Positions 1-64,000 of a DNA stretch of 64,000 bases are shown one piece after another (the first letter of the stretch is position 1; every line of letters starts with the position of its first letter). The notes below the pieces were generated by a model, which was given only the letters and a program-made list of their open reading frames with translations, was not told the origin of the DNA and made no database searches. The translations under genes and the position numbers were made by a program. The DNA comes from an uncultured Candidatus Saccharibacteria bacterium (GTDB taxonomy: Bacteria; Patescibacteriota; Saccharimonadia; Saccharimonadales; Saccharimonadaceae). The stretch covers positions 61,771 through 125,770 of the forward strand of contig CAMVDR010000001.1 of the NCBI GenBank assembly GCA_947166295.1. Reading direction: 5' to 3'.

Positions 1-2
1 AT

Positions 3-449
3 CGTGACAACCCAATGATTAGCATGGTGATGTCTACGATAGAATTTGACCCAGTGACGATAATACTGAGTTTGCTGCTATTCATGGTGTCGGTAATATT
101 TTATGCAGGGACTTGTACGTTTGTGGGGTCGCTAGTGTCTACGGCGAAGGATGCATCGTCTTTTATTGGACCGGCGATCATTGCGATGGTGTTTCCCTTG
201 TATTTTATGCAAATGTTTATGGCGGCGGAGCCGAGTATGGCGGTGCAGATTATGACTTATTTCCCGTTTTCGGCACCAATTGCCTTGATGCTCAGAAGTG
301 GATTTGGTACGATATCTGTTGCGGAACTCTGTGTGGGGATTTTGGTGGTGGCGGCATCAGCTGCGATTGTGATTAGACTAGCAGTAACGTCGTTTCAAAA
401 GAATGCGATTAACTTTTCGATAGTAAAACCAAAGTTTTGGAAGAAATAA
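3..449 (+). CDS. ABC-2 type transporter permease, C-terminal part (5' end outside window)
   Basis: Open frame continues to the window edge; multiple hydrophobic helices (FMVSVIFYAGTCTFVGSLVSTAKDASSFIGPAIIAMVFPLYF), NatB/YhaP-like. Confidence 0.6.
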   Translation, partial: RDNPMISMVMSTIEFDPVTIILSLLLFMVSVIFYAGTCTFVGSLVSTAKDASSFIGPAIIAMVFPLYFMQMFMAAEPSMAVQIMTYFPFSAPIALMLRSGFGTISVAELCVGILVVAASAAIVIRLAVTSFQKNAINFSIVKPKFWKK

Positions 450-1793
450 TTATTTGATACTTGGAGTTTTGAAAATGAATTTGGTGTGGGCGGTATAGCT
501 TTTGGCGGCAGCAACGGTTTGGCGGAAATTATAAACGAAGTTTGCGGCATCTTGATTAGCAAAGTTTACCAATTTATCTATACCGGAAGTTTCGAAAGTA
601 TTTAAGCCTTGATTTAAAGTGTGGCTACCGGCGGAAAGTTGAGCAGCTCCAGCGGAAAGCGAATTAATGCCGTTTTTAAGTTCGGTGGTACCAGCCGCCA
701 AGTTATTTGCGCCGACGGATAATTCGCTAGCACCATTAGCGAGAGCTTCGATATTGCCAGTGTAAGTGGTGACGGCGGTATTGATTTTGTTGTAATATTC
801 TACGATGGGTGCCGTAAGTTCGGCGACTAAAGCTGGATCTAAGTCGTACTTTGCAATTAAGTTTTCGGCGGTGGCGGTAACTTGATCTACTACGCCATAA
901 GCTTTGGCAAGTATTTCGTTGTCAAAAGCTACGACAGAATTAAGACCATTAGAAAGTCTGGTGATACCGGTGGCTAAATTGTTGGCGCCAGATTCTAAAT
1001 TGTTAGCGCCAAGTTGGAGTTTGGAGATGCCGGCGGCGAGGGTGTCTATGCCATTTGTTAGATCGTTGGAGCCGGCAATAATTTGATCTAGGCTGTTAGA
1101 AAGGCTATTGATAGAACTGATGATGCTATCAACTGAAGTGAGCTTGGAAGTATCTAACTCGGCGAATAATTCGTTGGTGGCAAAACTGTAAACTGTGCCG
1201 AGTTCAAAATTAGTGGTATCGGCTTCTATGGTAAAGTTAGAAGGCAAGAAATCAGCATTTAAATCTTGACTAAGACCGGCAAAAGTGTAGCCAACTAGAG
1301 TAGTAGTATCGTTGCTCTCAGAAATGATTTTGCCATTATCAATTTTGATATTACTAAATTTAGTACTATCAAGATTTAGGCCAGTGACCGTAAGAAATGG
1401 TACGAGCTTGTTTTGATAAGTGGAAGTGGCGGAAAAATTATATGTGATTTTAATGTGGCCAGATTTGCCGGCTAGTTCTGAAGCGGAAATTTCTGTATCG
1501 TCTAAATAATACTGAATTTGCATTTCTACTGGTAAAGTTTCTTCATTTGCAATGGTGTTACCGATAAAAGTTTTATTAATGGTGCCAGTGGCATCTGTGA
1601 TTGCGTAAATGTTGGCGTCTTTAGTGGATAGTTTATTAATATTGTCGGTGGCGAGATCGGAATTTATGGCGACAAGATTTTGTGGTGTGTTGTCTGTGCC
1701 ATTTTGTGTAGTGTTATTAATTGCTAAAGTAGCAGTGCTGCTTAAGAATAAAGTAGCGATTAAGGTTGATGCGAAGATTAAAGGTTTTTTCAT
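450..1793 (-). CDS. YhgE/Pip-like secreted coiled-coil protein next to MMPL transporter
   Basis: Signal peptide MKKPLIFASTLIATLFLSS and repeated LSAGAxQLxxG/LxxGAxxLxxG heptads; ATG at 1793 rather than the ORF start at 1931. Confidence 0.65.
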   Translation of the reverse strand: MKKPLIFASTLIATLFLSSTATLAINNTTQNGTDNTPQNLVAINSDLATDNINKLSTKDANIYAITDATGTINKTFIGNTIANEETLPVEMQIQYYLDDTEISASELAGKSGHIKITYNFSATSTYQNKLVPFLTVTGLNLDSTKFSNIKIDNGKIISESNDTTTLVGYTFAGLSQDLNADFLPSNFTIEADTTNFELGTVYSFATNELFAELDTSKLTSVDSIISSINSLSNSLDQIIAGSNDLTNGIDTLAAGISKLQLGANNLESGANNLATGITRLSNGLNSVVAFDNEILAKAYGVVDQVTATAENLIAKYDLDPALVAELTAPIVEYYNKINTAVTTYTGNIEALANGASELSVGANNLAAGTTELKNGINSLSAGAAQLSAGSHTLNQGLNTFETSGIDKLVNFANQDAANFVYNFRQTVAAAKSYTAHTKFIFKTPSIK

Positions 1794-3868
1794 GAATTGG
1801 TTCCTTTCGTTAATTTTTTCATACCTAGGGTAGTGCGAATAATGAGTGGATCGGCGAGAATAAGTAATGACGGTAGGAAGGTTGGGACGACAAAGATACT
1901 GATGATGGCGCCACGAGCCATAAGCATACACATTGAGGAAATCATATCGGCTTGTGAATAAATAGCTACGCCAATGGTGGCGGCAAAGAGGACGGCGCCG
2001 GAAACAATAATAGAGGGTAGGGAAGTTTTGATAGAGATTTTGGCGGCATCACGCTTACTTAGGCCGGATATACGTTCGCGATTGTAGCGCGTAGTCATGA
2101 GGATAGCGTAATCTACCGTGGCACCTAGCTGGATGGTGCTGATGCAAATTGGTGTGATGAAAGAAAGCTGCGTGCCGGTAAAATGACATAGGCCGAGATT
2201 GATGAAAATTGCAGACTCTATAACGGCAATGAGGATGAACGGCAGGGAAATGCTTTTTGTAACAATGGCGATAATGATAAAGATGGCAACGATAGAAATA
2301 GTATTTACTACTTGAAAATCTACGGAAGTGAGATTAATCATGTCTTGGGTTAGGCTGGATTCGCCAACTAAGAGAGCTGAAGTATCGTGTTTTTTGATGA
2401 CTTGATTTATGCTGTTGATTTGTTCGGCGATTTCCGGTGTGGCGGTTTTGTATTCGGAAATAACGAGGGTTAGTTCGTAATTCTCACTTTTTAGAATATC
2501 GAGAATTTCGGTCGGTAAGATTTCGGCGGGAATTTGGTCGTCAATGACGCTTTCTAAGTTGAGAACAGATTTTACGCCGGCAATATTTTTGAGATCATTT
2601 GTCATGTTGAGAGCGGAATCGGTGCTTAGATGGGCGTCTGATAAAATCATGTGGACATTTTGCAAGCCAAAGTTTTCACTGAGTTTTTGGTTGGCTATGG
2701 CAAATGGCATATCGCTAGGCAAGCTATCACTGATAGTGTAGTAGACATTGTCATTGGTTTTTTGATAGCCGTAAAGGAATGGTGGGATGATGGCGACAAA
2801 TATGACAACAAATGCAGGGAAGATTTTAACGATTTTGCTGCTGAGTTTGGTGAAATCTGGTAGGATAGCTTTGTGATCTAATTTGCGAAGTGGTTTATCA
2901 AAGGTTAAGATTAGCGCTGGTAAAATTGTAACGCTGCCGATGACACCAAGAATAACGCCCTTAGCCATGACGATGCCTAAATCCACACCTAGCGTAAAGG
3001 TCATAAAACATAAGGCGATAAAGCCGGCAACGGTAGTGGCAGATGAACCGAATACGGAGCTAAGTGTGGCCTTGATGGCATTTTCCATGGCACGGTCGGG
3101 ATTGTTATTGGTGGCGAGATGTTCGCGGTATGAGTGCCAAAGGAAAATAGAATAATCCATAGTAACGGCAAGTTGCAAAATGGCTGATAAAGCTTTGGTG
3201 ATGTAGGATATCTCGCCAAGGAAAATATTGGTACCGAGGTTATAAAGAATCATTACACCAATGCTTACTAAAAACAGGATTGGTGCGAGCCAGTTGTCTA
3301 ACAATAGCAGCATTACGATGAGGGCTAAGGTTACAGCAATTATGATATAGAATAGCTCTTCGTTGCCGGATAGTTCGCGAAGGTCGGTAGTGAAAGCCGA
3401 CATGCCAGAGACATAGGCTTTGCCGTCTACTACACGGCGAATTTCTTTGATGGCGTTGATGGTTTCTTCGGCAGAAGACGAGGTGTCGAAAAATACAGCA
3501 ATTAGTGATTCGTCGCCTTTATGGAAAGTATTATAAATATTGTCTGGTAAAAATTCGGCAGGTAGACCAGCGTTTTCGATAGTGCCAAGGCCGAGAACGG
3601 TATCGACATGTTCTACTTTTTTGAGTTCAGTTTCTAGATTTGCTTCGGCATCGCTAGATAAACCTTCCGTGATAATCATAGAGAAGGCGCCTTTGTGAAA
3701 TTCTTCCATGAGCTTTTCTTGGCCGATAACAGTCTCCATGCTGTTTGGAAGATAATTTAGCATATCGTAATTAACTTTGGTACTAAACATGCCAATTAGC
3801 GCCGGAATAATTAAAATTACGGCGAGTAGCAAAATAAATTTGCGGTATTTTACAACGAATTTTCCCAT
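1790..3868 (-). CDS. MMPL/RND-superfamily membrane transporter
   Basis: Duplicated architecture with two sets of TM helices, including AILQLAVTMDYSIFLWH and STIQLGATVDYAILMTTRY. Confidence 0.85.
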   Translation of the reverse strand: MGKFVVKYRKFILLLAVILIIPALIGMFSTKVNYDMLNYLPNSMETVIGQEKLMEEFHKGAFSMIITEGLSSDAEANLETELKKVEHVDTVLGLGTIENAGLPAEFLPDNIYNTFHKGDESLIAVFFDTSSSAEETINAIKEIRRVVDGKAYVSGMSAFTTDLRELSGNEELFYIIIAVTLALIVMLLLLDNWLAPILFLVSIGVMILYNLGTNIFLGEISYITKALSAILQLAVTMDYSIFLWHSYREHLATNNNPDRAMENAIKATLSSVFGSSATTVAGFIALCFMTFTLGVDLGIVMAKGVILGVIGSVTILPALILTFDKPLRKLDHKAILPDFTKLSSKIVKIFPAFVVIFVAIIPPFLYGYQKTNDNVYYTISDSLPSDMPFAIANQKLSENFGLQNVHMILSDAHLSTDSALNMTNDLKNIAGVKSVLNLESVIDDQIPAEILPTEILDILKSENYELTLVISEYKTATPEIAEQINSINQVIKKHDTSALLVGESSLTQDMINLTSVDFQVVNTISIVAIFIIIAIVTKSISLPFILIAVIESAIFINLGLCHFTGTQLSFITPICISTIQLGATVDYAILMTTRYNRERISGLSKRDAAKISIKTSLPSIIVSGAVLFAATIGVAIYSQADMISSMCMLMARGAIISIFVVPTFLPSLLILADPLIIRTTLGMKKLTKGTNS

Positions 3869-3893
3869 AAAAACCTATATATTATATATGGTG

Positions 3894-3922
3894 ATTGTAT
3901 CTGTTAAACAGGGAGAAATCAA
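3894..3922 (-). promoter_or_regulatory. Sigma70-type promoter of the MMPL operon
   Basis: TTGATT (3917-3922) - 17 nt - TACAAT (3894-3899), minus strand. Confidence 0.6.
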
Positions 3923-3926
3923 TAGA

Positions 3927-3952
3927 CATTTTTAGGCACGTGCCTAAAAATG
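3927..3952. promoter_or_regulatory. 26-bp perfect palindrome, candidate TetR operator
   Basis: CATTTTTAGGCACGTGCCTAAAAATG immediately upstream of the -35 box, between tetR and MMPL genes. Confidence 0.65.
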
Positions 3953-3969
3953 AAGAATTTAGTGTGTTT

Positions 3970-4536
3970 TTAGGGCTGTTTGAGCTCGTTGGACTTGAAT
4001 AAAGATGCCAAAATGGTGATTTTGGAGGCTACATTATCTGGCATATCGTGGTTAATCCAATCTATGGCAAACCCAAAACATTCGAATTTGAGAAAATCTT
4101 TAATGATTTCGCGCTCTGCGGAAGATTGCGCAGGGAATAATTCTGGGGGAACAGAATTAAGATATGCGTTGACGGAGTATTCGCAAATATGCCAAAGATG
4201 ACGTTCGAAAATAGCACGATTGGTAGAATGATAAATGTGGTTAATGGCTTGTTTGTTTTCGCGGGCAAAAGTTACCGCCGCCACAAAACAATCTTCTAGG
4301 GAATTAATTTTAGGTGGATGTTTTTCTATGATATCGTCAACGATATTTTTAATAACATATTCGATGAGATCGGCAATATTGTTGAAATGATAATAGAAAG
4401 TATTGCGATTAATACCGCAAGTCTTGGTGATATGTTTGATGGAGATTTCGTTGAGTGGGTAAGTATTTAGAAGCAGAAGAAAGATTGAAGCAATTTTTTC
4501 TTTGGTTTGGTCGGATTTGGTGTCGGCGTGGGACAT
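3970..4536 (-). CDS. TetR/AcrR-family transcriptional regulator
   Basis: N-terminal HTH: KEKIASIFLLLLNTYPLNEISIKHITKTCGINRNTFYYHFNNIADL. Confidence 0.85.
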   Translation of the reverse strand: MSHADTKSDQTKEKIASIFLLLLNTYPLNEISIKHITKTCGINRNTFYYHFNNIADLIEYVIKNIVDDIIEKHPPKINSLEDCFVAAVTFARENKQAINHIYHSTNRAIFERHLWHICEYSVNAYLNSVPPELFPAQSSAEREIIKDFLKFECFGFAIDWINHDMPDNVASKITILASLFKSNELKQP

Positions 4537-4537
4537 T

Positions 4538-6337
4538 TTAATCTTCTTCGGGAACGATGGCAAGATGAGCTTCGTCTAGCTGGATTTGGTCTACTGGTGA
4601 AGGGGAATTCATCATGAGATCTACACCAGAGCCGTTTTTTGGGAAGGCGATGATATCGCGGATGTTTTTCTCGCCTTCTAGTACCATAAAGATACGGTCT
4701 AGACCTGGGGCACAACCAGCGTGAGGTGGGGCACCAAATTTGAAAGCATTTAGCATGCCGCCAAAGCGAGCTTCGACGTATTCGTTGTTGTAGCCGAGAA
4801 TATTAAAGACTTTGTACATGATTTCTGGGTTGTAATTACGTACGGCACCGGAAGCGACTTCGTAGCCGTTCATCACCATATCATATTGGTCGGCGACGAT
4901 AGCGAGTTTATCGGTATCAGTTTTGGCGCTTTCTAGAGCAGGCAGACCGCCTTTTGGCATAGAAAATGGGTTGTGGCCAAAATCTAGTTTGTGGTTTTTA
5001 TCATCCCATTCGTAGAACGGAAAATCTACAATCCAACAGTAGGCAACTTCTTCATCGCTAGCGAGGTTGAAATGTTCGGCAAAGGCAATGCGAAGCGCGC
5101 CAAGTACTTTGTTGACTTTTTTGCGATCGTCTGCGCCAAAGAATACGGCATCGCCATCTGTGGCGCCGGTTTTTTCTTTGATGGCTTTAAGTTCTTTCTC
5201 GCTCAAGAACTTGGCGATAGGAGATTTGGCTTCGCCGTCTACGTATAGTATATACGCTAGGCCACCAGCGCCTTCTTTTTTAGCTTTATCGGTGAATTCG
5301 TCTATTTCGCGGCGGGTAAGCGAGGCACCACCTTTTACACAGATAGCTTTAACGCATTCAGATTTGAAAACTTTAAATTCGGTGTCTTTGAAATCTTCGG
5401 TGAGGTCAATGAGTTCCATACCGTAGCGAAGGTCTGGTTTGTCGGTGCCGTAGTTTTCCATAGATTCGTTAAATGGAATGCGCGGAATATCACTGCCTTT
5501 TACTAAGAATTCTTTAGCAATCTCAGACTTTAAGACGAGTTTTTTGTGGGCAAAGTCAGTAGCTAGGGAAGTATAGAGTGGCTCAATTTCTTGGCGGACG
5601 GTTTCACCATCCTCTACGAAAGCCATCTCCATGTCTAGCTGATAAAAATCGCCATATAATCTATCGGCACGAGGGTCTTCATCGCGGAAACAGGGGGCGA
5701 TTTGGAAATATTTATCTACGCCACCTACCATTAGAAGTTGCTTGAATTGCTGCGGAGCCTGTGGTAAGGCGTAAAATTTGCCGGGGTGCAAACGAGAAGG
5801 CACGAGGAAATCGCGAGCACCTTCTGGGGAAGAGTTGGCAAGAATCGGTGTAGTGATTTCGGTAAAACCGTGATCGTACATATAGTTGCGCAAGAAGCGG
5901 TAATATTCGGAACGACGTTTGAGGCGGTTTTGCATGGATGGTCGGCGAAGATCTAGATAGCGGTATTTTAAGCGCATTTCTTCGGAAGATTTTTCGCCGT
6001 CATCGTGAGTGTTGACCGGGAGAGGCTCCGACTTGTTGAGGAGCTCTAGATTTTCTACAACTAATTCTATTTTGCCGGTAGGGATGTTGGGATTAATGAG
6101 GGATGGCTCGCGTTCGCGCATGGTGCCGGTAGCTTTTAAGACAAATTCATCGCGGATGGTTTCGGCAAGAGCAAATGCATCTTTGGTTTCTGGAGTAATA
6201 ACTAACTGAATAATACCGGTGTGATCGCGCAAATCTATGAAAATGAGGCCACCGTGGTCGCGGCGAGAGTTAACCCAGCCTTCTACCATTACGGTTTTGC
6301 CCAAAAAATCATGTAAGTTTTCTACTAAAATTCTCAT
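4538..6337 (-). CDS. aspS: Aspartyl-tRNA synthetase
   Basis: Full-length class II AspRS; WVNSRRDHGGLIFIDLRD, FRDEDPRADR, GCAPGLDRIFMVL. Confidence 0.97.
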   Translation of the reverse strand: MRILVENLHDFLGKTVMVEGWVNSRRDHGGLIFIDLRDHTGIIQLVITPETKDAFALAETIRDEFVLKATGTMREREPSLINPNIPTGKIELVVENLELLNKSEPLPVNTHDDGEKSSEEMRLKYRYLDLRRPSMQNRLKRRSEYYRFLRNYMYDHGFTEITTPILANSSPEGARDFLVPSRLHPGKFYALPQAPQQFKQLLMVGGVDKYFQIAPCFRDEDPRADRLYGDFYQLDMEMAFVEDGETVRQEIEPLYTSLATDFAHKKLVLKSEIAKEFLVKGSDIPRIPFNESMENYGTDKPDLRYGMELIDLTEDFKDTEFKVFKSECVKAICVKGGASLTRREIDEFTDKAKKEGAGGLAYILYVDGEAKSPIAKFLSEKELKAIKEKTGATDGDAVFFGADDRKKVNKVLGALRIAFAEHFNLASDEEVAYCWIVDFPFYEWDDKNHKLDFGHNPFSMPKGGLPALESAKTDTDKLAIVADQYDMVMNGYEVASGAVRNYNPEIMYKVFNILGYNNEYVEARFGGMLNAFKFGAPPHAGCAPGLDRIFMVLEGEKNIRDIIAFPKNGSGVDLMMNSPSPVDQIQLDEAHLAIVPEED

Positions 6338-6414
6338 AGGGTATATTATAGCATTTTTTAGAGAAGAAAGCTAGAATTGAGAAACCTAAGCTTCGGTCAC
6401 TAGCCGGAATTTGA

Positions 6415-7947
6415 TTACTTAGCAATGCAGCGAATTGACCAACCGTAACCCTTGCCGTATGAGCCGTTAGGAATTACCTGGGTGGCGGTAAGTTTCAAAA
6501 AACCGGCCGAGCTTCCATTAAATGATGATGAAAGATAATTTCCAGAGTAACCTATGCTACTAGCCTTGCCATCAGCGTTAATTTCTCCGGAGGTAACGAA
6601 GTATAACGGATCGCTAATTAATCCCGTATCGGTATTAGTAGTGCCAGCATTATACAACTGATTAAGCCTTGCAAATTCATTAGTGGAACCAATTGTGCTT
6701 GCTCCTTGGTTAGATATAGTAGGTAATCGCCAACCTTTGGGGCAAATAGAATTCTTTGGGTTGTTAGTTACATTGTTAAATGTATTTCCGGTTAATGAAG
6801 AAGAATTGTTCGATGCTATAGCTGCTGTCCAATTATAATAATTGCCAAGTGATGCGTGTCCTATGTTGATATCGTCTGTCCTACTGGCGGAAGCTGGCAT
6901 AACACCGGATTTTGTCCAACCTGGAACAACTGTGCTGTTGCCACCGGTAAAGTCTATGGTAGTAGCAGTACTAGCCGGCTTCCAATATATTACTCCATTA
7001 TTTTCTGTGTATCCATTTTGGTATTCGCGATAGTTATTGGTAGATGCATCATAGGACACATTTAGGTCTGTAGTTTGGGAATTAAGTGTAGTATTGGCTT
7101 CTATATCAAAATCTAAGTTCTGCGTCATCCAGATATGCCCATCTGCCAATCTAGTTACCCAGTATTGTTTACCATCTCTAGTATCCATGGCCTGTAAGGT
7201 ATCACCTTGGTTTGGTATTTCATTTTGCCATTCGGATACGTTTTGCATAAGGTGTAAAGTGCCTATACTATCTCCAGACCCATGTATTAAGACATACGCT
7301 ACTTGCCCAGTATAAGTACCAGCATGCTGAGTAGGTGCAGTATATACAGCATAAGTAGTAGTAAAGGTTGAACCAGTAATCATGTCAGTAGTACCAGATT
7401 GTCTTCCTGCTACTTTGATCCAAGTACTAGGTACTAAGCCATAGGTATTATTATAATCTTGTTCTATAACTGGTGGAGTAGGTGAAGTATCGCCTGATAC
7501 ATTGCCTAACTTCATAGCCCAAGAAGAAGTAGTATCTCCTTGTTCGTATATACCAGTTGCTATATTATGATTACTGCTAACACTACTAATTAATGTATTA
7601 TTGCCCACTATACCATTACTAAGTCCATTAGCATATATAGCATACCCATTACCATCATTACATAGTGTAGTAATGGTGGTCTTACCTATATCAGAAGTAT
7701 AAGTTCCACTATTTAAAGTGGCATTATGAGCACTATTTACTACGCTAGATAATGTGCACGATGTAGGAAGAGATAATGTTAAACTATCTGCTGAAGCACC
7801 ACTAGTAACGGCAGAAGAATGAAAAGAACTTAACAATAAAGTAGATATAACTAAAATAGGCAAACTAACTAAAAGAATATTACGGAAAGCATAGTAGAAG
7901 AAATCTATTCTACTATTTGCTAAAGATTGTTTTACTTTGTGGCCCAT
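6415..7947 (-). CDS. Secreted/anchored FISUMP-domain surface protein (paralogue 1)
   Basis: MQNVSEWQN..QAMDTRDGKQYWVTRLADGHIWMTQNLDFD, ICPKGWRLPT, GWSIRCIAK; likely ATG at 7947 (MGHKVKQ, RBS AAGTGAGG). Confidence 0.75.
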   Translation of the reverse strand: MGHKVKQSLANSRIDFFYYAFRNILLVSLPILVISTLLLSSFHSSAVTSGASADSLTLSLPTSCTLSSVVNSAHNATLNSGTYTSDIGKTTITTLCNDGNGYAIYANGLSNGIVGNNTLISSVSSNHNIATGIYEQGDTTSSWAMKLGNVSGDTSPTPPVIEQDYNNTYGLVPSTWIKVAGRQSGTTDMITGSTFTTTYAVYTAPTQHAGTYTGQVAYVLIHGSGDSIGTLHLMQNVSEWQNEIPNQGDTLQAMDTRDGKQYWVTRLADGHIWMTQNLDFDIEANTTLNSQTTDLNVSYDASTNNYREYQNGYTENNGVIYWKPASTATTIDFTGGNSTVVPGWTKSGVMPASASRTDDINIGHASLGNYYNWTAAIASNNSSSLTGNTFNNVTNNPKNSICPKGWRLPTISNQGASTIGSTNEFARLNQLYNAGTTNTDTGLISDPLYFVTSGEINADGKASSIGYSGNYLSSSFNGSSAGFLKLTATQVIPNGSYGKGYGWSIRCIAK

Positions 7948-7983
7948 CTTTACCTCACTTATGTAACTTTGTAACTTCCCCAT

Positions 7984-8190
7984 GCGGTGCCACTATATTA
8001 ATGGGGATTAACAAAAATGGCACCGCAAGGGGTGCAACTACCTAATAATTCACATCATTAAATAACAATTATGAACGACTGGTATCCTTACGATGCCATT
8101 AAATATCGTTAAAATTGTTATTTATAATAATGATGTATAAAAATTTGATGTGAATTTATACATATTATTAAGTAGTTGCTCTTTTATTAT
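7984..8190 (-). ncRNA. Structured 5' leader RNA of FISUMP gene 1
   Basis: TATAAT directly upstream of a long stem (8034-8049/8164-8179); apical CCTTACGATGCCA (8086-8098), TGGCACCGCAAGG (8018-8030) and GCGGTGCCA (7984-7992) can form alternative pairs; homologous to the leader at 33628-33830. Confidence 0.6.
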
Positions 8191-8214
8191 ACAACAAAAA
8201 TAAAGCTAGTGAAA

Positions 8215-8790
8215 TTAATTTAATAAATAGTCTAATAAATTTTGGATGGTAAAGCAACCAACCATGGTTTCGTTACTGTCTAACACTAGAAAATAATAGC
8301 TATTGGTGCGCTCGATTTCCTCTACGGCGAATGTTAAAGAATCTGTAAGATGCAGGAATTGAACATTTTTATCTAAGTATTTCTCGGCGCGGTCGGTTTT
8401 TTTGATTTCTAGAGTATTGAGGGCTTCGGTGTGGATGACACCGGCAACTTTACCCTTACTATCGGTAACGGGGAAATTAGTAAAGCCAGATTTGTATAAT
8501 TTATCCAGGACTAGTGGGCCAAGAATTTCTTTTTTATCTACAAATACCATTTGGTTTTTGGGAATCATGAGATCGGCTACGGTGCGGGTATCAAAACTCA
8601 TGATGGCGGCAATACGGGCGCGGTCGGTACTACTGAGGATAGTCTTAGGAGTGCGGCGGAGTACGTCGATGAATTCTGGTAAAGTTTTGGGGGTGTATTT
8701 GGGAATTGGTGCAGGAGATTTTTTCGGCCGGTATTTTTCTAACTTTGGGTCGATAAACTTGACAAACTTCCGCATCATTTCTTCCAACAT
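8215..8790 (-). CDS. CBS-domain protein (CorC/hemolysin-like)
   Basis: TRTVADLMIPKNQMVFVDKKE...FTNFPVTDSKGKVAGVIHTEAL. Confidence 0.7.
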   Translation of the reverse strand: MLEEMMRKFVKFIDPKLEKYRPKKSPAPIPKYTPKTLPEFIDVLRRTPKTILSSTDRARIAAIMSFDTRTVADLMIPKNQMVFVDKKEILGPLVLDKLYKSGFTNFPVTDSKGKVAGVIHTEALNTLEIKKTDRAEKYLDKNVQFLHLTDSLTFAVEEIERTNSYYFLVLDSNETMVGCFTIQNLLDYLLN

Positions 8791-8821
8791 GTTATAATGA
8801 TTATATCATTAAAGGAGTTAT

Positions 8822-9580
8822 ATGAAAAAGGTTAGAGGTTTTTCTGTAGTAGGGGTAATTATAGGGGTGGCAGTAGTGGCATTTCTGGCGATTGCAACGT
8901 ATTTTATTGTGGATGGCAATAATAAGGCGACGGATTTTGGCGAATATAATTTTTATTCGGTGATAGAGCCAACAAAAGATAATGGCAATATTGGCGACCA
9001 CGTAAAGGGCAACGCGGATGCGCCGGTGCTGATTTTTGAGTATGCGGATTATCAATGTCCGGGTTGTGCGTCTATTAATCCGCGAGTAAATAAGGCGATA
9101 GAAGAACTAGATGGTAAGCTTGGTGTGGTGTATAGGAGTTTCCTACTTTCTTATCATCAAAATGGTACGGCAGCAGCATCGGCGGCGGAAGCGGCAGGGC
9201 TACAGGGGTATTGGAAACCGTACGCAGATAAACTATTTGAAGAACAGGCTGAGTGGGAATATGCTTCGGCGAGTGAGCGGACGGCTTTATTTGATAAGTA
9301 TTTTGAAGAAGTAACGGATGGTAAGGGGGATATGGATAAATTTAATAAGGACTTGGCGAGCGAAGCAGTATCTAAAAAGATTAGCTTTGATATGGGCATT
9401 GGGAAGAGGATTGACGTAGGTGGTACACCGGCGTTTTATATAGATGGACAGTTGATACAATGGGGAAGTGCTGGTGAAGTGACGGTAAACGATAAGAAGA
9501 TTAGCTGGGAATCTGCTAGATCCGGTGATGATTTTGTAAAATTATTGAAGGATATTGTGGCGGCGAAACTAGGGGAATAA
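8822..9580 (+). CDS. DsbA-family thiol-disulfide oxidoreductase, membrane anchored
   Basis: N-terminal TM, VLIFEYADYQCPGCASINP active site, GGTPAFYIDGQ. Confidence 0.88.
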   Translation: MKKVRGFSVVGVIIGVAVVAFLAIATYFIVDGNNKATDFGEYNFYSVIEPTKDNGNIGDHVKGNADAPVLIFEYADYQCPGCASINPRVNKAIEELDGKLGVVYRSFLLSYHQNGTAAASAAEAAGLQGYWKPYADKLFEEQAEWEYASASERTALFDKYFEEVTDGKGDMDKFNKDLASEAVSKKISFDMGIGKRIDVGGTPAFYIDGQLIQWGSAGEVTVNDKKISWESARSGDDFVKLLKDIVAAKLGE

Positions 9581-9593
9581 AATTAGTTAACAA

Positions 9594-9620
9594 AAAAGCT
9601 CCGGACAAACCGGAGTTTTT
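9594..9620. terminator. Bidirectional rho-independent terminator
   Basis: AAAAAAGCTCCGGACAAACCGGAGTTTTTG. Confidence 0.75.
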
Positions 9621-9627
9621 GCCGAAA

Positions 9628-9714
9628 TTAGATTTCGATAAACTCTTGCCAAGCGGCAGGAGGAATGGTTGACTTTTTGCGTTCTGCGGAACGCTTGAGT
9701 CGTTTGATACGCAT
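9628..9714 (-). CDS. 28-aa basic microprotein MRIKRLKRSAERKKSTIPPAAWQEFIEI
   Basis: RBS TTAAGGAG, upstream promoter TTGCAA-N17-TAGAAT (9853-9881), terminator just downstream; absent from the ORF track. Confidence 0.5.
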   Translation of the reverse strand: MRIKRLKRSAERKKSTIPPAAWQEFIEI

Positions 9715-9907
9715 GTATCTAATTTTCTCCTTAATGTTTATCGCCCTTACGACCATCCTATATGGAGCAATAGTTTCGTCCCATACAGGGATCCCACCTC
9801 GCGAAAGACTGCGGCCAATAGTCTATTGGGAAATTAACGAGCGACAAAAACTATTCTAGCAAAGGTTTTTGAAGTTTGCAAGCATAAAATCTAAAATGGG
9901 TTTTATC

Positions 9908-10037
9908 GTATAATTCACTGTTTCTCAGAAGCTTCGCAATGTGATAATAAATTTATCACATTACTACGCCCCTTCGGCGGCAAAATCTACCTTTGGTAAA
10001 TTTTGCCTTTATGTTCTTCGATTGCAGTGAATTATAC
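9908..10037. repeat. Multi-arm palindromic element
   Basis: 13-bp perfect inverted repeats GTATAATTCACTG/CAGTGAATTATAC enclosing two further hairpins. Confidence 0.75.
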
Positions 10038-10070
10038 AATAAGCACCTAGTAAATGTTATAATGGAAAAT

Positions 10071-10745
10071 ATGAAAAAGCGTGGGCGTCTTAAATTCCAT
10101 AAGGTGAAAACATGGTATTTGTTGGTGTTTTTGGTGCCGCTACTTTTTGTAGATGCGACATTGCTTAGAATAGATCATATTAAAATGACGGAATTACGCG
10201 ATGCGGTACTAGCGGCGGATCAAAATGATGATGACGAAGCAATTTCGCGGAATTTGGAGGCATTAAAAGACTATGTGTTTTCCAATATTGTGATAAATGT
10301 GGTGGATGATAATGGTAATCAGAGGGTAACGTTTGGGACGGGGCCGTTTTATTTGGAACATCAATATTTGCGGGCGGCGAATAAGGCGCTAGAAGAAGCG
10401 GAAAAAACTATAGCGTCTGACGCAAATCCAAATGGGAATATTTATCAGATGGCGTCGGATGTGTGCCGGCCGCAGGCGATAGCGAATGGCTGGAGTTGGA
10501 ATGATGCGAATTATATTAATTGTATGACGGGGGAGATACAAAAATATCCAGCAGCAAGTGAAATAAATGATACGATTGCGGCAAGTTTGCCATCTACGGA
10601 ACTTTATCGTAAGAATTATGCTTCTCCACTATGGGCGCCGACGTTTACGGGCTTTATGCTGCTCTTAACGCTTATTGTTATTGTTGTAATTTTTATCAGG
10701 GGGATAGTGTGGTTGTTCTTGAGGTTATCTCTGTTGTTTGTGTGA
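10071..10745 (+). CDS. Hypothetical membrane protein with two terminal TM helices
   Basis: ORF starting MKKRGRLKFHKVKTWYLLVFLVPLLFV; TATAAT shortly upstream. Confidence 0.6.
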   Translation: MKKRGRLKFHKVKTWYLLVFLVPLLFVDATLLRIDHIKMTELRDAVLAADQNDDDEAISRNLEALKDYVFSNIVINVVDDNGNQRVTFGTGPFYLEHQYLRAANKALEEAEKTIASDANPNGNIYQMASDVCRPQAIANGWSWNDANYINCMTGEIQKYPAASEINDTIAASLPSTELYRKNYASPLWAPTFTGFMLLLTLIVIVVIFIRGIVWLFLRLSLLFV

Positions 10746-10773
10746 TTTTGGGGTAAAATCTGTGAAATCCCCC

Positions 10774-10802
10774 TTGACATTTATTTTACGGGGTCATAAG
10801 AT
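10774..10802 (+). promoter_or_regulatory. Sigma70 promoter
   Basis: TTGACA-N17-TAAGAT upstream of the 10834 ORF. Confidence 0.6.
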
Positions 10803-10833
10803 AAGAATATATTAACTTAAGGAGGAAGCTTAA

Positions 10834-11040
10834 ATGGCTTACGAACATACTAATAGCAAGGGAGTGAAGTACTACCTTCATAAATCTGAAGTTACTCTTC
10901 GTGGTGGCAAACCTCAAACTATCTATTTCTTTACTAAGAATGCTGAAGGTGGCAAGGGTACCCCATGTGATCTTCCTGAAGACCGTGTAGTTTGTGAAAA
11001 TCCTCGCAATGGTTTCTTGACTCTTAAGAAGAAAGCTTAA
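10834..11040 (+). CDS. Small conserved-looking protein (68 aa), function unknown
   Basis: Strong RBS (AAGGAGG), promoter, terminator; MAYEHTNSKGVKYYLHKSEVTLRGGKPQTIYFF. Confidence 0.75.
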   Translation: MAYEHTNSKGVKYYLHKSEVTLRGGKPQTIYFFTKNAEGGKGTPCDLPEDRVVCENPRNGFLTLKKKA

Positions 11041-11087
11041 TTCTGATAAGAGTCTGAAACTTAGCGCGCGAGTTAATTAGGTGCGTA

Positions 11088-11118
11088 AAAAAGAAGCCTC
11101 GAAAGGGGCTTCTTTTTG
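11088..11118 (+). terminator. Rho-independent terminator
   Basis: GAAGCCTCGAAAGGGGCTTCTTTTTG. Confidence 0.7.
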
Positions 11119-11201
11119 TGAGTGGTGCTGGTGGGGTGCTAGGGGGGCTTTTTCTTGTCGTGTGAAGAAGAAGTGGTGTTGGTGTTGGTGTTGGCTTTGC
11201 G

Positions 11202-11255
11202 GTTAGGACACGGCTTTTGCTTTGCGAAAGCCGCCTTTTCTGCTCGTTTCCTAAC
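11202..11255. repeat. Nested inverted repeat
   Basis: GTTAGGA/TCCTAAC (11202-11208/11249-11255) enclosing CGGCTTTTGC-TTT-GCGAAAGCCG. Confidence 0.5.
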
Positions 11256-11261
11256 ACTCAT

Positions 11262-11404
11262 CTAATAATAAAAGAAATCCCCTTTGGGGATTTATTTTAT
11301 TATTGGTGGGACTTAATTAACCAGGTTTTACTCGCGTACAAAGAGGACATAGAAGAAAAACCCCAACGTCGTATATGTGAAGAGTAGCTGGCTACTCCGT
11401 ACCA
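11262..11404 (-). ncRNA. Orphan structured small RNA candidate
   Basis: Extended -10 TGTATAATA (11411-11419, minus), closing stem GGTGG/CCACC, hairpin GAGTAG-CCAG-CTACTC, terminator AAATCCCCAAAGGGGATTT plus T-rich tail (11275-11293); no long ORF. Confidence 0.5.
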
Positions 11405-11663
11405 CCATTATATTATACAGGCAAAAGTGTCCCATCTATGTCGTTTTGCCGTTTTAGCGTTTGCCCGATACATTAAGGGGGATAAGTGGGGCATAATTAA
11501 TTTACTATGTTGAATATAGAATGTGAGCTATGTGAGATTGATGGCGAAATAGAGCTTTGCGATGGAGCGATTGTGGAGCAAACGTCCGATATGCTACCGA
11601 GCCTTGTTTAACAATCAAAATTACCGATAGAGCAAAATTAGTTTATGAAAAAAACTAGTTTTA

Positions 11664-12014
11664 ATGAAATATTTAGATAAGAAAGGCATGCCTCGATATC
11701 GCTCAATGCCAAAGATAGATATGTCAGACAACGAGGTCGATAATCGCGTAAACCTTATGGAGGTTGAGGCTGATGAAATGCTATATACTGGCGAAATGAA
11801 AGAGTTGCTCTGGATTAAAAGCCTAAACGAAGAAGGATGCAGGCAACTAATGCGTGACGAATCTGGCGCGAGGATTAAGAAGCTCGAAGAACTAAAAAGG
11901 ATCTGGCGTGAGATTCAAAGCGTCACATTTTATTACGTTTATGTATTAAAAACCTCGCCTTCGTGGTATAATTGCATTGTTCTGAATTTCAATTTTATCG
12001 TAAGTTGCCCCTAA
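11664..12014 (+). CDS. Hypothetical protein; C-terminal end may be run-on/remnant sequence
   Basis: ORF; terminal FYYVYVLKTSPSWYN resembles the start of GIY-YIG domains. Confidence 0.35.
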   Translation: MKYLDKKGMPRYRSMPKIDMSDNEVDNRVNLMEVEADEMLYTGEMKELLWIKSLNEEGCRQLMRDESGARIKKLEELKRIWREIQSVTFYYVYVLKTSPSWYNCIVLNFNFIVSCP

Positions 12015-12157
12015 ACAAGGCAAGTAAGGAATTAAGACCTGCGTGGAGTACTCGCTCCAGTTGGTTTAATCGCTTACTGTAGAAAATGAAGTTCAGAACA
12101 CTCCATAGCGAGTATTCCATTTGGTTATGGGGTAGCAAAGTTCCCGAGAATATCTAT

Positions 12158-15100
12158 ATGAAAAACCACGAATTATCGAATGATACACCGGATTCAGTCA
12201 TAGAGACCAAATGGAGTGATTTAGAAAAAATGGGTGAAGAAAGTTTTCGTGGCAAGAAAGAATCAGCGAATATTTCTGAACAGAAGTCGCCTGAGCAAAA
12301 AGATGCAGAATTGCAATTGGCTGCAGTAAAGGTACGAGAATCCTTCGCCGGTAGGGCAAAAGCGCAAAAAGAACAGCCCGTCTCTCAGATTTATAATACC
12401 GAAACTACTCCAGCAGCATCGGCGCTAACACCAGGTAGCATAATCAGAAGATTTCTATCAGGCAGGCAGGTGAGACGAATAGATAAATTAGCGAATGGTG
12501 ACCATAGGGGGATTGGTCGCAACCAATGGAAAGACAGGTTAAAAGTTATCAGCCTTGTAGAGAGCGGAAAAGTTAATCTAGATAATCCTAGTATCGCAAA
12601 TAACTACATGAGAGTAAAGCTGTCACAGCCAGAATATATTGTTACTGAAGGTGGTCAAGGTAGGTATAAGACACCTTTAGAAAAAATAGAAGACATGGCT
12701 AGGGTCGGTATAGAGCCAGAAAGACCTGCCATGCTAATTGCTGAGAACATCGTTGCAAAGATGAATGATTCACTAAACAAAGAAAATAACAGCTATTACG
12801 ACCGGCAATTTGCAGTAGAACGTCACAGAGTTTATTCAATCGACGATGTAGTATCCTTGGCTGAAATGTCTGAGATAGTAGATAAATATAATATCCCTGA
12901 AGTTTGCGATATTATTCGGCAAAACGTTGACGTGCAATCTTTTGGTGATAAGGCTATAGATTATGCCCTCGAACGATCCCGCTATGAAATAGAGGAGGAA
13001 TCCGCCTCTGTGGCTAAACAGATAGAACAGTCGAGAAGAGGGATTGATTTCTTGCGTAAAATGGGATACGAGCCGTTTAAAAACGGCGTAGATTCTTTAT
13101 TCTCAGATTATGACGGTGTTGCAAAACAAAGCATAGCGGAAAAGTTCTCTTTGATAAGTGAGGATACTGTTGATTCTATGTACCAATATAAATTCCGAAC
13201 CTTAAACAATGTCATCAGCAACCATAGACACGTTAAAGGTATGCCAATATTAAAAAGTTTAAGGTGCAGCGGGAAAGACGCCTTTGCGCTATTTTGGGAA
13301 CAGCGTTCACGCGAAACTGGTGAAGACGAGTTAAGCACTCTAGCAAAGAAAGCGAATGAGCATTTTTCTGGTTCTATGATTGCGGAAATGGCCAGAGATT
13401 ATAGTGAATCTGATGACCAAGAAAATAATCCTTTAACTTTCATGCTTAATAATCCAGATTTGCTGAGTGGCCCAGACAGAGGTTTTATTATTGGGCTTAA
13501 TTCGGTCATAGCAGAAGCGTCTAATGGCTCACGGTGGACGGAAGACTCATTCTATGGTGAGGATGATAAAGAGCGCAATAAGCGACGTTCCGTGAAAGAG
13601 GCGATTGGTAGTGTCCTTCGATTCCAGTACGAAAATAGAGATGGATACAGACTATTATTTGATGAAGACGGGGTATCTGATACTGCAAGAGAAATGGCGA
13701 TTTTTGATTATGTTTCTAGAAGTATCGTAGAAAAATTCGACCCAATATGGAAAAGTCATTTCTCTAGCGGTATGCAGGAAGCCATAGAAGATTCTTATCA
13801 AACTGAGAGCTATATGTTAGAGCACCCAGATTTATTGAGTGAATTAACCCCAAGAAGAAGAAGTCTAGTAAAGCTAGTGGCAAAGCACCCAGGCAATCAG
13901 CTTAGTTCGCTCAGAACCGCCGACCTTACACAATACTTTGACGAGGATGGTAATTTGACACCTAAATTGGCAGAAGATTTGTTTGCTGACGGCTATTACG
14001 GTAATGATAGAGAGTTTTTATGTTCTTGCCCTGAAATATATGCTACTTTGCCACCGATTCAACAAAGATATTTAGATACTTTACACAAGATTGACGCGCC
14101 TAAAAAGGTTTTAGGTTTATCGAACCAAGAAATTGCGCAATATTTTGACGAGAAAGGTCCCAAACCAGAATTTTGGCAGTTCGAATTTTCTGCTAGCGAT
14201 TTGGGTGGAATGAAAAGCTATTTGGAAAAAACGGCAAACCATGACGAAAACGGAAAAACAAATTATAATTATGGTGAATTAGGCTTGTCCAAAGTGCAGG
14301 AATCCGTCCTTCGTTTTTATGGTAACGCCGAGTGGTTTATTCAGGATTTGAGTGATTTTATTGAATCAAATGAACTCGAAAAGTATTTTGACGAAAACGG
14401 TCCTAAGGACGAGTTTTGGCAGTTCGAATTTTCTAAAGGCGATTTTGATGGGATAATAAGATGTGCATACTCCAAAGGTAAAGAAAATTCAGTAGTGGCG
14501 GAGTCACCGTTAGGATACCCTAAAAGGATACGACATCGGGATGACGTTGACTATGCTCCATTTGGGTTAAGTAGTAATCAGACGGAGGCACTAAGGATTT
14601 ACGATACGCTTGAAGACGATGTTGCTAAAAATGATTTTAGGCTCTTCGCTTCTGACGGTTGCGACGAAATACCAATAAGCAGAATAAAAACTGCTCCTCA
14701 AATATTGAACAGGTTAGGCTTATCAAATTCTAGCGAAATCGCAGCCCATAGATCGGCTTTCGCTAAACAATTACTAAGGGTAGATTTGGATGATGACGAA
14801 AAGATGTTTGACAGTCTAGAACGAATTGAAGATGTTTTCATACATAACAATCTTCCTTTTGTAGGAAAAGCTTTTTTGTCATTTCAAATTTTGCATCCAT
14901 CTGCATCATTGGATTCTGATTTTAATTTTAGCGAGTCTAGCAGTATTAGCCCATCGTTAAAAAGATTACCGAATAATGCCGCTCAAGCAAATGGTATATC
15001 TGGCAAAGCAAAGAATCGCGAGACGGTAATCTTCTCTGATTTATTAAAGGCTTCTTTCAGGTCGAACAATCGCTCTATACGTGAATATTTGGAAAATTTG

Positions 15101-16999
15101 AGGATAGGTCAAGATTTAATAAATAAGCTTTCTTCTGGGGAGATAAGTTGGGATAGATTCAAACAGCCCGAAAACGATAATACGCCAATAGATGCAAAAA
15201 CGGAGTGCGATGCGTTAAATATTTTCATCCAACACCTTAATACTATGTATAACAACACTGATTCTGGGAGAAAATCACCTAACAAACTGACTGGCGATTT
15301 AGAACAAGATTTGACGACCTTAGTAGGCACTTTCTCCCCTACCGAACGCCACAGCTTAAGCGATAGGATAGTCCGCAGTTTCGCGTTCTTCGCCGGAATT
15401 AGAGACTTTGATAGCGCCGAAACGCTATTGGACTCTACCGCGGAGAATGCGACATCCCGAAATAAAGAAGCGGTTAAAAATGGGCTAAAGCTCGAGAGAG
15501 GCGATTTAGTGAAAGGTATTGGTAGTGTACGTTATTTGCCTAATATTTTGCAAAACGGTTCTGTTGCAAAAGAGTTTTTAGGAGATTCCGCCGGGAGTGA
15601 TGCGACGCCACTTGATACAGATTTAAGTATAATACTCGAAAATCCAGATAGTATTTCGGCTGGACTAGGTGCCACCGAAGCCAGTAGTTATGGCCCAGTA
15701 TGGTTGGTATTAAAAGGTGATGAAAATCGTTCAGGAGAAGGTAGATTTTCTATAACACGCAGAGCGCCAGAAGAACAAAACCAACAAGTTGACGCACCGG
15801 ATATAAACGGGAAACTCGAAGCATTTTATACTGGCGCAATAGGCAGAAGTCATTATGGTATTAGAACTGGGTTTGGCTCATCGGAAATAGATTACTTTAT
15901 TTCTAGTTCTAGCGATATCAATGGCACACCAACTCCAAAAATTATAGGATTAGAGATAGCGCTTAATGGTTTTTATATCCCAGTTTTAGATAAAACGAGT
16001 GGCGATGTGGTATTCTCTCCTGAAGAGTATGATGAAATTAGAGAAAAAATGTCTGGCTTGAGTTATTACGGGACAGGAGAATATCACTTTGCGGAAGATT
16101 CTGATTTGAGCTTTAGCGGTATATCCTTTAGTGGTGGCCAGGTTGACAGTATAGAACAAATTGTATCTCAATTGCCACAAAATGAAGCGGAGGTACGTAA
16201 AAAACATTCAGCCATAGACACAGTTATAGATTTAGCGTTAGACGATATTGGGGGGCTAAAAAGAAAAAATAGAATAGACGGCGATTTGACAGAAGGAGTC
16301 GTAGAACTAATCGATACTGGCTCAACTGGGCGCTTTGATAATGCTCCTGGTTCTGGCGATTTTGACTATATGATGAGAGTAGATAAAAGTATTATCAGCA
16401 ACCCGCAGAAGCTAGCTGAGATTAGCAATGCGCTTTTAGCTCGATTTGGCAAGACTGAACATGCCGCAAGTGAAGTACTCGGAAATGGTGATTTACGTCT
16501 GAAAGGAGTTCGCATTGATGGATTAGATGAACCAGTTGATATAGATATATCTTTTGTGCAAAAAACAAATAAAACGCAATACTCGACAGATATGGCGCTT
16601 GCGGATAGGCTTGAAACTATAAGAAGACAGTCGCCGGAAAAACATCAGAAGATTGTAGCCAATATAATCTTTGCAAAAAAATTTCTAAAATTGGCTGAGG
16701 CATACAAACCGAATAGAGGAGAAACGCCACAAGGTGGCTTAGGTGGCGTTGGTGTTGAAAACTGGATTCTCCAGAATGGTGGCTCTTTCCTGGCTGCAGC
16801 TAGAGATTTCATGGCAGTCGCGGAGCAGTGCTCTAGTTTTGACGAGTTTTGTTCACGTTATACTATTTGGGATTTTGGAGAAAACCATATGGCTAAGGGA
16901 GAAAAACAGCATGACAACTTCGTAGCGGACAATATGAGCGCTGCTGGTTATGAGAAGATGAAGGAAGCTTTAGGCGCTTTCTTGGCACAACAAACATAA
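12158..16999 (+). CDS. Giant multi-domain protein (about 1613 aa) with C-terminal nucleotidyltransferase-like domain
   Basis: Uninterrupted ORF; internal repeat YFDE(K/N)GPKxEFWQFEFS; C-terminal TGSTGRF..SGDFDYMMRVD, VDIDISFV, GGLGGVGVENWILQNGGSF. Confidence 0.75.
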   Translation: MKNHELSNDTPDSVIETKWSDLEKMGEESFRGKKESANISEQKSPEQKDAELQLAAVKVRESFAGRAKAQKEQPVSQIYNTETTPAASALTPGSIIRRFLSGRQVRRIDKLANGDHRGIGRNQWKDRLKVISLVESGKVNLDNPSIANNYMRVKLSQPEYIVTEGGQGRYKTPLEKIEDMARVGIEPERPAMLIAENIVAKMNDSLNKENNSYYDRQFAVERHRVYSIDDVVSLAEMSEIVDKYNIPEVCDIIRQNVDVQSFGDKAIDYALERSRYEIEEESASVAKQIEQSRRGIDFLRKMGYEPFKNGVDSLFSDYDGVAKQSIAEKFSLISEDTVDSMYQYKFRTLNNVISNHRHVKGMPILKSLRCSGKDAFALFWEQRSRETGEDELSTLAKKANEHFSGSMIAEMARDYSESDDQENNPLTFMLNNPDLLSGPDRGFIIGLNSVIAEASNGSRWTEDSFYGEDDKERNKRRSVKEAIGSVLRFQYENRDGYRLLFDEDGVSDTAREMAIFDYVSRSIVEKFDPIWKSHFSSGMQEAIEDSYQTESYMLEHPDLLSELTPRRRSLVKLVAKHPGNQLSSLRTADLTQYFDEDGNLTPKLAEDLFADGYYGNDREFLCSCPEIYATLPPIQQRYLDTLHKIDAPKKVLGLSNQEIAQYFDEKGPKPEFWQFEFSASDLGGMKSYLEKTANHDENGKTNYNYGELGLSKVQESVLRFYGNAEWFIQDLSDFIESNELEKYFDENGPKDEFWQFEFSKGDFDGIIRCAYSKGKENSVVAESPLGYPKRIRHRDDVDYAPFGLSSNQTEALRIYDTLEDDVAKNDFRLFASDGCDEIPISRIKTAPQILNRLGLSNSSEIAAHRSAFAKQLLRVDLDDDEKMFDSLERIEDVFIHNNLPFVGKAFLSFQILHPSASLDSDFNFSESSSISPSLKRLPNNAAQANGISGKAKNRETVIFSDLLKASFRSNNRSIREYLENLRIGQDLINKLSSGEISWDRFKQPENDNTPIDAKTECDALNIFIQHLNTMYNNTDSGRKSPNKLTGDLEQDLTTLVGTFSPTERHSLSDRIVRSFAFFAGIRDFDSAETLLDSTAENATSRNKEAVKNGLKLERGDLVKGIGSVRYLPNILQNGSVAKEFLGDSAGSDATPLDTDLSIILENPDSISAGLGATEASSYGPVWLVLKGDENRSGEGRFSITRRAPEEQNQQVDAPDINGKLEAFYTGAIGRSHYGIRTGFGSSEIDYFISSSSDINGTPTPKIIGLEIALNGFYIPVLDKTSGDVVFSPEEYDEIREKMSGLSYYGTGEYHFAEDSDLSFSGISFSGGQVDSIEQIVSQLPQNEAEVRKKHSAIDTVIDLALDDIGGLKRKNRIDGDLTEGVVELIDTGSTGRFDNAPGSGDFDYMMRVDKSIISNPQKLAEISNALLARFGKTEHAASEVLGNGDLRLKGVRIDGLDEPVDIDISFVQKTNKTQYSTDMALADRLETIRRQSPEKHQKIVANIIFAKKFLKLAEAYKPNRGETPQGGLGGVGVENWILQNGGSFLAAARDFMAVAEQCSSFDEFCSRYTIWDFGENHMAKGEKQHDNFVADNMSAAGYEKMKEALGAFLAQQT

Positions 17000-17001
17000 C
17001 T

Positions 17002-17290
17002 TCAGTCTGTAATCCGCAAATAATACTGCAAATCCTCTCCATTCCAGTTATCAAGCACGTAGTCATGACATCCAGCCTAAAGGTTAGAATATAGCTTACT
17101 TAAAGTTTTGTTTTGCTCATAGTAATACCAACACTTATGATTAAGCACTATCGAAAGATCAGTGCCATAAATGCGGTCATCGCCCCACTCCTGTCTAGCC
17201 CCCTCATAAGTGTCTTTAATCGCTTCCAGTCCGAACTTGTCGGCTATTGCATCGGCTACAATAATTAAAACAACTAAATTAGGACATATG
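17002..17290 (-). pseudogene. Remnant of a protein gene with in-frame stop
   Basis: Reverse strand reads ADAIADKFGLEAIKDTYEGARQEWGDDRIYGTDLSIVLNHKCWYYYEQNKTLSKLYSNL*AGCHDYVLDNWNGEDLQYYLRITD*; TAG at 17077-17079. Confidence 0.65.
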
Positions 17291-17325
17291 GTTTGATATA
17301 ATATGTCTAGAGAAAGGATTATTGC

Positions 17326-17463
17326 ATGCCAGAATCAGCAGAACTAGAAAGATTTAACAGACGAAATTATAGAGGTAAAACACGATTTTTTAATGTGTTT
17401 TTGTCGCAAAAATGGTGTAAAAATAGCCCTCTTTTTTGCGAGGGATTTAACAGACGTTTATAG
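17326..17463 (+). pseudogene. Truncated gene start (MPESAELERF...) running into repeat A
   Basis: TATAAT near 17298, RBS GAAAGGA, ATG 17326, then the repeat sequence read through to TAG. Confidence 0.4.
17354..17460 (+). repeat. Dispersed repeat copy A
   Basis: TTAACAGAC ends (17354, 17447); aligns with copy B across GGTAAAAC..., GCAAAAATGGTGTAAAAATAGC. Confidence 0.7.
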
Positions 17464-17691
17464 GTTAGCAAATAGTTGAAAATTATTTCATAAACCGTTT
17501 GGTGGGGGCGAATTGTTCAGACGTTAACAATCTATAGAGATGAAATAAAAAACAAACTAGTCAATTTATAAACTAATATTTAGAATACGTCAAATATCAT
17601 TAATTGAGGTGGCTATTAGGTTTTGTCGATTCTATTTCGACAAAAATTGCTGTATTTTACCCCATGTTATAATTCTTTTATTGTTATAGTA

Positions 17692-17720
17692 TTGACAAAA
17701 ATAAGCATATATGCTATAAT
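17692..17720 (+). promoter_or_regulatory. Consensus sigma70 promoter of cassette
   Basis: TTGACA-N17-TATAAT. Confidence 0.85.
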
Positions 17721-17795
17721 GCAAGTATAGTTAGTAAAGACCAACTAGGTACATTATAAAGCTGGAAGAAAGAAATTGTATTCCTCGGTGTTCGT

Positions 17796-17838
17796 GAGCA
17801 GCATTCTGGTAATAAAACTTATTGCAAGAATGTTGCTC
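17796..17838 (+). promoter_or_regulatory. Leader stem-loop
   Basis: GAGCAGCATTC (17796-17806) / GAATGTTGCTC (17828-17838). Confidence 0.5.
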
Positions 17839-17907
17839 AGAGAGCACATGCTGACGTAGGGGGAATCCCTTTAAATTAATAAAAGCGTCGGTAAAAAGGA
17901 GAAGCAC

Positions 17908-18270
17908 ATGATTGAAATGAAGAGAATAGACAGCTTTGAAGGATTCGATCCAAAAGAGTTCTGCGTTAAGCCGAGCTATTGGTCTTATGACTTTGAGCAT
18001 GGCGCAAATGAGGTCATGGAGGAAGCTAAGAAGTTAGCTGAATCCGTCGACGGCATCTGCATCGCCATCGTGCATAGCACTACAGGAGATTATGTCCTGG
18101 GTGAATCCTGCACGAAGGGCTGCTCGAGCAAGTTCATCTTATTCAACGCGGCAGAATGCCCCAGAGCTCAGGCTGAAGTTCGCGCCATTACCTTTAACAC
18201 TGGCAGAGGAGCTTTGACCAGGTACTGGTACGACAGATTTGTCAGATATCAGCCTGGTAGTCAGGCCTAA
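17908..18270 (+). CDS. Cassette-encoded hypothetical protein (120 aa)
   Basis: Own promoter, structured leader, RBS AAAAAGGAGAAG, downstream GC-rich terminator (~18318-18350). Confidence 0.65.
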   Translation: MIEMKRIDSFEGFDPKEFCVKPSYWSYDFEHGANEVMEEAKKLAESVDGICIAIVHSTTGDYVLGESCTKGCSSKFILFNAAECPRAQAEVRAITFNTGRGALTRYWYDRFVRYQPGSQA

Positions 18271-18373
18271 TTCTTCCAGCAACACACTTCTGTTCCCCGA
18301 CTTCCACACAGCCAGCGTGGGTAGAGCCGGGGGCTTTTCTTTTTTTAAAAACAGGACCAGATTGTTTAGGGTA

Positions 18374-18480
18374 TTAACAGGCAAATTTATATGGGTAAAA
18401 CGGCACTTTTTACCCCATTTTTCGTGCAAAAATGATGTAAAATAGCACCTTAGAACCTGCAGGGTACTTAACAGAAATTT
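18374..18480 (+). repeat. Dispersed repeat copy B
   Basis: TTAACAG at 18374 and 18468; same order of motifs and spacing as copy A. Confidence 0.7.
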
Positions 18481-18487
18481 ACCACTA

Positions 18488-18508
18488 AAAAATCGGCGAA
18501 AATGCCGA
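18488..18508 (-). terminator. Terminator of tRNA-Ile
   Basis: TCGGCATTTTCGCCGATTTTTT on minus strand. Confidence 0.65.
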
Positions 18509-18521
18509 GTTATATAAAATT

Positions 18522-18598
18522 TGGTGGGGGTACTAGGACTCGAACCTAGGACACTGCGTGTATAAGACGCATGCTCTAACCAACTGAGCTATACCCCC
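18522..18598 (-). tRNA. tRNA-Ile(UAU), CCA encoded
   Basis: Cloverleaf GGGGGTATAGCTCAGTTGGTTAGAGCATGCGTCTTATACACGCAGTGTCCTAGGTTCGAGTCCTAGTACCCCCACCA; loop CTTATAC. Confidence 0.93.
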
Positions 18599-18636
18599 GC
18601 TACTCTATTTTATCACAAAATGCTATAATGATAAGC

Positions 18637-19062
18637 ATGAGCGTGAAGGATAATTTGCGACGGACGAAGTTCAGGTTGAAGCGAGATTTTTTTACATTGG
18701 AGAATATTGTACTTTTATTGGCAATAGTGCTATGTTTGGTATGGACTTATCAATCTATAGTGGCGATGTCTAGAAACTGGAAATTATCCGAGACTCTAAT
18801 TACGGAAAAGAAAGAACTCGAATTATTGAATGTGGAAGTAGAAGCGGCAGAGCTAGAAAATGAATATTATAAGACTAATGAATATCAGGAGTTGATGGCA
18901 CGAAAGATTTTGGATAAGAAATTGAGTGGCGAAAACATGGTAATACTGCCAGATAATTCGGAAGAGGCAAAAAATAAACATAAAGTAGCAAAAGTAGAAA
19001 AGCAAGAAAAGAGTTATTCGAATTTTGAAAAATGGATGATGTATTTATTTCCAAACTATTAA
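18637..19062 (+). CDS. FtsB/DivIC-like septum-associated small membrane protein
   Basis: Single N-terminal TM followed by coiled coil. Confidence 0.5.
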   Translation: MSVKDNLRRTKFRLKRDFFTLENIVLLLAIVLCLVWTYQSIVAMSRNWKLSETLITEKKELELLNVEVEAAELENEYYKTNEYQELMARKILDKKLSGENMVILPDNSEEAKNKHKVAKVEKQEKSYSNFEKWMMYLFPNY

Positions 19063-19101
19063 AATTGACATAGATAAATATGCTTGTGGTATAATGGTAG
19101 T

Positions 19102-19860
19102 ATGAAGAGAATTCGGCGTGGGTTTACGTTGGTGGAGGTATCGCTATTTTTGGCGATTACGGCGGCGATTTTTGTGAGTATCGCGGTGGGTACGCAGAAT
19201 TCTATTTTTCAGCAACGGTATAATGATGCGGTGCAGAATTTTGCGGAGTTTCTTAGGAGTGTGTATTCTCAGGTGATGAATGTGCAGAGTGAAGGTGATG
19301 GCAGGAGTGGATACGCAATTTATGGAAAATTGGTGAATTTTGAAAATGATAATGGGAATAATAAAATTACTACATATAATGTAGTTGGGAAAGTCGCTGA
19401 GGACGATTTAGGTAATGGTAACGTGTTGGATCGTTTGAAACGTCTAGAAGCCGATGTAGTGCTAGAAAAAGACGGTAAATATGAGCCGGTGGGGTTCGTG
19501 GAGAATTATCGTCCGAGATGGGCGTCGCAGATTCAAACGACGGGAGGTTGGAATGATGATAAATATAATGTGTATACTGGTGCACTTTTAATAGTACGGC
19601 ACCCTAGTTCGGGAACTGTGTATACGTTTAGCTCCAAAGAGTCAATTGATGTGAAAAAATATTTACAAGATTTAAAAGGTAATCCATCTACTAATAGCCC
19701 GTTGACTGAGCTTGAGTTTATCGTAGGCGATGTGGACTTTTGCGTGAATCCGAATGGGGCAGAGCGGAGCACTTTGCGGCGCGATGTAAGGATTGTGGCA
19801 AATGCAAGAAATGCGACAGGAGTTGAAATTATTTCAGATGATAATAATAGGTGTGAGTAG
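19102..19860 (+). CDS. Type IV pilin-like/pseudopilin with prepilin cleavage motif
   Basis: MKRIRRGFTLVEVSLFLAITAAIF. Confidence 0.85.
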   Translation: MKRIRRGFTLVEVSLFLAITAAIFVSIAVGTQNSIFQQRYNDAVQNFAEFLRSVYSQVMNVQSEGDGRSGYAIYGKLVNFENDNGNNKITTYNVVGKVAEDDLGNGNVLDRLKRLEADVVLEKDGKYEPVGFVENYRPRWASQIQTTGGWNDDKYNVYTGALLIVRHPSSGTVYTFSSKESIDVKKYLQDLKGNPSTNSPLTELEFIVGDVDFCVNPNGAERSTLRRDVRIVANARNATGVEIISDDNNRCE

Positions 19861-19870
19861 GATACGGGAA

Positions 19871-20698
19871 ATGGGTAGTAAAAAAGGATTTACATTGGTG
19901 GAACTGTCATTATCTATCGCTTTTATCGCCATACTTTCTATCACGATAGCTTTAATCATAAATGATGCGATTTCTACATATCGGCGCGGATTAACTTTGA
20001 ATCAAATTAATACCGCAGGGATGGATTTGATAGACGATATACGTACGGCGGTTCAGAATTCGCCAGCGAGCCCGCCAAGTAGCAACTGTAAAAGTGGCAA
20101 AGATGATTTTCAGAAGAATTGTGAAGAAAATAGTGGGATGAGATTGATGAATATTACTAAAACGGGAAAAGTGAATGAAATAGAGAATACGCCGCTGTAT
20201 GGGGCGTTCTGTACTGGAGCATATTCCTATATTTGGAATTCTGGGTATTTGTTTTTAGAAGGGGGCGGTGATAAAGCGACTTATGCTGTGTATGAGGGTG
20301 ATGAGAAGAAGGAGGAGTGGAGTGATTTTCGTTTATTAAAGGTGGAAGATCGGCAACGTGATGTTTGTAAATCTATTTTGCCGGAGGAATATGGTGGCGA
20401 AGTCATTGTGAGTGAATTCAAAGGTAAAGACAAAAATCCAGTAGTACTACTTGCAAATGATGGGTCTAACCCTTTGGCGCTATATAGTTTTACCTCAGCG
20501 TTGCCGGCAGTAAATGGGTTGGAAAATGCGGCATTTTATTCAATGTCCTTTATTTTGGGTACAGTGCAGGGTGGCATTAATGTGATGTCTATGGGGAATT
20601 TTTGTGAAGCGCCAGAAAGTTCTAGCCCTGCAGAAAACTTTGATTATTGTGCGATAAATAAATTTAACTTTGCCGCTCAGGCAAATGGGAGGAAATGA
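19871..20698 (+). CDS. Pseudopilin with prepilin cleavage motif
   Basis: MGSKKGFTLVELSLSIAFIAIL. Confidence 0.85.
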   Translation: MGSKKGFTLVELSLSIAFIAILSITIALIINDAISTYRRGLTLNQINTAGMDLIDDIRTAVQNSPASPPSSNCKSGKDDFQKNCEENSGMRLMNITKTGKVNEIENTPLYGAFCTGAYSYIWNSGYLFLEGGGDKATYAVYEGDEKKEEWSDFRLLKVEDRQRDVCKSILPEEYGGEVIVSEFKGKDKNPVVLLANDGSNPLALYSFTSALPAVNGLENAAFYSMSFILGTVQGGINVMSMGNFCEAPESSSPAENFDYCAINKFNFAAQANGRK

Positions 20699-22038
20699 TG
20701 ACAAAAATTAGAAAAAAGTTTAAAGAGGGTGCGGCGTCGTTTTATATTGTAGCGATTTCTACATTGATTTTGGTGATTGTGGCAGCAAGTTTTGCAGCGG
20801 TGATTATTTCTGAGGTCACACGAACATCTAATGATGATTTGGCGCAATCTGCGTATGATGCGGCACTTGCTGGAGTGGAAGATGCCAAATTGGCATTTTA
20901 TAGCTATCAAAGTTGCCTGGAGAATGATAGCCCGATAGATGCAAGCGGGCTAAGTTGTGATGAAATAAAAACGTGGGTTGAGAGCGGGAGCAGAGATGGT
21001 CAGGATCCGTGCGACATGGTGTCTGTAATCTTGGGCAGGAAAAAAGAAAATGATAATGGTGAGGTATTGGTGCAAGAATCTAATGTGAATAATGACATGC
21101 AGCAAGCATATACTTGTGTGAAATTGTCTGATGCGGCTGATTATAAAACTACGCTAACCGCGGAAAATCCGACAAAAATTATGCGAGCACATTTCGAAGA
21201 TGGAGACGCAGCAAAAAGTGTTCAGTCTGTTGTAGTTAGTTGGCAGAGAGATACAAATGTGAGCCAAACCAAGTATTCTGATCTAGGAGAAGATGGAATA
21301 TTTGGCGCTGAGACACCTCTGCCGCCGGTGATATCACTAGGTTTGGTACAGACGGCGGGTACTTTTACCCTGGATAGTTTTGATATGGCTCAAGGCGATA
21401 GCACTAACCGTGGCACGATTTATTTGGTGCCTGCGGACAATCCTGGATTATCTGAGGTGGTAGATGGAAAATATAAGGTGGTGGACGGGAAATATAAGGT
21501 TGCCTGGAATGGAGAGACTAATTACGTGGCTAGCAATAGATATGAGGGGTTCTTGAAATCTAATGATAAAACTGCAGAAAATTTACCGTATGTGGTGCGT
21601 TGCGCCGATGGCGGTGAATATGCTTGCTCGGCGACAATAGCATTGCCAGAGCCGGTTGGTGGAGATCGCAATAATGATACATTTATGTTTGTGCTATCTA
21701 TGCCATATGCGGATGCAAGTACTGATGTGAGATTGCAGTTTTGTAGTAAGACCGATGGTTGTTATGAGGTCGGTAAAGAAGAGGTGGATGGGAAAGAAGA
21801 AAGTGTGACTACCGAAGTACCACTAGATAAAGTACAAATTGTGATTGACTCTACTGGGCGGGCAAATGATTTGTATCGCAGAGTAGAGACGAGATTAGAG
21901 CCAGCGGATAAGGCTTACCCGTTTCCGCTGTATGCAATTGAGGTGTTAGGCGATAGTGGATCGTTGATTGATAAGAATATTTCACCAACGTGTGAGTGGA
22001 ACTTTAATGCTACTGGACCTAATTGTGAAAATATATAA
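20695..22038 (+). CDS. PilX-like pilus assembly protein
   Basis: KEGAASFYIVAISTLILVIVAASFAAVIISEVTRTSNDDLAQSAYDAALAGVEDA; overlaps upstream pseudopilin by 4 nt. Confidence 0.65.
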   Translation: MMTKIRKKFKEGAASFYIVAISTLILVIVAASFAAVIISEVTRTSNDDLAQSAYDAALAGVEDAKLAFYSYQSCLENDSPIDASGLSCDEIKTWVESGSRDGQDPCDMVSVILGRKKENDNGEVLVQESNVNNDMQQAYTCVKLSDAADYKTTLTAENPTKIMRAHFEDGDAAKSVQSVVVSWQRDTNVSQTKYSDLGEDGIFGAETPLPPVISLGLVQTAGTFTLDSFDMAQGDSTNRGTIYLVPADNPGLSEVVDGKYKVVDGKYKVAWNGETNYVASNRYEGFLKSNDKTAENLPYVVRCADGGEYACSATIALPEPVGGDRNNDTFMFVLSMPYADASTDVRLQFCSKTDGCYEVGKEEVDGKEESVTTEVPLDKVQIVIDSTGRANDLYRRVETRLEPADKAYPFPLYAIEVLGDSGSLIDKNISPTCEWNFNATGPNCENI

Positions 22039-22050
22039 TAAAAAGTAAAC

Positions 22051-22079
22051 TTGACAATTTTCTTAAAGTGCGCTATACT
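22051..22079 (+). promoter_or_regulatory. Promoter of tRNA-fMet
   Basis: TTGACA-N17-TATACT. Confidence 0.75.
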
Positions 22080-22117
22080 TATACAGTGTCCGGATAACGG
22101 GCACTGTATGTTAACGT

Positions 22118-22194
22118 CGTGGGGTAGAGCAGCCTGGTAGCTCGTTTGGCTCATAACCAAAAGGTCGCTGGTTCAAATCCAGCCCCCACAACCA
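22118..22194 (+). tRNA. Initiator tRNA-fMet(CAU), CCA encoded
   Basis: CGTGGGG...CTCATAA...CCCCACAACCA; C1 x A72 mismatch typical of initiators. Confidence 0.9.
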
Positions 22195-22213
22195 AAATTC
22201 TAAGCTTAAAATT

Positions 22214-22279
22214 AATAATCAGTTTTAAGTTCAGCTTGGATTACCCCCCTAATTCAAGCTGAATCTAGAGCTGATTATT
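22214..22279. repeat. Nested palindrome at the 3' end of the oxidoreductase gene
   Basis: AATAATCAG/CTGATTATT and TTCAGCTTG/CAAGCTGAA. Confidence 0.65.
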
Positions 22280-23648
22280 TTTTCTTGATTAATTTTTTGG
22301 CGGCTAGTTTGATGGCATAACTATAATCATTGGTGATGTGTGGAGTGCTGGCGAGTTCTATGGCGCTAAGATGATGACGTACGGCTACGGCGATCTCACC
22401 AGACATAGATTTGGCGTTTGGGGCAAATAATGTGCCACCGATGATGTGATTGCTGCCATCTACTATTAATTTAACAAAGCCGTAATAATTGTTGTAGATT
22501 TTGCAGGCTGGTAAATCTTTGAGATGGACGATGGATTTTTTGTATTTGCGCTTGCCGCGTTTGAGTTCTGATTCGGTGAGACCAAGAGCGACGATGGCGG
22601 GAGAAATATCGGTGACGCGGGCAAAACCATTGTAATTTGGCGTACTTTTTGTCTTGTTAATGATATTAGTAGCAAGAAGCTTACCTTCGTATTCGGCGCG
22701 TTCAGTGGAAGATGAATTATTGATACAGTCGCCTATGGCATGGATATTTTTTGCGGAAGTTTGGAAGGTCTTGTCTACTTTGATAGTGCCGGTTTTGGTG
22801 AGTTTAACTCCGGCGTTTTCTAGGCCATAATCGGTGGTGGGAGCGCTGCCGGTGGCTAATACAATGCAATCTACGCGAACCATTTTTTCAATATGATTGT
22901 TTTGGAAAATGACGCGTTTGGAAGCTTCGTCTTGTTCTAGGGCGACAACTTTGCAATCTGGTAAAACAGTAATGCCGAGATTATCCGTGAAGTAGCTGGT
23001 GATGGCTTGGCTGGTTTCGGGATCTTCGGTAGGGAGGATGCGAGAGGCGGACTCCATTAAGAAGACTTTGGCGCCAAGCTTGGCGTAATATTCGGCGATT
23101 TCGCAACCCGTGGAACCTCCGCCGACAATAATGGCGGCCTTAGGGAGGCGACGAATTTTGATGGCGGTTTCTGGCGTGAGGTAATTGACGGCTTCGGTGC
23201 CGACAATAGAAGAAGTGCCTAGATGTGAGCCCGTAGCTAGGATGAAATGATCAGAAGTGAACTTTTGGTCGCCAATGGCGATTGTGTGATTATCTAAGAA
23301 ATTGGCATAGCCTTGGAGACAAACGATGTTGGATTTTTTGAAGATGTTTTGATTGTTGCCGCCACCGGATTCGATAATTGCTTTGAGCTGGTGCGCAACG
23401 ATGGAAGGGAAATTAAAAGAAAAATCTTGATGGCTAAATTCTGGAAAATGTAAAATTCTGTGATAAGTTTGTGCAAAATCTAAAGCCACGCCATACGGAA
23501 TATCGCGCGTGTTGATATTGGCGCCGCCAAAGTAACGACCTTCGACTAAGGCGATACGTTTTTTAGCCTTGGCAAGCGTGAGCGCGGCGGCAGAGCCAGC
23601 CGGGCCGCTGCCGATAATAGTATAATCAAAGTCGTATTTCCTACCCAT
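22275..23648 (-). CDS. FAD/NAD(P)-dependent disulfide-reductase-family protein lacking the CxxxxC motif
   Basis: IGSGPAGSAAALTLAKAKKRIALVE, VGGGSTGCEIAEYYAKLGAKV, IHAIGDCIN; GGANINTRDIPYG where GGTCxNxGCIPSK is expected. Confidence 0.85.
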   Translation of the reverse strand: MGRKYDFDYTIIGSGPAGSAAALTLAKAKKRIALVEGRYFGGANINTRDIPYGVALDFAQTYHRILHFPEFSHQDFSFNFPSIVAHQLKAIIESGGGNNQNIFKKSNIVCLQGYANFLDNHTIAIGDQKFTSDHFILATGSHLGTSSIVGTEAVNYLTPETAIKIRRLPKAAIIVGGGSTGCEIAEYYAKLGAKVFLMESASRILPTEDPETSQAITSYFTDNLGITVLPDCKVVALEQDEASKRVIFQNNHIEKMVRVDCIVLATGSAPTTDYGLENAGVKLTKTGTIKVDKTFQTSAKNIHAIGDCINNSSSTERAEYEGKLLATNIINKTKSTPNYNGFARVTDISPAIVALGLTESELKRGKRKYKKSIVHLKDLPACKIYNNYYGFVKLIVDGSNHIIGGTLFAPNAKSMSGEIAVAVRHHLSAIELASTPHITNDYSYAIKLAAKKLIKKK

Positions 23649-23891
23649 TTATATTATTTTATCACGATTTTCATAAACATAAGCGAAATCGGCGCTATAT
23701 TTTTTGAGTTCTTTAACTAAAGCTCTTTTTAGATCTTTTTCTGTGATAAGTTTGCGAGAAGCGAGAGATTTTTTGGCGGCGGCGAGGGATTTTTGAATAA
23801 AAATGTCAGCTGCACCGGCTGGAATACCAATAGCTTTGGCGTCGATTTTGAGAGTTTTAATTAGAGATTTTTCGGTGGTTTCGTCTATCAT
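23649..23891 (-). CDS. Small hypothetical protein
   Basis: Lysine-rich ORF between co-directional genes. Confidence 0.6.
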   Translation of the reverse strand: MIDETTEKSLIKTLKIDAKAIGIPAGAADIFIQKSLAAAKKSLASRKLITEKDLKRALVKELKKYSADFAYVYENRDKII

Positions 23892-24595
23892 GCGAGAATC
23901 CTAAAATAAATAAATAAAATGCTGATGGCTACATAGCTAAAACAAAGAATAATGCGAGTGAAGGCTTTGTCTTTGACACGGGATTTTTGGATATCGGCTA
24001 GATTGTAACCGAGTTGGAATTTCCAGCGTGTGATGAAAAGCGGGATGGTGGGGATAACTATATATAATATGGTGAGAAGATGGCTAGGGAAGAATTCCAC
24101 AGACATTTCCATGATTTCTACTGAAGTGATAATATAAAGTGGTAAAGTGAAGGGCAGTTCGCAAACGCTAGAAAGTGCACCTAAAGTAAAAGCGTCGGAG
24201 CGAGTTTTGACAGAACGGGCGGCGTGGTCTAGGTTTTGCGCACATTTTCGGGGGATAAACAATCTGGTGCCTTGGCCAGCGCGATAATAACAAAAGAAGC
24301 CCATGAATGCTAAAGCTAGGAGGATGCCAGCTATAACCCAGGCAAAGAAACTGGTTTCGGGACGAAAACGATAAAAGAAAAATAAGTTAGCAAAAAGATA
24401 AGAACAAAAGAATAAACATGCAGCGGCCGTTTCGGCGCCAAGAATAAAGAATAATGTCATGTCGGAAGCACGAGATTTGGAATATTTACCGGAAGCATAA
24501 TGGTAAAAAAGTGAAAAAACACCTGGCTGTAATTGTAGACAAGCCATGATAAGCATAGCCAGTATGACTATTCCTAAAGAGACGAAAAAGCTCAT
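23888..24595 (-). CDS. Hypothetical polytopic membrane protein
   Basis: Several TM helices; overlaps 23649..23891 by 4 nt. Confidence 0.6.
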   Translation of the reverse strand: MSFFVSLGIVILAMLIMACLQLQPGVFSLFYHYASGKYSKSRASDMTLFFILGAETAAACLFFCSYLFANLFFFYRFRPETSFFAWVIAGILLALAFMGFFCYYRAGQGTRLFIPRKCAQNLDHAARSVKTRSDAFTLGALSSVCELPFTLPLYIITSVEIMEMSVEFFPSHLLTILYIVIPTIPLFITRWKFQLGYNLADIQKSRVKDKAFTRIILCFSYVAISILFIYFRILA

Positions 24596-24654
24596 GTTTA
24601 AATTATAACACGCGGGGGGTTGATTTTCTAGTGCGAGCGTGCTAGAGAGTAGGC

Positions 24655-26040
24655 ATGAAAAAATTAAAAATATTTTTAGGCGTGGTTTGTGGGGTATTTT
24701 TGGGAATTTTGTGTTCTATGAACTGCGTAATGGCGGAAGAAATTAATGAAAAAATTCCTGAAATATATATCAAAGCTATCAATCCTGGCTACACGGTAGA
24801 TGGCAAAAGTAATGTCGGAGAAATGATTGAGATTGGCCGTAAAGAATCCGACACACCGATTTTGCTCGCTGGCATAACTATCAGCTATACTAATTCAAGC
24901 GGGAATAGTTCAATTTTGTTCGAATTTCCCGAGCATAGTCTAATGACTGGCGAGACTCTCCTCCTTCGCTTAGCCAGCTCGCCCGAAAGCGAGCTGGCGG
25001 CCGTGAATTACACGAAGACACTAGCTTATAAAGGCGGGATAGATTTGATGGTTGATAATGAAAAAGTGGATAGCGTGTGCTGGACGGGGAAAGATGAATG
25101 CTATAAAGATTTTAAATCGGCAAATCCAACGATACTGGTACGAAATTTGGAAACGGGAGATTTTGAACATATCGGCGTAACGGAGTATGAACCTGTGTAT
25201 GATTCGGAAAGCTATGTAGTGGAAGCTTCAAAAGATGAAGAGGGTTATGGGCAGGTGGTGAGCCAATGCAGAGGGCTACAGTTTTCGGAAATTTTGAGTT
25301 ATTACGAAAGTTCGCATACGGAGCAATTTATTGAATTTTATAATCCGAAATCGGAACAGATTTTGCTGGATGGATGCCAGATGAGATACAAGAATAAAAA
25401 CTATAATCTAAGTGGTATTGTGGCGGCGGAAGGATATTATATTTATTATCCGGATGGTTTTAATTTGACAAAAAATCCGACCAATTTTAACACTTTGGAG
25501 ATAATTGATGTGGATGGAACGGTAGTAGATTTACTAAAATATCCGAACGGGCAACGAAAGGGGGCTTCGTATATATTTGTGGGATATGATGGAGCGGGCG
25601 AAGAAATTTGGAGAGTGACCTATGCACCGACTCCGGGTGGGCCAAATAATTATCAAGAATTTAAGACTTGTGAAGCGGGAAAAGTGATAAATGAAGCAAC
25701 GGGAAATTGTGTGAAGGTTACGAGCGTAGCAGAAAAGTTTTGCAAGGAAGGGTATTTTTTGAATATTTTGACTGGGCGATGCAATAAAATGAAAACCGTG
25801 GAAGAAAAAACTTGTAAAGAGGGGTATGAATTAAACCCAGAGACCAATAGATGCAGGAAGATTAAGGAAAATACGGGGGCAAACTATAGTTTGGAGCCAG
25901 AAACGTATGAAGAAAAATCGTCTTTTGTGGCGTTGTATGCGGTGTTAGGAGTAATGGGGGCGGGTATTTTGTTTTTAATCTGGGAGTTTAGGCAAGAGAT
26001 CGTGAAGCTTTGGCATAAAGTTTTTCGACGAGCTCATTAA
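24655..26040 (+). CDS. Lamin-tail-domain surface protein with Cys repeats and C-terminal TM
   Basis: Two LTD-like segments; repeats C(K/E)xGxxxNxxTGxC; C-terminal hydrophobic anchor. Confidence 0.6.
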   Translation: MKKLKIFLGVVCGVFLGILCSMNCVMAEEINEKIPEIYIKAINPGYTVDGKSNVGEMIEIGRKESDTPILLAGITISYTNSSGNSSILFEFPEHSLMTGETLLLRLASSPESELAAVNYTKTLAYKGGIDLMVDNEKVDSVCWTGKDECYKDFKSANPTILVRNLETGDFEHIGVTEYEPVYDSESYVVEASKDEEGYGQVVSQCRGLQFSEILSYYESSHTEQFIEFYNPKSEQILLDGCQMRYKNKNYNLSGIVAAEGYYIYYPDGFNLTKNPTNFNTLEIIDVDGTVVDLLKYPNGQRKGASYIFVGYDGAGEEIWRVTYAPTPGGPNNYQEFKTCEAGKVINEATGNCVKVTSVAEKFCKEGYFLNILTGRCNKMKTVEEKTCKEGYELNPETNRCRKIKENTGANYSLEPETYEEKSSFVALYAVLGVMGAGILFLIWEFRQEIVKLWHKVFRRAH

Positions 26041-26617
26041 AGACGGCTTCACGAGTTTGATCGCCATTTACTTCGATTAGTAGTCCTAGAGATTTGTAAT
26101 GTTGTAAGACCGGGAGAGTTTTGGTGCGGAATTCGTGAAGGCGATTATGGAAGGTTTCTAGATCTTTATCATCGGTGCGCTCGCCGCGATCGTCTAGGGC
26201 TTTGGATTCGTTGAAGCGATCTTCTACATCGGCTTCGGAGATATTAAGAATAATGGCGGCTTTGATTTCGTGACCGGCGCCGGCGGCTACAGACATTACT
26301 TGATTTTCCTCGCCGCTCCAGCGGCCAATGGAAGATAAGATTAAGGGATATTTGAACAAATCTGGGCGTTCAAAATACGGGAGGACCCATTCGTAAAAGA
26401 TATTAGGAGGGATGAGGTTGCCATCTCCGGAAAGATTTTGTCTGGTTTCGGTTTCCATGGCGCGAATAATCATGCCAGACGAAAGGAATTTGGCGCCTAA
26501 AAGTTCGGCGAGTTTGACACCTTGGGTGTCTTTGCCGGACATTGGTAAACCAAAGATATTAATAGAGCCAGTGCCGAGCCATTCTTTGATAGTTTGAATC
26601 TTTGCTTCAATTTCCAT
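25988..26617 (-). CDS. Adenylate-kinase-like nucleoside monophosphate kinase
   Basis: INIFGLPMSGKDTQGVKLAELLGAKFLSSGMIIR; ALDDRGERTDD; ATG at 26617. Confidence 0.75.
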   Translation of the reverse strand: MEIEAKIQTIKEWLGTGSINIFGLPMSGKDTQGVKLAELLGAKFLSSGMIIRAMETETRQNLSGDGNLIPPNIFYEWVLPYFERPDLFKYPLILSSIGRWSGEENQVMSVAAGAGHEIKAAIILNISEADVEDRFNESKALDDRGERTDDKDLETFHNRLHEFRTKTLPVLQHYKSLGLLIEVNGDQTREAVFNELVEKLYAKASRSLA

Positions 26618-26642
26618 AATCTTATAATAGCATAAAAATAGC

Positions 26643-26666
26643 CCCGACGAGAAAATGTCGGGGCGG
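26643..26666 (-). terminator. Terminator of 26677 cassette
   Basis: GCCCCGACATTTTCTCGTCGGGGC followed by T-rich sequence on minus. Confidence 0.7.
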
Positions 26667-26676
26667 GATAGATGGT

Positions 26677-26919
26677 TTATTCTGAGATAGTAGTGGCAAA
26701 ACTTTTTTCGAACTCTCGCTTGATTGCCTTGGGCATCAACTTGTCGTTTTGCCACTCGCCGGTTTCGACGGTAAGAACGCCTGCGACTGTGCTCTGGCCA
26801 TGGGCGGTGCGTTGCATCCTGACTGTGACCTTGCCGTTGTAGAGTGTTCCAGTGTAAGTTTTTCCTCCTTTTGTGATCGTCTTCGCTTGTCTCTGTTTTT
26901 TTCGTTGTCTAGTAGCCAT
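26677..26919 (-). CDS. Cassette-encoded hypothetical protein (80 aa)
   Basis: Own promoter TTTACA-N17-TATAAT (27013-27041), RBS TTAGGAGGA, terminator. Confidence 0.65.
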   Translation of the reverse strand: MATRQRKKQRQAKTITKGGKTYTGTLYNGKVTVRMQRTAHGQSTVAGVLTVETGEWQNDKLMPKAIKREFEKSFATTISE

Positions 26920-27141
26920 GCTAATCCTCCTAAGGTACTTTGGGCTAGTTGCCTAGCTATAAAGTCTCATGAACATAACCAAAAACCTGGTCGTTCTCAC
27001 GAGCTGTTTTCTATTATAGCACAGAATAAGTATTTTGTAAAGAGGCAGAGGAAATGGTGGTTGATAGAAGTGGGTGGCATATGGGGTTTGGGAAAAATTG
27101 GCACTCTTGCATTTTGGGTGCTAATTGATTATAATTATGGT

Positions 27142-27867
27142 ATGGAAATTACCCAAAGGCAAAAAGAAATTCTTTGTCAAATTATAGAGGAATATGCTGA
27201 GACAGCTTCGCCGGTAGGTAGCGTGACGCTGGCTAAGCTTTTTGGGGTGTCGCCGGCCACAATCCGGGCGGAAATGGCGCGATTAGAGGCGTTTGGACTA
27301 ATAGCGCAGCCACATACTTCGGCGGGGCGGGTACCGACAGACGCCGGGTATAGATTTTATGTAAATAATTTGGATGGGGTAAATAATATCGGACGTGATG
27401 AAGCGGAGCGAAAGTCTTTGGAACGGGGGGCTCATGCTTTGGAAGTGCGGGTAAGTTCGCAGTCACGAGCTGATACGGCCATTCGTGGTGCGGTGGATGC
27501 TTTGGTGGAACTGACTGGTAATTTGGGTCTGGCGACGATTGGTGGACAGCTATATCTAGCGGGGATCTCTAGGCTATTTACGCAGCCAGAATTTGGCGAT
27601 ACGCGGCGAGTGCAGGCGGTGGCAAAGCTATTGGACAATTTGGAGCCGTGGCTACGCGAGGCGGCGCCGGGCGAGGCTTTGAATATCTTTATTGGGCACG
27701 AAAATCCGATTGGTAAAAATTCGGAAGTGTCATTGATTATTTCTAAATTTAGATCACCGTTTTCGGATAGAAGTTATATAGGAGTACTTGGGCCGACGCG
27801 TCAGAATTATTCGAGAGTAATGTCGCTAGTAAAATATGCTGGTAATATGTTAGAGGAGATATTATGA
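27142..27867 (+). CDS. hrcA: Heat-inducible transcription repressor HrcA
   Basis: MEITQRQKEILCQIIEEYAETASPVGSVTLAKLFGVSPATIRAEMARLEAFGLIAQPHTSAGRVPTDAGYRFYV; ATG 27142. Confidence 0.93.
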   Translation: MEITQRQKEILCQIIEEYAETASPVGSVTLAKLFGVSPATIRAEMARLEAFGLIAQPHTSAGRVPTDAGYRFYVNNLDGVNNIGRDEAERKSLERGAHALEVRVSSQSRADTAIRGAVDALVELTGNLGLATIGGQLYLAGISRLFTQPEFGDTRRVQAVAKLLDNLEPWLREAAPGEALNIFIGHENPIGKNSEVSLIISKFRSPFSDRSYIGVLGPTRQNYSRVMSLVKYAGNMLEEIL

Positions 27868-28304
27868 AAAAAGAAGTAAAAAACGAGAAAAATAATGCTG
27901 AATTTGAGGCAAAAATTACGGAGCTGACTAATGATCTGCAACGGACACGAGCGGATTTTGAGAATTTTCGCAAGCAGGTAGAAGTGCAAAAGGAAAATGA
28001 ACGTAAGACTACGCGACTAGCTACGGTGTATAAAATGTTGCCACTTCTAGATGATTTGGATAGGGCAATTGGGGCTTATGCGGAGCTAAAGCCTTTGGAG
28101 AAATCTTTAAGTAAAACTTTGGGTGAATTGAAACTTGCGAAGATTGCCTCAGGGCAGGGTGTAGAGTTTAATCCAGATTTGCATGATGCGGTGATGGTAG
28201 AAGGTGAAGGTGAGAAAGAGGTGATAGCGGAAACCCTAAGACCGGGGTATTATTATGAAGGTGAGGTGTTACGCCCGGCGATGGTAAAAGTAAAGAAAAT
28301 TTGA
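27864..28304 (+). CDS. grpE: Nucleotide exchange factor GrpE
   Basis: RTRADFENFRKQVEVQKEN...GYYYEGEVLRPAMVKV; overlaps hrcA by 4 nt. Confidence 0.93.
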   Translation: MKKEVKNEKNNAEFEAKITELTNDLQRTRADFENFRKQVEVQKENERKTTRLATVYKMLPLLDDLDRAIGAYAELKPLEKSLSKTLGELKLAKIASGQGVEFNPDLHDAVMVEGEGEKEVIAETLRPGYYYEGEVLRPAMVKVKKI

Positions 28305-28373
28305 TTTCATTTTTGAGATTTAAAAGTAAATAAAAATTCTCCGGTTGGCAATACCGGAGAATTGGGGGGGGTG

Positions 28374-28745
28374 TTAATCCAGCTCGGGCGGGGGTATGAG
28401 CCCCAGCTTGTGAAGACGGTGCTTCCAGATTTTTTTGGCGATGATGGCCGTGAAAGATACGAGAGCACCTGCTATTGTTATTGTACCGACACCGATAAGA
28501 AAGATAGACGTGATGAGCGATTGGTCAGATAGGACGTATGCGAGCGTGAGATACATAGTAGCAATAGCGGCGATACAGGTGACCGTAAAAGAAATACTAG
28601 TGATTCTTTTATATATCTGTGCTTTTTGAGGCATCTCGGCCTTGGCGGTCTCCTTCTTGGCTTCATTAGCCTTGTATCCGGCTAAATAAGCATTTCGGCC
28701 TCTTGCGATGGAGTCTGTATTGCGGGTAGAAGTCGTTGTTTTCAT
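28374..28745 (-). CDS. Cassette-encoded hypothetical membrane protein
   Basis: Own promoter TTGACT-N17-TATAAT (28844-28872), RBS AAAAGGAG, terminator ATTCTCCGGT..ACCGGAGAAT (~28337-28363). Confidence 0.6.
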   Translation of the reverse strand: MKTTTSTRNTDSIARGRNAYLAGYKANEAKKETAKAEMPQKAQIYKRITSISFTVTCIAAIATMYLTLAYVLSDQSLITSIFLIGVGTITIAGALVSFTAIIAKKIWKHRLHKLGLIPPPELD

Positions 28746-28938
28746 AGTTTTGCTCCTTTTCTGTTTTTTTGTACGCTGCACATAAAATCTTGAGCGGTAG
28801 AGCTGGATTTTAAAGTGCAGGTAAAGAATATACCAATTTTTTTATTATAGCATACTTCGTGTAAAAAGTCAATGTTGAACTTGGCATTTGGGGGGATTGG
28901 TGATAAAATGATAGGGTAATAAGCAGAAAAGGACTATT

Positions 28939-29607
28939 ATGGCTGAATACAAGTTAACTTTAGAAAAACGCGAAGTAACCGGTAAGAAATTGAAAGATTT
29001 GAGAACAAAAGGCTTAATTCCTTCTGTAGTGTATGGCGGGAAGGAACCAGTGCTTTTGGCATCTGAATATGTAGCAACGGAAAAAGTATTAGAGAAAGCA
29101 GGCTATCATTCTCCAATTGATCTAGATATGGCCGGTAAAAAGCATTTGGCGATTGTGAAAAACGTAGCAATTGATCCAGTGTCTCGTAAGATTATGAATG
29201 TGGAATTTCAGGCGATTTCGGCACGGGAAGTAGTGGAAGCTACTACGCCGGTAGTAATTGTGAATTTTGAAGCGAGCGAAGCTTCTAAGACTTATCATTT
29301 TGCTTTGACTCAAGCGATCGAAGAGTTGGACGTAAAGGCAAAACCAGCGGATTTGCCGAAAGAGTTAGAAATTGATGCTTCTAGTATGAAAGAAGTGGAT
29401 GACAAGATTGTGATTTCTGATATTGTACTACCTAAGGGTGTGGAATTGGCAGATAAGGAGTTGGATCCAGAGCAGGTAGTGGCATCGCTATACGATCCGG
29501 CGGCGGAAGCTGAAAAGCGCGAAGCGGAAGCAGAAGAGCCAGCAGTAGAAGCGGCTGACGTGCCAGCGGATAATGGTAAGAAACCTGAAGAATCAGCACA
29601 AGAATAA
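28939..29607 (+). CDS. rplY: 50S ribosomal protein L25/Ctc-form
   Basis: EKREVTGKKLKDLRTKGLIPSVVYGGKEPVLLAS; acidic C-terminus. Confidence 0.92.
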   Translation: MAEYKLTLEKREVTGKKLKDLRTKGLIPSVVYGGKEPVLLASEYVATEKVLEKAGYHSPIDLDMAGKKHLAIVKNVAIDPVSRKIMNVEFQAISAREVVEATTPVVIVNFEASEASKTYHFALTQAIEELDVKAKPADLPKELEIDASSMKEVDDKIVISDIVLPKGVELADKELDPEQVVASLYDPAAEAEKREAEAEEPAVEAADVPADNGKKPEESAQE

Positions 29608-29624
29608 ATTAAAAAATAACCCCA

Positions 29625-31475
29625 CTAGGGGTTATTTTTTAAGGCTTCTGTGTTGGCGATCAATCTATCTAGGAAGGCTTGGCGGGCGGCATCTGCATTT
29701 TCATTGTTGCCTTTCCAGGCGTAGAGAGCGGGATCTTGCAAAGCACGAGCAAAAGAAAATGTAACAGGCCAAGGGAAGGGACCGTTTTTCTCTACTTCGG
29801 CGAGATTGTTGGTGGCCTGTTCGACAGTTTGGCCGCCAGATAGGAATACTATGCCGGCGAGTTCGGCTGGAATATGATTTTTGAGAACCTCAGCAGTTTT
29901 TGCTCCGACTTCTTCTGGGGTGGATGGGGTTTCGTAGTTTTTGCCGGCGAGAACCATATTGACCTTTAGAATGCAAGCGCGTAGGTTTACCCCGAAATCG
30001 GCGAGCTTTTTAAATAGTTCGTCTAGGATTTTGCCGGTGATTTCGGCATTTTGGTCTATGGAATAATAACCATCGTAGACTACTTCTGGTTCGACAATTG
30101 GCACGAGCCCGGCGGATTGGCATTTTTTGGCGTATTCGGCGAGGATGCGGCAGTTTTCTTCGATGGCATGGGTGGTGGGCGTAAGGATAGCGCCAGTGGT
30201 AGAGAGACGGATTTCGAAAGCGGCGCGCCATTTGGCGAAGCGTAACCCCATCATGTAATATTCTTTGAGGTGTTCGTCCAAGCCATTTAGGCCTTTGGTG
30301 TAAGTTTCTAGGGAATTGTCGAATTTGGCGAGACCTTGGTCTACTTTGATACCGGGGATAATGCGGCGACTAATGAGAAAATCTACGTAATTTTGACCAT
30401 TATCGGCGAGCTGGCGAGCGGTTTCGTCGAAGAGAATAATACCGTTAACGTATTTTTCTAAATCTTTGGTAGTGAAGAAAATATTGCGGTAATCGCGGCG
30501 GTTTTCGTAGGTGTCGGGGATGTCTAGTTGGCTGAATTTCTTTTTGATGGAGCCACCAGATTCGTCAGCAGCTAAAATACCTTTTGGTTTTAATACTAGA
30601 TTGGCGGCGATAAGTTCTAAATTTTCTTTGGGTGAAGTATTTTCGGCGATTTCTTGCAGTTCGGCAAGGGGTAAGACAGCGTTAAGCTTGGAATTCTCGA
30701 TATTGATGCGGGCCAACGTCAGGCTATCTTCTACGGAATTGCCGAGGATGAAACCACCTAAAATAGTGGCAGCAGCAATAGAATAAACTGAAAGATGAGT
30801 AAGAATATCTATGCGGTCTACCGAGATGGTTTCGGAGAGATTTTGGTAGGAAAGAGTGGTTTCAGAGATATGGACGAGCTTTTCGGGGTTGATTTCATCT
30901 AAAGAGAGCACGTTTTTTTCTTCCGATTTTTCTTTGTTTTTTTCTAAAAAGATTAAATCGGCGCGAGGGATGAGATCGTTTAGATTAGGGTTTTCGAAAT
31001 TGCGAATATAGAGAACGAGTTTGGTATTTTGCGAAATATCCAGGTACGCGTGAATTTTGGCGGCGGCATCGGCGGTGAGTTCGGCAGAGCGGTCTACGTA
31101 GAGGTAATCTACTGGTTTGGCGGGTGGAGCAAAATCGGTGGTTTTGTATTTACTGGGTACAAAATAGCTGGTTTTGCCATTGGCAATAAGGATGTAGCGA
31201 TAAGTTTCGGCTGGGTCGGTGGAGGTGAATTCGTTGTTTTCTAGGCGGAGGTCGGAACCAGAAATAGTGGTAGGCAAGCCCATTTTTTGTAGGACTTCCA
31301 TGGAGATGGCGGCGCCACCGAGGCTGGAATTGCGATTGAAAAAGTGATGCTCACTAGTATTGAAACTGATATCTAGCCACTGGGTGTGGTTGCGATCGGT
31401 TTCTAGGTGCTCGCTGCGACTGTCTATATTGAGATAGACATCCTTCAAGGCATTTCCCACCACTAAAATATTCAT
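29625..31475 (-). CDS. PfkB-like (degenerate) domain fused to class I fructose-bisphosphate aldolase
   Basis: N-terminal MNILVVGNALKDVYLNID...SLGGAAISMEVLQKMGL; C-terminal GILAADESGGSIKKKF, VPIVEPEV, GIVFLSGGQT, WPVTFSFARALQDPAL. Confidence 0.85.
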   Translation of the reverse strand: MNILVVGNALKDVYLNIDSRSEHLETDRNHTQWLDISFNTSEHHFFNRNSSLGGAAISMEVLQKMGLPTTISGSDLRLENNEFTSTDPAETYRYILIANGKTSYFVPSKYKTTDFAPPAKPVDYLYVDRSAELTADAAAKIHAYLDISQNTKLVLYIRNFENPNLNDLIPRADLIFLEKNKEKSEEKNVLSLDEINPEKLVHISETTLSYQNLSETISVDRIDILTHLSVYSIAAATILGGFILGNSVEDSLTLARINIENSKLNAVLPLAELQEIAENTSPKENLELIAANLVLKPKGILAADESGGSIKKKFSQLDIPDTYENRRDYRNIFFTTKDLEKYVNGIILFDETARQLADNGQNYVDFLISRRIIPGIKVDQGLAKFDNSLETYTKGLNGLDEHLKEYYMMGLRFAKWRAAFEIRLSTTGAILTPTTHAIEENCRILAEYAKKCQSAGLVPIVEPEVVYDGYYSIDQNAEITGKILDELFKKLADFGVNLRACILKVNMVLAGKNYETPSTPEEVGAKTAEVLKNHIPAELAGIVFLSGGQTVEQATNNLAEVEKNGPFPWPVTFSFARALQDPALYAWKGNNENADAARQAFLDRLIANTEALKNNP

Positions 31476-31606
31476 AAGTGTATTATAACATAGATTGTAG
31501 AAATAAAAACCGCCCATTGAACCGAGTTCGCGGGGCGGTACCTGACGGGTTAGACAATTTTTGACTTGACTTTTACAGTCTGATGAATTAGAATCTATTT
31601 AAGGTT

Positions 31607-31690
31607 TTATGAAACTCGCTTCCTTCTTCTGGGAGCGATTTTCAATTTTGCTGTTACGTGTAACCGTCCCAGAATGATTGAAAACGTCAT
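31607..31690 (-). CDS. 27-aa basic microprotein MTFSIILGRLHVTAKLKIAPRRRKRVS
   Basis: Promoter TTGCAT-N17-TACAAT (31768-31796), RBS AAAGGAGAAGG, terminator ACCGCCC..GGGCGGTTTTT downstream (~31506-31541); absent from the ORF track. Confidence 0.45.
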   Translation of the reverse strand: MTFSIILGRLHVTAKLKIAPRRRKRVS

Positions 31691-31913
31691 CAAGAAACCT
31701 TCTCCTTTCTACCGTCAGATTATTAAGGTAAATTCTACTCCTTTCTCGCCAAAGATTGTCTAAAATAATTGTAGTATAACTGGGGTGGAAATGCAATAAG
31801 TATTGGAGTTCTCAAACTGTATTTTTTATAGCGGTTTCGTAGTACGCAAAAGGCACAATAATCTCAAAACCAACCTTTTGTTTGCGTTTACGTTGCACGC
31901 CGGGTGGCAATGA

Positions 31914-32076
31914 CTTCAAAACTTCCTTTTCCTTAACGATAAAATTACGCCAAGATAAAAATTACAACATTAGGCAGATTTTCGTTCGCGAAGACAAGCT
32001 CTACTCACGAAAATTGTAATGTTGTAATTTTTATATGGGTAATTTTATATGCTAAAGGAATAAGAAAGTTTTGAAG
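31914..32076. repeat. ~163-bp imperfect palindrome
   Basis: CTTCAAAACTT/AAGTTTTGAAG ends; ATAAAATTAC, ATAAAAATTACAACATTA and ATTTTCGT arms pair in order. Confidence 0.8.
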
Positions 32077-32111
32077 TTTGGGAGACTTAGGTTTAGGTGA
32101 CTTGCTAAGGC

Positions 32112-33596
32112 TTAACGCATTATACACCGCACGGAACGCCCGCTCATTCTGCCGTTATCAGTATAAGATGGACTAGCCGTATTACTTTTAAAATACATAT
32201 CATAAGTACTTGAACTTGATTTAACCGTACTAGATAAGTAATGTCCGAAACCAGCTCCAAAATTAGCGCCCCAAACATCACCGGATCTTATAAACCATAG
32301 CGGTTCGTCGATTAAGCCGGTATCTGTATTATTTAAATTATTGTTATATAAATAATTTAACCTTGCAAACTCATTAGTAGAACCAGATTCTGTTTCGGAT
32401 TGACTGGATATAGTAGGTAGCCTCCAACCTTTAGGGCAGATAGAGTTCTTGGGATTTTTAGATATATCATTTAGTGTATCTTGTTTTAATGAGGACGAAT
32501 TATTGCTAGCTATAGCCGCCGTCCAGTTATAATAATTACCCAGCGATGCGTGACCTGTTTCTGTGCTATCTGTTTTACTCGCAGAATATGGATTATTATT
32601 ATCGTTGCTCCAACCAGTTACAGTGGTATTCTGGAAGTCTATAGTTTTTCTTTCTGGTGTCCAGGTAGTAATACCAGTATTTGGATTATAATTATACCCA
32701 TCTACATAAGCATCAGTTAGAGAGTGGTCTGTTAAGTCTGTATCTTTAGAAGTAAGTGGTTTAGCAGGATCTAGGTCTAAGTCTAGATTTTGGGTCATCC
32801 AGATATTGCCATCTTTTAGTTTGGTGACCCAGTACTTTTTACCATCTCTTGTATCTATAGCCTGTACACTTTCTTCCATAGCAATATTGTTCTTCCATTT
32901 ATCTACTTCTTGCATATAGTATGGTGGTTTTTCGTATGAGGGGTGAGTTAGTAAATATTTCACTTGTCCATTGTATGTACCAGCATGTTGGTTAGAAGTA
33001 GTGTAGATGGCATAGGTAGTAGTAAAGGATGAGCCTTCGTCCATATCGGTAGTACCAGAAGGCCTAGAAGCTACTCTAGTCCAGTATTGTGGTACTAAAC
33101 CATAAGTATTGTCATAAGCTGGTTCTATAACTGCTGGAGTAGGAGAAGGATCATCTGGTATATTATTTAACTTCATAGCCCAATTAGAGATTAATCCACT
33201 GGTCGCTAATCCTGTGTCTATACTGTATTCAGGATGTTCTGCGTTAATGAGTTTAGTATTGCCATCTTCGTTGTTGCTATAGCCAGCAGCATATACACTA
33301 TACCCATTACCATCATTACATAGTGTAGTAATGGTAGTCTTACCTACATCACTATGATAAGTACCATTAGTAATCTCTTTAGTATGTGCACTATCTACTA
33401 CACTAGATAATGTACAAGAAACAGAAAGAGAGAACTGTATTTGATCTATACCAGAATTAGAGCCTGTAGCAGAAGAGCGGAGGGAAGACAAAATAATGGC
33501 AGAGATAATAATTAATGGGATACTAATCAAAAGAATGTTGCGGAAGAAATAGTAGAAGAAAACTGTATAATTTTCTGTTTTGTTATTATGGCTCAT
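32112..33596 (-). CDS. FISUMP-domain surface protein (paralogue 2)
   Basis: Colinear similarity to 6415..7947: SCTLSSVVDSAH, TTITTLCNDGNGYSVYA, VQAIDTRDGKKYWVTKLKDGNIWMTQNLDLD, ICPKGWRLPT. Confidence 0.78.
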   Translation of the reverse strand: MSHNNKTENYTVFFYYFFRNILLISIPLIIISAIILSSLRSSATGSNSGIDQIQFSLSVSCTLSSVVDSAHTKEITNGTYHSDVGKTTITTLCNDGNGYSVYAAGYSNNEDGNTKLINAEHPEYSIDTGLATSGLISNWAMKLNNIPDDPSPTPAVIEPAYDNTYGLVPQYWTRVASRPSGTTDMDEGSSFTTTYAIYTTSNQHAGTYNGQVKYLLTHPSYEKPPYYMQEVDKWKNNIAMEESVQAIDTRDGKKYWVTKLKDGNIWMTQNLDLDLDPAKPLTSKDTDLTDHSLTDAYVDGYNYNPNTGITTWTPERKTIDFQNTTVTGWSNDNNNPYSASKTDSTETGHASLGNYYNWTAAIASNNSSSLKQDTLNDISKNPKNSICPKGWRLPTISSQSETESGSTNEFARLNYLYNNNLNNTDTGLIDEPLWFIRSGDVWGANFGAGFGHYLSSTVKSSSSTYDMYFKSNTASPSYTDNGRMSGRSVRCIMR

Positions 33597-33627
33597 ATAT
33601 GTATTACCCTGTTTAATTATTTGGTCT

Positions 33628-33830
33628 TTGTGATGCCATTTTGTGTAAACGGGGTAGTATTACAAAAATGGCACCGCAAGGGTGTCATAAGCTATATTTC
33701 GCGTCAGAGTTACCTCTTTGAATCGAAACGGCTTTCTTGCGATGCCACTTATTGATTCAAAATGATAACTTTTGATACGAAAATGTCTGACGCATTTTCT
33801 GAATATAACTTATGACACTTTCATTATACC
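33628..33830 (-). ncRNA. Structured 5' leader RNA of FISUMP gene 2
   Basis: TATAAT then stem GTGTCATAAG/CTTATGACAC (33809-33818/33682-33691), GCGTCAGA/TCTGACGC; CTTGCGATGCCA, TGGCACCGCAAG, TTGTGATGCCA segments as in leader 1. Confidence 0.6.
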
Positions 33831-33885
33831 ACACAAAAAAGATTAGCAACTAGGAAATTGCTAATCTTTAGTTGGCGAGAAGAAA

Positions 33886-34650
33886 TTAGAGTACGCCAAG
33901 AATGCCGCGGAGGGAGTAGGCGGTGTCTTCGTGACTGCGGACTGTGATGGTGTCGATACCCATTTGTACTACTGGGTAATCATTGCCGCCAGGCTGAGTC
34001 ATGTCGCCAAAGTAGAGAATATCTTCTTTTTTGACATTTAATTCTTCTAGTAAATGAGTCATGCCAAAGACTTTGTTCATGCCCGGAGTGATGGCATTAA
34101 TAGAGGTAGTGCCACCGATTTCGTATTCAAATTCCGGGGCGAGCTCGCGACAACGGGCGCAGATAGCTTCACGTTTTTTGCAATCTGGATCCCAGGCGTA
34201 TTTTTCTTCGGTGCCGGCTTTTTGGCCGAGAGCCGAGAAAGTGACTTGGGAAAGACGGTTTTCGATGATTTCGTCACCAGGCTGGAGCTTGTCTTCTTCC
34301 CAGTAGCCGAGCTCGGTAGCGGCAGTTTTGATAGTTTCGGTAATTTTGGTAACTTGTTCCTCTGCAAGTGGATAATTATATACTTGAATCCAATCGTTTT
34401 TGGCGGTGTCGTAACGATAATATTGCGTTCCTTGGGCCACAAACAAGTGTAGGTGCGATAATTGCTCCGGAGTAGGGTGGGGGAGCCGGTCTACAATTTG
34501 AATAAGGAATTGGTCGAATTTTTGGCCCGAAATGGGGCAAATTTCGAAATGATCGAGGCAACTAACCAATAAATCGGCGATGTCGTCGGTGATTGGGGTT
34601 TTGGCCACGTTTAATGTTTGATCTATGTCAAATGCAAGTACTTTTTTCAT
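33886..34650 (-). CDS. HAD-superfamily (type IIB-like) phosphatase
   Basis: MKKVLAFDIDQTLNVAKTPI ... ILYFGDMTQPGGNDYPV. Confidence 0.8.
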   Translation of the reverse strand: MKKVLAFDIDQTLNVAKTPITDDIADLLVSCLDHFEICPISGQKFDQFLIQIVDRLPHPTPEQLSHLHLFVAQGTQYYRYDTAKNDWIQVYNYPLAEEQVTKITETIKTAATELGYWEEDKLQPGDEIIENRLSQVTFSALGQKAGTEEKYAWDPDCKKREAICARCRELAPEFEYEIGGTTSINAITPGMNKVFGMTHLLEELNVKKEDILYFGDMTQPGGNDYPVVQMGIDTITVRSHEDTAYSLRGILGVL

Positions 34651-34701
34651 AATACTTTGATTGTATCATATGTGCAATAATATATGTGCTATAATAAGCT
34701 T

Positions 34702-35466
34702 ATGAAAACTTATATCGTGGGCAACTGGAAGCTGAATTTCACGGTGGGGGAAGCTTCAATTTATCTTCATAAACTTTTAAAGGCTATGCCAAATTACAGA
34801 GATATAGATGTAATAGTGGCACCATCTACGATTGCTTTGCAACCGCTGTCTTTGCAAGTAGATAGGCATAAGATAAAGTTGGCTGCGCAAAATGGATTTT
34901 ATCGGGATTACGGGGCTTTTACGGGGGAAACGTCGTTCTCGCAGCTTCGCGGCATTGTGGATTATGCGATTATTGGACATTCTGAGCGGCGGTATATTTT
35001 TAGGGAAGATGATAAGATGGTGATGAGGAAGGTGGCTGCGGCGATACGAAATAAAATTACCCCGATATTATGTATAGGCGAAACAGAGAGTGAGCGGACG
35101 TTTGGTGAAACGGCGGACGTGATTCGCGATCAACTAAGCGGTGGATTGTCAGAGGTGGGTGATGATGATATAGATAAGGTGATCATAGCCTATGAGCCAG
35201 TGTGGGCGATTTCGTCTGCAAAATCGGCTAAATTGGCTACACCAGACGAAGTGGCAGATGCGGTAGCGCTAATTCGTAAAACTTTGAAAGACTTATATGG
35301 TAAAGCGGGGGAGAACGTGCCAGTGTTGTTTGGTGGAAGCGTGAATCCTTCTAATGCGGGGGCATATTTAACTGTGCCAGGGGTAAATGGCTTGCTGGTG
35401 GGCGGGTCTTCCTTGATTCTGAGTGAATTCGTTGATATAATTGAGACAGCTAAAAGAGTAAGGTAA
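34702..35466 (+). CDS. tpiA: Triosephosphate isomerase
   Basis: KTYIVGNWKLNF, IIGHSERR, PILCIGET, IIAYEPVWAI, FGGSVNPSNA. Confidence 0.97.
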   Translation: MKTYIVGNWKLNFTVGEASIYLHKLLKAMPNYRDIDVIVAPSTIALQPLSLQVDRHKIKLAAQNGFYRDYGAFTGETSFSQLRGIVDYAIIGHSERRYIFREDDKMVMRKVAAAIRNKITPILCIGETESERTFGETADVIRDQLSGGLSEVGDDDIDKVIIAYEPVWAISSAKSAKLATPDEVADAVALIRKTLKDLYGKAGENVPVLFGGSVNPSNAGAYLTVPGVNGLLVGGSSLILSEFVDIIETAKRVR

Positions 35467-36128
35467 TGAACAAAAAATACATGGATTTTGTCCCGTCTAA
35501 GCCGGTAGAAAAATCGGCTGGTAGAGTTGTGGCAAAAAAACCTGTAGAAAAAAAAGTGGCTGCGAAGCCGGTGACGAAGAAAACTGTAGCAAAACAGAAG
35601 CCAGTACGGGAAGAAGTGGTCTTGCAAGAAGATGTCTTGTTGGCTGGCGCAGAGACTTTTTCGCTAAAAAAAGAACCGGTTTATGGTGTTGTAGAAGATT
35701 ATCGGCCGAAATTTGTTAAAACAGAGGTAGCGAAGCGGCCTTTGTCGCGCGGGCATTTTGCAAGCAGCAAGAGCGAATTGGCGGAAGCTAAAGCTGTGAA
35801 GGTGGCTGCGAAAAAGATTGAAAAACCAGTTAGGCCTGTGGAAAAACCTGTGGAAAAGTCTGGGGTTATAAAGCCGGCAGAAGATAAAACTAAGATGAAA
35901 GTGCCGAAATCGCCATTTATTAATCAGGCAAAAGTGGCAAAAAGGCCGTTATCTAAAAATATTTACGAACGCACAGTGAAACCGACGGAGGAAGTAGCGA
36001 CTGGTCCGGTGACGATTATTTCTAAGCCAGAGAAAGAAAGTAAAGTTAGTTTAGTGGTGACGATTATAATAACGATTATTCTAGGGGCGGCGGCTGGAAC
36101 TGTGGCGTTTTTGTTATTGCCAAAATAA
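35466..36128 (+). CDS. Lys/Val-rich protein with C-terminal TM helix
   Basis: Low-complexity basic ORF overlapping tpiA by 1 nt. Confidence 0.6.
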   Translation: MNKKYMDFVPSKPVEKSAGRVVAKKPVEKKVAAKPVTKKTVAKQKPVREEVVLQEDVLLAGAETFSLKKEPVYGVVEDYRPKFVKTEVAKRPLSRGHFASSKSELAEAKAVKVAAKKIEKPVRPVEKPVEKSGVIKPAEDKTKMKVPKSPFINQAKVAKRPLSKNIYERTVKPTEEVATGPVTIISKPEKESKVSLVVTIIITIILGAAAGTVAFLLLPK

Positions 36129-36143
36129 TTTACTAGAGGAGTT

Positions 36144-36509
36144 ATGAATAATCCGTTTATTAAATACGTGATGAAAGAAAAAAAAGAGGATATTTTTCAT
36201 TCTTCGGCGTATGGTAAAGCGCAAAATGGTGAAGCGATAGGTGCGGCGTCTGTTGGGGGCTTTAATGAGCGGTTGAAGATAGATAGAAATCGGCAAATAG
36301 TGAAAGGGTATAATGATTCGCGTGTGGTAAATGGCGCATATGCGAATGGTCCGAAGGCGAAAAAATATGTGCCGCCAGAGGAAAAAGGAAAGGAAGGGAT
36401 TGGTGGGGCTGCAAAGATGGCAAGTACAAAATCTGCGCCAAAACCCATGACAACCGCTCCGGTCAGGAGGCCGTTTGTGCCACCGATAAAACCGAATTTT
36501 GGAAAATAA
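36144..36509 (+). CDS. Hypothetical protein
   Basis: RBS AGAGGAG; followed by terminator AGAGCCCGAGAGGGCTTAATTTT. Confidence 0.6.
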   Translation: MNNPFIKYVMKEKKEDIFHSSAYGKAQNGEAIGAASVGGFNERLKIDRNRQIVKGYNDSRVVNGAYANGPKAKKYVPPEEKGKEGIGGAAKMASTKSAPKPMTTAPVRRPFVPPIKPNFGK

Positions 36510-36533
36510 AAAGAGCCCGAGAGGGCTTAATTT

Positions 36534-36714
36534 TGGTGCGGGTAGAGAAGGAGACTTTACTATGTAAAGTCTCTCCACTGGGTGTCGTCTCATTAAATCT
36601 AAAGTAAATTTTAGATTTAATTCGTCTTCTACAGTGGGCGAACTCTATGAGTTCGCTTTTTCTCTCTATACCAGATATAAAAATAAGTCCTGAAGGACTA
36701 ATTTTTATATCTGG
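36534..36714. repeat. Cluster of perfect hairpins bounded by duplicated tRNA-Gly 3' end
   Basis: TGGTGCGGGTAGAGA at 36534-36548 and 36712-36726; hairpins at 36551-36573, 36593-36620, 36638-36656, 36671-36714. Confidence 0.75.
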
Positions 36715-36786
36715 TGCGGGTAGAGAGAATCGAACTCTCATCTCAAGTTTGGAAAACTTGCATACTAACCACTGTACTATACCCGC
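36712..36786 (-). tRNA. tRNA-Gly(UCC)
   Basis: GCGGGTATAGTACAGTGGTTAGTATGCAAGTTTTCCAAACTTGAGATGAGAGTTCGATTCTCTCTACCCGCACCA. Confidence 0.92.
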
Positions 36787-36804
36787 AATTTGCAAACATA
36801 AACC

Positions 36805-36882
36805 TGGGGTGGGATATCGGGATCGAACCGACGACCTTCTGGACCACAATCAGACGCTCTAACCATCTGAGCTAATCCCACC
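36805..36882 (-). tRNA. tRNA-His(GUG) with encoded G-1
   Basis: GGTGGGATTAGCTCAGATGGTTAGAGCGTCTGATTGTGGTCCAGAAGGTCGTCGGTTCGATCCCGATATCCCACCCCA. Confidence 0.92.
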
Positions 36883-36983
36883 AGATAGGTCTATGTTGGG
36901 TATATTATAGCGGCTATTTATGAAAAAATCAAGGGAGAGAACGAGCAAATAATGGATTTTTGGAAGTTTTTATGGTTTATATA

Positions 36984-37012
36984 TTGACAAAAATGAAAGT
37001 GTGTGCTATAAT
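36984..37012 (+). promoter_or_regulatory. Consensus sigma70 promoter
   Basis: TTGACA-N17-TATAAT. Confidence 0.85.
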
Positions 37013-37113
37013 GAGGGTATTGTAGCTTAACAACTAGGTAGGATGAGTTGTAAAAGATACTGTTTTTGTACGAATATTCCAATTTCCAAAAAATATAGAA
37101 AGGATGTGTTTTC

Positions 37114-37626
37114 ATGGGAAAACATAGTCAGAACAACAAGAATAATCAGAACAACTCCAATAACACTACGCGGCAGCCCGTAGCTCCGTTCACGCTGGAT
37201 GATATCAAGGCTTTATTGAAAGACCAAAGTGAAGATCTCAAAAAAGGCTTTGACGGTAAGTTCAGCGAGCATGAAGGTCGGCTTAAGAAGCTGGAGGAGG
37301 CGGTATTCAAGCAGCAGAATGCTGGTGGATCATCCGCCGCAAGCCCTGCTTCTACTACGGCTACTCCTGCATCTGCGGCGCAAACTACGCCGTCTGCTTC
37401 TCCGGCATCTCAGCCGGTAGTACAGGGGGATGCTTCCTGGAAGAATGGTCCGGGATATGCCTATACGTACTGGGACTATGAGGCGGGATGTTGGCAGCTT
37501 AGCTCAGATATCTGGGCGGCTAAGCAGGCCAGCAGCGGCACGTACAGTATTGTATGGGCCTGGTACAAGGACGGTGTTATCGATCACCTCCTCTCCAAGG
37601 AGGAAATCAAGAAGTACACTCCGTAA
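37114..37626 (+). CDS. Cassette-encoded hypothetical protein (170 aa), Asn-rich N-terminus, Ala/Ser-rich linker
   Basis: Own promoter, RBS AGAAAGGA, terminator AACCCGGCTTCACGGCCGGGTTTTT (~37676-37700). Confidence 0.7.
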   Translation: MGKHSQNNKNNQNNSNNTTRQPVAPFTLDDIKALLKDQSEDLKKGFDGKFSEHEGRLKKLEEAVFKQQNAGGSSAASPASTTATPASAAQTTPSASPASQPVVQGDASWKNGPGYAYTYWDYEAGCWQLSSDIWAAKQASSGTYSIVWAWYKDGVIDHLLSKEEIKKYTP

Positions 37627-37749
37627 TTCTGGGCTCGCCCTACCCGAGCCCACGCTACAAGCACCTCTTTTTTTGGAACCCGGCTTCACGGCCGGGTTTT
37701 TCATGTGCGTGATATATTTAGACATAAGCACAAAAAGCTGGTATATATA

Positions 37750-37778
37750 TTGACAAAAAAGCTAAAGTGTGATACAAT
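37750..37778 (+). promoter_or_regulatory. Sigma70 promoter
   Basis: TTGACA-N17-TACAAT. Confidence 0.8.
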
Positions 37779-37941
37779 GTAAGTAGTCTGAGTTTTGGTG
37801 TGTCTAAAGTCAAAACGACGAAGGCCATTAACAACCGAATCATCTCAGATTTCAAATGAAATCTGAATAGCTATATGCGTAAACTCATCCCCAATTAACT
37901 GGGGGCGAGTGCCTCCAGAAATCTTTAAGGAGGTAATATCA

Positions 37942-39789
37942 ATGTTAATGAATATCGTATTGGGCGTGGTAACATGCCTGCTTGTTGTGACTGGATTTCA
38001 TCTGTTTGAAAACGGAAAGGTTTTCGACTATACCACTGATCCTGATGGAACGAAACGCAGAAAGCTGAGTTTCCTGACGAAGGCTGGTGCCAATGGTTGG
38101 ATTGCTGGTGCGATTTCCGGTGCCGCATTGGCGTTTATCAATTACTTTACTGAGAAAATCACACTGTCGACCATATGGCTGGCTTGGGTTTTCTTGGTCA
38201 TAGTTGTGGTCGGCTATGTTTTGCTGGCGTGGTGGTGGAAGAACCAGGAAGGTTGTGAAGTAAGCGAAGGAATTTGTTTCTTCCTTATTTCTATGGTCCC
38301 GTTCTTAACCATGAAGACATTAGCAGGTATAGCAACTGCCCCATGGAAAAACGTGTTGACACGACTTTTCTGCACACTGCCTATCCTGCTGGTGCTGGCT
38401 GAGCTTGTGTTTATGATTATTAGCGCAATTCAGATCAGAGGCGGAGGGCAAAAGCTAAAATGGATAGTGTCCGGTGTAGCTTTAATGCTAGTGGTGCTGT
38501 TTATTACTGCTGGTCTTACTGGCTGCGGTGCGACTAACACAAAAGCGACAGAAAAAATCTATGAAAACCAGGCGGTAGAATCGTTGACAGTGCACAAACT
38601 AACTCCGGAGGATCTGGAAAAATTAACCTTGACTAAATATAAGGGCATTCCGGAAACTCTGCTGGATAGTTCTTTGTCGCCGCACGATAAAAAGCGGGTG
38701 TCAGATACTGGATTTTCTGATGCCTTGACTTATGGTTTTAGTAGCAAAGAATCTAGTAAGATATTCCATGAACTGGAAGAGGAGATTCTCCGTAATCCGG
38801 TATATGGAGTGGCCGTAGCGAACGCTTTGCGCGACAAAAAAATTGGAAGTCGGGCTATCGGAGACTTCAATGGCTGGATGAACGAAATGGTTCAGAAGAA
38901 CAGTAAGGGAGTCTTTGTTTGGTGTGAATATAGAGATAATGATTCTAAGACGATTTATGTTACGGAAGAATATCGCTGTTATGCTGCTACTTTGTGTACT
39001 TTTCTGGAAAGGTTAGTGGAGCAAGGAGTGCAGACGCGCCAAACAGTAGAAAACTGGTGCCTTAATAGTGCGGCCAAGAATAATGATCGCGCTGGTATCA
39101 AAGCGGACTACCAGTATAAGAAAGAAGCTTTTATCTTGGCTTATATTGGTAAAAATGAGGTTGGAGACGAAAATCCGAAGGGACTTTTGGTGATTGGATT
39201 TAATATCCATGATAAGCGGCCGGAGTTTTTCACCGAGGAGGATAAACCGGAGATTGTCAATACTCCGCCTTCTGGTGGAAGCGATACGCCTACACCTAAT
39301 CCTGGTAGTGATACGCCGACAAAACCTAGCGGTGGTAGCGATCCGCCGACACCTACGAATCCGCCGACACCTACGAATCCGCCGACACCTACACCGACGT
39401 ACAACAAGGACCCGAATAAGGCACCTTCCGAGAATACGGAGAAAAATGATGATACGGGTCCGGGCCCTGATACTAATAACGGTGTTGGCGCCACAACATC
39501 AACGAAGGATAATCCGAACAATTCGAACCATTACGATTCGTATGAAGATTATCGTCGCGATATGGACGAGATGGAGAATATTAATCAGAACCAGAGAACT
39601 GGTAATGACGACAATACTCCTTCGAGTGGCGGTGGTTCTGGCACGAATGTCGACAATAATGCCGATAATGGCACTGGCTATGGTGGTATAGATACCCCGA
39701 CACCAGTGCATGACTCTGCGCAAACATCTGATGGTCACAATGTGACCGATGACAGTCCCGGTGAGGCTTGGGGAGGCCCGCCGGACTAA
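37942..39789 (+). CDS. Cassette-encoded membrane protein with Pro/Thr-rich linker
   Basis: RBS TAAGGAGG, ATG 37942; several TM helices then soluble domain and PTPTNP repeats. Confidence 0.7.
   Translation: MLMNIVLGVVTCLLVVTGFHLFENGKVFDYTTDPDGTKRRKLSFLTKAGANGWIAGAISGAALAFINYFTEKITLSTIWLAWVFLVIVVVGYVLLAWWWKNQEGCEVSEGICFFLISMVPFLTMKTLAGIATAPWKNVLTRLFCTLPILLVLAELVFMIISAIQIRGGGQKLKWIVSGVALMLVVLFITAGLTGCGATNTKATEKIYENQAVESLTVHKLTPEDLEKLTLTKYKGIPETLLDSSLSPHDKKRVSDTGFSDALTYGFSSKESSKIFHELEEEILRNPVYGVAVANALRDKKIGSRAIGDFNGWMNEMVQKNSKGVFVWCEYRDNDSKTIYVTEEYRCYAATLCTFLERLVEQGVQTRQTVENWCLNSAAKNNDRAGIKADYQYKKEAFILAYIGKNEVGDENPKGLLVIGFNIHDKRPEFFTEEDKPEIVNTPPSGGSDTPTPNPGSDTPTKPSGGSDPPTPTNPPTPTNPPTPTPTYNKDPNKAPSENTEKNDDTGPGPDTNNGVGATTSTKDNPNNSNHYDSYEDYRRDMDEMENINQNQRTGNDDNTPSSGGGSGTNVDNNADNGTGYGGIDTPTPVHDSAQTSDGHNVTDDSPGEAWGGPPD
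39343..39405 (+). repeat. Short tandem repeats coding PPTPTN
   Basis: CCGCCGACACCTACGAAT repeated. Confidence 0.65.
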
Positions 39790-39956
39790 TTAATTTATAT
39801 AGCTATTTTGGGTGGAGCCCACGTGGGGAGTGGACGCCCCAAGTACCTTATTTTGCAAGTCCGGTAGCTTTGCTGCCGGGCTTCATCCAAGAATATTTGA
39901 GACTGAGACGATTCGGTTGCATAGACGAAAATTAACAATTCGGCTAGCAACAGCTT

Positions 39957-40039
39957 AAACTTTTCTTTGGGAAAAGAAAAGTTTAGCAAAAGAAACCAGT
40001 TTAATTTTCAAATTAGAAGTGAATTCCAATTTGAAAATT
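39957..40039. repeat. Two adjacent perfect hairpins upstream of surface-protein gene
   Basis: AAACTTTTCTTT-GGG(A)-AAAGAAAAGTTT (39957-39984); AATTTTCAAATT/AATTTGAAAATT (40003-40039). Confidence 0.65.
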
Positions 40040-40093
40040 GTTTATAATTTAGAAATTTAATTTTTCATACAATACTATAAAGAAAGGAATAAT

Positions 40094-41350
40094 ATGAATA
40101 AGATTTATAAAACTATTCTTGGCGTATCGGCGGCGGCTGTAGTGCTGGCTGGCACTCTTACTCCGGTATTAGTGAATGCTTGGGGTGATTCAGCTAATGG
40201 CCGTCCAAGCTATACGCTTGATCAAATCAATAAAGGTGAACTTGGTGACACCATTACGTTTAACTCGATTTCAAACGGTAAAATCGGGGATGAAAAGAAT
40301 TTCGTAGGCGCAAAAGTGGCTGGTGCAAATGTAGACACTTGGAATGCTAATACGATTAACGTGAAAGATGGCGAAACTTATACGATTCGTTTATTTGTTC
40401 ACAATAACAGCCCTAAAGGTATGGAAGCGATTGCAAAGGGTGTGAAAGCAACTTTTTCGATTCCTACTACGGTAGCTAAATCTCAGACGATTGTAGGCTA
40501 CTTAGATTCTTCCAATGCAACTCCTACGAGATATTGGGATGAGGTAACTCTTGTATCTGACGAGAATGTTTACCTTGAATATGTTGATGGTTCTGCTAAA
40601 TACAATAACAACAAAGGTACCTTTAGCTTACCTAACGAAGTAATTACTTCTGGTGCAACGCTAGGGTTCGATAAAATGAATGGCGAAATTCCAGGCTGTT
40701 ATGAATATTCTGGCGTAGTGACTATCGACGTAAAAGTACATAGTTCGGTAGCAGCGAAGCTTTCGAAGAAAGTACGTATTAAAGGTACTAAAGAATGGGC
40801 AGAATCTGTAGAAGCTAAAGTTGGTGACGAGGTGGAATATCAAATTGAATATACGAATTTATTGACTGAACAGGTAAACAACGTGATGATTCGAGATATT
40901 CTTCCAACCAACGTTGAATATGTGCAAAATTCGACTTATCTCTATAATTCGAATTATCAAAATGGTACTTTACTAAAGGACAATACATTGACTACTTCTG
41001 GCATTAACATTGGTAGCTATAATGCTAAAGGTAATGCTTATGTACGCTTTACTGGTAAAGTAGTAGATAAAACTTTGGCCTGCGGTAAAAACCAATTAGT
41101 GAACTGGGCAAGTTCTACCGTGAATGGCGCAGTGTCTAAGGATGATGCATCTGTAATGGTGACTAAAGACGGCGATATTTGTAAGGATAAGCCGGTAAAT
41201 CCTACGCCAACTCCAGATAATCCTACTAATACACCTAGTACGATTGTAAGTACTGGTCCAGCTACGATAGTAACTGGTGCTGTGGGTGCTGGTTCGGTAG
41301 TGACTATGCTTGGTTATTACATTGCTAGCCGTAAAAAGTTAATGAAATAA
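40094..41350 (+). CDS. DUF11-like repeat surface protein with C-terminal TM/basic anchor
   Basis: Signal peptide; VGDEVEYQIEYTNLLTEQVNNVMIRDILPTNVEYV; C-terminal TIVTGAVGAGSVVTMLGYYIASRKKLMK. Confidence 0.7.
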   Translation: MNKIYKTILGVSAAAVVLAGTLTPVLVNAWGDSANGRPSYTLDQINKGELGDTITFNSISNGKIGDEKNFVGAKVAGANVDTWNANTINVKDGETYTIRLFVHNNSPKGMEAIAKGVKATFSIPTTVAKSQTIVGYLDSSNATPTRYWDEVTLVSDENVYLEYVDGSAKYNNNKGTFSLPNEVITSGATLGFDKMNGEIPGCYEYSGVVTIDVKVHSSVAAKLSKKVRIKGTKEWAESVEAKVGDEVEYQIEYTNLLTEQVNNVMIRDILPTNVEYVQNSTYLYNSNYQNGTLLKDNTLTTSGINIGSYNAKGNAYVRFTGKVVDKTLACGKNQLVNWASSTVNGAVSKDDASVMVTKDGDICKDKPVNPTPTPDNPTNTPSTIVSTGPATIVTGAVGAGSVVTMLGYYIASRKKLMK

Positions 41351-41383
41351 GTTGACCGCTTCATAATAGGGCGGGAAATACTT

Positions 41384-41419
41384 AGAAAATCTCCTTAGGT
41401 TTAGGCCTAGGGAGATTTT
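41384..41419 (+). terminator. Rho-independent terminator
   Basis: AAATCTCCTTAGGTTTAGGCCTAGGGAGATTTTTG. Confidence 0.7.
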
Positions 41420-41563
41420 TGTTGGGTGTTTTAAGTTTTTGGCTAAATAGGAGGTCTAGTTGGAAGTTTTGCACAAGGAAAACTCTTGCGTTTTGGTGGG
41501 GGGTGGGGTAGAATAGAAATGGAATATTGTTATGTTTAGGTCGTAAAATAAAAAGGAGAAGAA

Positions 41564-43816
41564 GTGAATTTTAGGCAACATCTAAGAAGTGAGCGAGCTC
41601 TGCGGTTGATGGGGTTGGTGGCTTGTGGGTTGTTGCTATTTTTGTGTGGTTTTGCAATTTGTCCGCCGACTCCGGTAATGGAAACCAGTGCTACCGCTGG
41701 TGATGCTAAAGCGGCTACAAATTCGGTAAAACTAAGCATAGGTGATGGTGGTACGTTATCTTTTGATTTGAAGCCATTTTCGGCAGATGGGACCTTCGCG
41801 GAATCTAGTGAGATGACTATTCTTGCCTCTACAGATAGTTATTCAGGATATACTTTAAGTATTTCAGCGCAGAGTGGTGATAATACGACAAAATTAATTA
41901 ACACTGATACGGTAAATTGTCCGGTGACCGAGACGAAGTGTTCTATTGCGCCACTACCTAGCACGTTAAATGGGGGGATTTTGAAAAGTGACTACGTAGA
42001 TCCAGCAAGTAGCGAAGATGTAAATGTGAGTATAAATACAGTGCGTAATACTTGGGGTTTTAGTCCGAGTGTTTATTTAAACTCAGGTGCTAATACGGTA
42101 AATAGAGGCCAAGGGGTAGATGAAAAATACTTCCCGGTGTCTACTACAGTGATGAATTTTGCAAAAACTAGTGGGCCAAACCCAAACGATGGGGGCGGTA
42201 GCGGATTGGCGCCAGATGAATACAAAATGAAGATAGGGGCAAGAGTAGATACGTCTATCCCGATGGGTACTTATAAGAATAATACTTTTGTGATTACCGC
42301 GGTAGGGAATGGAGCCTCTTATTCTATTACATATCTAGATGCTACGGGCGAAGGTTCTGGTATTCCAGGGGTGCAGTCTGGTACGGTTTATGATACTACG
42401 GTTACGTTGTCTAACGCTTCGCCAACTAGGGCAGGATATTATTTTGGAGGATGGTGTAGTGTGAGCACGACAGATGGTAGTTGTAGCGGTACGCCGTATG
42501 CACGGGGTGCTAGCTTCGGCATAGATCAGACAGCAAGTAGTAATACGGCTACGCTGTATGCAATGTGGGCACTTTGTCCAGTAAATACGGTTTGCTATGA
42601 CGATAATGGTGCGAGCAGTACTACAAAAATGAATAATCAGGAGTTAGCTGCTGAAGAAATCACAAACGGCGAGTTTAATTTAAGAGCTTCCAATTTTAAG
42701 AGAAGTGGTTATGGCTTTATTGGTTGGAGCGAGAAGCCCAATGCTGATATTGGCACAGATAAGATTTATGGCCCAATGGAAACCGTAAATAAGAGTTTGG
42801 CCTATGGCGGGTTGAAACTTTATGCGATATGGAAAGAGGCGGCAAAGGATGGTAGTAACAATCCGATATATTTCCAAGATTGGCAAACACAGAACGGTTG
42901 CAATAATTTAAAGGCTGCAGAGTATAGCAATGGGGCGCTGACGGTTGGGCTAAATACATTTACAGCCCTGACAGATAAGCGTGATGGTCAAGTTTATGCT
43001 GTGGCGAAGTTGGCAGATGGCAATTGTTGGATGATGGAAAACTTGCGGCTAGAGTCAACTGGTACGGTAGGTAATAATACGATAGACCCGAATGTAACTA
43101 ACCGGAGTTTGGCGCAAGGGTATGAAGGGGTATTTACCGGCTTAGCCGATCCGGAAACAGCTAATTTTTCTAATTCTACTGCGATGAATAAGCTAGGAAC
43201 CACTAATTATTATGGTACAGATGATAGTGGGGCAACGAATATCATTGATGCTGCGAGTCATACGTATGGTGATCCTGCCACTAACTATGCTGGTTATTAT
43301 TTCCCAAGATATAGGAATAGTAATACGAATCTTGCAGACGATTATTCTACTACAAGTGCTAATGCTAATACATATGCTTATGGTAATTACTATACTTGGA
43401 CAGCAGCGATGGCAAATACTACATTCTATAGAAGTTATGATGGCGCAGCAGATACTGATACTGGTTCCGATGCAGCAAATACTTCTATTTGTCCGAAAGG
43501 ATGGAGATTGCCATTGGGTGCGAGTTTTTCCAAACTAGATAAACAAATGGGGGGTACCGGCGCGAATCAGTCTAGCACGGCTGGTACTACGCAGTCTAAA
43601 GTATGGCGCAGCTTCCCAAATAATTTCCTCTACTCCGGCTACGCCGGCAATAGCGATATTAACTATCGCGGGTCGGACGGGTACTACTGGTCCTCGTCCG
43701 CGTACAATGCTAACCTCGCCTACCGCCTGTACCTCTACAGTTCTTATCTCCTCCCAGGTACGGATGGCTACGGTAAGTACTACGGTTTAACCGTCCGTTG
43801 CGTAGCCGGCTCGTAG
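41564..43816 (+). CDS. InlB-repeat plus FISUMP-domain surface protein (paralogue 3), GTG start
   Basis: YSITYLDATGEGSGIPG..TRAGYYFGGWCS; DKRDGQVYAVAKLADGNCWMMENLRL; SICPKGWRLP; C-terminal GYYWSSSAYNANLAYRLYLYSS..GLTVRCVAGS. Confidence 0.78.
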   Translation: MNFRQHLRSERALRLMGLVACGLLLFLCGFAICPPTPVMETSATAGDAKAATNSVKLSIGDGGTLSFDLKPFSADGTFAESSEMTILASTDSYSGYTLSISAQSGDNTTKLINTDTVNCPVTETKCSIAPLPSTLNGGILKSDYVDPASSEDVNVSINTVRNTWGFSPSVYLNSGANTVNRGQGVDEKYFPVSTTVMNFAKTSGPNPNDGGGSGLAPDEYKMKIGARVDTSIPMGTYKNNTFVITAVGNGASYSITYLDATGEGSGIPGVQSGTVYDTTVTLSNASPTRAGYYFGGWCSVSTTDGSCSGTPYARGASFGIDQTASSNTATLYAMWALCPVNTVCYDDNGASSTTKMNNQELAAEEITNGEFNLRASNFKRSGYGFIGWSEKPNADIGTDKIYGPMETVNKSLAYGGLKLYAIWKEAAKDGSNNPIYFQDWQTQNGCNNLKAAEYSNGALTVGLNTFTALTDKRDGQVYAVAKLADGNCWMMENLRLESTGTVGNNTIDPNVTNRSLAQGYEGVFTGLADPETANFSNSTAMNKLGTTNYYGTDDSGATNIIDAASHTYGDPATNYAGYYFPRYRNSNTNLADDYSTTSANANTYAYGNYYTWTAAMANTTFYRSYDGAADTDTGSDAANTSICPKGWRLPLGASFSKLDKQMGGTGANQSSTAGTTQSKVWRSFPNNFLYSGYAGNSDINYRGSDGYYWSSSAYNANLAYRLYLYSSYLLPGTDGYGKYYGLTVRCVAGS
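43611..43813 (+). other. Candidate DGR-type variable region
   Basis: Abrupt compositional change; long run of mostly NNC/NNT codons in a CLec-type C-terminus; hyphenated palindrome GCCTC-T-GAGGC (43834-43844) just after the stop. Confidence 0.4.
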
Positions 43817-43881
43817 GGCTTGGGTCCCTTCGAGCCTCTGAGGCCACCTTCTCTTGGCGAGGCAGTGTTGTAATTTTGATG

Positions 43882-44664
43882 TTATCGAGCGGCTTGGAGG
43901 AGGTGATCGAAAAGGCAAGTGATGGTGAGAGGGCCGACACCGCCCTTTACTGGAGTGATGGCGGTGAGATCTTTTCTGGCATAGAGTTCGGGGGCGAGAT
44001 CGCCTTTTATTACTCCATCTTCGCTAGCAGTGCCAGCATCTATAAGAGTGGCGCCAGGGGAGATGAATTCACTAGATATCAACCCCGGTACGCCCGTGGC
44101 TGATATGATTATATCAAAACTCTTAAGGTTTGTCAAGTCGTCGCCACGATGGAAGAGGGAAACATCGTAATTCGAAGCTTGGAAAATGCGGTAAAGTGGA
44201 GCGCCCACTAGCTTGCCACGGCCAACGATGGCAATTTTTTTGTTTTCTAATTTAATATCATAGCCAGCCAGAAGCCAAAGGATGGCGGTGGCGGTGGCAG
44301 AATCGTACTTGGCATTAACGCCAAGGCCATCGACGTCTTTTGTGGGAGCAATGAGGTTGCAGAGTTCGTCGGTTTTTTCTTTTTCTAGAATAGGGAGCTG
44401 GAGGATGATACCGCTGATGGTGGAGTCTTTATTGGCGAAGGTGATTTTGGTGGCGATGTCGGCGGTGTCTTTGGCAAGGTAATCTTCTACCTCTACGCCG
44501 ATATCTTCGCCATATTTGATTTTAAGATTGACGTATTTGGTGATGACGGGATTATTGCTATCACGGATAATGAGGAGTTTGGGCTTACTTTTAAGGCTGG
44601 CCACCTGGTGAGCTTGGCGTTCCTTAATAAAACTAGCGAGATCTTTGCCGTTTAAAGATTTCAT
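43882..44664 (-). CDS. folD: Methylenetetrahydrofolate dehydrogenase/cyclohydrolase
   Basis: SGIILQLPILEKEKTDELCNLIAPTKDVDGLG; VGRGKLVGAPL; TPVKGGVGPLTITCL. Confidence 0.95.
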   Translation of the reverse strand: MKSLNGKDLASFIKERQAHQVASLKSKPKLLIIRDSNNPVITKYVNLKIKYGEDIGVEVEDYLAKDTADIATKITFANKDSTISGIILQLPILEKEKTDELCNLIAPTKDVDGLGVNAKYDSATATAILWLLAGYDIKLENKKIAIVGRGKLVGAPLYRIFQASNYDVSLFHRGDDLTNLKSFDIIISATGVPGLISSEFISPGATLIDAGTASEDGVIKGDLAPELYARKDLTAITPVKGGVGPLTITCLFDHLLQAAR

Positions 44665-45704
44665 TAGTTGACTCCTGGGATTTTGATGGGTGGGTTGATG
44701 ATTTCTACGGGCTCTTGTTCTAGCCAGTAGCCGTAAATATCGTAGACTTTGTTTACGATTTCTTCGCGGGCGGCGGCGAGATCTTGGTAAGATTTGGCGG
44801 ATTCGTTGATGAGGACGAGTGCGGCTTTGGGGTTGACACGAAAACCGTGGAGAAGTTTATCGGAAAAACCGGCTTTTTCGATAAACCAGCCGGAATTGAT
44901 TTTGTAGCCGTCTTTGCCGTGGTAGACTGGATAACCTTTGGCTTCGGCAATTTCGGCTTCTGGTTCTGTGAGATAGATATTTTTAAAGAAGGAGCCGGAA
45001 CTGGCTTTCTCTAGTGGATCTGGAAGTTTATCAGCGCGGATGGCACTGACGATAGCACGAATACCCTGAGGGCTAAAATCTTTGATATTGTGATCTGAAG
45101 CGTATTTTTCAATGGAGCGATAGAAAGGGGGCTCCATTTGGCCGGGAGTAAGATGTAGGGTGATGGAGATGACAAAGTAGCGATTTTTTTCGGTGGTGTT
45201 GAGAATGCTTTTACGATAGGAAAAACCGAGATCGTCATGAGAGAGTGTCTTGAAGGTGTGGCTTGCGGTATCGTAGACTTCGATAGATTCTAAAGTATCG
45301 GCGATTTCTTGACCGTAAGCACCGATATTCTGTACGGGTGCAGCGCCGGTGAGGCCGGGAATTTTGCTGAGGGCTTCGATACCAGTGAGGCCTTTTTTGC
45401 AGGCGTATTCTACGACATTATCCCAATATTCGCCGCCCATAATGGTGAGGTTGATGCCATCTGGTGTGGGCGTTTCTGAAATGCCATGCATACGGTTGAT
45501 GATGATGGCGCCGCTAAAACCTTCGTCGTGGCCGATGGTGTTGGCGCCATAACCGAGCACGAAAGTAGGCATATTATAAGTGGCGGCAAAATCGTAAGCA
45601 TCAGGGATTTCTTCGGGGCGCTCAATTTCTAAGACATAGCGGGCTGGGCCGCCCAGGCGCATGGTAGTAAGACTAGAAATCAAGATATTTTCGTTAACGC
45701 GCAT
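44664..45704 (-). CDS. murB: UDP-N-acetylmuramate dehydrogenase
   Basis: TTMRLGGPARYVLEI, VLGYGANTIGHDEGFSGAII, GSFFKN. Confidence 0.93.
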   Translation of the reverse strand: MRVNENILISSLTTMRLGGPARYVLEIERPEEIPDAYDFAATYNMPTFVLGYGANTIGHDEGFSGAIIINRMHGISETPTPDGINLTIMGGEYWDNVVEYACKKGLTGIEALSKIPGLTGAAPVQNIGAYGQEIADTLESIEVYDTASHTFKTLSHDDLGFSYRKSILNTTEKNRYFVISITLHLTPGQMEPPFYRSIEKYASDHNIKDFSPQGIRAIVSAIRADKLPDPLEKASSGSFFKNIYLTEPEAEIAEAKGYPVYHGKDGYKINSGWFIEKAGFSDKLLHGFRVNPKAALVLINESAKSYQDLAAAREEIVNKVYDIYGYWLEQEPVEIINPPIKIPGVN

Positions 45705-45893
45705 AATAATGAAATTATAACATATTTTGGTGTGAAAATTAAGCCTAGGCGGAATAGAGATAGGCAGAAGCGTAATAATTTATGAAGTGCAGTTTTCGCT
45801 GGGGGTTGAATTTTACAATAGGGTGTGATAAGTAAAGGCCAGGAAATAGGGGTGGCGTATGTTAAAACAATGGCAAGGAGAAAGGAGGGTTTT

Positions 45894-45968
45894 ATGATGT
45901 TTGAAGTTGAAGAAATAAAAATTGCTGTCAAACTCAAAAAGATTCGTCGGAAGAACGGCGAATCATAA
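45894..45968 (+). CDS. 24-aa basic microprotein MMFEVEEIKIAVKLKKIRRKNGES
   Basis: RBS AAAGGAGGG; weak upstream promoter; absent from the ORF track. Confidence 0.35.
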   Translation: MMFEVEEIKIAVKLKKIRRKNGES

Positions 45969-46069
45969 CAAAACCTAACTGATATAATCCTACCATACGA
46001 GATCGTGAAAGTCAACTCTATTTCCTAATCAGATTTATTATATAATATAAAAAGAAAGGTAATACTATT

Positions 46070-47098
46070 ATGGCGAAAAAAGATGCGGTGGCAGAAAATA
46101 AAAAAGATAAACAGGAAGACGGCAAAAACGAAGCGCTGAAATTAGCAATTGCACAGATTACGAAGCAATTTGGCGACGGTTCAATCATGAAGCTGGGGGA
46201 AACACCAAAGATGGATGTAGAGCTTTTACCTTCAGGCTCTCTTTCTTTAGATTTAGCACTTGGTGGAGGCTGGCCAAAAGGGCGGATTATCGAAATCTAC
46301 GGGCCGGAATCTTCTGGTAAAACGACTTTGGCGCTTCATGCAATTGCTGAGATGCAAAAACAGGGTGGTCAGGCGGCGTTTATCGATGCGGAGCATGCAC
46401 TCGACCCGGCATATGCTAAAAAGATTGGGGTAGATACGGCTAATCTATTGATTTCGCAGCCGGATAACGGTGAGCAGGCGCTAGAGATTTGTGAAACTTT
46501 GGTGCGTTCTAATGCGGTAGACCTTATTGTGGTAGACTCGGTGGCGGCTTTGGTGCCACAGGCTGAGATTGACGGTGATATGGGTGATGCACAGATGGGG
46601 CTTCAGGCGCGACTAATGAGTCAGGCCATGCGTAAACTTACTGGTATTATTTCTAAATCGCGTGCGACAGTGATATTCATCAACCAGATTCGGATGAAGA
46701 TTGGTGTGATGTTTGGTAATCCAGAGACCACTACTGGTGGTAATGCGTTGAAATTTTATGCTTCGGTGCGGGTGGACATTCGGCGAATCGGGCAAATTAA
46801 GGATGGTGATAATATCGCTGGTAACCGCACTAAAATTAAGGTAGTGAAAAACAAGATTGCGGCGCCTTTCCGCACGGCGGAGTTTGACATTATGTACAAT
46901 GAAGGAATCTCTAAAACTGGGGATATTCTGGATCTTGGTGTGCAATACGGCGTACTAGATAAGGCCGGAGCATTTATTAAATATAATGGTGAGACTTTGG
47001 GGCAAGGACGTGAAGCGGTGAAGAGGTTGTTCCGCGAAAAACCAGAATTGATGGAAGAGATTGAGAAACAAGTAAGGACTAAAGCTCAAGATGCATAA
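46070..47098 (+). CDS. recA: Recombinase RecA
   Basis: [45 protein letters not shown]. Confidence 0.99.
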
Positions 47099-47645
47099 AG
47101 ACGAGATTTGGCAGCTATATTACCCGAATGGTGAGCCAATTGCGGGCGAGGGGTGGTCGGCTAGCAAGGGTAATCCAGAAGTAACTGGCGATGATGGAAT
47201 AGTGGGGGCGGCTGTGGTGTTTTTGTATCGTCGAGGCAAGGATGGTCTGGAGTTTTTATGGCAGAAACGTTCAGAGAAAATTGATCGGTATCCAGGGGAT
47301 TGGGATATATCGGCTGGCGGGCATATTAATTTAGGTGAGTCATTGGTAGATGCTGCAGTGAGAGAGGCGCGTGAAGAAATTGGGGCAGAGATTACTCCGG
47401 AGGAATTAGAATTTGTAGCTACGAGGCCGTTTAATAAAAATAGATTTGCGTGGATATATTTGACGGATTGGACTAGTAAAACAGAGAATTTCCATTTTGA
47501 TGATGAAGAAGTTTCTGAGGTGAGATGGGTAAAGTATGGCAAGATGGAAGAGTTTCGTAAAAAATATGCGAAAGCGCCGCTCAAAAAAGACGATTTGACA
47601 TTCGAATTTTTGAGAACATGGTTAGAGATGCATGGAAATCTATAA
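47091..47645 (+). CDS. NUDIX hydrolase (isopentenyl-diphosphate-isomerase-like)
   Basis: [26 protein letters not shown] Nudix box. Confidence 0.88.
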
Positions 47646-48474
47646 GCTGGGCGATGAAATTCCGGAGAAGAATTCGGCAAACTTGACAAAAAAGCATAAG
47701 CGTGATATAATGCAAGTAGAAGCGCTGAGAAGCGCGGGGGTTTCTGATGACGAGTTAAAAATCACTGATATTAAACAAGCGGTGAGGAATGAAAATCGGG
47801 TAAATATTTATGTGAATGGTAAATATGCCTTTTCGCTGGATGTGGCGCAAGTGGTAGACATGGGGGTAAAGATTGGGCGAGTGATCAGCGAAGAGGAATT
47901 GGCGGATTATAAGAAAGCGAGCGAATTTGGCAAGGCTTACCAGAGAGCCTTAGAATGGGTACTAATGCGGCCTAGGAGCGTGCGTGAACTAAAGGGCTAC
48001 TTGAAGCGGAGAGAGATACAGGGCGAGGCGAAAGAAAGAAAAAAAGATTGGGAAAGAGACCGCGAAATTGCGGATTTGATTGCGAGAGGCGAAGAGGTGG
48101 ATGCGAAACGATTAGAAAAAAAAGCAGAACGAACGAAGAATAGGGTGAAGTATGATTTTAAGGATCTGATTCTAGAAAGATTGGTGGAACGAGGCTATGT
48201 GGATGATGCTAAATTTGCGCGGTATTACGTAGAGAATCGATTTATAAAAAAGGGGGTGTCGCGCAAAAGATTGAAGATGGAACTGATGAAGAAGGGGGTT
48301 TCGCAGGAAATTATTGATGAGGTACTGAGCGAGCGAAATGACGAAGAAGAGATTTTGAAAATAATTGCAAAAAAACGGGCGAAATATACGGATGATAAGT
48401 TGGTGACTTACCTTTGTCGACAAGGGTTTTCGTATGATTTGGCGCGAGATTTGGTAGAAAAAACAGAAGGTTAA
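47632..48474 (+). CDS. recX: Regulatory protein RecX (true start uncertain)
   Basis: RALEWVLMRPRSVRELKGYLKRR...RLVERGYVDDAKFARYYVENR...KMELMKKGVSQEIIDEVL; downstream of recA. Confidence 0.8.
   Translation: MEIYKLGDEIPEKNSANLTKKHKRDIMQVEALRSAGVSDDELKITDIKQAVRNENRVNIYVNGKYAFSLDVAQVVDMGVKIGRVISEEELADYKKASEFGKAYQRALEWVLMRPRSVRELKGYLKRREIQGEAKERKKDWERDREIADLIARGEEVDAKRLEKKAERTKNRVKYDFKDLILERLVERGYVDDAKFARYYVENRFIKKGVSRKRLKMELMKKGVSQEIIDEVLSERNDEEEILKIIAKKRAKYTDDKLVTYLCRQGFSYDLARDLVEKTEG
47683..47711 (+). promoter_or_regulatory. Consensus promoter inside the annotated recX 5' region
   Basis: TTGACA-N17-TATAAT; near-identical to the promoter at 37750. Confidence 0.6.
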
Positions 48475-49070
48475 TCTTTGGATTTTTTGATGTCTGCCGG
48501 GGCGAAGCCGGGCTGTTTTTCACGAAATGGATTGACGAAATTAGGGACGAAATCCTCTGTTTCGGCTTTCTTTTTGATGGTTTTTTCTTCGTCTTTTACG
48601 ATGACTTTGTAATCGGTGATTTCGACAATTTCTTTACGATGAATAGTAAGTTCTGGATCAATGAAACTTTTGAGGGCCGGACGATGAACAATGAGCTGCT
48701 GGACGACGAAATCGTCAGGGATGACAGTATAATCCGTAACTTTGCCAAGCTTACTGCCTTTTTTGCTTTCCACTTTGAGACCTATGAGGCTAAAATTGAG
48801 CGCGAGGATTTTGCTGATTTTGACAACATCCTCGGAATCTATAAATTCGTCGGCGCTATCAATTACCATGCCAAAATTAGAGTATTCGCGTATGCTGGAA
48901 GTAGCTAGAAGATTAGCGCCGGTGCGAGGAATAGGGCCGCCTTCGGCGCGAAAAGCGATGATTTTGAGGGTATCTGGATCTATAATGCACTCTGATACGC
49001 GACCAATGGCACCGCTGGCCTGCATACTAAGAATAGGGGTACCGATTAATTTGCTTGCGGTAACTAACAT
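48471..49070 (-). CDS. PRC-barrel domain protein
   Basis: Two PRC-barrel-like halves (SKLIGTPILSMQASGAIGRVSECIIDPDTLKIIAF; KVESKKGSKLGKVTDYTVIPDDFVVQQL). Confidence 0.75.
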   Translation of the reverse strand: MLVTASKLIGTPILSMQASGAIGRVSECIIDPDTLKIIAFRAEGGPIPRTGANLLATSSIREYSNFGMVIDSADEFIDSEDVVKISKILALNFSLIGLKVESKKGSKLGKVTDYTVIPDDFVVQQLIVHRPALKSFIDPELTIHRKEIVEITDYKVIVKDEEKTIKKKAETEDFVPNFVNPFREKQPGFAPADIKKSKD

Positions 49071-49077
49071 AAACTAA

Positions 49078-49806
49078 TTATAACACAAGTTTTTCGGCGT
49101 CTTTGACATCATAATTGCCGATTTTGATGCGACGAAGTGTAGTAAGATAGGCGCCAGTTTTTAGAGTTTCACCGATATCTTCGGCGAGAGTGCGGATGTA
49201 GGTGCCGCTACTACAATGGACGCGAATTTTAAGCTCTGGATAATTGTATTTTAGGATTTCTATGCTGTAGATTTCGACTTCGCGGCTAGGGATTTCGCAG
49301 TCTTTGCCTTCGCGGGCGAGTTTGTAGGCACGTTGACCGTTGATTTTGATGGCGGAAAACTTAGGCGGGGTTTGGGTGATTTTACCGATAAATGAGCTTG
49401 ATACAGATGTAATTATGTTTTGGGCGGGTCCTGCCGTCGCAGCTTCCCCCATCGTGCTCGGCGAAAGCCTCCGCGCGCTGGGGGACCCCCCAGCTCCGTC
49501 GCCCGCCCATGTAGAATCGTATTTCGTGATTTCCCCTTCTGGGTCACCGGTGGTAGAGGTGAAGCCGAGCTTCAAGGTGGCCTCGTAGACTTTGTCTAGT
49601 TTTAAAAATTCGTTAGATTTTTTGGTCATTTTGCCAGATAGCAAAATTAAGAGGCCGGTGGCAAATGGGTCCAAAGTGCCGGTGTGACCAACCTTGATTT
49701 TGTGGCCAAACTCGGCTTTTAGTTTGCCGCGGATTTTGGCGACTACGCCAAAACTAGAGATACCGGCAGGTTTGTCGATGAGGATAATCTGATCTTCCAT
49801 TGACAT
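49078..49806 (-). CDS. truB: tRNA pseudouridine(55) synthase, carrying an in-frame palindromic insertion
   Basis: LIDKPAGISSFGVVAKIRGKL, KVGHTGTLDPFATGLLIL, CSSGTYIRTLAEDIGE; insertion WAGDGAGGSPSARRLSPSTMGEAATAGPAQ. Confidence 0.93.
   Translation of the reverse strand: MSMEDQIILIDKPAGISSFGVVAKIRGKLKAEFGHKIKVGHTGTLDPFATGLLILLSGKMTKKSNEFLKLDKVYEATLKLGFTSTTGDPEGEITKYDSTWAGDGAGGSPSARRLSPSTMGEAATAGPAQNIITSVSSSFIGKITQTPPKFSAIKINGQRAYKLAREGKDCEIPSREVEIYSIEILKYNYPELKIRVHCSSGTYIRTLAEDIGETLKTGAYLTTLRRIKIGNYDVKDAEKLVL
49421..49509 (-). repeat. In-frame palindromic element in truB
   Basis: TGGGCGGG/CCCGCCCA ends; homologous to 61155-61241. Confidence 0.8.
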
Positions 49807-49838
49807 AATTGTAACAGATGTGATATAATTGGTCTACT

Positions 49839-50105
49839 ATGATAACAAAAGAGAATAAAGACAAGGCTATTGCCAAGGTTGCCCGTAATAAGGCGGATGT
49901 TGGTTCTCCTGAAGTTCAAGTTTCTATTCTTACAGAGCGGATCAAAGAAGTGACCGAGCACGTAAAGAATAACAAACATGACTTTATGGCCAAAAGAGGT
50001 TTAATCCAGATGGTAGGGAAGCGCAAAAAGCTTCTGAAGTATCTAGAGACGACTGATTTTGAGCTATATAAGACAACCATCTCAAAACTAGGCCTCAGGA
50101 AATAA
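49839..50105 (+). CDS. rpsO: 30S ribosomal protein S15
   Basis: VGSPEVQVSILTERIKEVTEHVKNNKHDFMAKRGLIQMVGKRKKLLKYL. Confidence 0.97.
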   Translation: MITKENKDKAIAKVARNKADVGSPEVQVSILTERIKEVTEHVKNNKHDFMAKRGLIQMVGKRKKLLKYLETTDFELYKTTISKLGLRK

Positions 50106-50218
50106 ATTTCGGCAAGCTACTTTGTTAGCATTTGCGCTACGCAGGAGACGTATGAAAAGTACGTCTCCTTTGCGTTGTTCAATGCTGCCTCGTATCTTGT
50201 TCGAAATTTATTTCCTGA
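50095..50218. repeat. 124-bp palindrome spanning the rpsO stop codon
   Basis: 17-bp perfect inverted repeat TCAGGAAATAAATTTCG / CGAAATTTATTTCCTGA; inner GGAGACGTA/TACGTCTCC, ACGCA/TGCGT, AGCATT/AATGCT. Confidence 0.85.
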
Positions 50219-50274
50219 AAATGTATGGTAATTGAGAAAACCCGTCGGCGAACCGGCGGGTTTTTGCGGCTACG

Positions 50275-50739
50275 TTAATCCTTGTGATTAGCGCTCTGCT
50301 GAGCCGCTTTTTTCTTGCACGCGAGTGCTTTTTTGGTTTTCTTGTTTTCTTTTTTCTGTTTTCGTGCATCGATGATGGCGAGTTTGGGGAGATATTTGCG
50401 GATTGATCGCTTCAGTACCTCTTTGCGGAGTCTGTGGTCGCAGGTGTTGCCGAGGTCGAGGACGTCTTGATCCTCTTCGAGTTCCTGGACGAGATTCTCG
50501 AACTCGGGTATCCACTGCAGTGACGATGTTTTGAAACGATCTGTATAGACTCGCGGTTCTATACCACGGTTGTCACGGTATACTGTATCTGCATAGAGCT
50601 TACAACAGGTCTTGCCGTCCTTTTTAGCGAAAGAAGCGGCAACGGATACCTTATACTCATACTCGAGGTATAGCCGGAATTGTTTCCATATTATGGAAAG
50701 GTCGTCGATCGAAAGATCGCTTTTAATGGTTGTTTGCAT
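50275..50739 (-). CDS. Cassette-encoded hypothetical protein (154 aa)
   Basis: Own promoter TTGACA-N17-TATAAT (50801-50829), RBS TTAGGAG, terminator AACCCGTCGGCGAACCGGCGGGTTTTT (~50240-50266). Confidence 0.65.
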   Translation of the reverse strand: MQTTIKSDLSIDDLSIIWKQFRLYLEYEYKVSVAASFAKKDGKTCCKLYADTVYRDNRGIEPRVYTDRFKTSSLQWIPEFENLVQELEEDQDVLDLGNTCDHRLRKEVLKRSIRKYLPKLAIIDARKQKKENKKTKKALACKKKAAQQSANHKD

Positions 50740-50952
50740 GATGGAATCATCTCCTAAAAATGTACTAGAGGTCTACAGCAGAAATAAACCTAACCTTTCT
50801 ATTATAGCACAGATTACGTAAAATGTCAATGCTTTAATGTTGACTAAGAGGTATTTTTATGGTAAAATTACGGTGACATTGGGGGTGAACTTTAAGATTT
50901 TGTGAACTTTGCTTAGGTTAGCCCTGATGATCTTGTGAAATGAGGTGATACT

Positions 50953-51902
50953 ATTAATTACTATGTTCCTGGCAAAATAGTTCGCGAGTTTGCGAACTGC
51001 AACGGTGAAGCCTTGGAGTTGGACTTTTGCCCTCCTACTAAGAAGGAGCAGAGAGAAGACAGGGCCTGTGTGGTGACATTGCATGGCGGCGGCTTTATGG
51101 AAGGTTCTCGCAAGGACCAATGGTCGTATGGAGTGGCCAGAGAGCTGTGCCGTAAAGGATTTGCCGTGGTGAATGTCGACTACCGGCTGGGCCTGAAGGG
51201 GCTGAAGATGTCTCTACCTACTATGTTGAGGTTTGGCGGCTCGATGCAGCGAAGCGTCGACATGGCAGCGGAGGATCTTGCGCGGGCGATTGATTATTTG
51301 TTCTGTTATGCGGACGAGTTTGATATTAACCCGTATAAGATTGTGGTGGCTGGCAGCTCGGCTGGTGCAATTGCGGCGTTGCAGCTGGGCTATTACATCG
51401 CAAATAGCATGCTGAGAACCAGGTGACCAGAGCGCTACCCAGGATAAACCAGGTCCCCTTACGGCCGGCAGCGATTGTGTCTTATTCGGGCGCGATTATT
51501 AGCGATAGAGGAGTCCATCATGAAGACCCGATTCCAACGATGTTGTATCATGGTTTGAAAGATAAGCTTGTGTCTTCTGGCATGACACCGTGCTCGCTAA
51601 CTTGGCGACTCTATGGGTCTGAACGATTGCACAAAGAGTTTAAGCGGCATGATGGCACTTTCCGGACGATGCTCTTTAAGGAAGCTTAGCATGAGGTGTC
51701 GATGTTGCTACCGAAGTCGGTGGAGCAGTTCTGTGGGTTTGTAGATGATGCTTTTGCCGGTAAGAATACCCACTCTTTGAACCTTTCGCTACGGGGGTTC
51801 GCAATTAAGCCCGATGAAGAATGGGTAAAAAAGAATATATTTGCGCTATTTAAAGAGAAAAGTCCACAAGCAGAAAGCCCCCTCCTCGTGAGGGGCCTTT
51901 GA
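50953..51902 (+). pseudogene. Alpha/beta-hydrolase fold protein, disrupted
   Basis: HGGGFMEGSRKDQWS, GSSAGAIAALQLGYY; frameshift near 51423, in-frame TAG at 51687-51689, no normal start codon; promoter TTGACT-N17-TAAAAT (50840-50868). Confidence 0.75.
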
Positions 51903-51971
51903 CTGTTCGCGAAAAGATAATTTCTATGATATAATTAAAGTAGTAAATTAAGAATTGGGAAGACGGCAGAT

Positions 51972-52004
51972 ATGGGTGGTGGCCGACCTCAGACCACCAC
52001 TCAT
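51972..52004 (+). promoter_or_regulatory. pnp leader stem-loop
   Basis: ATGGGTGGTGG / CCACCACTCAT. Confidence 0.55.
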
Positions 52005-52037
52005 ACCTGAAGTTTTCCCAAGAAAGGGTATATTTTT

Positions 52038-54212
52038 ATGGAAATTATAAATCCGAACGGCAAGAAAACGGTGCGGGTTTCTACCGATTGGCTAGGGCGA
52101 GAATTGACTCTAGAGGTGAACAGGGTTGGATTTAGGACGACTTCGTCGGTACTAGTCACTTATGGTGATACCGTGGTGCTAGGCTCTGTGGTGGTGGGAA
52201 CCAAGCCGGTGGTGCAGGATTTCTTTCCGCTGTCTATTAGCTATGAGGAAAAATTTTATGCAGCGGGGAAAATTAGTGGCTCGAAGTTCATAAAGCGTGA
52301 GGGTAAGCCGGCGGATGAAGCAGTGCTTGTGGGGCGGCTGATTGATCGGCCGATTCGTCCGTTGTTCCCGAAGGGCTATCGTCAAGAAGTACAGGTGGTG
52401 TGTACTGCATTGTCAATGGATCCGGCTTTTCGGCCTGATTGCGTAGCGATGATTGCGGCTTCGTCGGCGCTAATGAACGCAGGTGTGCCATTTGATGGGC
52501 CAATTGCAGGAATTAGAATTGGTAGGATCGGTGGAGAATTCAAGGGATTCTTAAATAAAGAAGAGCGTGAAGCTTCGCCGCTAGATCTTGTGGTGGCATG
52601 TAAAGACGGCAAAGTAATGATGGTAGAAGCTGGCGCAAATGAAGTGCCAGAAGATACGATCATCGAGGCGATGCATTGGGCGGTGGATAAGGTGCAGCCG
52701 GTGCTAGACTTGCAGCGCGAATTAGCTAAGCAGGTAGATGCTACACCGCAAGAGTATGAATTGGTATTGCCGGATGAAGCGGTAATGGAAGAAGTGCTGG
52801 CCTGGACTAACGGCAAGTTTGGTTCTAAGGTGCGTGGCAATGTGATGGAGCGGGCACAGATTTTGGACGAAATAAAATATGCAATGCACGATGAGATGGC
52901 TTTGAAACACGGCGAGGGTGAGACGGACAACGAAAAGGTGGAGTGGTATGATGAGAATTTGCGTGATGTATATGATCAGGCATTTGAATTAGCAGTGCAC
53001 AAAGAAGTGCGGCGCGGTATCGTAGAGGAAGGCGTGCGGCCAGATGGACGGAAGTTAGACGAGGTGCGGCCCTTATCCTCGCAAGTAGGAATTCTGCCAA
53101 GAACACACGGATCTTCGTTATTTACTCGTGGCGTAACGCAGGCAATGAATATCGTGACTTTGGCGCCACTAAGCTACGCGCAAGAAGTAGACACGATGGA
53201 AGTGACAGATGGTAAGCGTAGATATATGCATCATTATAATGCGCCGTCTTATACGGTGGGTGAGCCGGGCCGGATGGGGTCGCCTGGGCGGCGCGAGATT
53301 GGGCATGGATATCTGGCCGAGCGGGCTTTGATTCCGGTGCTTCCTAGCGAAGAAGATTTTCCTTATGCGATTCGTTCAGTAACTGAAATTATGTCGCAAA
53401 ATGGATCTACCTCTATGGCTGCAACGTGTTCTTCTTGTATGGCATTGATGGATGCAGGCGTGCCGATTAAACGACCGGTATCGGGTGTAGCAATGGGGTT
53501 AATGGTAGATGTGCCAAAAGGCCAGCCAATTACGACGGATGATATTGATAAGGCTTATGTGTTGACAGATTTGATGGATGCAGAAGATTTTGCTGGTGAC
53601 ATGGATTTTAAAGTGACTGGTACGACAGAAGGCGTGACGGCTTTGCAGATGGATATGAAGGTACATGGCTTGCCAGTGGAAATCTTAGAGAAAGCAATCA
53701 AACAGAGTCATGCTGGACGGATGTTCATTTTGGATCACATTGTGAGTGTGATTGACAAGCCGCGGGCAGAGATTAGTAAATATGCGCCACAGATTGAGAA
53801 ATTGATGGTGAAGCCAGATAAGATTGGGGCAATTATTGGTAAGGGCGGTGAAATGATTAACAAGATTACTTCTGAAACTGGTGCTGAGGTGGATATTGAA
53901 GATTCTGGATTGGTGACGGTATCTGGTAATGATCCAGAAAAAATTCAGAAAGCTGTGGATTGGATTCGTGGTTTGGTGGAAGAGCCGGAAGTGGGTAAAA
54001 TTTATGATGGGACGGTGGCTTCTATTAAGGATTTTGGGGCGTTTGTAACTATACTGCCTGGTATTGACGGGATGCTACATATTTCACAAATTAGCGATAA
54101 GAGATTGAAGAAAGTGGAAGAAGTGTTGCACTTAGGTGACAAGGTGAGGGTGCGGCTAGTAGCGATAGATGATAAAGGAAGAATGTCGTTGACGATGAAG
54201 GGATTAGACTAA
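52038..54212 (+). CDS. pnp: Polyribonucleotide nucleotidyltransferase
   Basis: RNase PH domains, KH (IGAIIGKGGEMINKITSETGAEVDIED) and S1 (GKIYDGTVASIKDFGAFVTILPGIDGMLHISQIS) domains. Confidence 0.98.
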   Translation: MEIINPNGKKTVRVSTDWLGRELTLEVNRVGFRTTSSVLVTYGDTVVLGSVVVGTKPVVQDFFPLSISYEEKFYAAGKISGSKFIKREGKPADEAVLVGRLIDRPIRPLFPKGYRQEVQVVCTALSMDPAFRPDCVAMIAASSALMNAGVPFDGPIAGIRIGRIGGEFKGFLNKEEREASPLDLVVACKDGKVMMVEAGANEVPEDTIIEAMHWAVDKVQPVLDLQRELAKQVDATPQEYELVLPDEAVMEEVLAWTNGKFGSKVRGNVMERAQILDEIKYAMHDEMALKHGEGETDNEKVEWYDENLRDVYDQAFELAVHKEVRRGIVEEGVRPDGRKLDEVRPLSSQVGILPRTHGSSLFTRGVTQAMNIVTLAPLSYAQEVDTMEVTDGKRRYMHHYNAPSYTVGEPGRMGSPGRREIGHGYLAERALIPVLPSEEDFPYAIRSVTEIMSQNGSTSMAATCSSCMALMDAGVPIKRPVSGVAMGLMVDVPKGQPITTDDIDKAYVLTDLMDAEDFAGDMDFKVTGTTEGVTALQMDMKVHGLPVEILEKAIKQSHAGRMFILDHIVSVIDKPRAEISKYAPQIEKLMVKPDKIGAIIGKGGEMINKITSETGAEVDIEDSGLVTVSGNDPEKIQKAVDWIRGLVEEPEVGKIYDGTVASIKDFGAFVTILPGIDGMLHISQISDKRLKKVEEVLHLGDKVRVRLVAIDDKGRMSLTMKGLD

Positions 54213-54213
54213 A

Positions 54214-55659
54214 ATGAAGAGAACGCCGGAGTCGTTGTCGAGTGGAGAGGGAGAGCTAAAAAAAGAGCAGGATTCATCGGCTGTGCGAGATAAAAAGTTG
54301 GGGGGTGCGGCGTTAATTACGGGTAAGGGCGATGCGGATCGGGGCTTTAGTGGTGAGGTGCTTGAGGAAACATCTCGAGCGGTTGATCAAGTACACGATT
54401 ATTTTCCGGAAGATATTAGCCCAAAAGAACATTTTGAGCGAGACTTTGGTCCAAATCCTTTAGAAACAGAAGAAGACTATAGGGAGGTTTTTGACCTTTT
54501 CTTGCAAGAAGAGTTGGTTCCAGAATACCATAATAATCGTGGTGGAAATTATAGCCCTAGATTGATATATCGGCCATATAAGGAAACAGTGCGTACTTAT
54601 TTAGGAAAGACAAGAGAGGTTATAGAGGATCTTGCTGGGGAAAGTGGAAAACTACCAGAGACAGATGTAGTGATTTATTTGGATAAATCGGCGAGGCCAG
54701 TGGGTTGGTTTGTGAACGAATTTTGGGAGGATTTTACGGATAAGCCAAAGCCACAGACGGAGCACTTGGCGATAGATCGGAGATTTTGGTTTGAATTTTT
54801 TGGCGTTGAACTTGTTTCTGGCGAATATTTAAAAGAAAATAGAGAACAGCTTGCAACATGGAGAGATTTGCCGATCCACAATGTAAAGCGAGACGAAATG
54901 AGAGAACTCTGGAAGCTTTTAAAGGATGAAGTAATTACGCATGAAGAACTGGATGCTATCTTGAGAGGTTCTTCTGATGTGGATAATCGGGTTATAGGAA
55001 GAGCGATTGATGCTGTGATTAAGGAAAGGGGGGATATGGCAACTCAAGCAGAGGTGGATTCGTGTGTAAAGGAAGGTCGGGCTAGGACAAAGATACTTAA
55101 TAATAAAGAAAGACTCAAGAATATATACGATGCCTGCATGATTGCTGTACGGTTACGAGGGTTATTTGTGCCGGGGGGACTATCGGAGGAAGATTTGAAA
55201 AATCCGGAGAGAATTATGGACTATTCGGTGGGCATGGAAGGGAAAAATATAACCATTATTGATGAAGTAGCGCGGACGGGAACGACGGGGGAGATTGCTA
55301 AGCATTTTATAGAGTGGGCTTTTCCAGAGGCGGCAAGTGTTAATTTCTATGTTTTCTTTGAAGCAAAAAAATTACATGATGCGAATAGTCCTATGAATGG
55401 CCAGATGTTGATGATTCCTTTTTGGTATTCGTTGGTACATGATGATGGGACTGGACGGGGTATTAGTGGGCCTGATAAAGTCACATACAAGGAAAAATAT
55501 AAGCGACAACCGAACAATAGTAATCGGGCAGCGGATTTTGGTTCGGATTTTTTGGGGGTTCCAATAGCATATGAAATGGAAAAAGACAAAAAATCATTGC
55601 GTTTGCGTGAACAGATTGCTCGCTTGAGGGTTGAATATGAAAAAGGACACATTAACTGA
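54214..55659 (+). CDS. Phosphoribosyltransferase-like protein co-transcribed with pnp
   Basis: ITIIDEVARTGTTGEIAKHF (PRPP-loop-like) and VVIYLDKSARPVGWFVNEFW. Confidence 0.55.
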   Translation: MKRTPESLSSGEGELKKEQDSSAVRDKKLGGAALITGKGDADRGFSGEVLEETSRAVDQVHDYFPEDISPKEHFERDFGPNPLETEEDYREVFDLFLQEELVPEYHNNRGGNYSPRLIYRPYKETVRTYLGKTREVIEDLAGESGKLPETDVVIYLDKSARPVGWFVNEFWEDFTDKPKPQTEHLAIDRRFWFEFFGVELVSGEYLKENREQLATWRDLPIHNVKRDEMRELWKLLKDEVITHEELDAILRGSSDVDNRVIGRAIDAVIKERGDMATQAEVDSCVKEGRARTKILNNKERLKNIYDACMIAVRLRGLFVPGGLSEEDLKNPERIMDYSVGMEGKNITIIDEVARTGTTGEIAKHFIEWAFPEAASVNFYVFFEAKKLHDANSPMNGQMLMIPFWYSLVHDDGTGRGISGPDKVTYKEKYKRQPNNSNRAADFGSDFLGVPIAYEMEKDKKSLRLREQIARLRVEYEKGHIN

Positions 55660-55687
55660 AGCATAAAAAATGCCCCTGAACCGAAGT

Positions 55688-56101
55688 TCAGAGGCGCCAA
55701 AGGAAGTCATAACCGGGTGCAGGTGGGGCACTAGCATAGACGAGGATTTGACTTTCTAATGGTCTGTCAAGATAATATCGAAATTTGATTCGAAAACAAT
55801 CTTTGATATTATCTATGTAACCATGGACCCAAGTGCATTTTTCGCTAATTTCTGAATAGCCTTCCAATTTGAAGACTACTTCGTCGAGCTGGTCGGTGTG
55901 GAGATTGTAGAGTACTACACTCAAACGATCCCCAGGTTTTGCGTTTAAAAGATTTTTTGGAAAATGTTCTTTGTCAAATTGATAGAATGTGCCGTGGCCT
56001 TCCATATAATTAAAGTCGGTACGGCGAAGAACCGAACCTGGCGCTCTTTTTGGCGCTTTGACCTTGATGGGTTGAGAACCAATGCACAATTGTCTCATCA
56101 T
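55688..56101 (-). CDS. Cassette-encoded hypothetical protein (137 aa)
   Basis: Own promoter TTGACA-N17-TATAAT (56164-56192), terminator CTCTGAACTTCGGTTCAGGGGCATTTTTT. Confidence 0.65.
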   Translation of the reverse strand: MMRQLCIGSQPIKVKAPKRAPGSVLRRTDFNYMEGHGTFYQFDKEHFPKNLLNAKPGDRLSVVLYNLHTDQLDEVVFKLEGYSEISEKCTWVHGYIDNIKDCFRIKFRYYLDRPLESQILVYASAPPAPGYDFLWRL

Positions 56102-56237
56102 ATTATGATCACCACCCTTATTTTTAAAGTACCTAAACCTGGCCGACTATGGCTTCTTTGTCTATTATAGCATAGATTATGATTTTTGTCAATATTTTTA
56201 TTGTTAATAGATAGGAAATGTTATATAATATACAGAT

Positions 56238-58142
56238 ATGGAAAAGATACGGAATTTTTGCATAATTGCGCATATTGATCACGGAAAAAGTACGATTGCG
56301 GATAGGATGATGGAATTGACCGGCACGGTAGAGAAGCGAGAGATGAAATCGCAGCTTTTGGACTCGATGGAGCTGGAGCGTGAGAAGGGTATCACAATTA
56401 AGCTGGCGCCGGTGACGATGCATTGGAAGGGATATACTTTGAACTTGATTGATACGCCAGGGCATGTGGATTTTTCGTATGAAGTGAGCCGGAGTTTGCA
56501 AGCGGTGGAAGCGGCGGTGCTGGTAGTGGATGCAACGCAGGGGATACAAGCACAGACTTTGGCAAACGTGTACCTAGCTATTGAGCAAGATCTTAAGATA
56601 ATTCCGGTAATAAATAAGGTTGATTTGCCGGCGGCGGATGTGGAAGGGGTGGCGGCGCAGATAATCAATTTGCTTGGGTGTTCGCGAGATGAAATTATAG
56701 AGGCATCTGGAAAAACTGGATTAGGGGTGGATAAAATACTAGATCGAGTTGTAGAAACCGAACCAGTATTTTCTTCATCTGGACTTGAATTTTTAAGCAC
56801 GTCATACGCTGGGACGCCGGCAGAACCGTCCTTACAGGACGAACCTGTCGGGCCCGTCAGGAATATACGTGTTGAAAATTCAAATCAACTTTATGATTTA
56901 GAAAATATCGGTCCGGTTTCTCATACTCGTGCTCTGATCTTTGACTCTTATTTCGACGATTATCGTGGAGTAGTTCTCTATGTGCGGATTTTTGAGGGGG
57001 AGATTAAGAAGAACGCGGAGATTTTAATGATGGCGACGGAGACGAAGGGGCTAGCGTTGGAAGTGGGGGTGCTGACACCGAAAATGACTCCACGAGAAAG
57101 CTTGAAAGCGGGCGAAATTGGCTATATTGTGACAAATCTCAAAACTACGCGCGAAGCAAAAGTGGGTGACACGGTGACGCTTGCGAAAAATCCTGCTAGA
57201 GATGCTTTGCCAGGGTATAAAAATGTGTTGCCTTTTGTCTACGCAGGGTTTTTCCCGGTATCTAATGATCAATATAAGGATTTGCGTGAAGCGATAGAAA
57301 AATTAAGCCTATCTGATTCGGCTCTTCGTTTTGAGCCAGAAAATTCACCAGTGTTAGGATTTGGACTGAGGATTGGGTTTTTAGGGTTGCTCCATATGGA
57401 TATTATTAAGGAGAGGTTGGAGCGAGAATTTAAATTGGATTTAATTGTGACTAATCCTTCCACAAATTATGAAGTAGTGATGAATAATGGTGAGATTATA
57501 GAAATAAAATCGGCGGCGGATTTGCCGGATGCAAGCGAGATTTTGGAAATTCGTGAGCCATGGGTGAAGGGTGAGATTATTTTGCCAAAAGACATGATTG
57601 GTAATGTACTGAACTTGATTAATGAAAAGCGCGGGCATCAGACAAACCTTTCGTATATCGAAGATCGTGCGGTAATAGATTTTGAAGCGCCGATGGCAAA
57701 TCTGCTGACAGATTTTTATGATCAGCTAAAATCAGTGACTTCGGGGTATGCTTCATTTAATTATGAACTAAATGGATATAAGGCGGAAGATTTGGTGCGA
57801 GTAGATTTTTTGGTGGCAGGAAATAAAATGGATGCGCTTTCGGTAATGTGTCATAGGAGCGAGGCGGATGCGATTGGTAGGGAAGTGACGAAAAAACTAA
57901 AAGAAGTAATACCGCGGCAAAATTATGAGGTGGCACTGCAGGCGGCGATTGGGGCGAGAATTATTGCGCGAGAAACGATTGGAGCGTATAGAAAAGATGT
58001 GACAGTGAAGATTCATACTGGCGATAGAGATAGAAAAGCGAAACTTTTGGAGAAGCAAAAACGTGGTAAAGCGCGGATGAAAAGATTTGGTAAGGTGGAT
58101 ATACCAAGTGAAGCATTTACAGTAATGCTGAGGCGTGATTAA
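56238..58142 (+). CDS. lepA: Elongation factor 4 (LepA) with in-frame palindromic insertion
   Basis: IAHIDHGKSTIADRMMELTGTV, DTPGHVDFSYEVSRSLQA, NKVDLP; insertion around EFLSTSYAGTPAEPSLQDEPVGPVRNIRVENSNQLYD. Confidence 0.96.
   Translation: MEKIRNFCIIAHIDHGKSTIADRMMELTGTVEKREMKSQLLDSMELEREKGITIKLAPVTMHWKGYTLNLIDTPGHVDFSYEVSRSLQAVEAAVLVVDATQGIQAQTLANVYLAIEQDLKIIPVINKVDLPAADVEGVAAQIINLLGCSRDEIIEASGKTGLGVDKILDRVVETEPVFSSSGLEFLSTSYAGTPAEPSLQDEPVGPVRNIRVENSNQLYDLENIGPVSHTRALIFDSYFDDYRGVVLYVRIFEGEIKKNAEILMMATETKGLALEVGVLTPKMTPRESLKAGEIGYIVTNLKTTREAKVGDTVTLAKNPARDALPGYKNVLPFVYAGFFPVSNDQYKDLREAIEKLSLSDSALRFEPENSPVLGFGLRIGFLGLLHMDIIKERLEREFKLDLIVTNPSTNYEVVMNNGEIIEIKSAADLPDASEILEIREPWVKGEIILPKDMIGNVLNLINEKRGHQTNLSYIEDRAVIDFEAPMANLLTDFYDQLKSVTSGYASFNYELNGYKAEDLVRVDFLVAGNKMDALSVMCHRSEADAIGREVTKKLKEVIPRQNYEVALQAAIGARIIARETIGAYRKDVTVKIHTGDRDRKAKLLEKQKRGKARMKRFGKVDIPSEAFTVMLRRD
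56754..56920 (+). repeat. ~167-bp in-frame palindrome within lepA
   Basis: GAAACCGAACCAGTATTTTCT/AGAAAATATCGGTCCGGTTTC, TTGAATTTTTAAGCACGT/ACGTGTTGAAAATTCAA, centre CGTCCTTACAGGACG. Confidence 0.8.
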
Positions 58143-58160
58143 CTGTGCTATAATAAGGAT

Positions 58161-58748
58161 ATGAGGAAAAAAGGTTTAACCTTCTATTGTACCATACTTC
58201 TTACGTTTTGTCAAGATTTGCTGCGGAAATCTCGCCTGCTTGGCGTTGGTTTAAAAGTGCAAATTGCTTTTTTTGCTTTGCTTGCTTCTTTGGGTGGTCA
58301 ATTTTGTACTGTGCAAGCTATTAGTCCTAATCAGGGTGCGGCGATAGTAGAGCATTGTGACACGATAAAAGACGAATTAAAAAAAGTGCAGAAAGAAGAT
58401 GCTAGGGTGCGGGTATATCTTGGTGGATATTACGAAACAATTTTGACGAAGTTTATTACTCCGTTAAATGTGCGTTTGGTAGAAAATAATTTATCTAGCG
58501 CGGGATTGGTTGAAAATCAGAATAATTTTGCTGGAACTAAAACATTGTTTGCAAATGACTTTATTGCGTATCAGCAAGGTTTAGAGGAATTAGTGGGATT
58601 GGATTGTAAGCAGGAGCCGGAAAAATTTTATGATAAATTAACGACAGTGAGACAAAAACGCAGGATAATGGTGCAGGATGTGCTGAAAATGCGGAATTTG
58701 ATTTCTGAACATGTGAGACTAGTGGAAGGTTTGAGGGGCAAGGTGTAA
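58161..58748 (+). CDS. Hypothetical exported protein (start uncertain)
   Basis: ORF with hydrophobic N-terminus; starts over a minus-strand promoter-like sequence. Confidence 0.5.
   Translation: MRKKGLTFYCTILLTFCQDLLRKSRLLGVGLKVQIAFFALLASLGGQFCTVQAISPNQGAAIVEHCDTIKDELKKVQKEDARVRVYLGGYYETILTKFITPLNVRLVENNLSSAGLVENQNNFAGTKTLFANDFIAYQQGLEELVGLDCKQEPEKFYDKLTTVRQKRRIMVQDVLKMRNLISEHVRLVEGLRGKV
58186..58214 (-). promoter_or_regulatory. Minus-strand consensus promoter inside the 58161 ORF
   Basis: TTGACA-N17-TACAAT on minus strand. Confidence 0.5.
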
Positions 58749-59116
58749 TGGAAACAAAGAAAAAAATGACGCACGGTGGGCGAAATTTAGTGATCCTAGG
58801 GATAGCTTCTACATTAATTGCTTTAATAACGACTGGCGTGTCACTGGTGGTATATCACAATTCGGGCGACATTTATTTGGATAGATCTCGGCCGGGATAT
58901 TTACCAGACGAGGAAGAGATAGAAGAGGAAGGTGAGAAAGAAGAGGAATATATATTTGAAAAAACTGGCAAGTTGACCGCTGCTATTATTGAAGAATATT
59001 TAGAGAAAATGCAGATAGAGGTGCGGGCGATCGATGCGTATGAAAAACCTTTTGATGAAAATGTATTATCAGACGAGAGACTGGGGATACCCAATGCAGA
59101 GACTGAACAACCTTGA
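58748..59116 (+). CDS. Hypothetical membrane protein with acidic C-terminus
   Basis: N-terminal TM; ORF overlaps previous stop. Confidence 0.55.
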   Translation: METKKKMTHGGRNLVILGIASTLIALITTGVSLVVYHNSGDIYLDRSRPGYLPDEEEIEEEGEKEEEYIFEKTGKLTAAIIEEYLEKMQIEVRAIDAYEKPFDENVLSDERLGIPNAETEQP

Positions 59117-59151
59117 TATTTTAGTAAAAAAGGCTTATACTTAAGGCAAGA

Positions 59152-60279
59152 ATGAAACAGCAGAAGAAAAATAAGTCGCTGGTATTTGGGGGGATTGCTT
59201 TGGTGGCTTTAGTGTTGGGTGTGGGTGTTGCGATATTTGGCTTATCTAATACGGTGGGAGAAATTACTGAAAAGGCTATTTCTAAGACTCCTGAAGCTAT
59301 CTTGGCTAGTGCGGGAGTGGACGAAGAAGAACCGGTGTCAGTGCCGGTTATTTATTATGATCAGAGGGCAGATGACTGCGTAAATTTATATGATAGGAAT
59401 TTGAAGAATGAATTAGAGCGAAGGCAGTTTGAGTGGAGTAAATGTAGATATTATAATAAAGAGATAGAACAGGGTTTGGCGGAGTTTGAGCTGGGTGAGG
59501 GATATTTGCCGGTGGCTACCGGTGCCGGAAAGTTGACGGCAAATAGGGGTGTAGATTTTACGAGATGGTTCGGAGCCGTAGATGGGAAAAGTGCTAGTTA
59601 TGCTGGTATGCTAAAAATGCAATATGTGAAAAATGGGGCAGAATTTGTATTTGAAGCGCCAGATTTTTATCCGTTGGATGAAGTAGAGTTTAGTGTTGGA
59701 GATACGGGGAATGAAGATGGACATAATCACTTATTTACAATGAATTTTGCGGTGCCGTTTACGGTACTTTTGAGCGGAATGGAAAGTTTTGAAGTGGATG
59801 CCGATGATGATACTTTTGTGTATGTGGGGAATAAATTAGTGCTAGATATGGGTGGTATACACGATGTGGCTATGGGGAAATTTGTAATACATGAGAATGG
59901 TGAAATTTATGCAGGAGTAGATGGTGAAGATTTGGCATATTCTGGTGTAAATGTAGGAAAGAATGATAGCTCTATTGTGCGAATTTTCCACGCGGATAGG
60001 GATGCGGCAGATTCGACGTTTAATGTGAAATTTAGCGGAATGAACTTAAGTGTAACGGATGCTAAACTTGCAAATGGTGGTGAAGATGGTGTACAGGTTG
60101 CATATGACCCGAGTGATCCGACTTATGTGGCGCCACTGGGTGAGAGTTCGGTGTTCCGGCCAGATTCGACAAAAGGCTTGATAGTGATGGCGACGATTGA
60201 AGGGGTGATGATAGTGGTGGTTTCGGTATTGGCTGTATCGGTGGCAAGATTTATGGTAAAACAAAAAACTAAACGATAA
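59152..60279 (+). CDS. Fibro-slime/PA14-like domain surface protein
   Basis: N- and C-terminal TM; ESFEVDADDDTFVYVGNKLVLDMGGIHDV. Confidence 0.65.
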   Translation: MKQQKKNKSLVFGGIALVALVLGVGVAIFGLSNTVGEITEKAISKTPEAILASAGVDEEEPVSVPVIYYDQRADDCVNLYDRNLKNELERRQFEWSKCRYYNKEIEQGLAEFELGEGYLPVATGAGKLTANRGVDFTRWFGAVDGKSASYAGMLKMQYVKNGAEFVFEAPDFYPLDEVEFSVGDTGNEDGHNHLFTMNFAVPFTVLLSGMESFEVDADDDTFVYVGNKLVLDMGGIHDVAMGKFVIHENGEIYAGVDGEDLAYSGVNVGKNDSSIVRIFHADRDAADSTFNVKFSGMNLSVTDAKLANGGEDGVQVAYDPSDPTYVAPLGESSVFRPDSTKGLIVMATIEGVMIVVVSVLAVSVARFMVKQKTKR

Positions 60280-60291
60280 GATATTATTTAA

Positions 60292-61305
60292 TTATTTGCG
60301 GGGTTTTGAGATGTTGGCGGGGCGGCCGTAATCTGGCAAGATGAGTTGGTGTTTTTTGCCGTGATGGTCATAGAGGGGGATGTTTAGCTCTAAAGCTAAG
60401 GTATTAACTATCGTGGCGCCAATGCGGAGACCGGTAAAAGAGCCAGGGCCAGACATAAAGGTGATTTCGGAAATATCTTGGAAGGTTTGATCGTTTTCTT
60501 GCAATTTGTCGTGGATGAACTTGAGCAATTTTTCGGCGAGATCGTTAGCGAAAGTGTAGCGATATTCCTGCTCGTTCAATTTGAGGATGGTCTCGGGGGT
60601 AGAAGTATCCAGATACATAGATAACCAAATAACGCCTTTCCCGACTCGCTCGCTTCGGTCCGTCTGTGTTTCACGAGACGGAACTGCCTTGTTCGGAAAA
60701 TCAAGTTTACTTGATTTTCTCTCACTTCGTTGTTCCGTCGTTACGGGCGAAGCTTCGCTCATCCCGCTCCTCGTTAGTCGCGTACGGTCTCGAAAGGTGT
60801 TATTTTGGCTATCTTTGACCTTTATCTCACGAGAACCGTTATTAAGTTTGTTGATAAAAAGTTTAATATGGTTTTTAGGAAGTATATTTTTGACGGAGTC
60901 TGACCACTCAATGATAATTATATTTTTAGGATTCGTTAGATTTTCTTGCAAATCTTCTAACATGATGCCTGGGTCTGGAAGGCGGTAAAAATCATAATGA
61001 ATAAGACGGCCGCCATTTTTGAGGGCGTAGGATTTGGAGATAGTAAAACTGGGGCTGGCGATAGGTTCTTTGATATCGAGACCTTTGGCGAGACCGCGAG
61101 TGAGAGTAGTTTTGCCAGCACCGACATCACCGATGAGTTCAATAACGATTGGCCCGACGGGTCCTGACCTCGCAGTTTTCCCCATCGTGCTCGCCTTACG
61201 GCTGCGCGCGTCTGGGGTTCCCCCAGCTCGGCCACCCGTCGACGTCATATAATCGACGAAGTCTTTGCCAAACTCTAGCATTTCTTGTTCAGAATTGATA
61301 ATCAT
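60292..61305 (-). CDS. TsaE-TsaB fusion (tRNA t6A biosynthesis) with palindromic insertions
   Basis: ELIGDVGAGKTTLTRGLAKGL...IIIEWSD (TsaE); MYLDTSTPETILKLNEQEYRYTFANDLAEKLL...FMSGPGSFTGLRIGATIVNTLALELNIPL (TsaB); ATG 61305. Confidence 0.85.
   Translation of the reverse strand: MIINSEQEMLEFGKDFVDYMTSTGGRAGGTPDARSRKASTMGKTARSGPVGPIVIELIGDVGAGKTTLTRGLAKGLDIKEPIASPSFTISKSYALKNGGRLIHYDFYRLPDPGIMLEDLQENLTNPKNIIIIEWSDSVKNILPKNHIKLFINKLNNGSREIKVKDSQNNTFRDRTRLTRSGMSEASPVTTEQRSERKSSKLDFPNKAVPSRETQTDRSERVGKGVIWLSMYLDTSTPETILKLNEQEYRYTFANDLAEKLLKFIHDKLQENDQTFQDISEITFMSGPGSFTGLRIGATIVNTLALELNIPLYDHHGKKHQLILPDYGRPANISKPRK
60621..60812 (-). repeat. ~192-bp palindrome at the tsaE/tsaB junction
   Basis: ATAACCAAATAACGCCTTTC../..GAAAGGTGTTATTTTGGCTAT, GACGGAAC/GTTCCGTC, GAAAATCAAGT/ACTTGATTTTC. 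Confidence 0.75.
61155..61241 (-). repeat. In-frame palindromic element in tsaE
   Basis: CGACGGGT/ACCCGTCG ends; gap-free alignment to the truB copy. Confidence 0.8.
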
Positions 61306-61323
61306 TGTATAATATATTATATC

Positions 61324-62544
61324 ATGAATATTTATATATCTGGTATATCTGGAACGGGGATGGGGCCGTTGGCGTTGATGGCAAAGCAAGCCGGTTTTAC
61401 GGTGTGGGGATCTGATCTTGCGAAGGGGGCGATTTATGATGAATTGGTTAATGCCGGAATTGAGGTATATATTGGTGAGCAAGATGGTGAGTTTTTGCGA
61501 GAAAAACTGGAAGATGGGGTGGTTTGGTTTGTATATACTTCGGCTTTGTCTGAGAATCATCCTGAACTAGTTTTGGCGCGAGAAACAGGAATTAAATGCA
61601 CTAAACGAGATGATTTTACGGCTTTTTTGGTTTCTGAATTAGGACTTAAAATGATAGCGGTGGCGGGAACGCATGGCAAGACCACTACCACGGCGATGAT
61701 TATATGGGCAGCGTTGAAACTAGATTTACCGGTAGCTTATATTGTGGGAACGACTTTGGGTTTTGCGATATCTGGGGCGTATAAGCCTGGTGATAAATAT
61801 TTTGTATATGAAGCGGATGAATATGATCGGAATTTTTTGAAGTATCATCCATGGCTAGCGGTAATTCCGGCAGTTAGCTATGATCATCCGGATATTTATC
61901 CCACTAGAGAAGATTATGAAGCGGCATTCTTGCAATTTAAAATGCAGAGCGAGAAAGTGGTAGAAAAAAGTAGTTTTGATGAAAATGAGTTTAAATTGGC
62001 GGGTGAGGTGCGAAGAAAAGATGCGGCGCTGGCGGCAGAAGCAGTTTTGGCGATGGCGCCGGAGATTAAGCGTGAAGAAATTGTGGAGATTTTAAACAAG
62101 TTTCCTGGAGTGGGGCGGAGATTCGAAAAAATTAGCGACGGGGTATATACAGATTACGCACATCATCCAGAGGAAATTGTTGCGACGATGGGGATTGTGA
62201 AGGACGAAAAGCGACTTCACGACAAAAAGGGTATTGTGGTGGTATATCAGCCACATCAGAACACTAGACAGCATGAAGTACGAGATGGATACATGAAGGC
62301 TTTTCTCGGTGCGGATAAGATCTATTGGTTGCCGACATATTTAACGCGAGAGAATCCGGATTTGCCAGTGCTTTCGTCGGAAGAGTTAATTGATGGTCTG
62401 ATGAATAAGGATGTGGCGGAAGCTGCAGAACTTGGCGATGAATTAGCAGGGGAGTTGCAAGAGTACGTAAAAAATGGCTATTTGGTGATTTTAATGACGG
62501 CTGGCCCAGCGGATGGGTGGCTACGCGAAAAGTTTGGCGAGTAA
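61324..62544 (+). CDS. murC: UDP-N-acetylmuramate--L-alanine ligase (Mur ligase)
   Basis: MNIYISGISGTGMGPLALMAKQAGFTVWGSD; IAVAGTHGKTTTTAM; YDHPDIYPT; DYAHHPEEI. Confidence 0.9.
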   Translation: MNIYISGISGTGMGPLALMAKQAGFTVWGSDLAKGAIYDELVNAGIEVYIGEQDGEFLREKLEDGVVWFVYTSALSENHPELVLARETGIKCTKRDDFTAFLVSELGLKMIAVAGTHGKTTTTAMIIWAALKLDLPVAYIVGTTLGFAISGAYKPGDKYFVYEADEYDRNFLKYHPWLAVIPAVSYDHPDIYPTREDYEAAFLQFKMQSEKVVEKSSFDENEFKLAGEVRRKDAALAAEAVLAMAPEIKREEIVEILNKFPGVGRRFEKISDGVYTDYAHHPEEIVATMGIVKDEKRLHDKKGIVVVYQPHQNTRQHEVRDGYMKAFLGADKIYWLPTYLTRENPDLPVLSSEELIDGLMNKDVAEAAELGDELAGELQEYVKNGYLVILMTAGPADGWLREKFGE

Positions 62545-62617
62545 GCTCGATTATTTTGGAATGATTTTCGATTAAAAAGTTTGGAATTTTTTGATGCTTA
62601 TGGTAAGATGGTAGTAT

Positions 62618-63229
62618 ATGAAAGAGGGTAAGGCAAGTGAAGCGAAATCTGGGAATAAAGGTTTGGTGATTTTGTTGTGCGTGCTTGTGGTGGCGATTGT
62701 GGGGTTGGTGATTGGAATCGTGGTGCCAAAAGGTGGTGGTGAAGAAGTGGTGATAGTGGATGAACCGACGGAAGAAATTGAGATTGCAGAAACTGACCCA
62801 GAAGCTGCTGCGGCTACTAGGGAGTTTGTTGCTGGTCAAGAAGCTGTTGAGACGGAAGCTGTGGAACTTTTAAATCAAGCCTCGCCGGACATGGATGGGA
62901 TTCGTCAGCTGTATGCTGGGCCTTATGCTGAGTTTGTCGCTAATGGCGAAATATCGTATGCTTATTCCTATTTGATGTCGGAGCTGAATCTTTATTATGA
63001 AAATGGATATAAGGAGGCTGCGCTTGATTTGTTAACTTCTACCGATTTGACCATCTATGATGATACGCTTCAATGGATATTTTGTGATGCAGTCATTCGC
63101 TTGGCTAATGAGCTGAATAAACAAAGTGTTCTTTCTGATTATGTTGAACGGGCTGTTTATTTAGAAGAGAATGGAAATGTAGTATTAAGGCCAGAAGTGG
63201 ATCATTATTCGGAAAGGGAGGAAAAATAA
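62618..63229 (+). CDS. Hypothetical exported protein
   Basis: N-terminal TM, acidic linker; promoter-like region upstream. Confidence 0.6.
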   Translation: MKEGKASEAKSGNKGLVILLCVLVVAIVGLVIGIVVPKGGGEEVVIVDEPTEEIEIAETDPEAAAATREFVAGQEAVETEAVELLNQASPDMDGIRQLYAGPYAEFVANGEISYAYSYLMSELNLYYENGYKEAALDLLTSTDLTIYDDTLQWIFCDAVIRLANELNKQSVLSDYVERAVYLEENGNVVLRPEVDHYSEREEK

Positions 63230-63230
63230 T

Positions 63231-64000
63231 TATGGGCGAAAAGACAAAAAAGTTTTTATTTTTAGGGTTTTTTGTGGCTATTTTTGCTTTTTGTACTTTT
63301 ATGCTTATGGAGGATACCTTTGCTCATCCGATTACTGATGCTATTGTAACAGATTTTTGGGATGGAGAAGACAATACTTATTTTGACGTATCGGTTTCGT
63401 ATGATTCAGCAAATTATACATGTAGCGTCACTGATACTTTTCATTGTATCGATGCCGGCGATTGGTATCTGAGACCATCTTATAGTACTACCTATTCTGT
63501 AAATGACAAAGGAAGTGGTAATTATGAAGTTACCATAGAGTATAATGGTGGTTGGCTAGGGAATGATGTGCAGAGAGCACGGGGTACGGTTCATTGCAAT
63601 GAAAAGAAAAGAAAGTTGACGGCTTATGCGGTGACAGAATTTAAAGCAGAAGGCGGGAAGAGCTATCATAAGTATCTCAAAACGGACGGAACAGTGAGTG
63701 AATGGCTTGATTCTGGGCATGTGCCGAGTAATGCTTATACTGAGTCCACGGAGGTTAATAAAGGAGCTGAAGCTTATGTTGTTGTTGATAATTCAAAAGG
63801 TAGCTATGAGTTTGGCGGATGGGGATCTAGTTGCGGAGACGAATCTGGTGAGACGGCCGATAATACAAATAGGAAGTGTACGGTTAACGCGCTTAATGAT
63901 AATGAGAATGTTTATGCTTATTACAATGCCGTGTCTTTGTTTAAAGGGGACTCATCGGTTGCTGAGGTTTCGGAGGATAACAAAGGAATCGGGTGGAATG
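63231..64000 (+). CDS. Putative secreted surface protein, 3' truncated by window end
   Basis: MGEKTKKFLFLGFFVAIFAFCTFMLM signal; RBS AAAGGGAGG; frame open to 64000; absent from the ORF track. Confidence 0.7.

Follow-up and report, generated by a model that had tools for sequence, protein, structure and literature searches.

A multicopy leader RNA, most likely a transcription attenuator, upstream of surface-protein genes in Candidatus Saccharibacteria

Introduction

In the preQ1-I, ZTP, and fluoride riboswitches, an apical loop pairs with a downstream strand, and this pairing overlaps an intrinsic terminator or competes with it. In pT181-type attenuators, mutually exclusive segments of the leader decide whether a terminator hairpin forms. 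The RepZ leader of Inc plasmids (ColIb-P9 type) uses a pseudoknot between a hairpin loop and a downstream strand to control translation, and an antisense RNA targets it. T-box leaders share a core, UGGNACC, whose UGG is invariant and serves for pairing with the CCA of a tRNA. Finally, the ompA and ermC leaders are cited as cases in which a paired 5' end protects the message against 5'-end-dependent decay.

How the episymbiotic Saccharibacteria regulate their genes is little understood. We analyzed a stretch of 64,000 nucleotides ("the window") from the genome of an uncultured Candidatus Saccharibacteria bacterium. The original prediction, made from the letters of this stretch, was that the leader of one gene for a FISUMP-domain protein may be an RNA switch. 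We find that this leader is real and that it is one of tens of copies, a second of which lies in the same window. The copy number is unusually high (36 in less than 0.8 Mb), and the leader is tied to a large, fast-changing set of surface proteins with a possible role in contact with host bacteria; elsewhere in the class, it is tied to restriction-modification genes and to other accessory genes. We propose, with moderate confidence, that the leader represents a previously undescribed class of cis-acting RNA and is most likely a transcription attenuator.

A structured leader upstream of a FISUMP gene

The gene and its leader (copy 1) have the following features, in window positions:

8186-8194, minus strand: -10 region TTGTATAAT, from the sequence and a promoter scan, with TATAAT at 8186-8191
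8011-8180, minus strand: structured leader RNA, copy 1 (covariance model R1, 61 bits, E = 6.6e-12; model R2, 84 bits, E = 2e-16)
8164-8179, minus strand: 5' arm of P1, GCAACTACTTAATAAT, part of the rod, from constrained folding and covariation
8113-8122, minus strand: 5' arm of P3, AAUAACAAUU, from covariation, sequence, and fold
8086-8098, minus strand: segment A, UGGCAUCGUAAGG, in the apical loop, partner of B
8061-8070, minus strand: 3' arm of P3, AAUUGUUAUU, from covariation, sequence, and fold
8034-8049, minus strand: 3' arm of P1, ATTATTAGGTAGTTGC, partner of 8164-8179
8020-8035, minus strand: T, a terminator-like hairpin, GCACC-CCUUGC-GGUGC, then CAUUUUU
8018-8030, minus strand: segment B, CCUUGCGGUGCCA, which can pair with A, within T, or with C
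8013-8017, minus strand: U5 tract, directly 3' of B
7978-7992, minus strand: segment C, UGGCACCGCAUGGGG, alternative partner of B
6415-7947, minus strand: FISUMP-domain surface protein of 510 amino acids (PF09603, E = 2.6e-7; TIGR02145, E = 1.3e-12)

Every segment that had been named in this leader (the TATAAT, a long stem, the apical segment A, and the downstream segments B and C) was found on the minus strand, and B pairs as claimed: with A it forms 13 pairs, including two G-U, and with the core of C (UGGCACCGC, 7984-7992) it forms 9 perfect pairs. If C is extended to 7978-7992, it pairs with CCCCUUGCGGUGCCA with one mismatch. The claim that C lies near the start codon needs adjustment. The start codon is more likely at 7945-7947 than at 7981-7983, because a Shine-Dalgarno sequence (GAGG, 7953-7956) lies just upstream of the former, and this probable start puts C about 36 nt upstream.

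The transcription start, which we infer from the fixed -10 box, would be the first base of P1. The predicted fold of 7948-8180 has an energy of -81.2 kcal/mol, against a mean of -41.1 for shuffled sequences (z = -9.8; none of 200 shuffles was as good). A scan of 7900-8300 found only one terminator-like site, where 0.1 were expected. This site is hairpin T, whose arms in copy 1 are GCACC (8031-8035) and GGUGC (8020-8024).

Leader copies across the genome

Recurrence is the strongest evidence that the leader is not a product of chance: models R1 and R2 recover both copies in the window, and R1 finds 36 copies in the genome of about 0.77 Mb. With leader 1 as the query, a search of its own genome gave tens of matches, nearly all of them via its 3' third. 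The second copy in the window ("leader 2") has these features:

33823-33831, minus strand: interval that contains the -10 box of copy 2
33662-33817, minus strand: leader copy 2 (R1, 92 bits; R2, 109 bits)
33735-33748, minus strand: segment A of copy 2
33662-33680, minus strand: B and U5 of copy 2
33626-33638, minus strand: segment C of copy 2
32112-33596, minus strand: FISUMP gene downstream of copy 2

We compared 35 regions of the genome, aligned by position. The copies have in common a -10 box, a rod of about 40 base pairs that begins at the expected +1, the apical segment A, and then B with U5 directly behind it. A TATAAT-like box is present in most copies at the same spacing, with P1 beginning about 6 nt downstream. 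P1 has at least 13 uninterrupted pairs in nearly all copies, and its sequence varies from copy to copy. Its 5' arm is followed by a U-rich asymmetric loop, P2/P3, the apical segment YGGCRYCGNRAGG, and the second arm of P1. The apical loop that holds segment A is C-GNRA-G in most copies. The 3' end of the leader is nearly invariant (GCACC-CUUGCGGUGCC-AUUUUUGU), and within one genome A and B are nearly identical across all copies. Constrained folding gave the same kind of rod in all copies.

A FISUMP ORF lies downstream in all 26 of the copies that have enough downstream sequence. One FISUMP gene with its full upstream region has no leader match (window 41564-43816, plus strand, 750 amino acids); the other fetched FISUMP genes without a match reach or nearly reach contig ends. 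Six contigs of this genome (C2, C3, C12, C14, C17, and C29) terminate inside the constant part of the leader, which implies that the repeat limits the assembly and that the copy number of this genome is a lower bound.

Covariation of the rod and of the A:B helix

Model R1 was built from five structurally alignable leaders. Across 89 leaders from many genomes, 94.8% of the cells in the rod are paired (56.5% after shuffling), with double compensatory changes at 39 of 40 pairs in sequences that are almost wholly different; this alignment was fitted to the rod and so is biased towards rod covariation, and an arm-swap test without such fitting agrees. In that test, the arms of P1 are 98% paired, against 57% after arms were swapped between copies. 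The first 16 pairs of P1 in 154 leaders comprise 2223 Watson-Crick, 187 G-U, and 13 A-C cells; because G-U is so much more common than A-C on the transcribed strand, we conclude that the rod folds as a strand-specific RNA. The G-U wobbles of P1 have the U on the 5' arm in 173 cases versus 14 and are clustered at pairs 9-10 from the base. This cluster is possibly a mark for recognition or processing.

The A:B helix was left out of the covariance model, yet it covaries too. In the 89 leaders, 96.0% of A:B cells are paired and 7 of 14 pairs show double changes; there are 50 double-change cells, compared to 10.4 +/- 2.7 after shuffling, a count that none of 500 shuffles reached. Shifting the partner by 1-3 columns lowers the pairing to 37-49%. 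Of the unique leaders that carry a U tract (154), 127 have 12 of 12 A:B pairs and 26 have 11; the second set of loci was chosen by the A..B pattern and is biased for this count, while the first set is not. Distant leaders have new, matched variants of A and B (CAGCAUCACGAGG/CCUCGUGGUGCUG, GGGCAUCGUAAG/CUUACGGUGCCC, and UGGCAUCAUGAUGG/CCAUCGUGGUGCCA), and in the more distant genera an A-tract:U-tract pairing extends A:B to 12-16 unbroken pairs in nearly all leaders. When RNAalifold was run on a plain MAFFT alignment, only A:B was recovered, because the rods are not alignable by sequence.

Covariation among homologous leaders had been set beforehand as a test of the original prediction, and it is strong for the rod and for A:B. 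The strongly conserved bases are those of A, B, the U tract, and the base of P1; in the internal loops of the rod, the leader alignments contain no conserved sequence beyond a U-rich tendency. Overall, these sequence comparisons firmly support the structure of the leader.

The total length of the rod is fairly constant (39.5 +/- 3.4 pairs). We rejected the idea of an exact fold-back with matched lengths of P1 and P2+P3, as their correlation is -0.38 and not positive. In four pairs of leaders (L036/L113, L018/L117, L031/L103, and L020/L118), the rod interiors change much more quickly than the upstream flank next to them, and the two arms change in concert.

Three partners for strand B

Strand B can pair with the apical segment A, with the GCACC at the end of P1 (giving hairpin T), or with the downstream segment C. 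The proposal that pairings compete in an RNA switch holds, with a different set of competitors. Of the testable leaders of this genome, 27 of 28 have a clear segment C, as do about one third of the other leaders, so B:C is rejected as the conserved switch. (In L075, B carries a change that is matched in C but not in A.) A:B and T are present in nearly all leaders; A:B had been predicted, while T, which is also near-universal, had been overlooked.

As in an intrinsic terminator, the stem of T stands directly before a U tract (8035-8020 followed by CAUUUUU in copy 1), and four or more U follow B in 154 of 156 unique leaders; L092 and L149 lack the U tract. T has 4-6 pairs in most copies, followed by 1-3 nt and then U5, and its fifth pair is an A-C mismatch in 20 leaders. 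It is nearly invariant and shows little covariation, so covariation neither proves nor refutes it. T shares GCA with the base of P1 and GGUGC with A:B, so that, as in an attenuator, there are pairings that exclude the terminator stem.

The rod with T and the rod alone are nearly isoenergetic: the difference is -0.40 +/- 0.60 kcal/mol across 142 leaders, a poise that may partly reflect the shared invariant bases. A nested fold that is forced to hold A:B is less stable than the rod in 140 of the 142 leaders, by 9 kcal/mol on average. This implies that A:B would have to form as a pseudoknot with the rod bent, on a rod that is disrupted, or in trans.

Distribution and downstream genes

With covariance-model E-values taken as rough and copy counts in other genomes as lower bounds, 34 of 80 genomes from the same genus match at E <= 0.001, some of them with at least 38 copies. 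Matches in the class come from 66 of 393 genomes, in 20 of 153 genera, and the other genera mostly have one copy. In a sample of 287 genomes from the phylum, the five that match all belong to the same family as our genome. Named records with the A..B pattern are from Ca. Saccharibacteria, many of them from the ruminant gut, except for two rabbit-gut MAGs that are labelled Clostridia or Oscillospiraceae (L211 and L224; in L211 a FISUMP-like ORF follows). These labels are perhaps due to mis-binning.

Behind leaders in other genera, the following genes were found:

L302: type II restriction-modification pair
L306: type III methyltransferase (L309 has a similar protein)
L307: small protein, followed by a metallo-beta-lactamase of the kind that occurs in defence models
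L314: small protein, then HSP70
L295: OmpA-like protein
L311: FISUMP protein

A TM2 gene is also found downstream of leaders, and the other downstream genes in other genera encode unknown membrane or secreted proteins. The common thread is that these genes are accessory or envelope genes. In four of the leaders from other genera (L302, L306, L307, and L309), the genes behind are restriction-modification or defence-like.

L092 (1501-1628) is a variant that lacks U5 and lies 203 nt before rpsL; behind it, B plus the P1 arm recur as a long, perfect inverted repeat. In two genomes a leader (L085, 1501-1646; L143, 1501-1643) faces a convergent gene and has no gene behind it. The U tracts of these two are UUUUUCUUUU and UUUUUUU, which are longer than usual. 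The long U tracts fit what is expected of self-terminating RNAs, and these two leaders may possibly be free RNAs.

Diversification of the surface genes

We compared loci with near-identical upstream flanks between our genome and that of a sister species (G080; the AspS proteins are 97% identical). Behind some identical leaders, the coding sequences are only 49-60% identical (L011/L094 and L012/L104). At other loci the rods are 66-80% identical, with both arms changed together and the promoter and P1 arms mostly kept. At five loci (L011, L012, L013, L030, and L039, corresponding to L094, L104, L098, L108, and L096 in G080), non-orthologous coding sequences lie behind orthologous leaders, and most of the flanks are highly similar. 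This is either cassette exchange or extreme diversification of the surface genes.

Our genome also encodes a diversity-generating retroelement (DGR) on contig G000:C10, with a reverse transcriptase (RT), a template repeat (TR), and the end of a FISUMP gene as the target. Its parts, numbered within locus L257 (G000:C10:17500-23068), are:

2424-2661: TR
2670-3836: RT
4731-5567: end of the FISUMP gene

The TR and the variable repeat (VR) are 90% identical over 238 nt, and 23 of 24 substitutions are at adenines of the TR. Other FISUMP genes of this genome have partial similarity to the DGR repeat, and RT genes are present in all five of the genomes tested. DGRs are known in CPR bacteria (PMC8144416). 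The DGR accounts for variation at the ends of the proteins but not for the rod or the switch in the leader.

Attenuation and its alternatives

In the attenuation mechanism that we propose, strand B would choose between its partners during the time that RNA polymerase spends at U5. If T forms and the base of P1 is peeled open, transcription would end after about 160-170 nt and the gene would be off. If instead P1 remains closed, with B and the U tract captured by A in a pseudoknot, T would be blocked and transcription would proceed; where C is present, B:C would form after read-through. The winning fold might be set by a factor that acts on the rod (a protein, an RNase, or an RNA) or by chance folding, and would determine the fraction of leaders that are open. 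Within the genus, the device has proliferated in front of dozens of surface-antigen genes. Both premature termination at U5 and its regulation are what we infer from the arrangement of these segments. Several observations fit this mechanism poorly. A:B adjoins the U tract directly and could itself be the terminator; T has few pairs in most copies, with the mismatch noted above; the rod beats the nested fold that holds A:B in nearly every leader; and the U tract is missing from the leader near rpsL and from L149.

The layout had originally been described as typical of attenuators and riboswitches. The first of these is better supported than a metabolite riboswitch, because conserved bases are found only in A, B, the U tract, and the base of P1. 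A multi-helix fold with alternative pairings, a terminator-like element, and a wide range of downstream genes would suit a metabolite-binding riboswitch, but there is no conserved unpaired pocket, the rod is nearly free to vary, and the downstream genes share no common pathway, so we view this as very unlikely. Instead, the leader might stabilize the mRNA or influence its translation: its paired 5' end would block decay from that end, and A:B or B:C would only shape the region before the ribosome binding site. P1 does begin at the expected +1, so that the 5' end would be base-paired in all copies, and B:C is a strong local hairpin in the copies of this genome. However, a simple stem would suffice for such a role, which leaves the conserved A:B helix and the near-universal U tract unexplained. 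Also, in most copies the distance from B to the downstream Shine-Dalgarno sequence is tens of nucleotides, so B does not mask it. We consider this explanation unlikely, although it is the one of these alternatives to which we give the most weight.

We give slightly less credence to a stand-alone or processed small RNA that is ended by T or by A:B, with the surface gene expressed by read-through and with A and B acting in trans on other leaders. The two gene-less copies with their longer U tracts agree with this, and pairing in trans is possible given that A and B are near-identical within a genome, but most copies with enough flanking sequence stand 20-290 nt before an ORF. A more speculative idea, and in our judgement an improbable one, is that because tens of leaders per cell share A and B and have private rods, leader fragments might act on each other in trans as a family-wide selector of surface antigens. 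If so, a few of the roughly 40 diversified surface proteins would be favoured for expression at a time. The least likely of the four alternatives to attenuation outside this selector idea, and one that we regard as highly improbable, is that the rod is a DNA element for the exchange of surface cassettes, either an attC-like site that folds as a single strand or a mobile inverted repeat. The different coding sequences behind identical leaders in sister genomes, and the contig breaks at the constant part, could be read in this way. Against it, the excess of G-U over A-C (187 versus 13) on the transcribed strand is a mark of RNA folding, for which we rejected integron attC-like sites; the distance to the -10 box is fixed; and homologous recombination in the shared stretch from B to the ATG would account for the exchange. 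Transcription attenuation remains our preferred explanation.

Comparison with known leader RNAs

The original prediction could not assign the leader to any known riboswitch class, and a search of Rfam 15 agrees: only tRNAs reach the gathering score in the whole window, nothing overlaps the leader at E <= 5 in six loci of this genome, and there is no match at E <= 1 in 14 distant loci. A literature search found no paper on the leader RNA and none with the word FISUMP; many subscription papers were outside its coverage, so this is no proof of novelty. Judged by its sequences, the leader is a covariation-supported class of RNA without a counterpart in Rfam.

The core of C (UGGCACCGC) had raised the question of a T-box. 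Like T-box leaders (RF00230), this RNA has a terminator-like hairpin that competes with other pairings, and its A and C segments resemble the T-box core (UGGNACCGCG). Unlike in T-boxes, the first base of the UGG is not invariant (segment A begins with U in 55 of 89 leaders, with C in 28, with G in 5, and with A in 1), and the downstream genes are unrelated to amino acids. Furthermore, no Stem I or specifier loop was seen in the leader, the whole of which is a rod of about 150 nt. With the variable first base and no Rfam T-box match, we rejected this identity.

The leader resembles the preQ1-I, ZTP, and fluoride classes in that its A-B pairing overlaps or competes with a putative terminator; it differs from them in having no conserved ligand pocket, a rod of about 40 base pairs that is nearly free to vary, and up to tens of copies per genome. 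As in the RepZ leader, a hairpin loop pairs with a downstream strand to give a potential control pseudoknot, but in the present leader that strand is immediately followed by a U tract, and there is no known antisense RNA. The parallel with pT181-type attenuators is that competing pairings would decide whether the terminator forms; the order of the segments and the long rod set this leader apart from them, as does the fact that no antisense partner was found.

Follow-up and report, generated by a model that had tools for sequence, protein, structure and literature searches.

The window, by which we mean the whole stretch of 64,000 nucleotides that was analysed, comes from a Saccharibacteria MAG of 766,738 bases in 30 contigs (G000). 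Two reading frames on its minus strand carry palindromes that are members of one dispersed family, as shown in the following list.

49078–49806, minus strand: truB, 242 aa (NCBIfam TIGR00431, 210 bits, in two stretches, the second from residue 131)
49421–49509, no strand assigned: palindromic element, truB copy (87-bp core at 49422–49508 plus a complementary outer pair)
60292–61305, minus strand: tsaE-tsaB in one reading frame, 337 aa (NCBIfam TIGR00150 and TIGR03725)
60645–60800, no strand assigned: second, unrelated palindromic repeat family (two nested palindromes), an in-frame linker joining the TsaE part to the TsaB part
61154–61242, no strand assigned: palindromic element, tsaE copy (core at 61155–61241)

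Both copies are read in frame on the minus strand, as originally predicted, and NCBIfam names the hosts as TruB and a TsaE-TsaB fusion, in which TIGR00150 (TsaE) covers residues 53–163 and TIGR03725 (TsaB), slightly under its cut-off, covers residues 230–312. The element-encoded part of TruB, WAGDGAGGSPSARRLSPSTMGEAATAGPAQ (about residues 100–129), lies in a loop between a strand ending in EGEI and the helix preceding FIGKI. In TsaE, the element-encoded peptide STGGRAGGTPDARSRKASTMGKTARSGPVG stands directly ahead of the TsaE core GPIVIELIGDVGAGKTTL. A hand count had put the ungapped 87-bp match between the two copies at about 65 positions; the exact figure is 65/87, and it lies above background, given that the shuffled truB copy reaches 37–45/87 anywhere in the window. 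Elsewhere in the window, nothing matches the truB copy better than the tsaE copy. The terminal inverted repeats and the covarying pairs (1:87, 3:85 and the central hairpin), previously noted by eye, proved to be real. With its outer pair, 0:88, the palindrome spans 89 bp, folds as a hairpin with z of −2.4 to −3.1, and has a GC content of ~73% as compared with 43% in the window.

Other repeats are present in the same DNA. The second family at 60645–60800 folds with z of −3.3 on the plus strand and has six more partial copies in G000 (E of 4e-25 to 2e-8) and one intergenic copy in L304. Window positions 6650–7776 and 32344–33434 are long paralogous stretches made of several blocks that are 71–82% identical, and promoter-like TTGACAaaaa...TATAATg blocks, up to 86% alike, occur at 17690, 36981, 37750 and 47683 and, in inverted orientation, at 50798 and 56164.

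Searches of G000 with blastn recovered seven clear copies of the truB/tsaE element (tsaE copy, E = 9e-13; five more, E of 1e-20 to 3e-9), and these seven were used to build a covariance model, R1. Covariance model scores were 92 bits for the truB copy (G000:C1:111192-111278) and 103 bits for the tsaE copy (G000:C1:122925-123011). The conjecture that the two copies represent a larger family was borne out by R1, which found 14 copies in G000 at E < 1e-4 and ~90 in other genomes. The G000 copies include in-frame insertions in truB, tsaE, tgt, topA, mnmA, an rsuA/rluB-type pseudouridine synthase gene and a tlyA-type gene; an 83-bp copy lies close to the start of prmC, where the start codon is uncertain, and six of the 14 lie outside long ORFs. 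Five G000 copies, those of prmC and four intergenic ones, form a second type with the same ends and a different core. Copy lengths are mostly multiples of 3, the commonest being 87, 84, 78, 75 and 72 bp.

A single exact DNA pattern, searched against one genome for each of 84,980 species, matched 98 stretches; among the 80 matches listed, nearly all have Candidatus Saccharibacteria in the record title, and ruminant gut is the main source. Applied to the pattern-matched loci, R1 identified 89 copies. Positive genomes numbered 10/151 (3/61 genera) in a sample of the family and 15/380 (12/313 genera) in a sample of the phylum. Within the genus, several congeners have 7–14 copies and G001 has none, so the distribution is patchy. 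Related elements with the same ends occur, mainly between genes, in other Patescibacteria families, and several contain an internal TGCTCNC...GCGCGC motif. Mostly intergenic relatives with conserved ends were seen in such families at loci L289–L298 (genomes G439, G360, G290 and G366), and three related copies were seen in a MAG labelled Actinobacteria (L106 6262–6357 and 7632–7723; G568:C27:73141–73238; locus GC 0.59). Rfam 15 contains no family matching the element, and a known RNA family was dropped as an explanation on the basis of these searches. Full-text searches of freely accessible papers found no earlier description in Saccharibacteria, or in Patescibacteria generally, in agreement with the original prediction.

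Complementarity between the arms is maintained while their sequence changes. Compensatory changes are found in 7/27 pairs among the seven G000 copies, and both-side changes in 17/27 pairs among 87 distinct copies. In the alignment of the latter, which was fitted to R1 and is biased in its favour, 96% of cells are paired and the covariation score is 0.253, as compared with 0.094 for shuffled and ≤0.06 for slid partners. The outer pairs 0:88, 1:87, 2:86 and 3:85, counted by position alone, are complementary with z ~10 each and variable in their bases. Complementarity ends sharply beyond 0:88, giving terminal inverted repeats of ~9 bp, and core positions 4–7 are paired in 97–99 of 101 copies. Between the orthologous truB copies of G000 and G209, pair 40:47 has gone from G-C to C-G. 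Paired changes of this kind can result from selection for the hairpin, from use of one arm as the template for the other while the strand is folded, or from conversion with a second copy as donor.

Insertion within genes follows a strict pattern. Among 102 distinct copies, 75 lie within ORFs of at least 150 aa and 21 are clearly outside. The in-ORF copies represent 51 separate sites, spread over 35 clusters of host proteins. At 49 of the 51 sites the element is in codon phase 1, its first base falling on position 2 of a codon (p = 2e-21, assuming equally likely phases; copies shared by descent are non-independent, a dependence that counting sites reduces but may not remove). Phase 1 is preferred in either orientation (33 and 18 sites). 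Avoidance of stop codons does not account for this phase lock, because all but one of the six frames are free of stops in 71–83 of 86 copies. Phase 1 stands out, in either orientation, by its composition: A, G, S, T and P make up 0.70 of residues and R plus K 0.05, with few Cys or Trp, as compared with 0.43–0.55 and ~0.2 in the other frames. The product is an Ala/Gly/Ser/Thr/Pro-rich linker, different in sequence for the two orientations, and the same bland phase-1 composition is found in the genus's intergenic copies. Despite the insert, twenty host proteins have clear NCBIfam matches: TruB, TsaE, Tgt, TopA, MnmA, pseudouridine synthase, TlyA-like, PrmC/HemK-like, IleS, PheT, ObgE, CysS, QueA, TyrS, TypA, GatA, MurB, DnaX, a penicillin-binding protein and XseA. 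Among the wider kin of the element, the copy at L284 is 86 bp long, which is not a multiple of 3, and reading by eye places a stop codon in its linker phase; this copy suggests, short of proof, that the coding-compatible form arose within this genus.

Comparison with relatives shows that the sites can also be without the element. TruB orthologues have no aligned domain in place of the inserted segment: congeners such as G009 and the outgroups carry only a few residues there. The G009 protein is without the insert and is 87% identical beside the site. Solved structures of TruB and Tgt likewise have no insert, and PDB TruB alignments break at it, which fits the original view of the palindrome as an insertion. 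AlphaFold2 models of TruB and Tgt, made from shallow alignments, were of low confidence (mean pLDDT 50 and 32) and were set aside for that reason; in the TruB model the insert region is unstructured, as is much of the remainder. The topA site is filled in G000 and empty in the nearest congener, G209, whose TopA flanks are 97% identical, and the G209 mnmA gene and the site downstream of iscU are occupied by different palindromes. None of these three sites is a perfectly clean empty site: at topA the loop sequence on either side of the insertion has diverged, and exact boundaries could not be placed at any of the three, owing to loop divergence or refilling. In rluB of G108, one copy is nested within another.

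A survey of 29 congener Tgt sequences, covering the loop between helix THxWLDRC and strand LYAVVQGG, found segments of 7–16 residues in 17 and of 30–46 residues in 12. In most of the 12 long loops the DNA is a strong palindrome (z as low as −8.6); several unrelated families are represented, and every insert is in frame. Taken together, the Tgt hot spot, the filled and empty topA sites, the exchanged palindromes and the nested copy support repeated insertion at permissive sites. Individual congener tgt genes are illustrative. Loci L216–L226 carry unrelated palindrome families at the one loop; L223 and L224 have a core in common, with outer arms of ~20 bp that are wholly different yet self-complementary; and L226 (G185) carries a short in-frame insert, CGGGTGGC fused to GGCAGGACCCG, that resembles a deletion remnant of the truB/tsaE element. 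The occupation of common loops by unrelated families, and the use of one phase for both orientations, are points that the original prediction did not include. Between G000 and G209, divergence is 4.8% in the element and 4.6% in the flanks, with wide variation among single copies, and by this equality the peptide shows no evidence of additional constraint. The tgt and rluB copies are oddly conserved, being identical across 87 bp despite 5–6% flank divergence.

The search for a mobilising enzyme was negative for the candidates considered. Y1 (PF01797)/RAYT transposases were found in 0/7 carrier congeners and in 0/11 congeners of another sample, and such an enzyme was rejected as the mobiliser in this genus given its absence from the carriers and relatives searched. 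The only IS200-type trace in G000 is a truncated TnpA fragment. This remnant lies at L082 2338–2663 (G000:C14), where an STnc490 Rfam match is followed by a truncated TnpA of 66 aa. No target-site duplication was detected, with direct repeats of at least 3 bp in no more than 2/101 copies at any boundary tried. Plasmids, phages and viral contigs gave no match to the element, and a viral, phage or plasmid origin was dropped for this reason; the carriers' own transposons were surveyed in part.

We consider it probable that the family consists of non-autonomous, selfish mobile DNA palindromes (MITE/REP/RPE-like) that are translated as tolerated loop inserts and confer nothing that the cell requires. 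According to this model, a palindrome of ~72–90 bp in the genus would insert between and within genes in either orientation, and a copy within a gene would survive only if the host protein can accommodate it, which calls for a loop position, a length that is a multiple of 3 and the one phase giving a bland linker. From the phase lock we infer that the inserts are translated within the host protein rather than skipped. Spread may occur by transposition or by hairpin-based copying by some enzyme, and the match between arms would be kept by hairpin-templated repair, in which one arm is copied from the other, or by a mobilising enzyme's need for a hairpin, rather than by any cellular RNA function. 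Counted against the selfish palindrome interpretation are the failure to find a mobilising enzyme, the lack of target-site duplications and of a clean empty site, and the odd conservation of the tgt and rluB copies. A more elaborate version, which we put forward tentatively, is that in this genus the family evolved to be tolerated as coding sequence, losing stops, acquiring lengths divisible by three and specifying an inert linker on both strands in the same phase; that a hairpin-templated process accounts for both arm matching and spread in the absence of any known transposase; and that the family is one of several palindrome families using common permissive loops.

Other readings take the structure, the transcript or the peptide as the point of the insertion. 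A functional RNA or DNA element, such as an mRNA stabiliser, attenuator or protein-binding site, would be selected for its structure, with copies in genes providing useful regulation. Strong covariation and the mostly intergenic kin in other Patescibacteria families, with their common TGCTCNC...GCGCGC motif, speak for such a role, which we nonetheless consider unlikely: copies occur in genes in both orientations, sites vary between species, and close relatives are without the element or carry some unrelated palindrome there instead. Moreover, the arms vary freely as long as they match, a pattern that hairpin-templated repair explains equally well.

In the mitochondria of some yeasts, mobile bypassing elements are hairpins that the ribosome skips, and the inserts could likewise be present in mRNA and missing from protein, through skipping or RNA removal. 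In favour, the hairpins are very stable, GC-rich and placed within coding sequence, and essential proteins, IleS, PheT and TopA among them, are hosts; yet lengths divisible by three, freedom from stops and a bland phase at 49/51 sites would then be needless, and the element has no Rfam intron or ribozyme match, making skipping very improbable. Least probable of all is an adaptive protein segment for interaction or RNA binding, repeatedly recruited by translation and tRNA-modification enzymes. Although many hosts function in translation or act on tRNA, and peptides are similar within one orientation, the two orientations specify different peptides, the site in other congeners holds an unrelated palindrome or a short loop, TopA, DnaX, MurB, XseA and a penicillin-binding protein are among the hosts as well, and divergence reveals no extra conservation.

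In-frame mobile palindromes have hitherto been treated chiefly as an oddity of Rickettsia and Wolbachia. Saccharibacteria, with small genomes, in another phylum and with partly the same host genes, provide an independent and apparently richer case. With dozens of congeners filled, empty or otherwise filled at one loop, it becomes possible to test old questions about the way these elements move, the way proteins accommodate them, and whether reduced genomes favour them. A caution also follows, in that annotated proteins from these bacteria include linkers made of selfish DNA.

The selfish palindromes proposed here resemble three known classes of short repeats. Bacterial MITEs (ERIC, Correia/NEMIS, RUP and YPAL; PMC2229807) are also short and protein-less, have terminal inverted repeats, and are sometimes fused in frame to ORFs. 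The Saccharibacteria element differs in that it is GC-rich and has neither a target-site duplication nor constant TA ends; the copies examined are mostly intragenic, and plasmids, phages and viral contigs yielded no parent transposon with matching ends. REPs, and BIMEs with RAYTs, are dispersed palindromes with occasional intragenic copies, including some in DNA-repair genes. REPs are 20–40 bp long, have a GTAG or CGTC tag at one end (PMC3733652) and are associated with RAYT (Y1) transposases. In contrast, the Saccharibacteria element is 72–90 bp long, its outermost bases vary so that there is no fixed GTAG/CGTC tag, and seven carrier congeners have no Y1 transposase. The analogy with Rickettsia palindromic elements (RPEs) drawn in the original prediction holds as to behaviour, with in-frame and intergenic copies, several families and common hot spots, and the element may be called RPE-like in that sense, with no implication of membership in a sequence family. 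RPEs and their Wolbachia counterparts are small stem-loop palindromes found both between genes and in frame in conserved genes, with several families per genus (PMC2229807, PMC3767692), and their inserts occupy solvent-exposed protein positions. The Saccharibacteria element shares the long palindromic stem-loop and the combination of in-frame and intergenic insertion. CGTC-type repeats likewise have no known transposase dedicated to them (PMC3733652). It departs from RPEs in length (mostly 72–90 bp versus 100–150 bp), in its phylum, in GC content (~73%, as compared with 32% for the Rickettsia genome; PMC3767692), in the single phase used by both orientations, and in complementary outer arms that vary freely. 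Nevertheless, different families at or near one site are also known for RPE-4, RPE-6 and RPE-7 (PMC3767692), and hosts of Rickettsia-type palindromes include TruB (PMC3733652) and QueA and PheT (PMC3767692), three proteins that carry palindromes in both groups.
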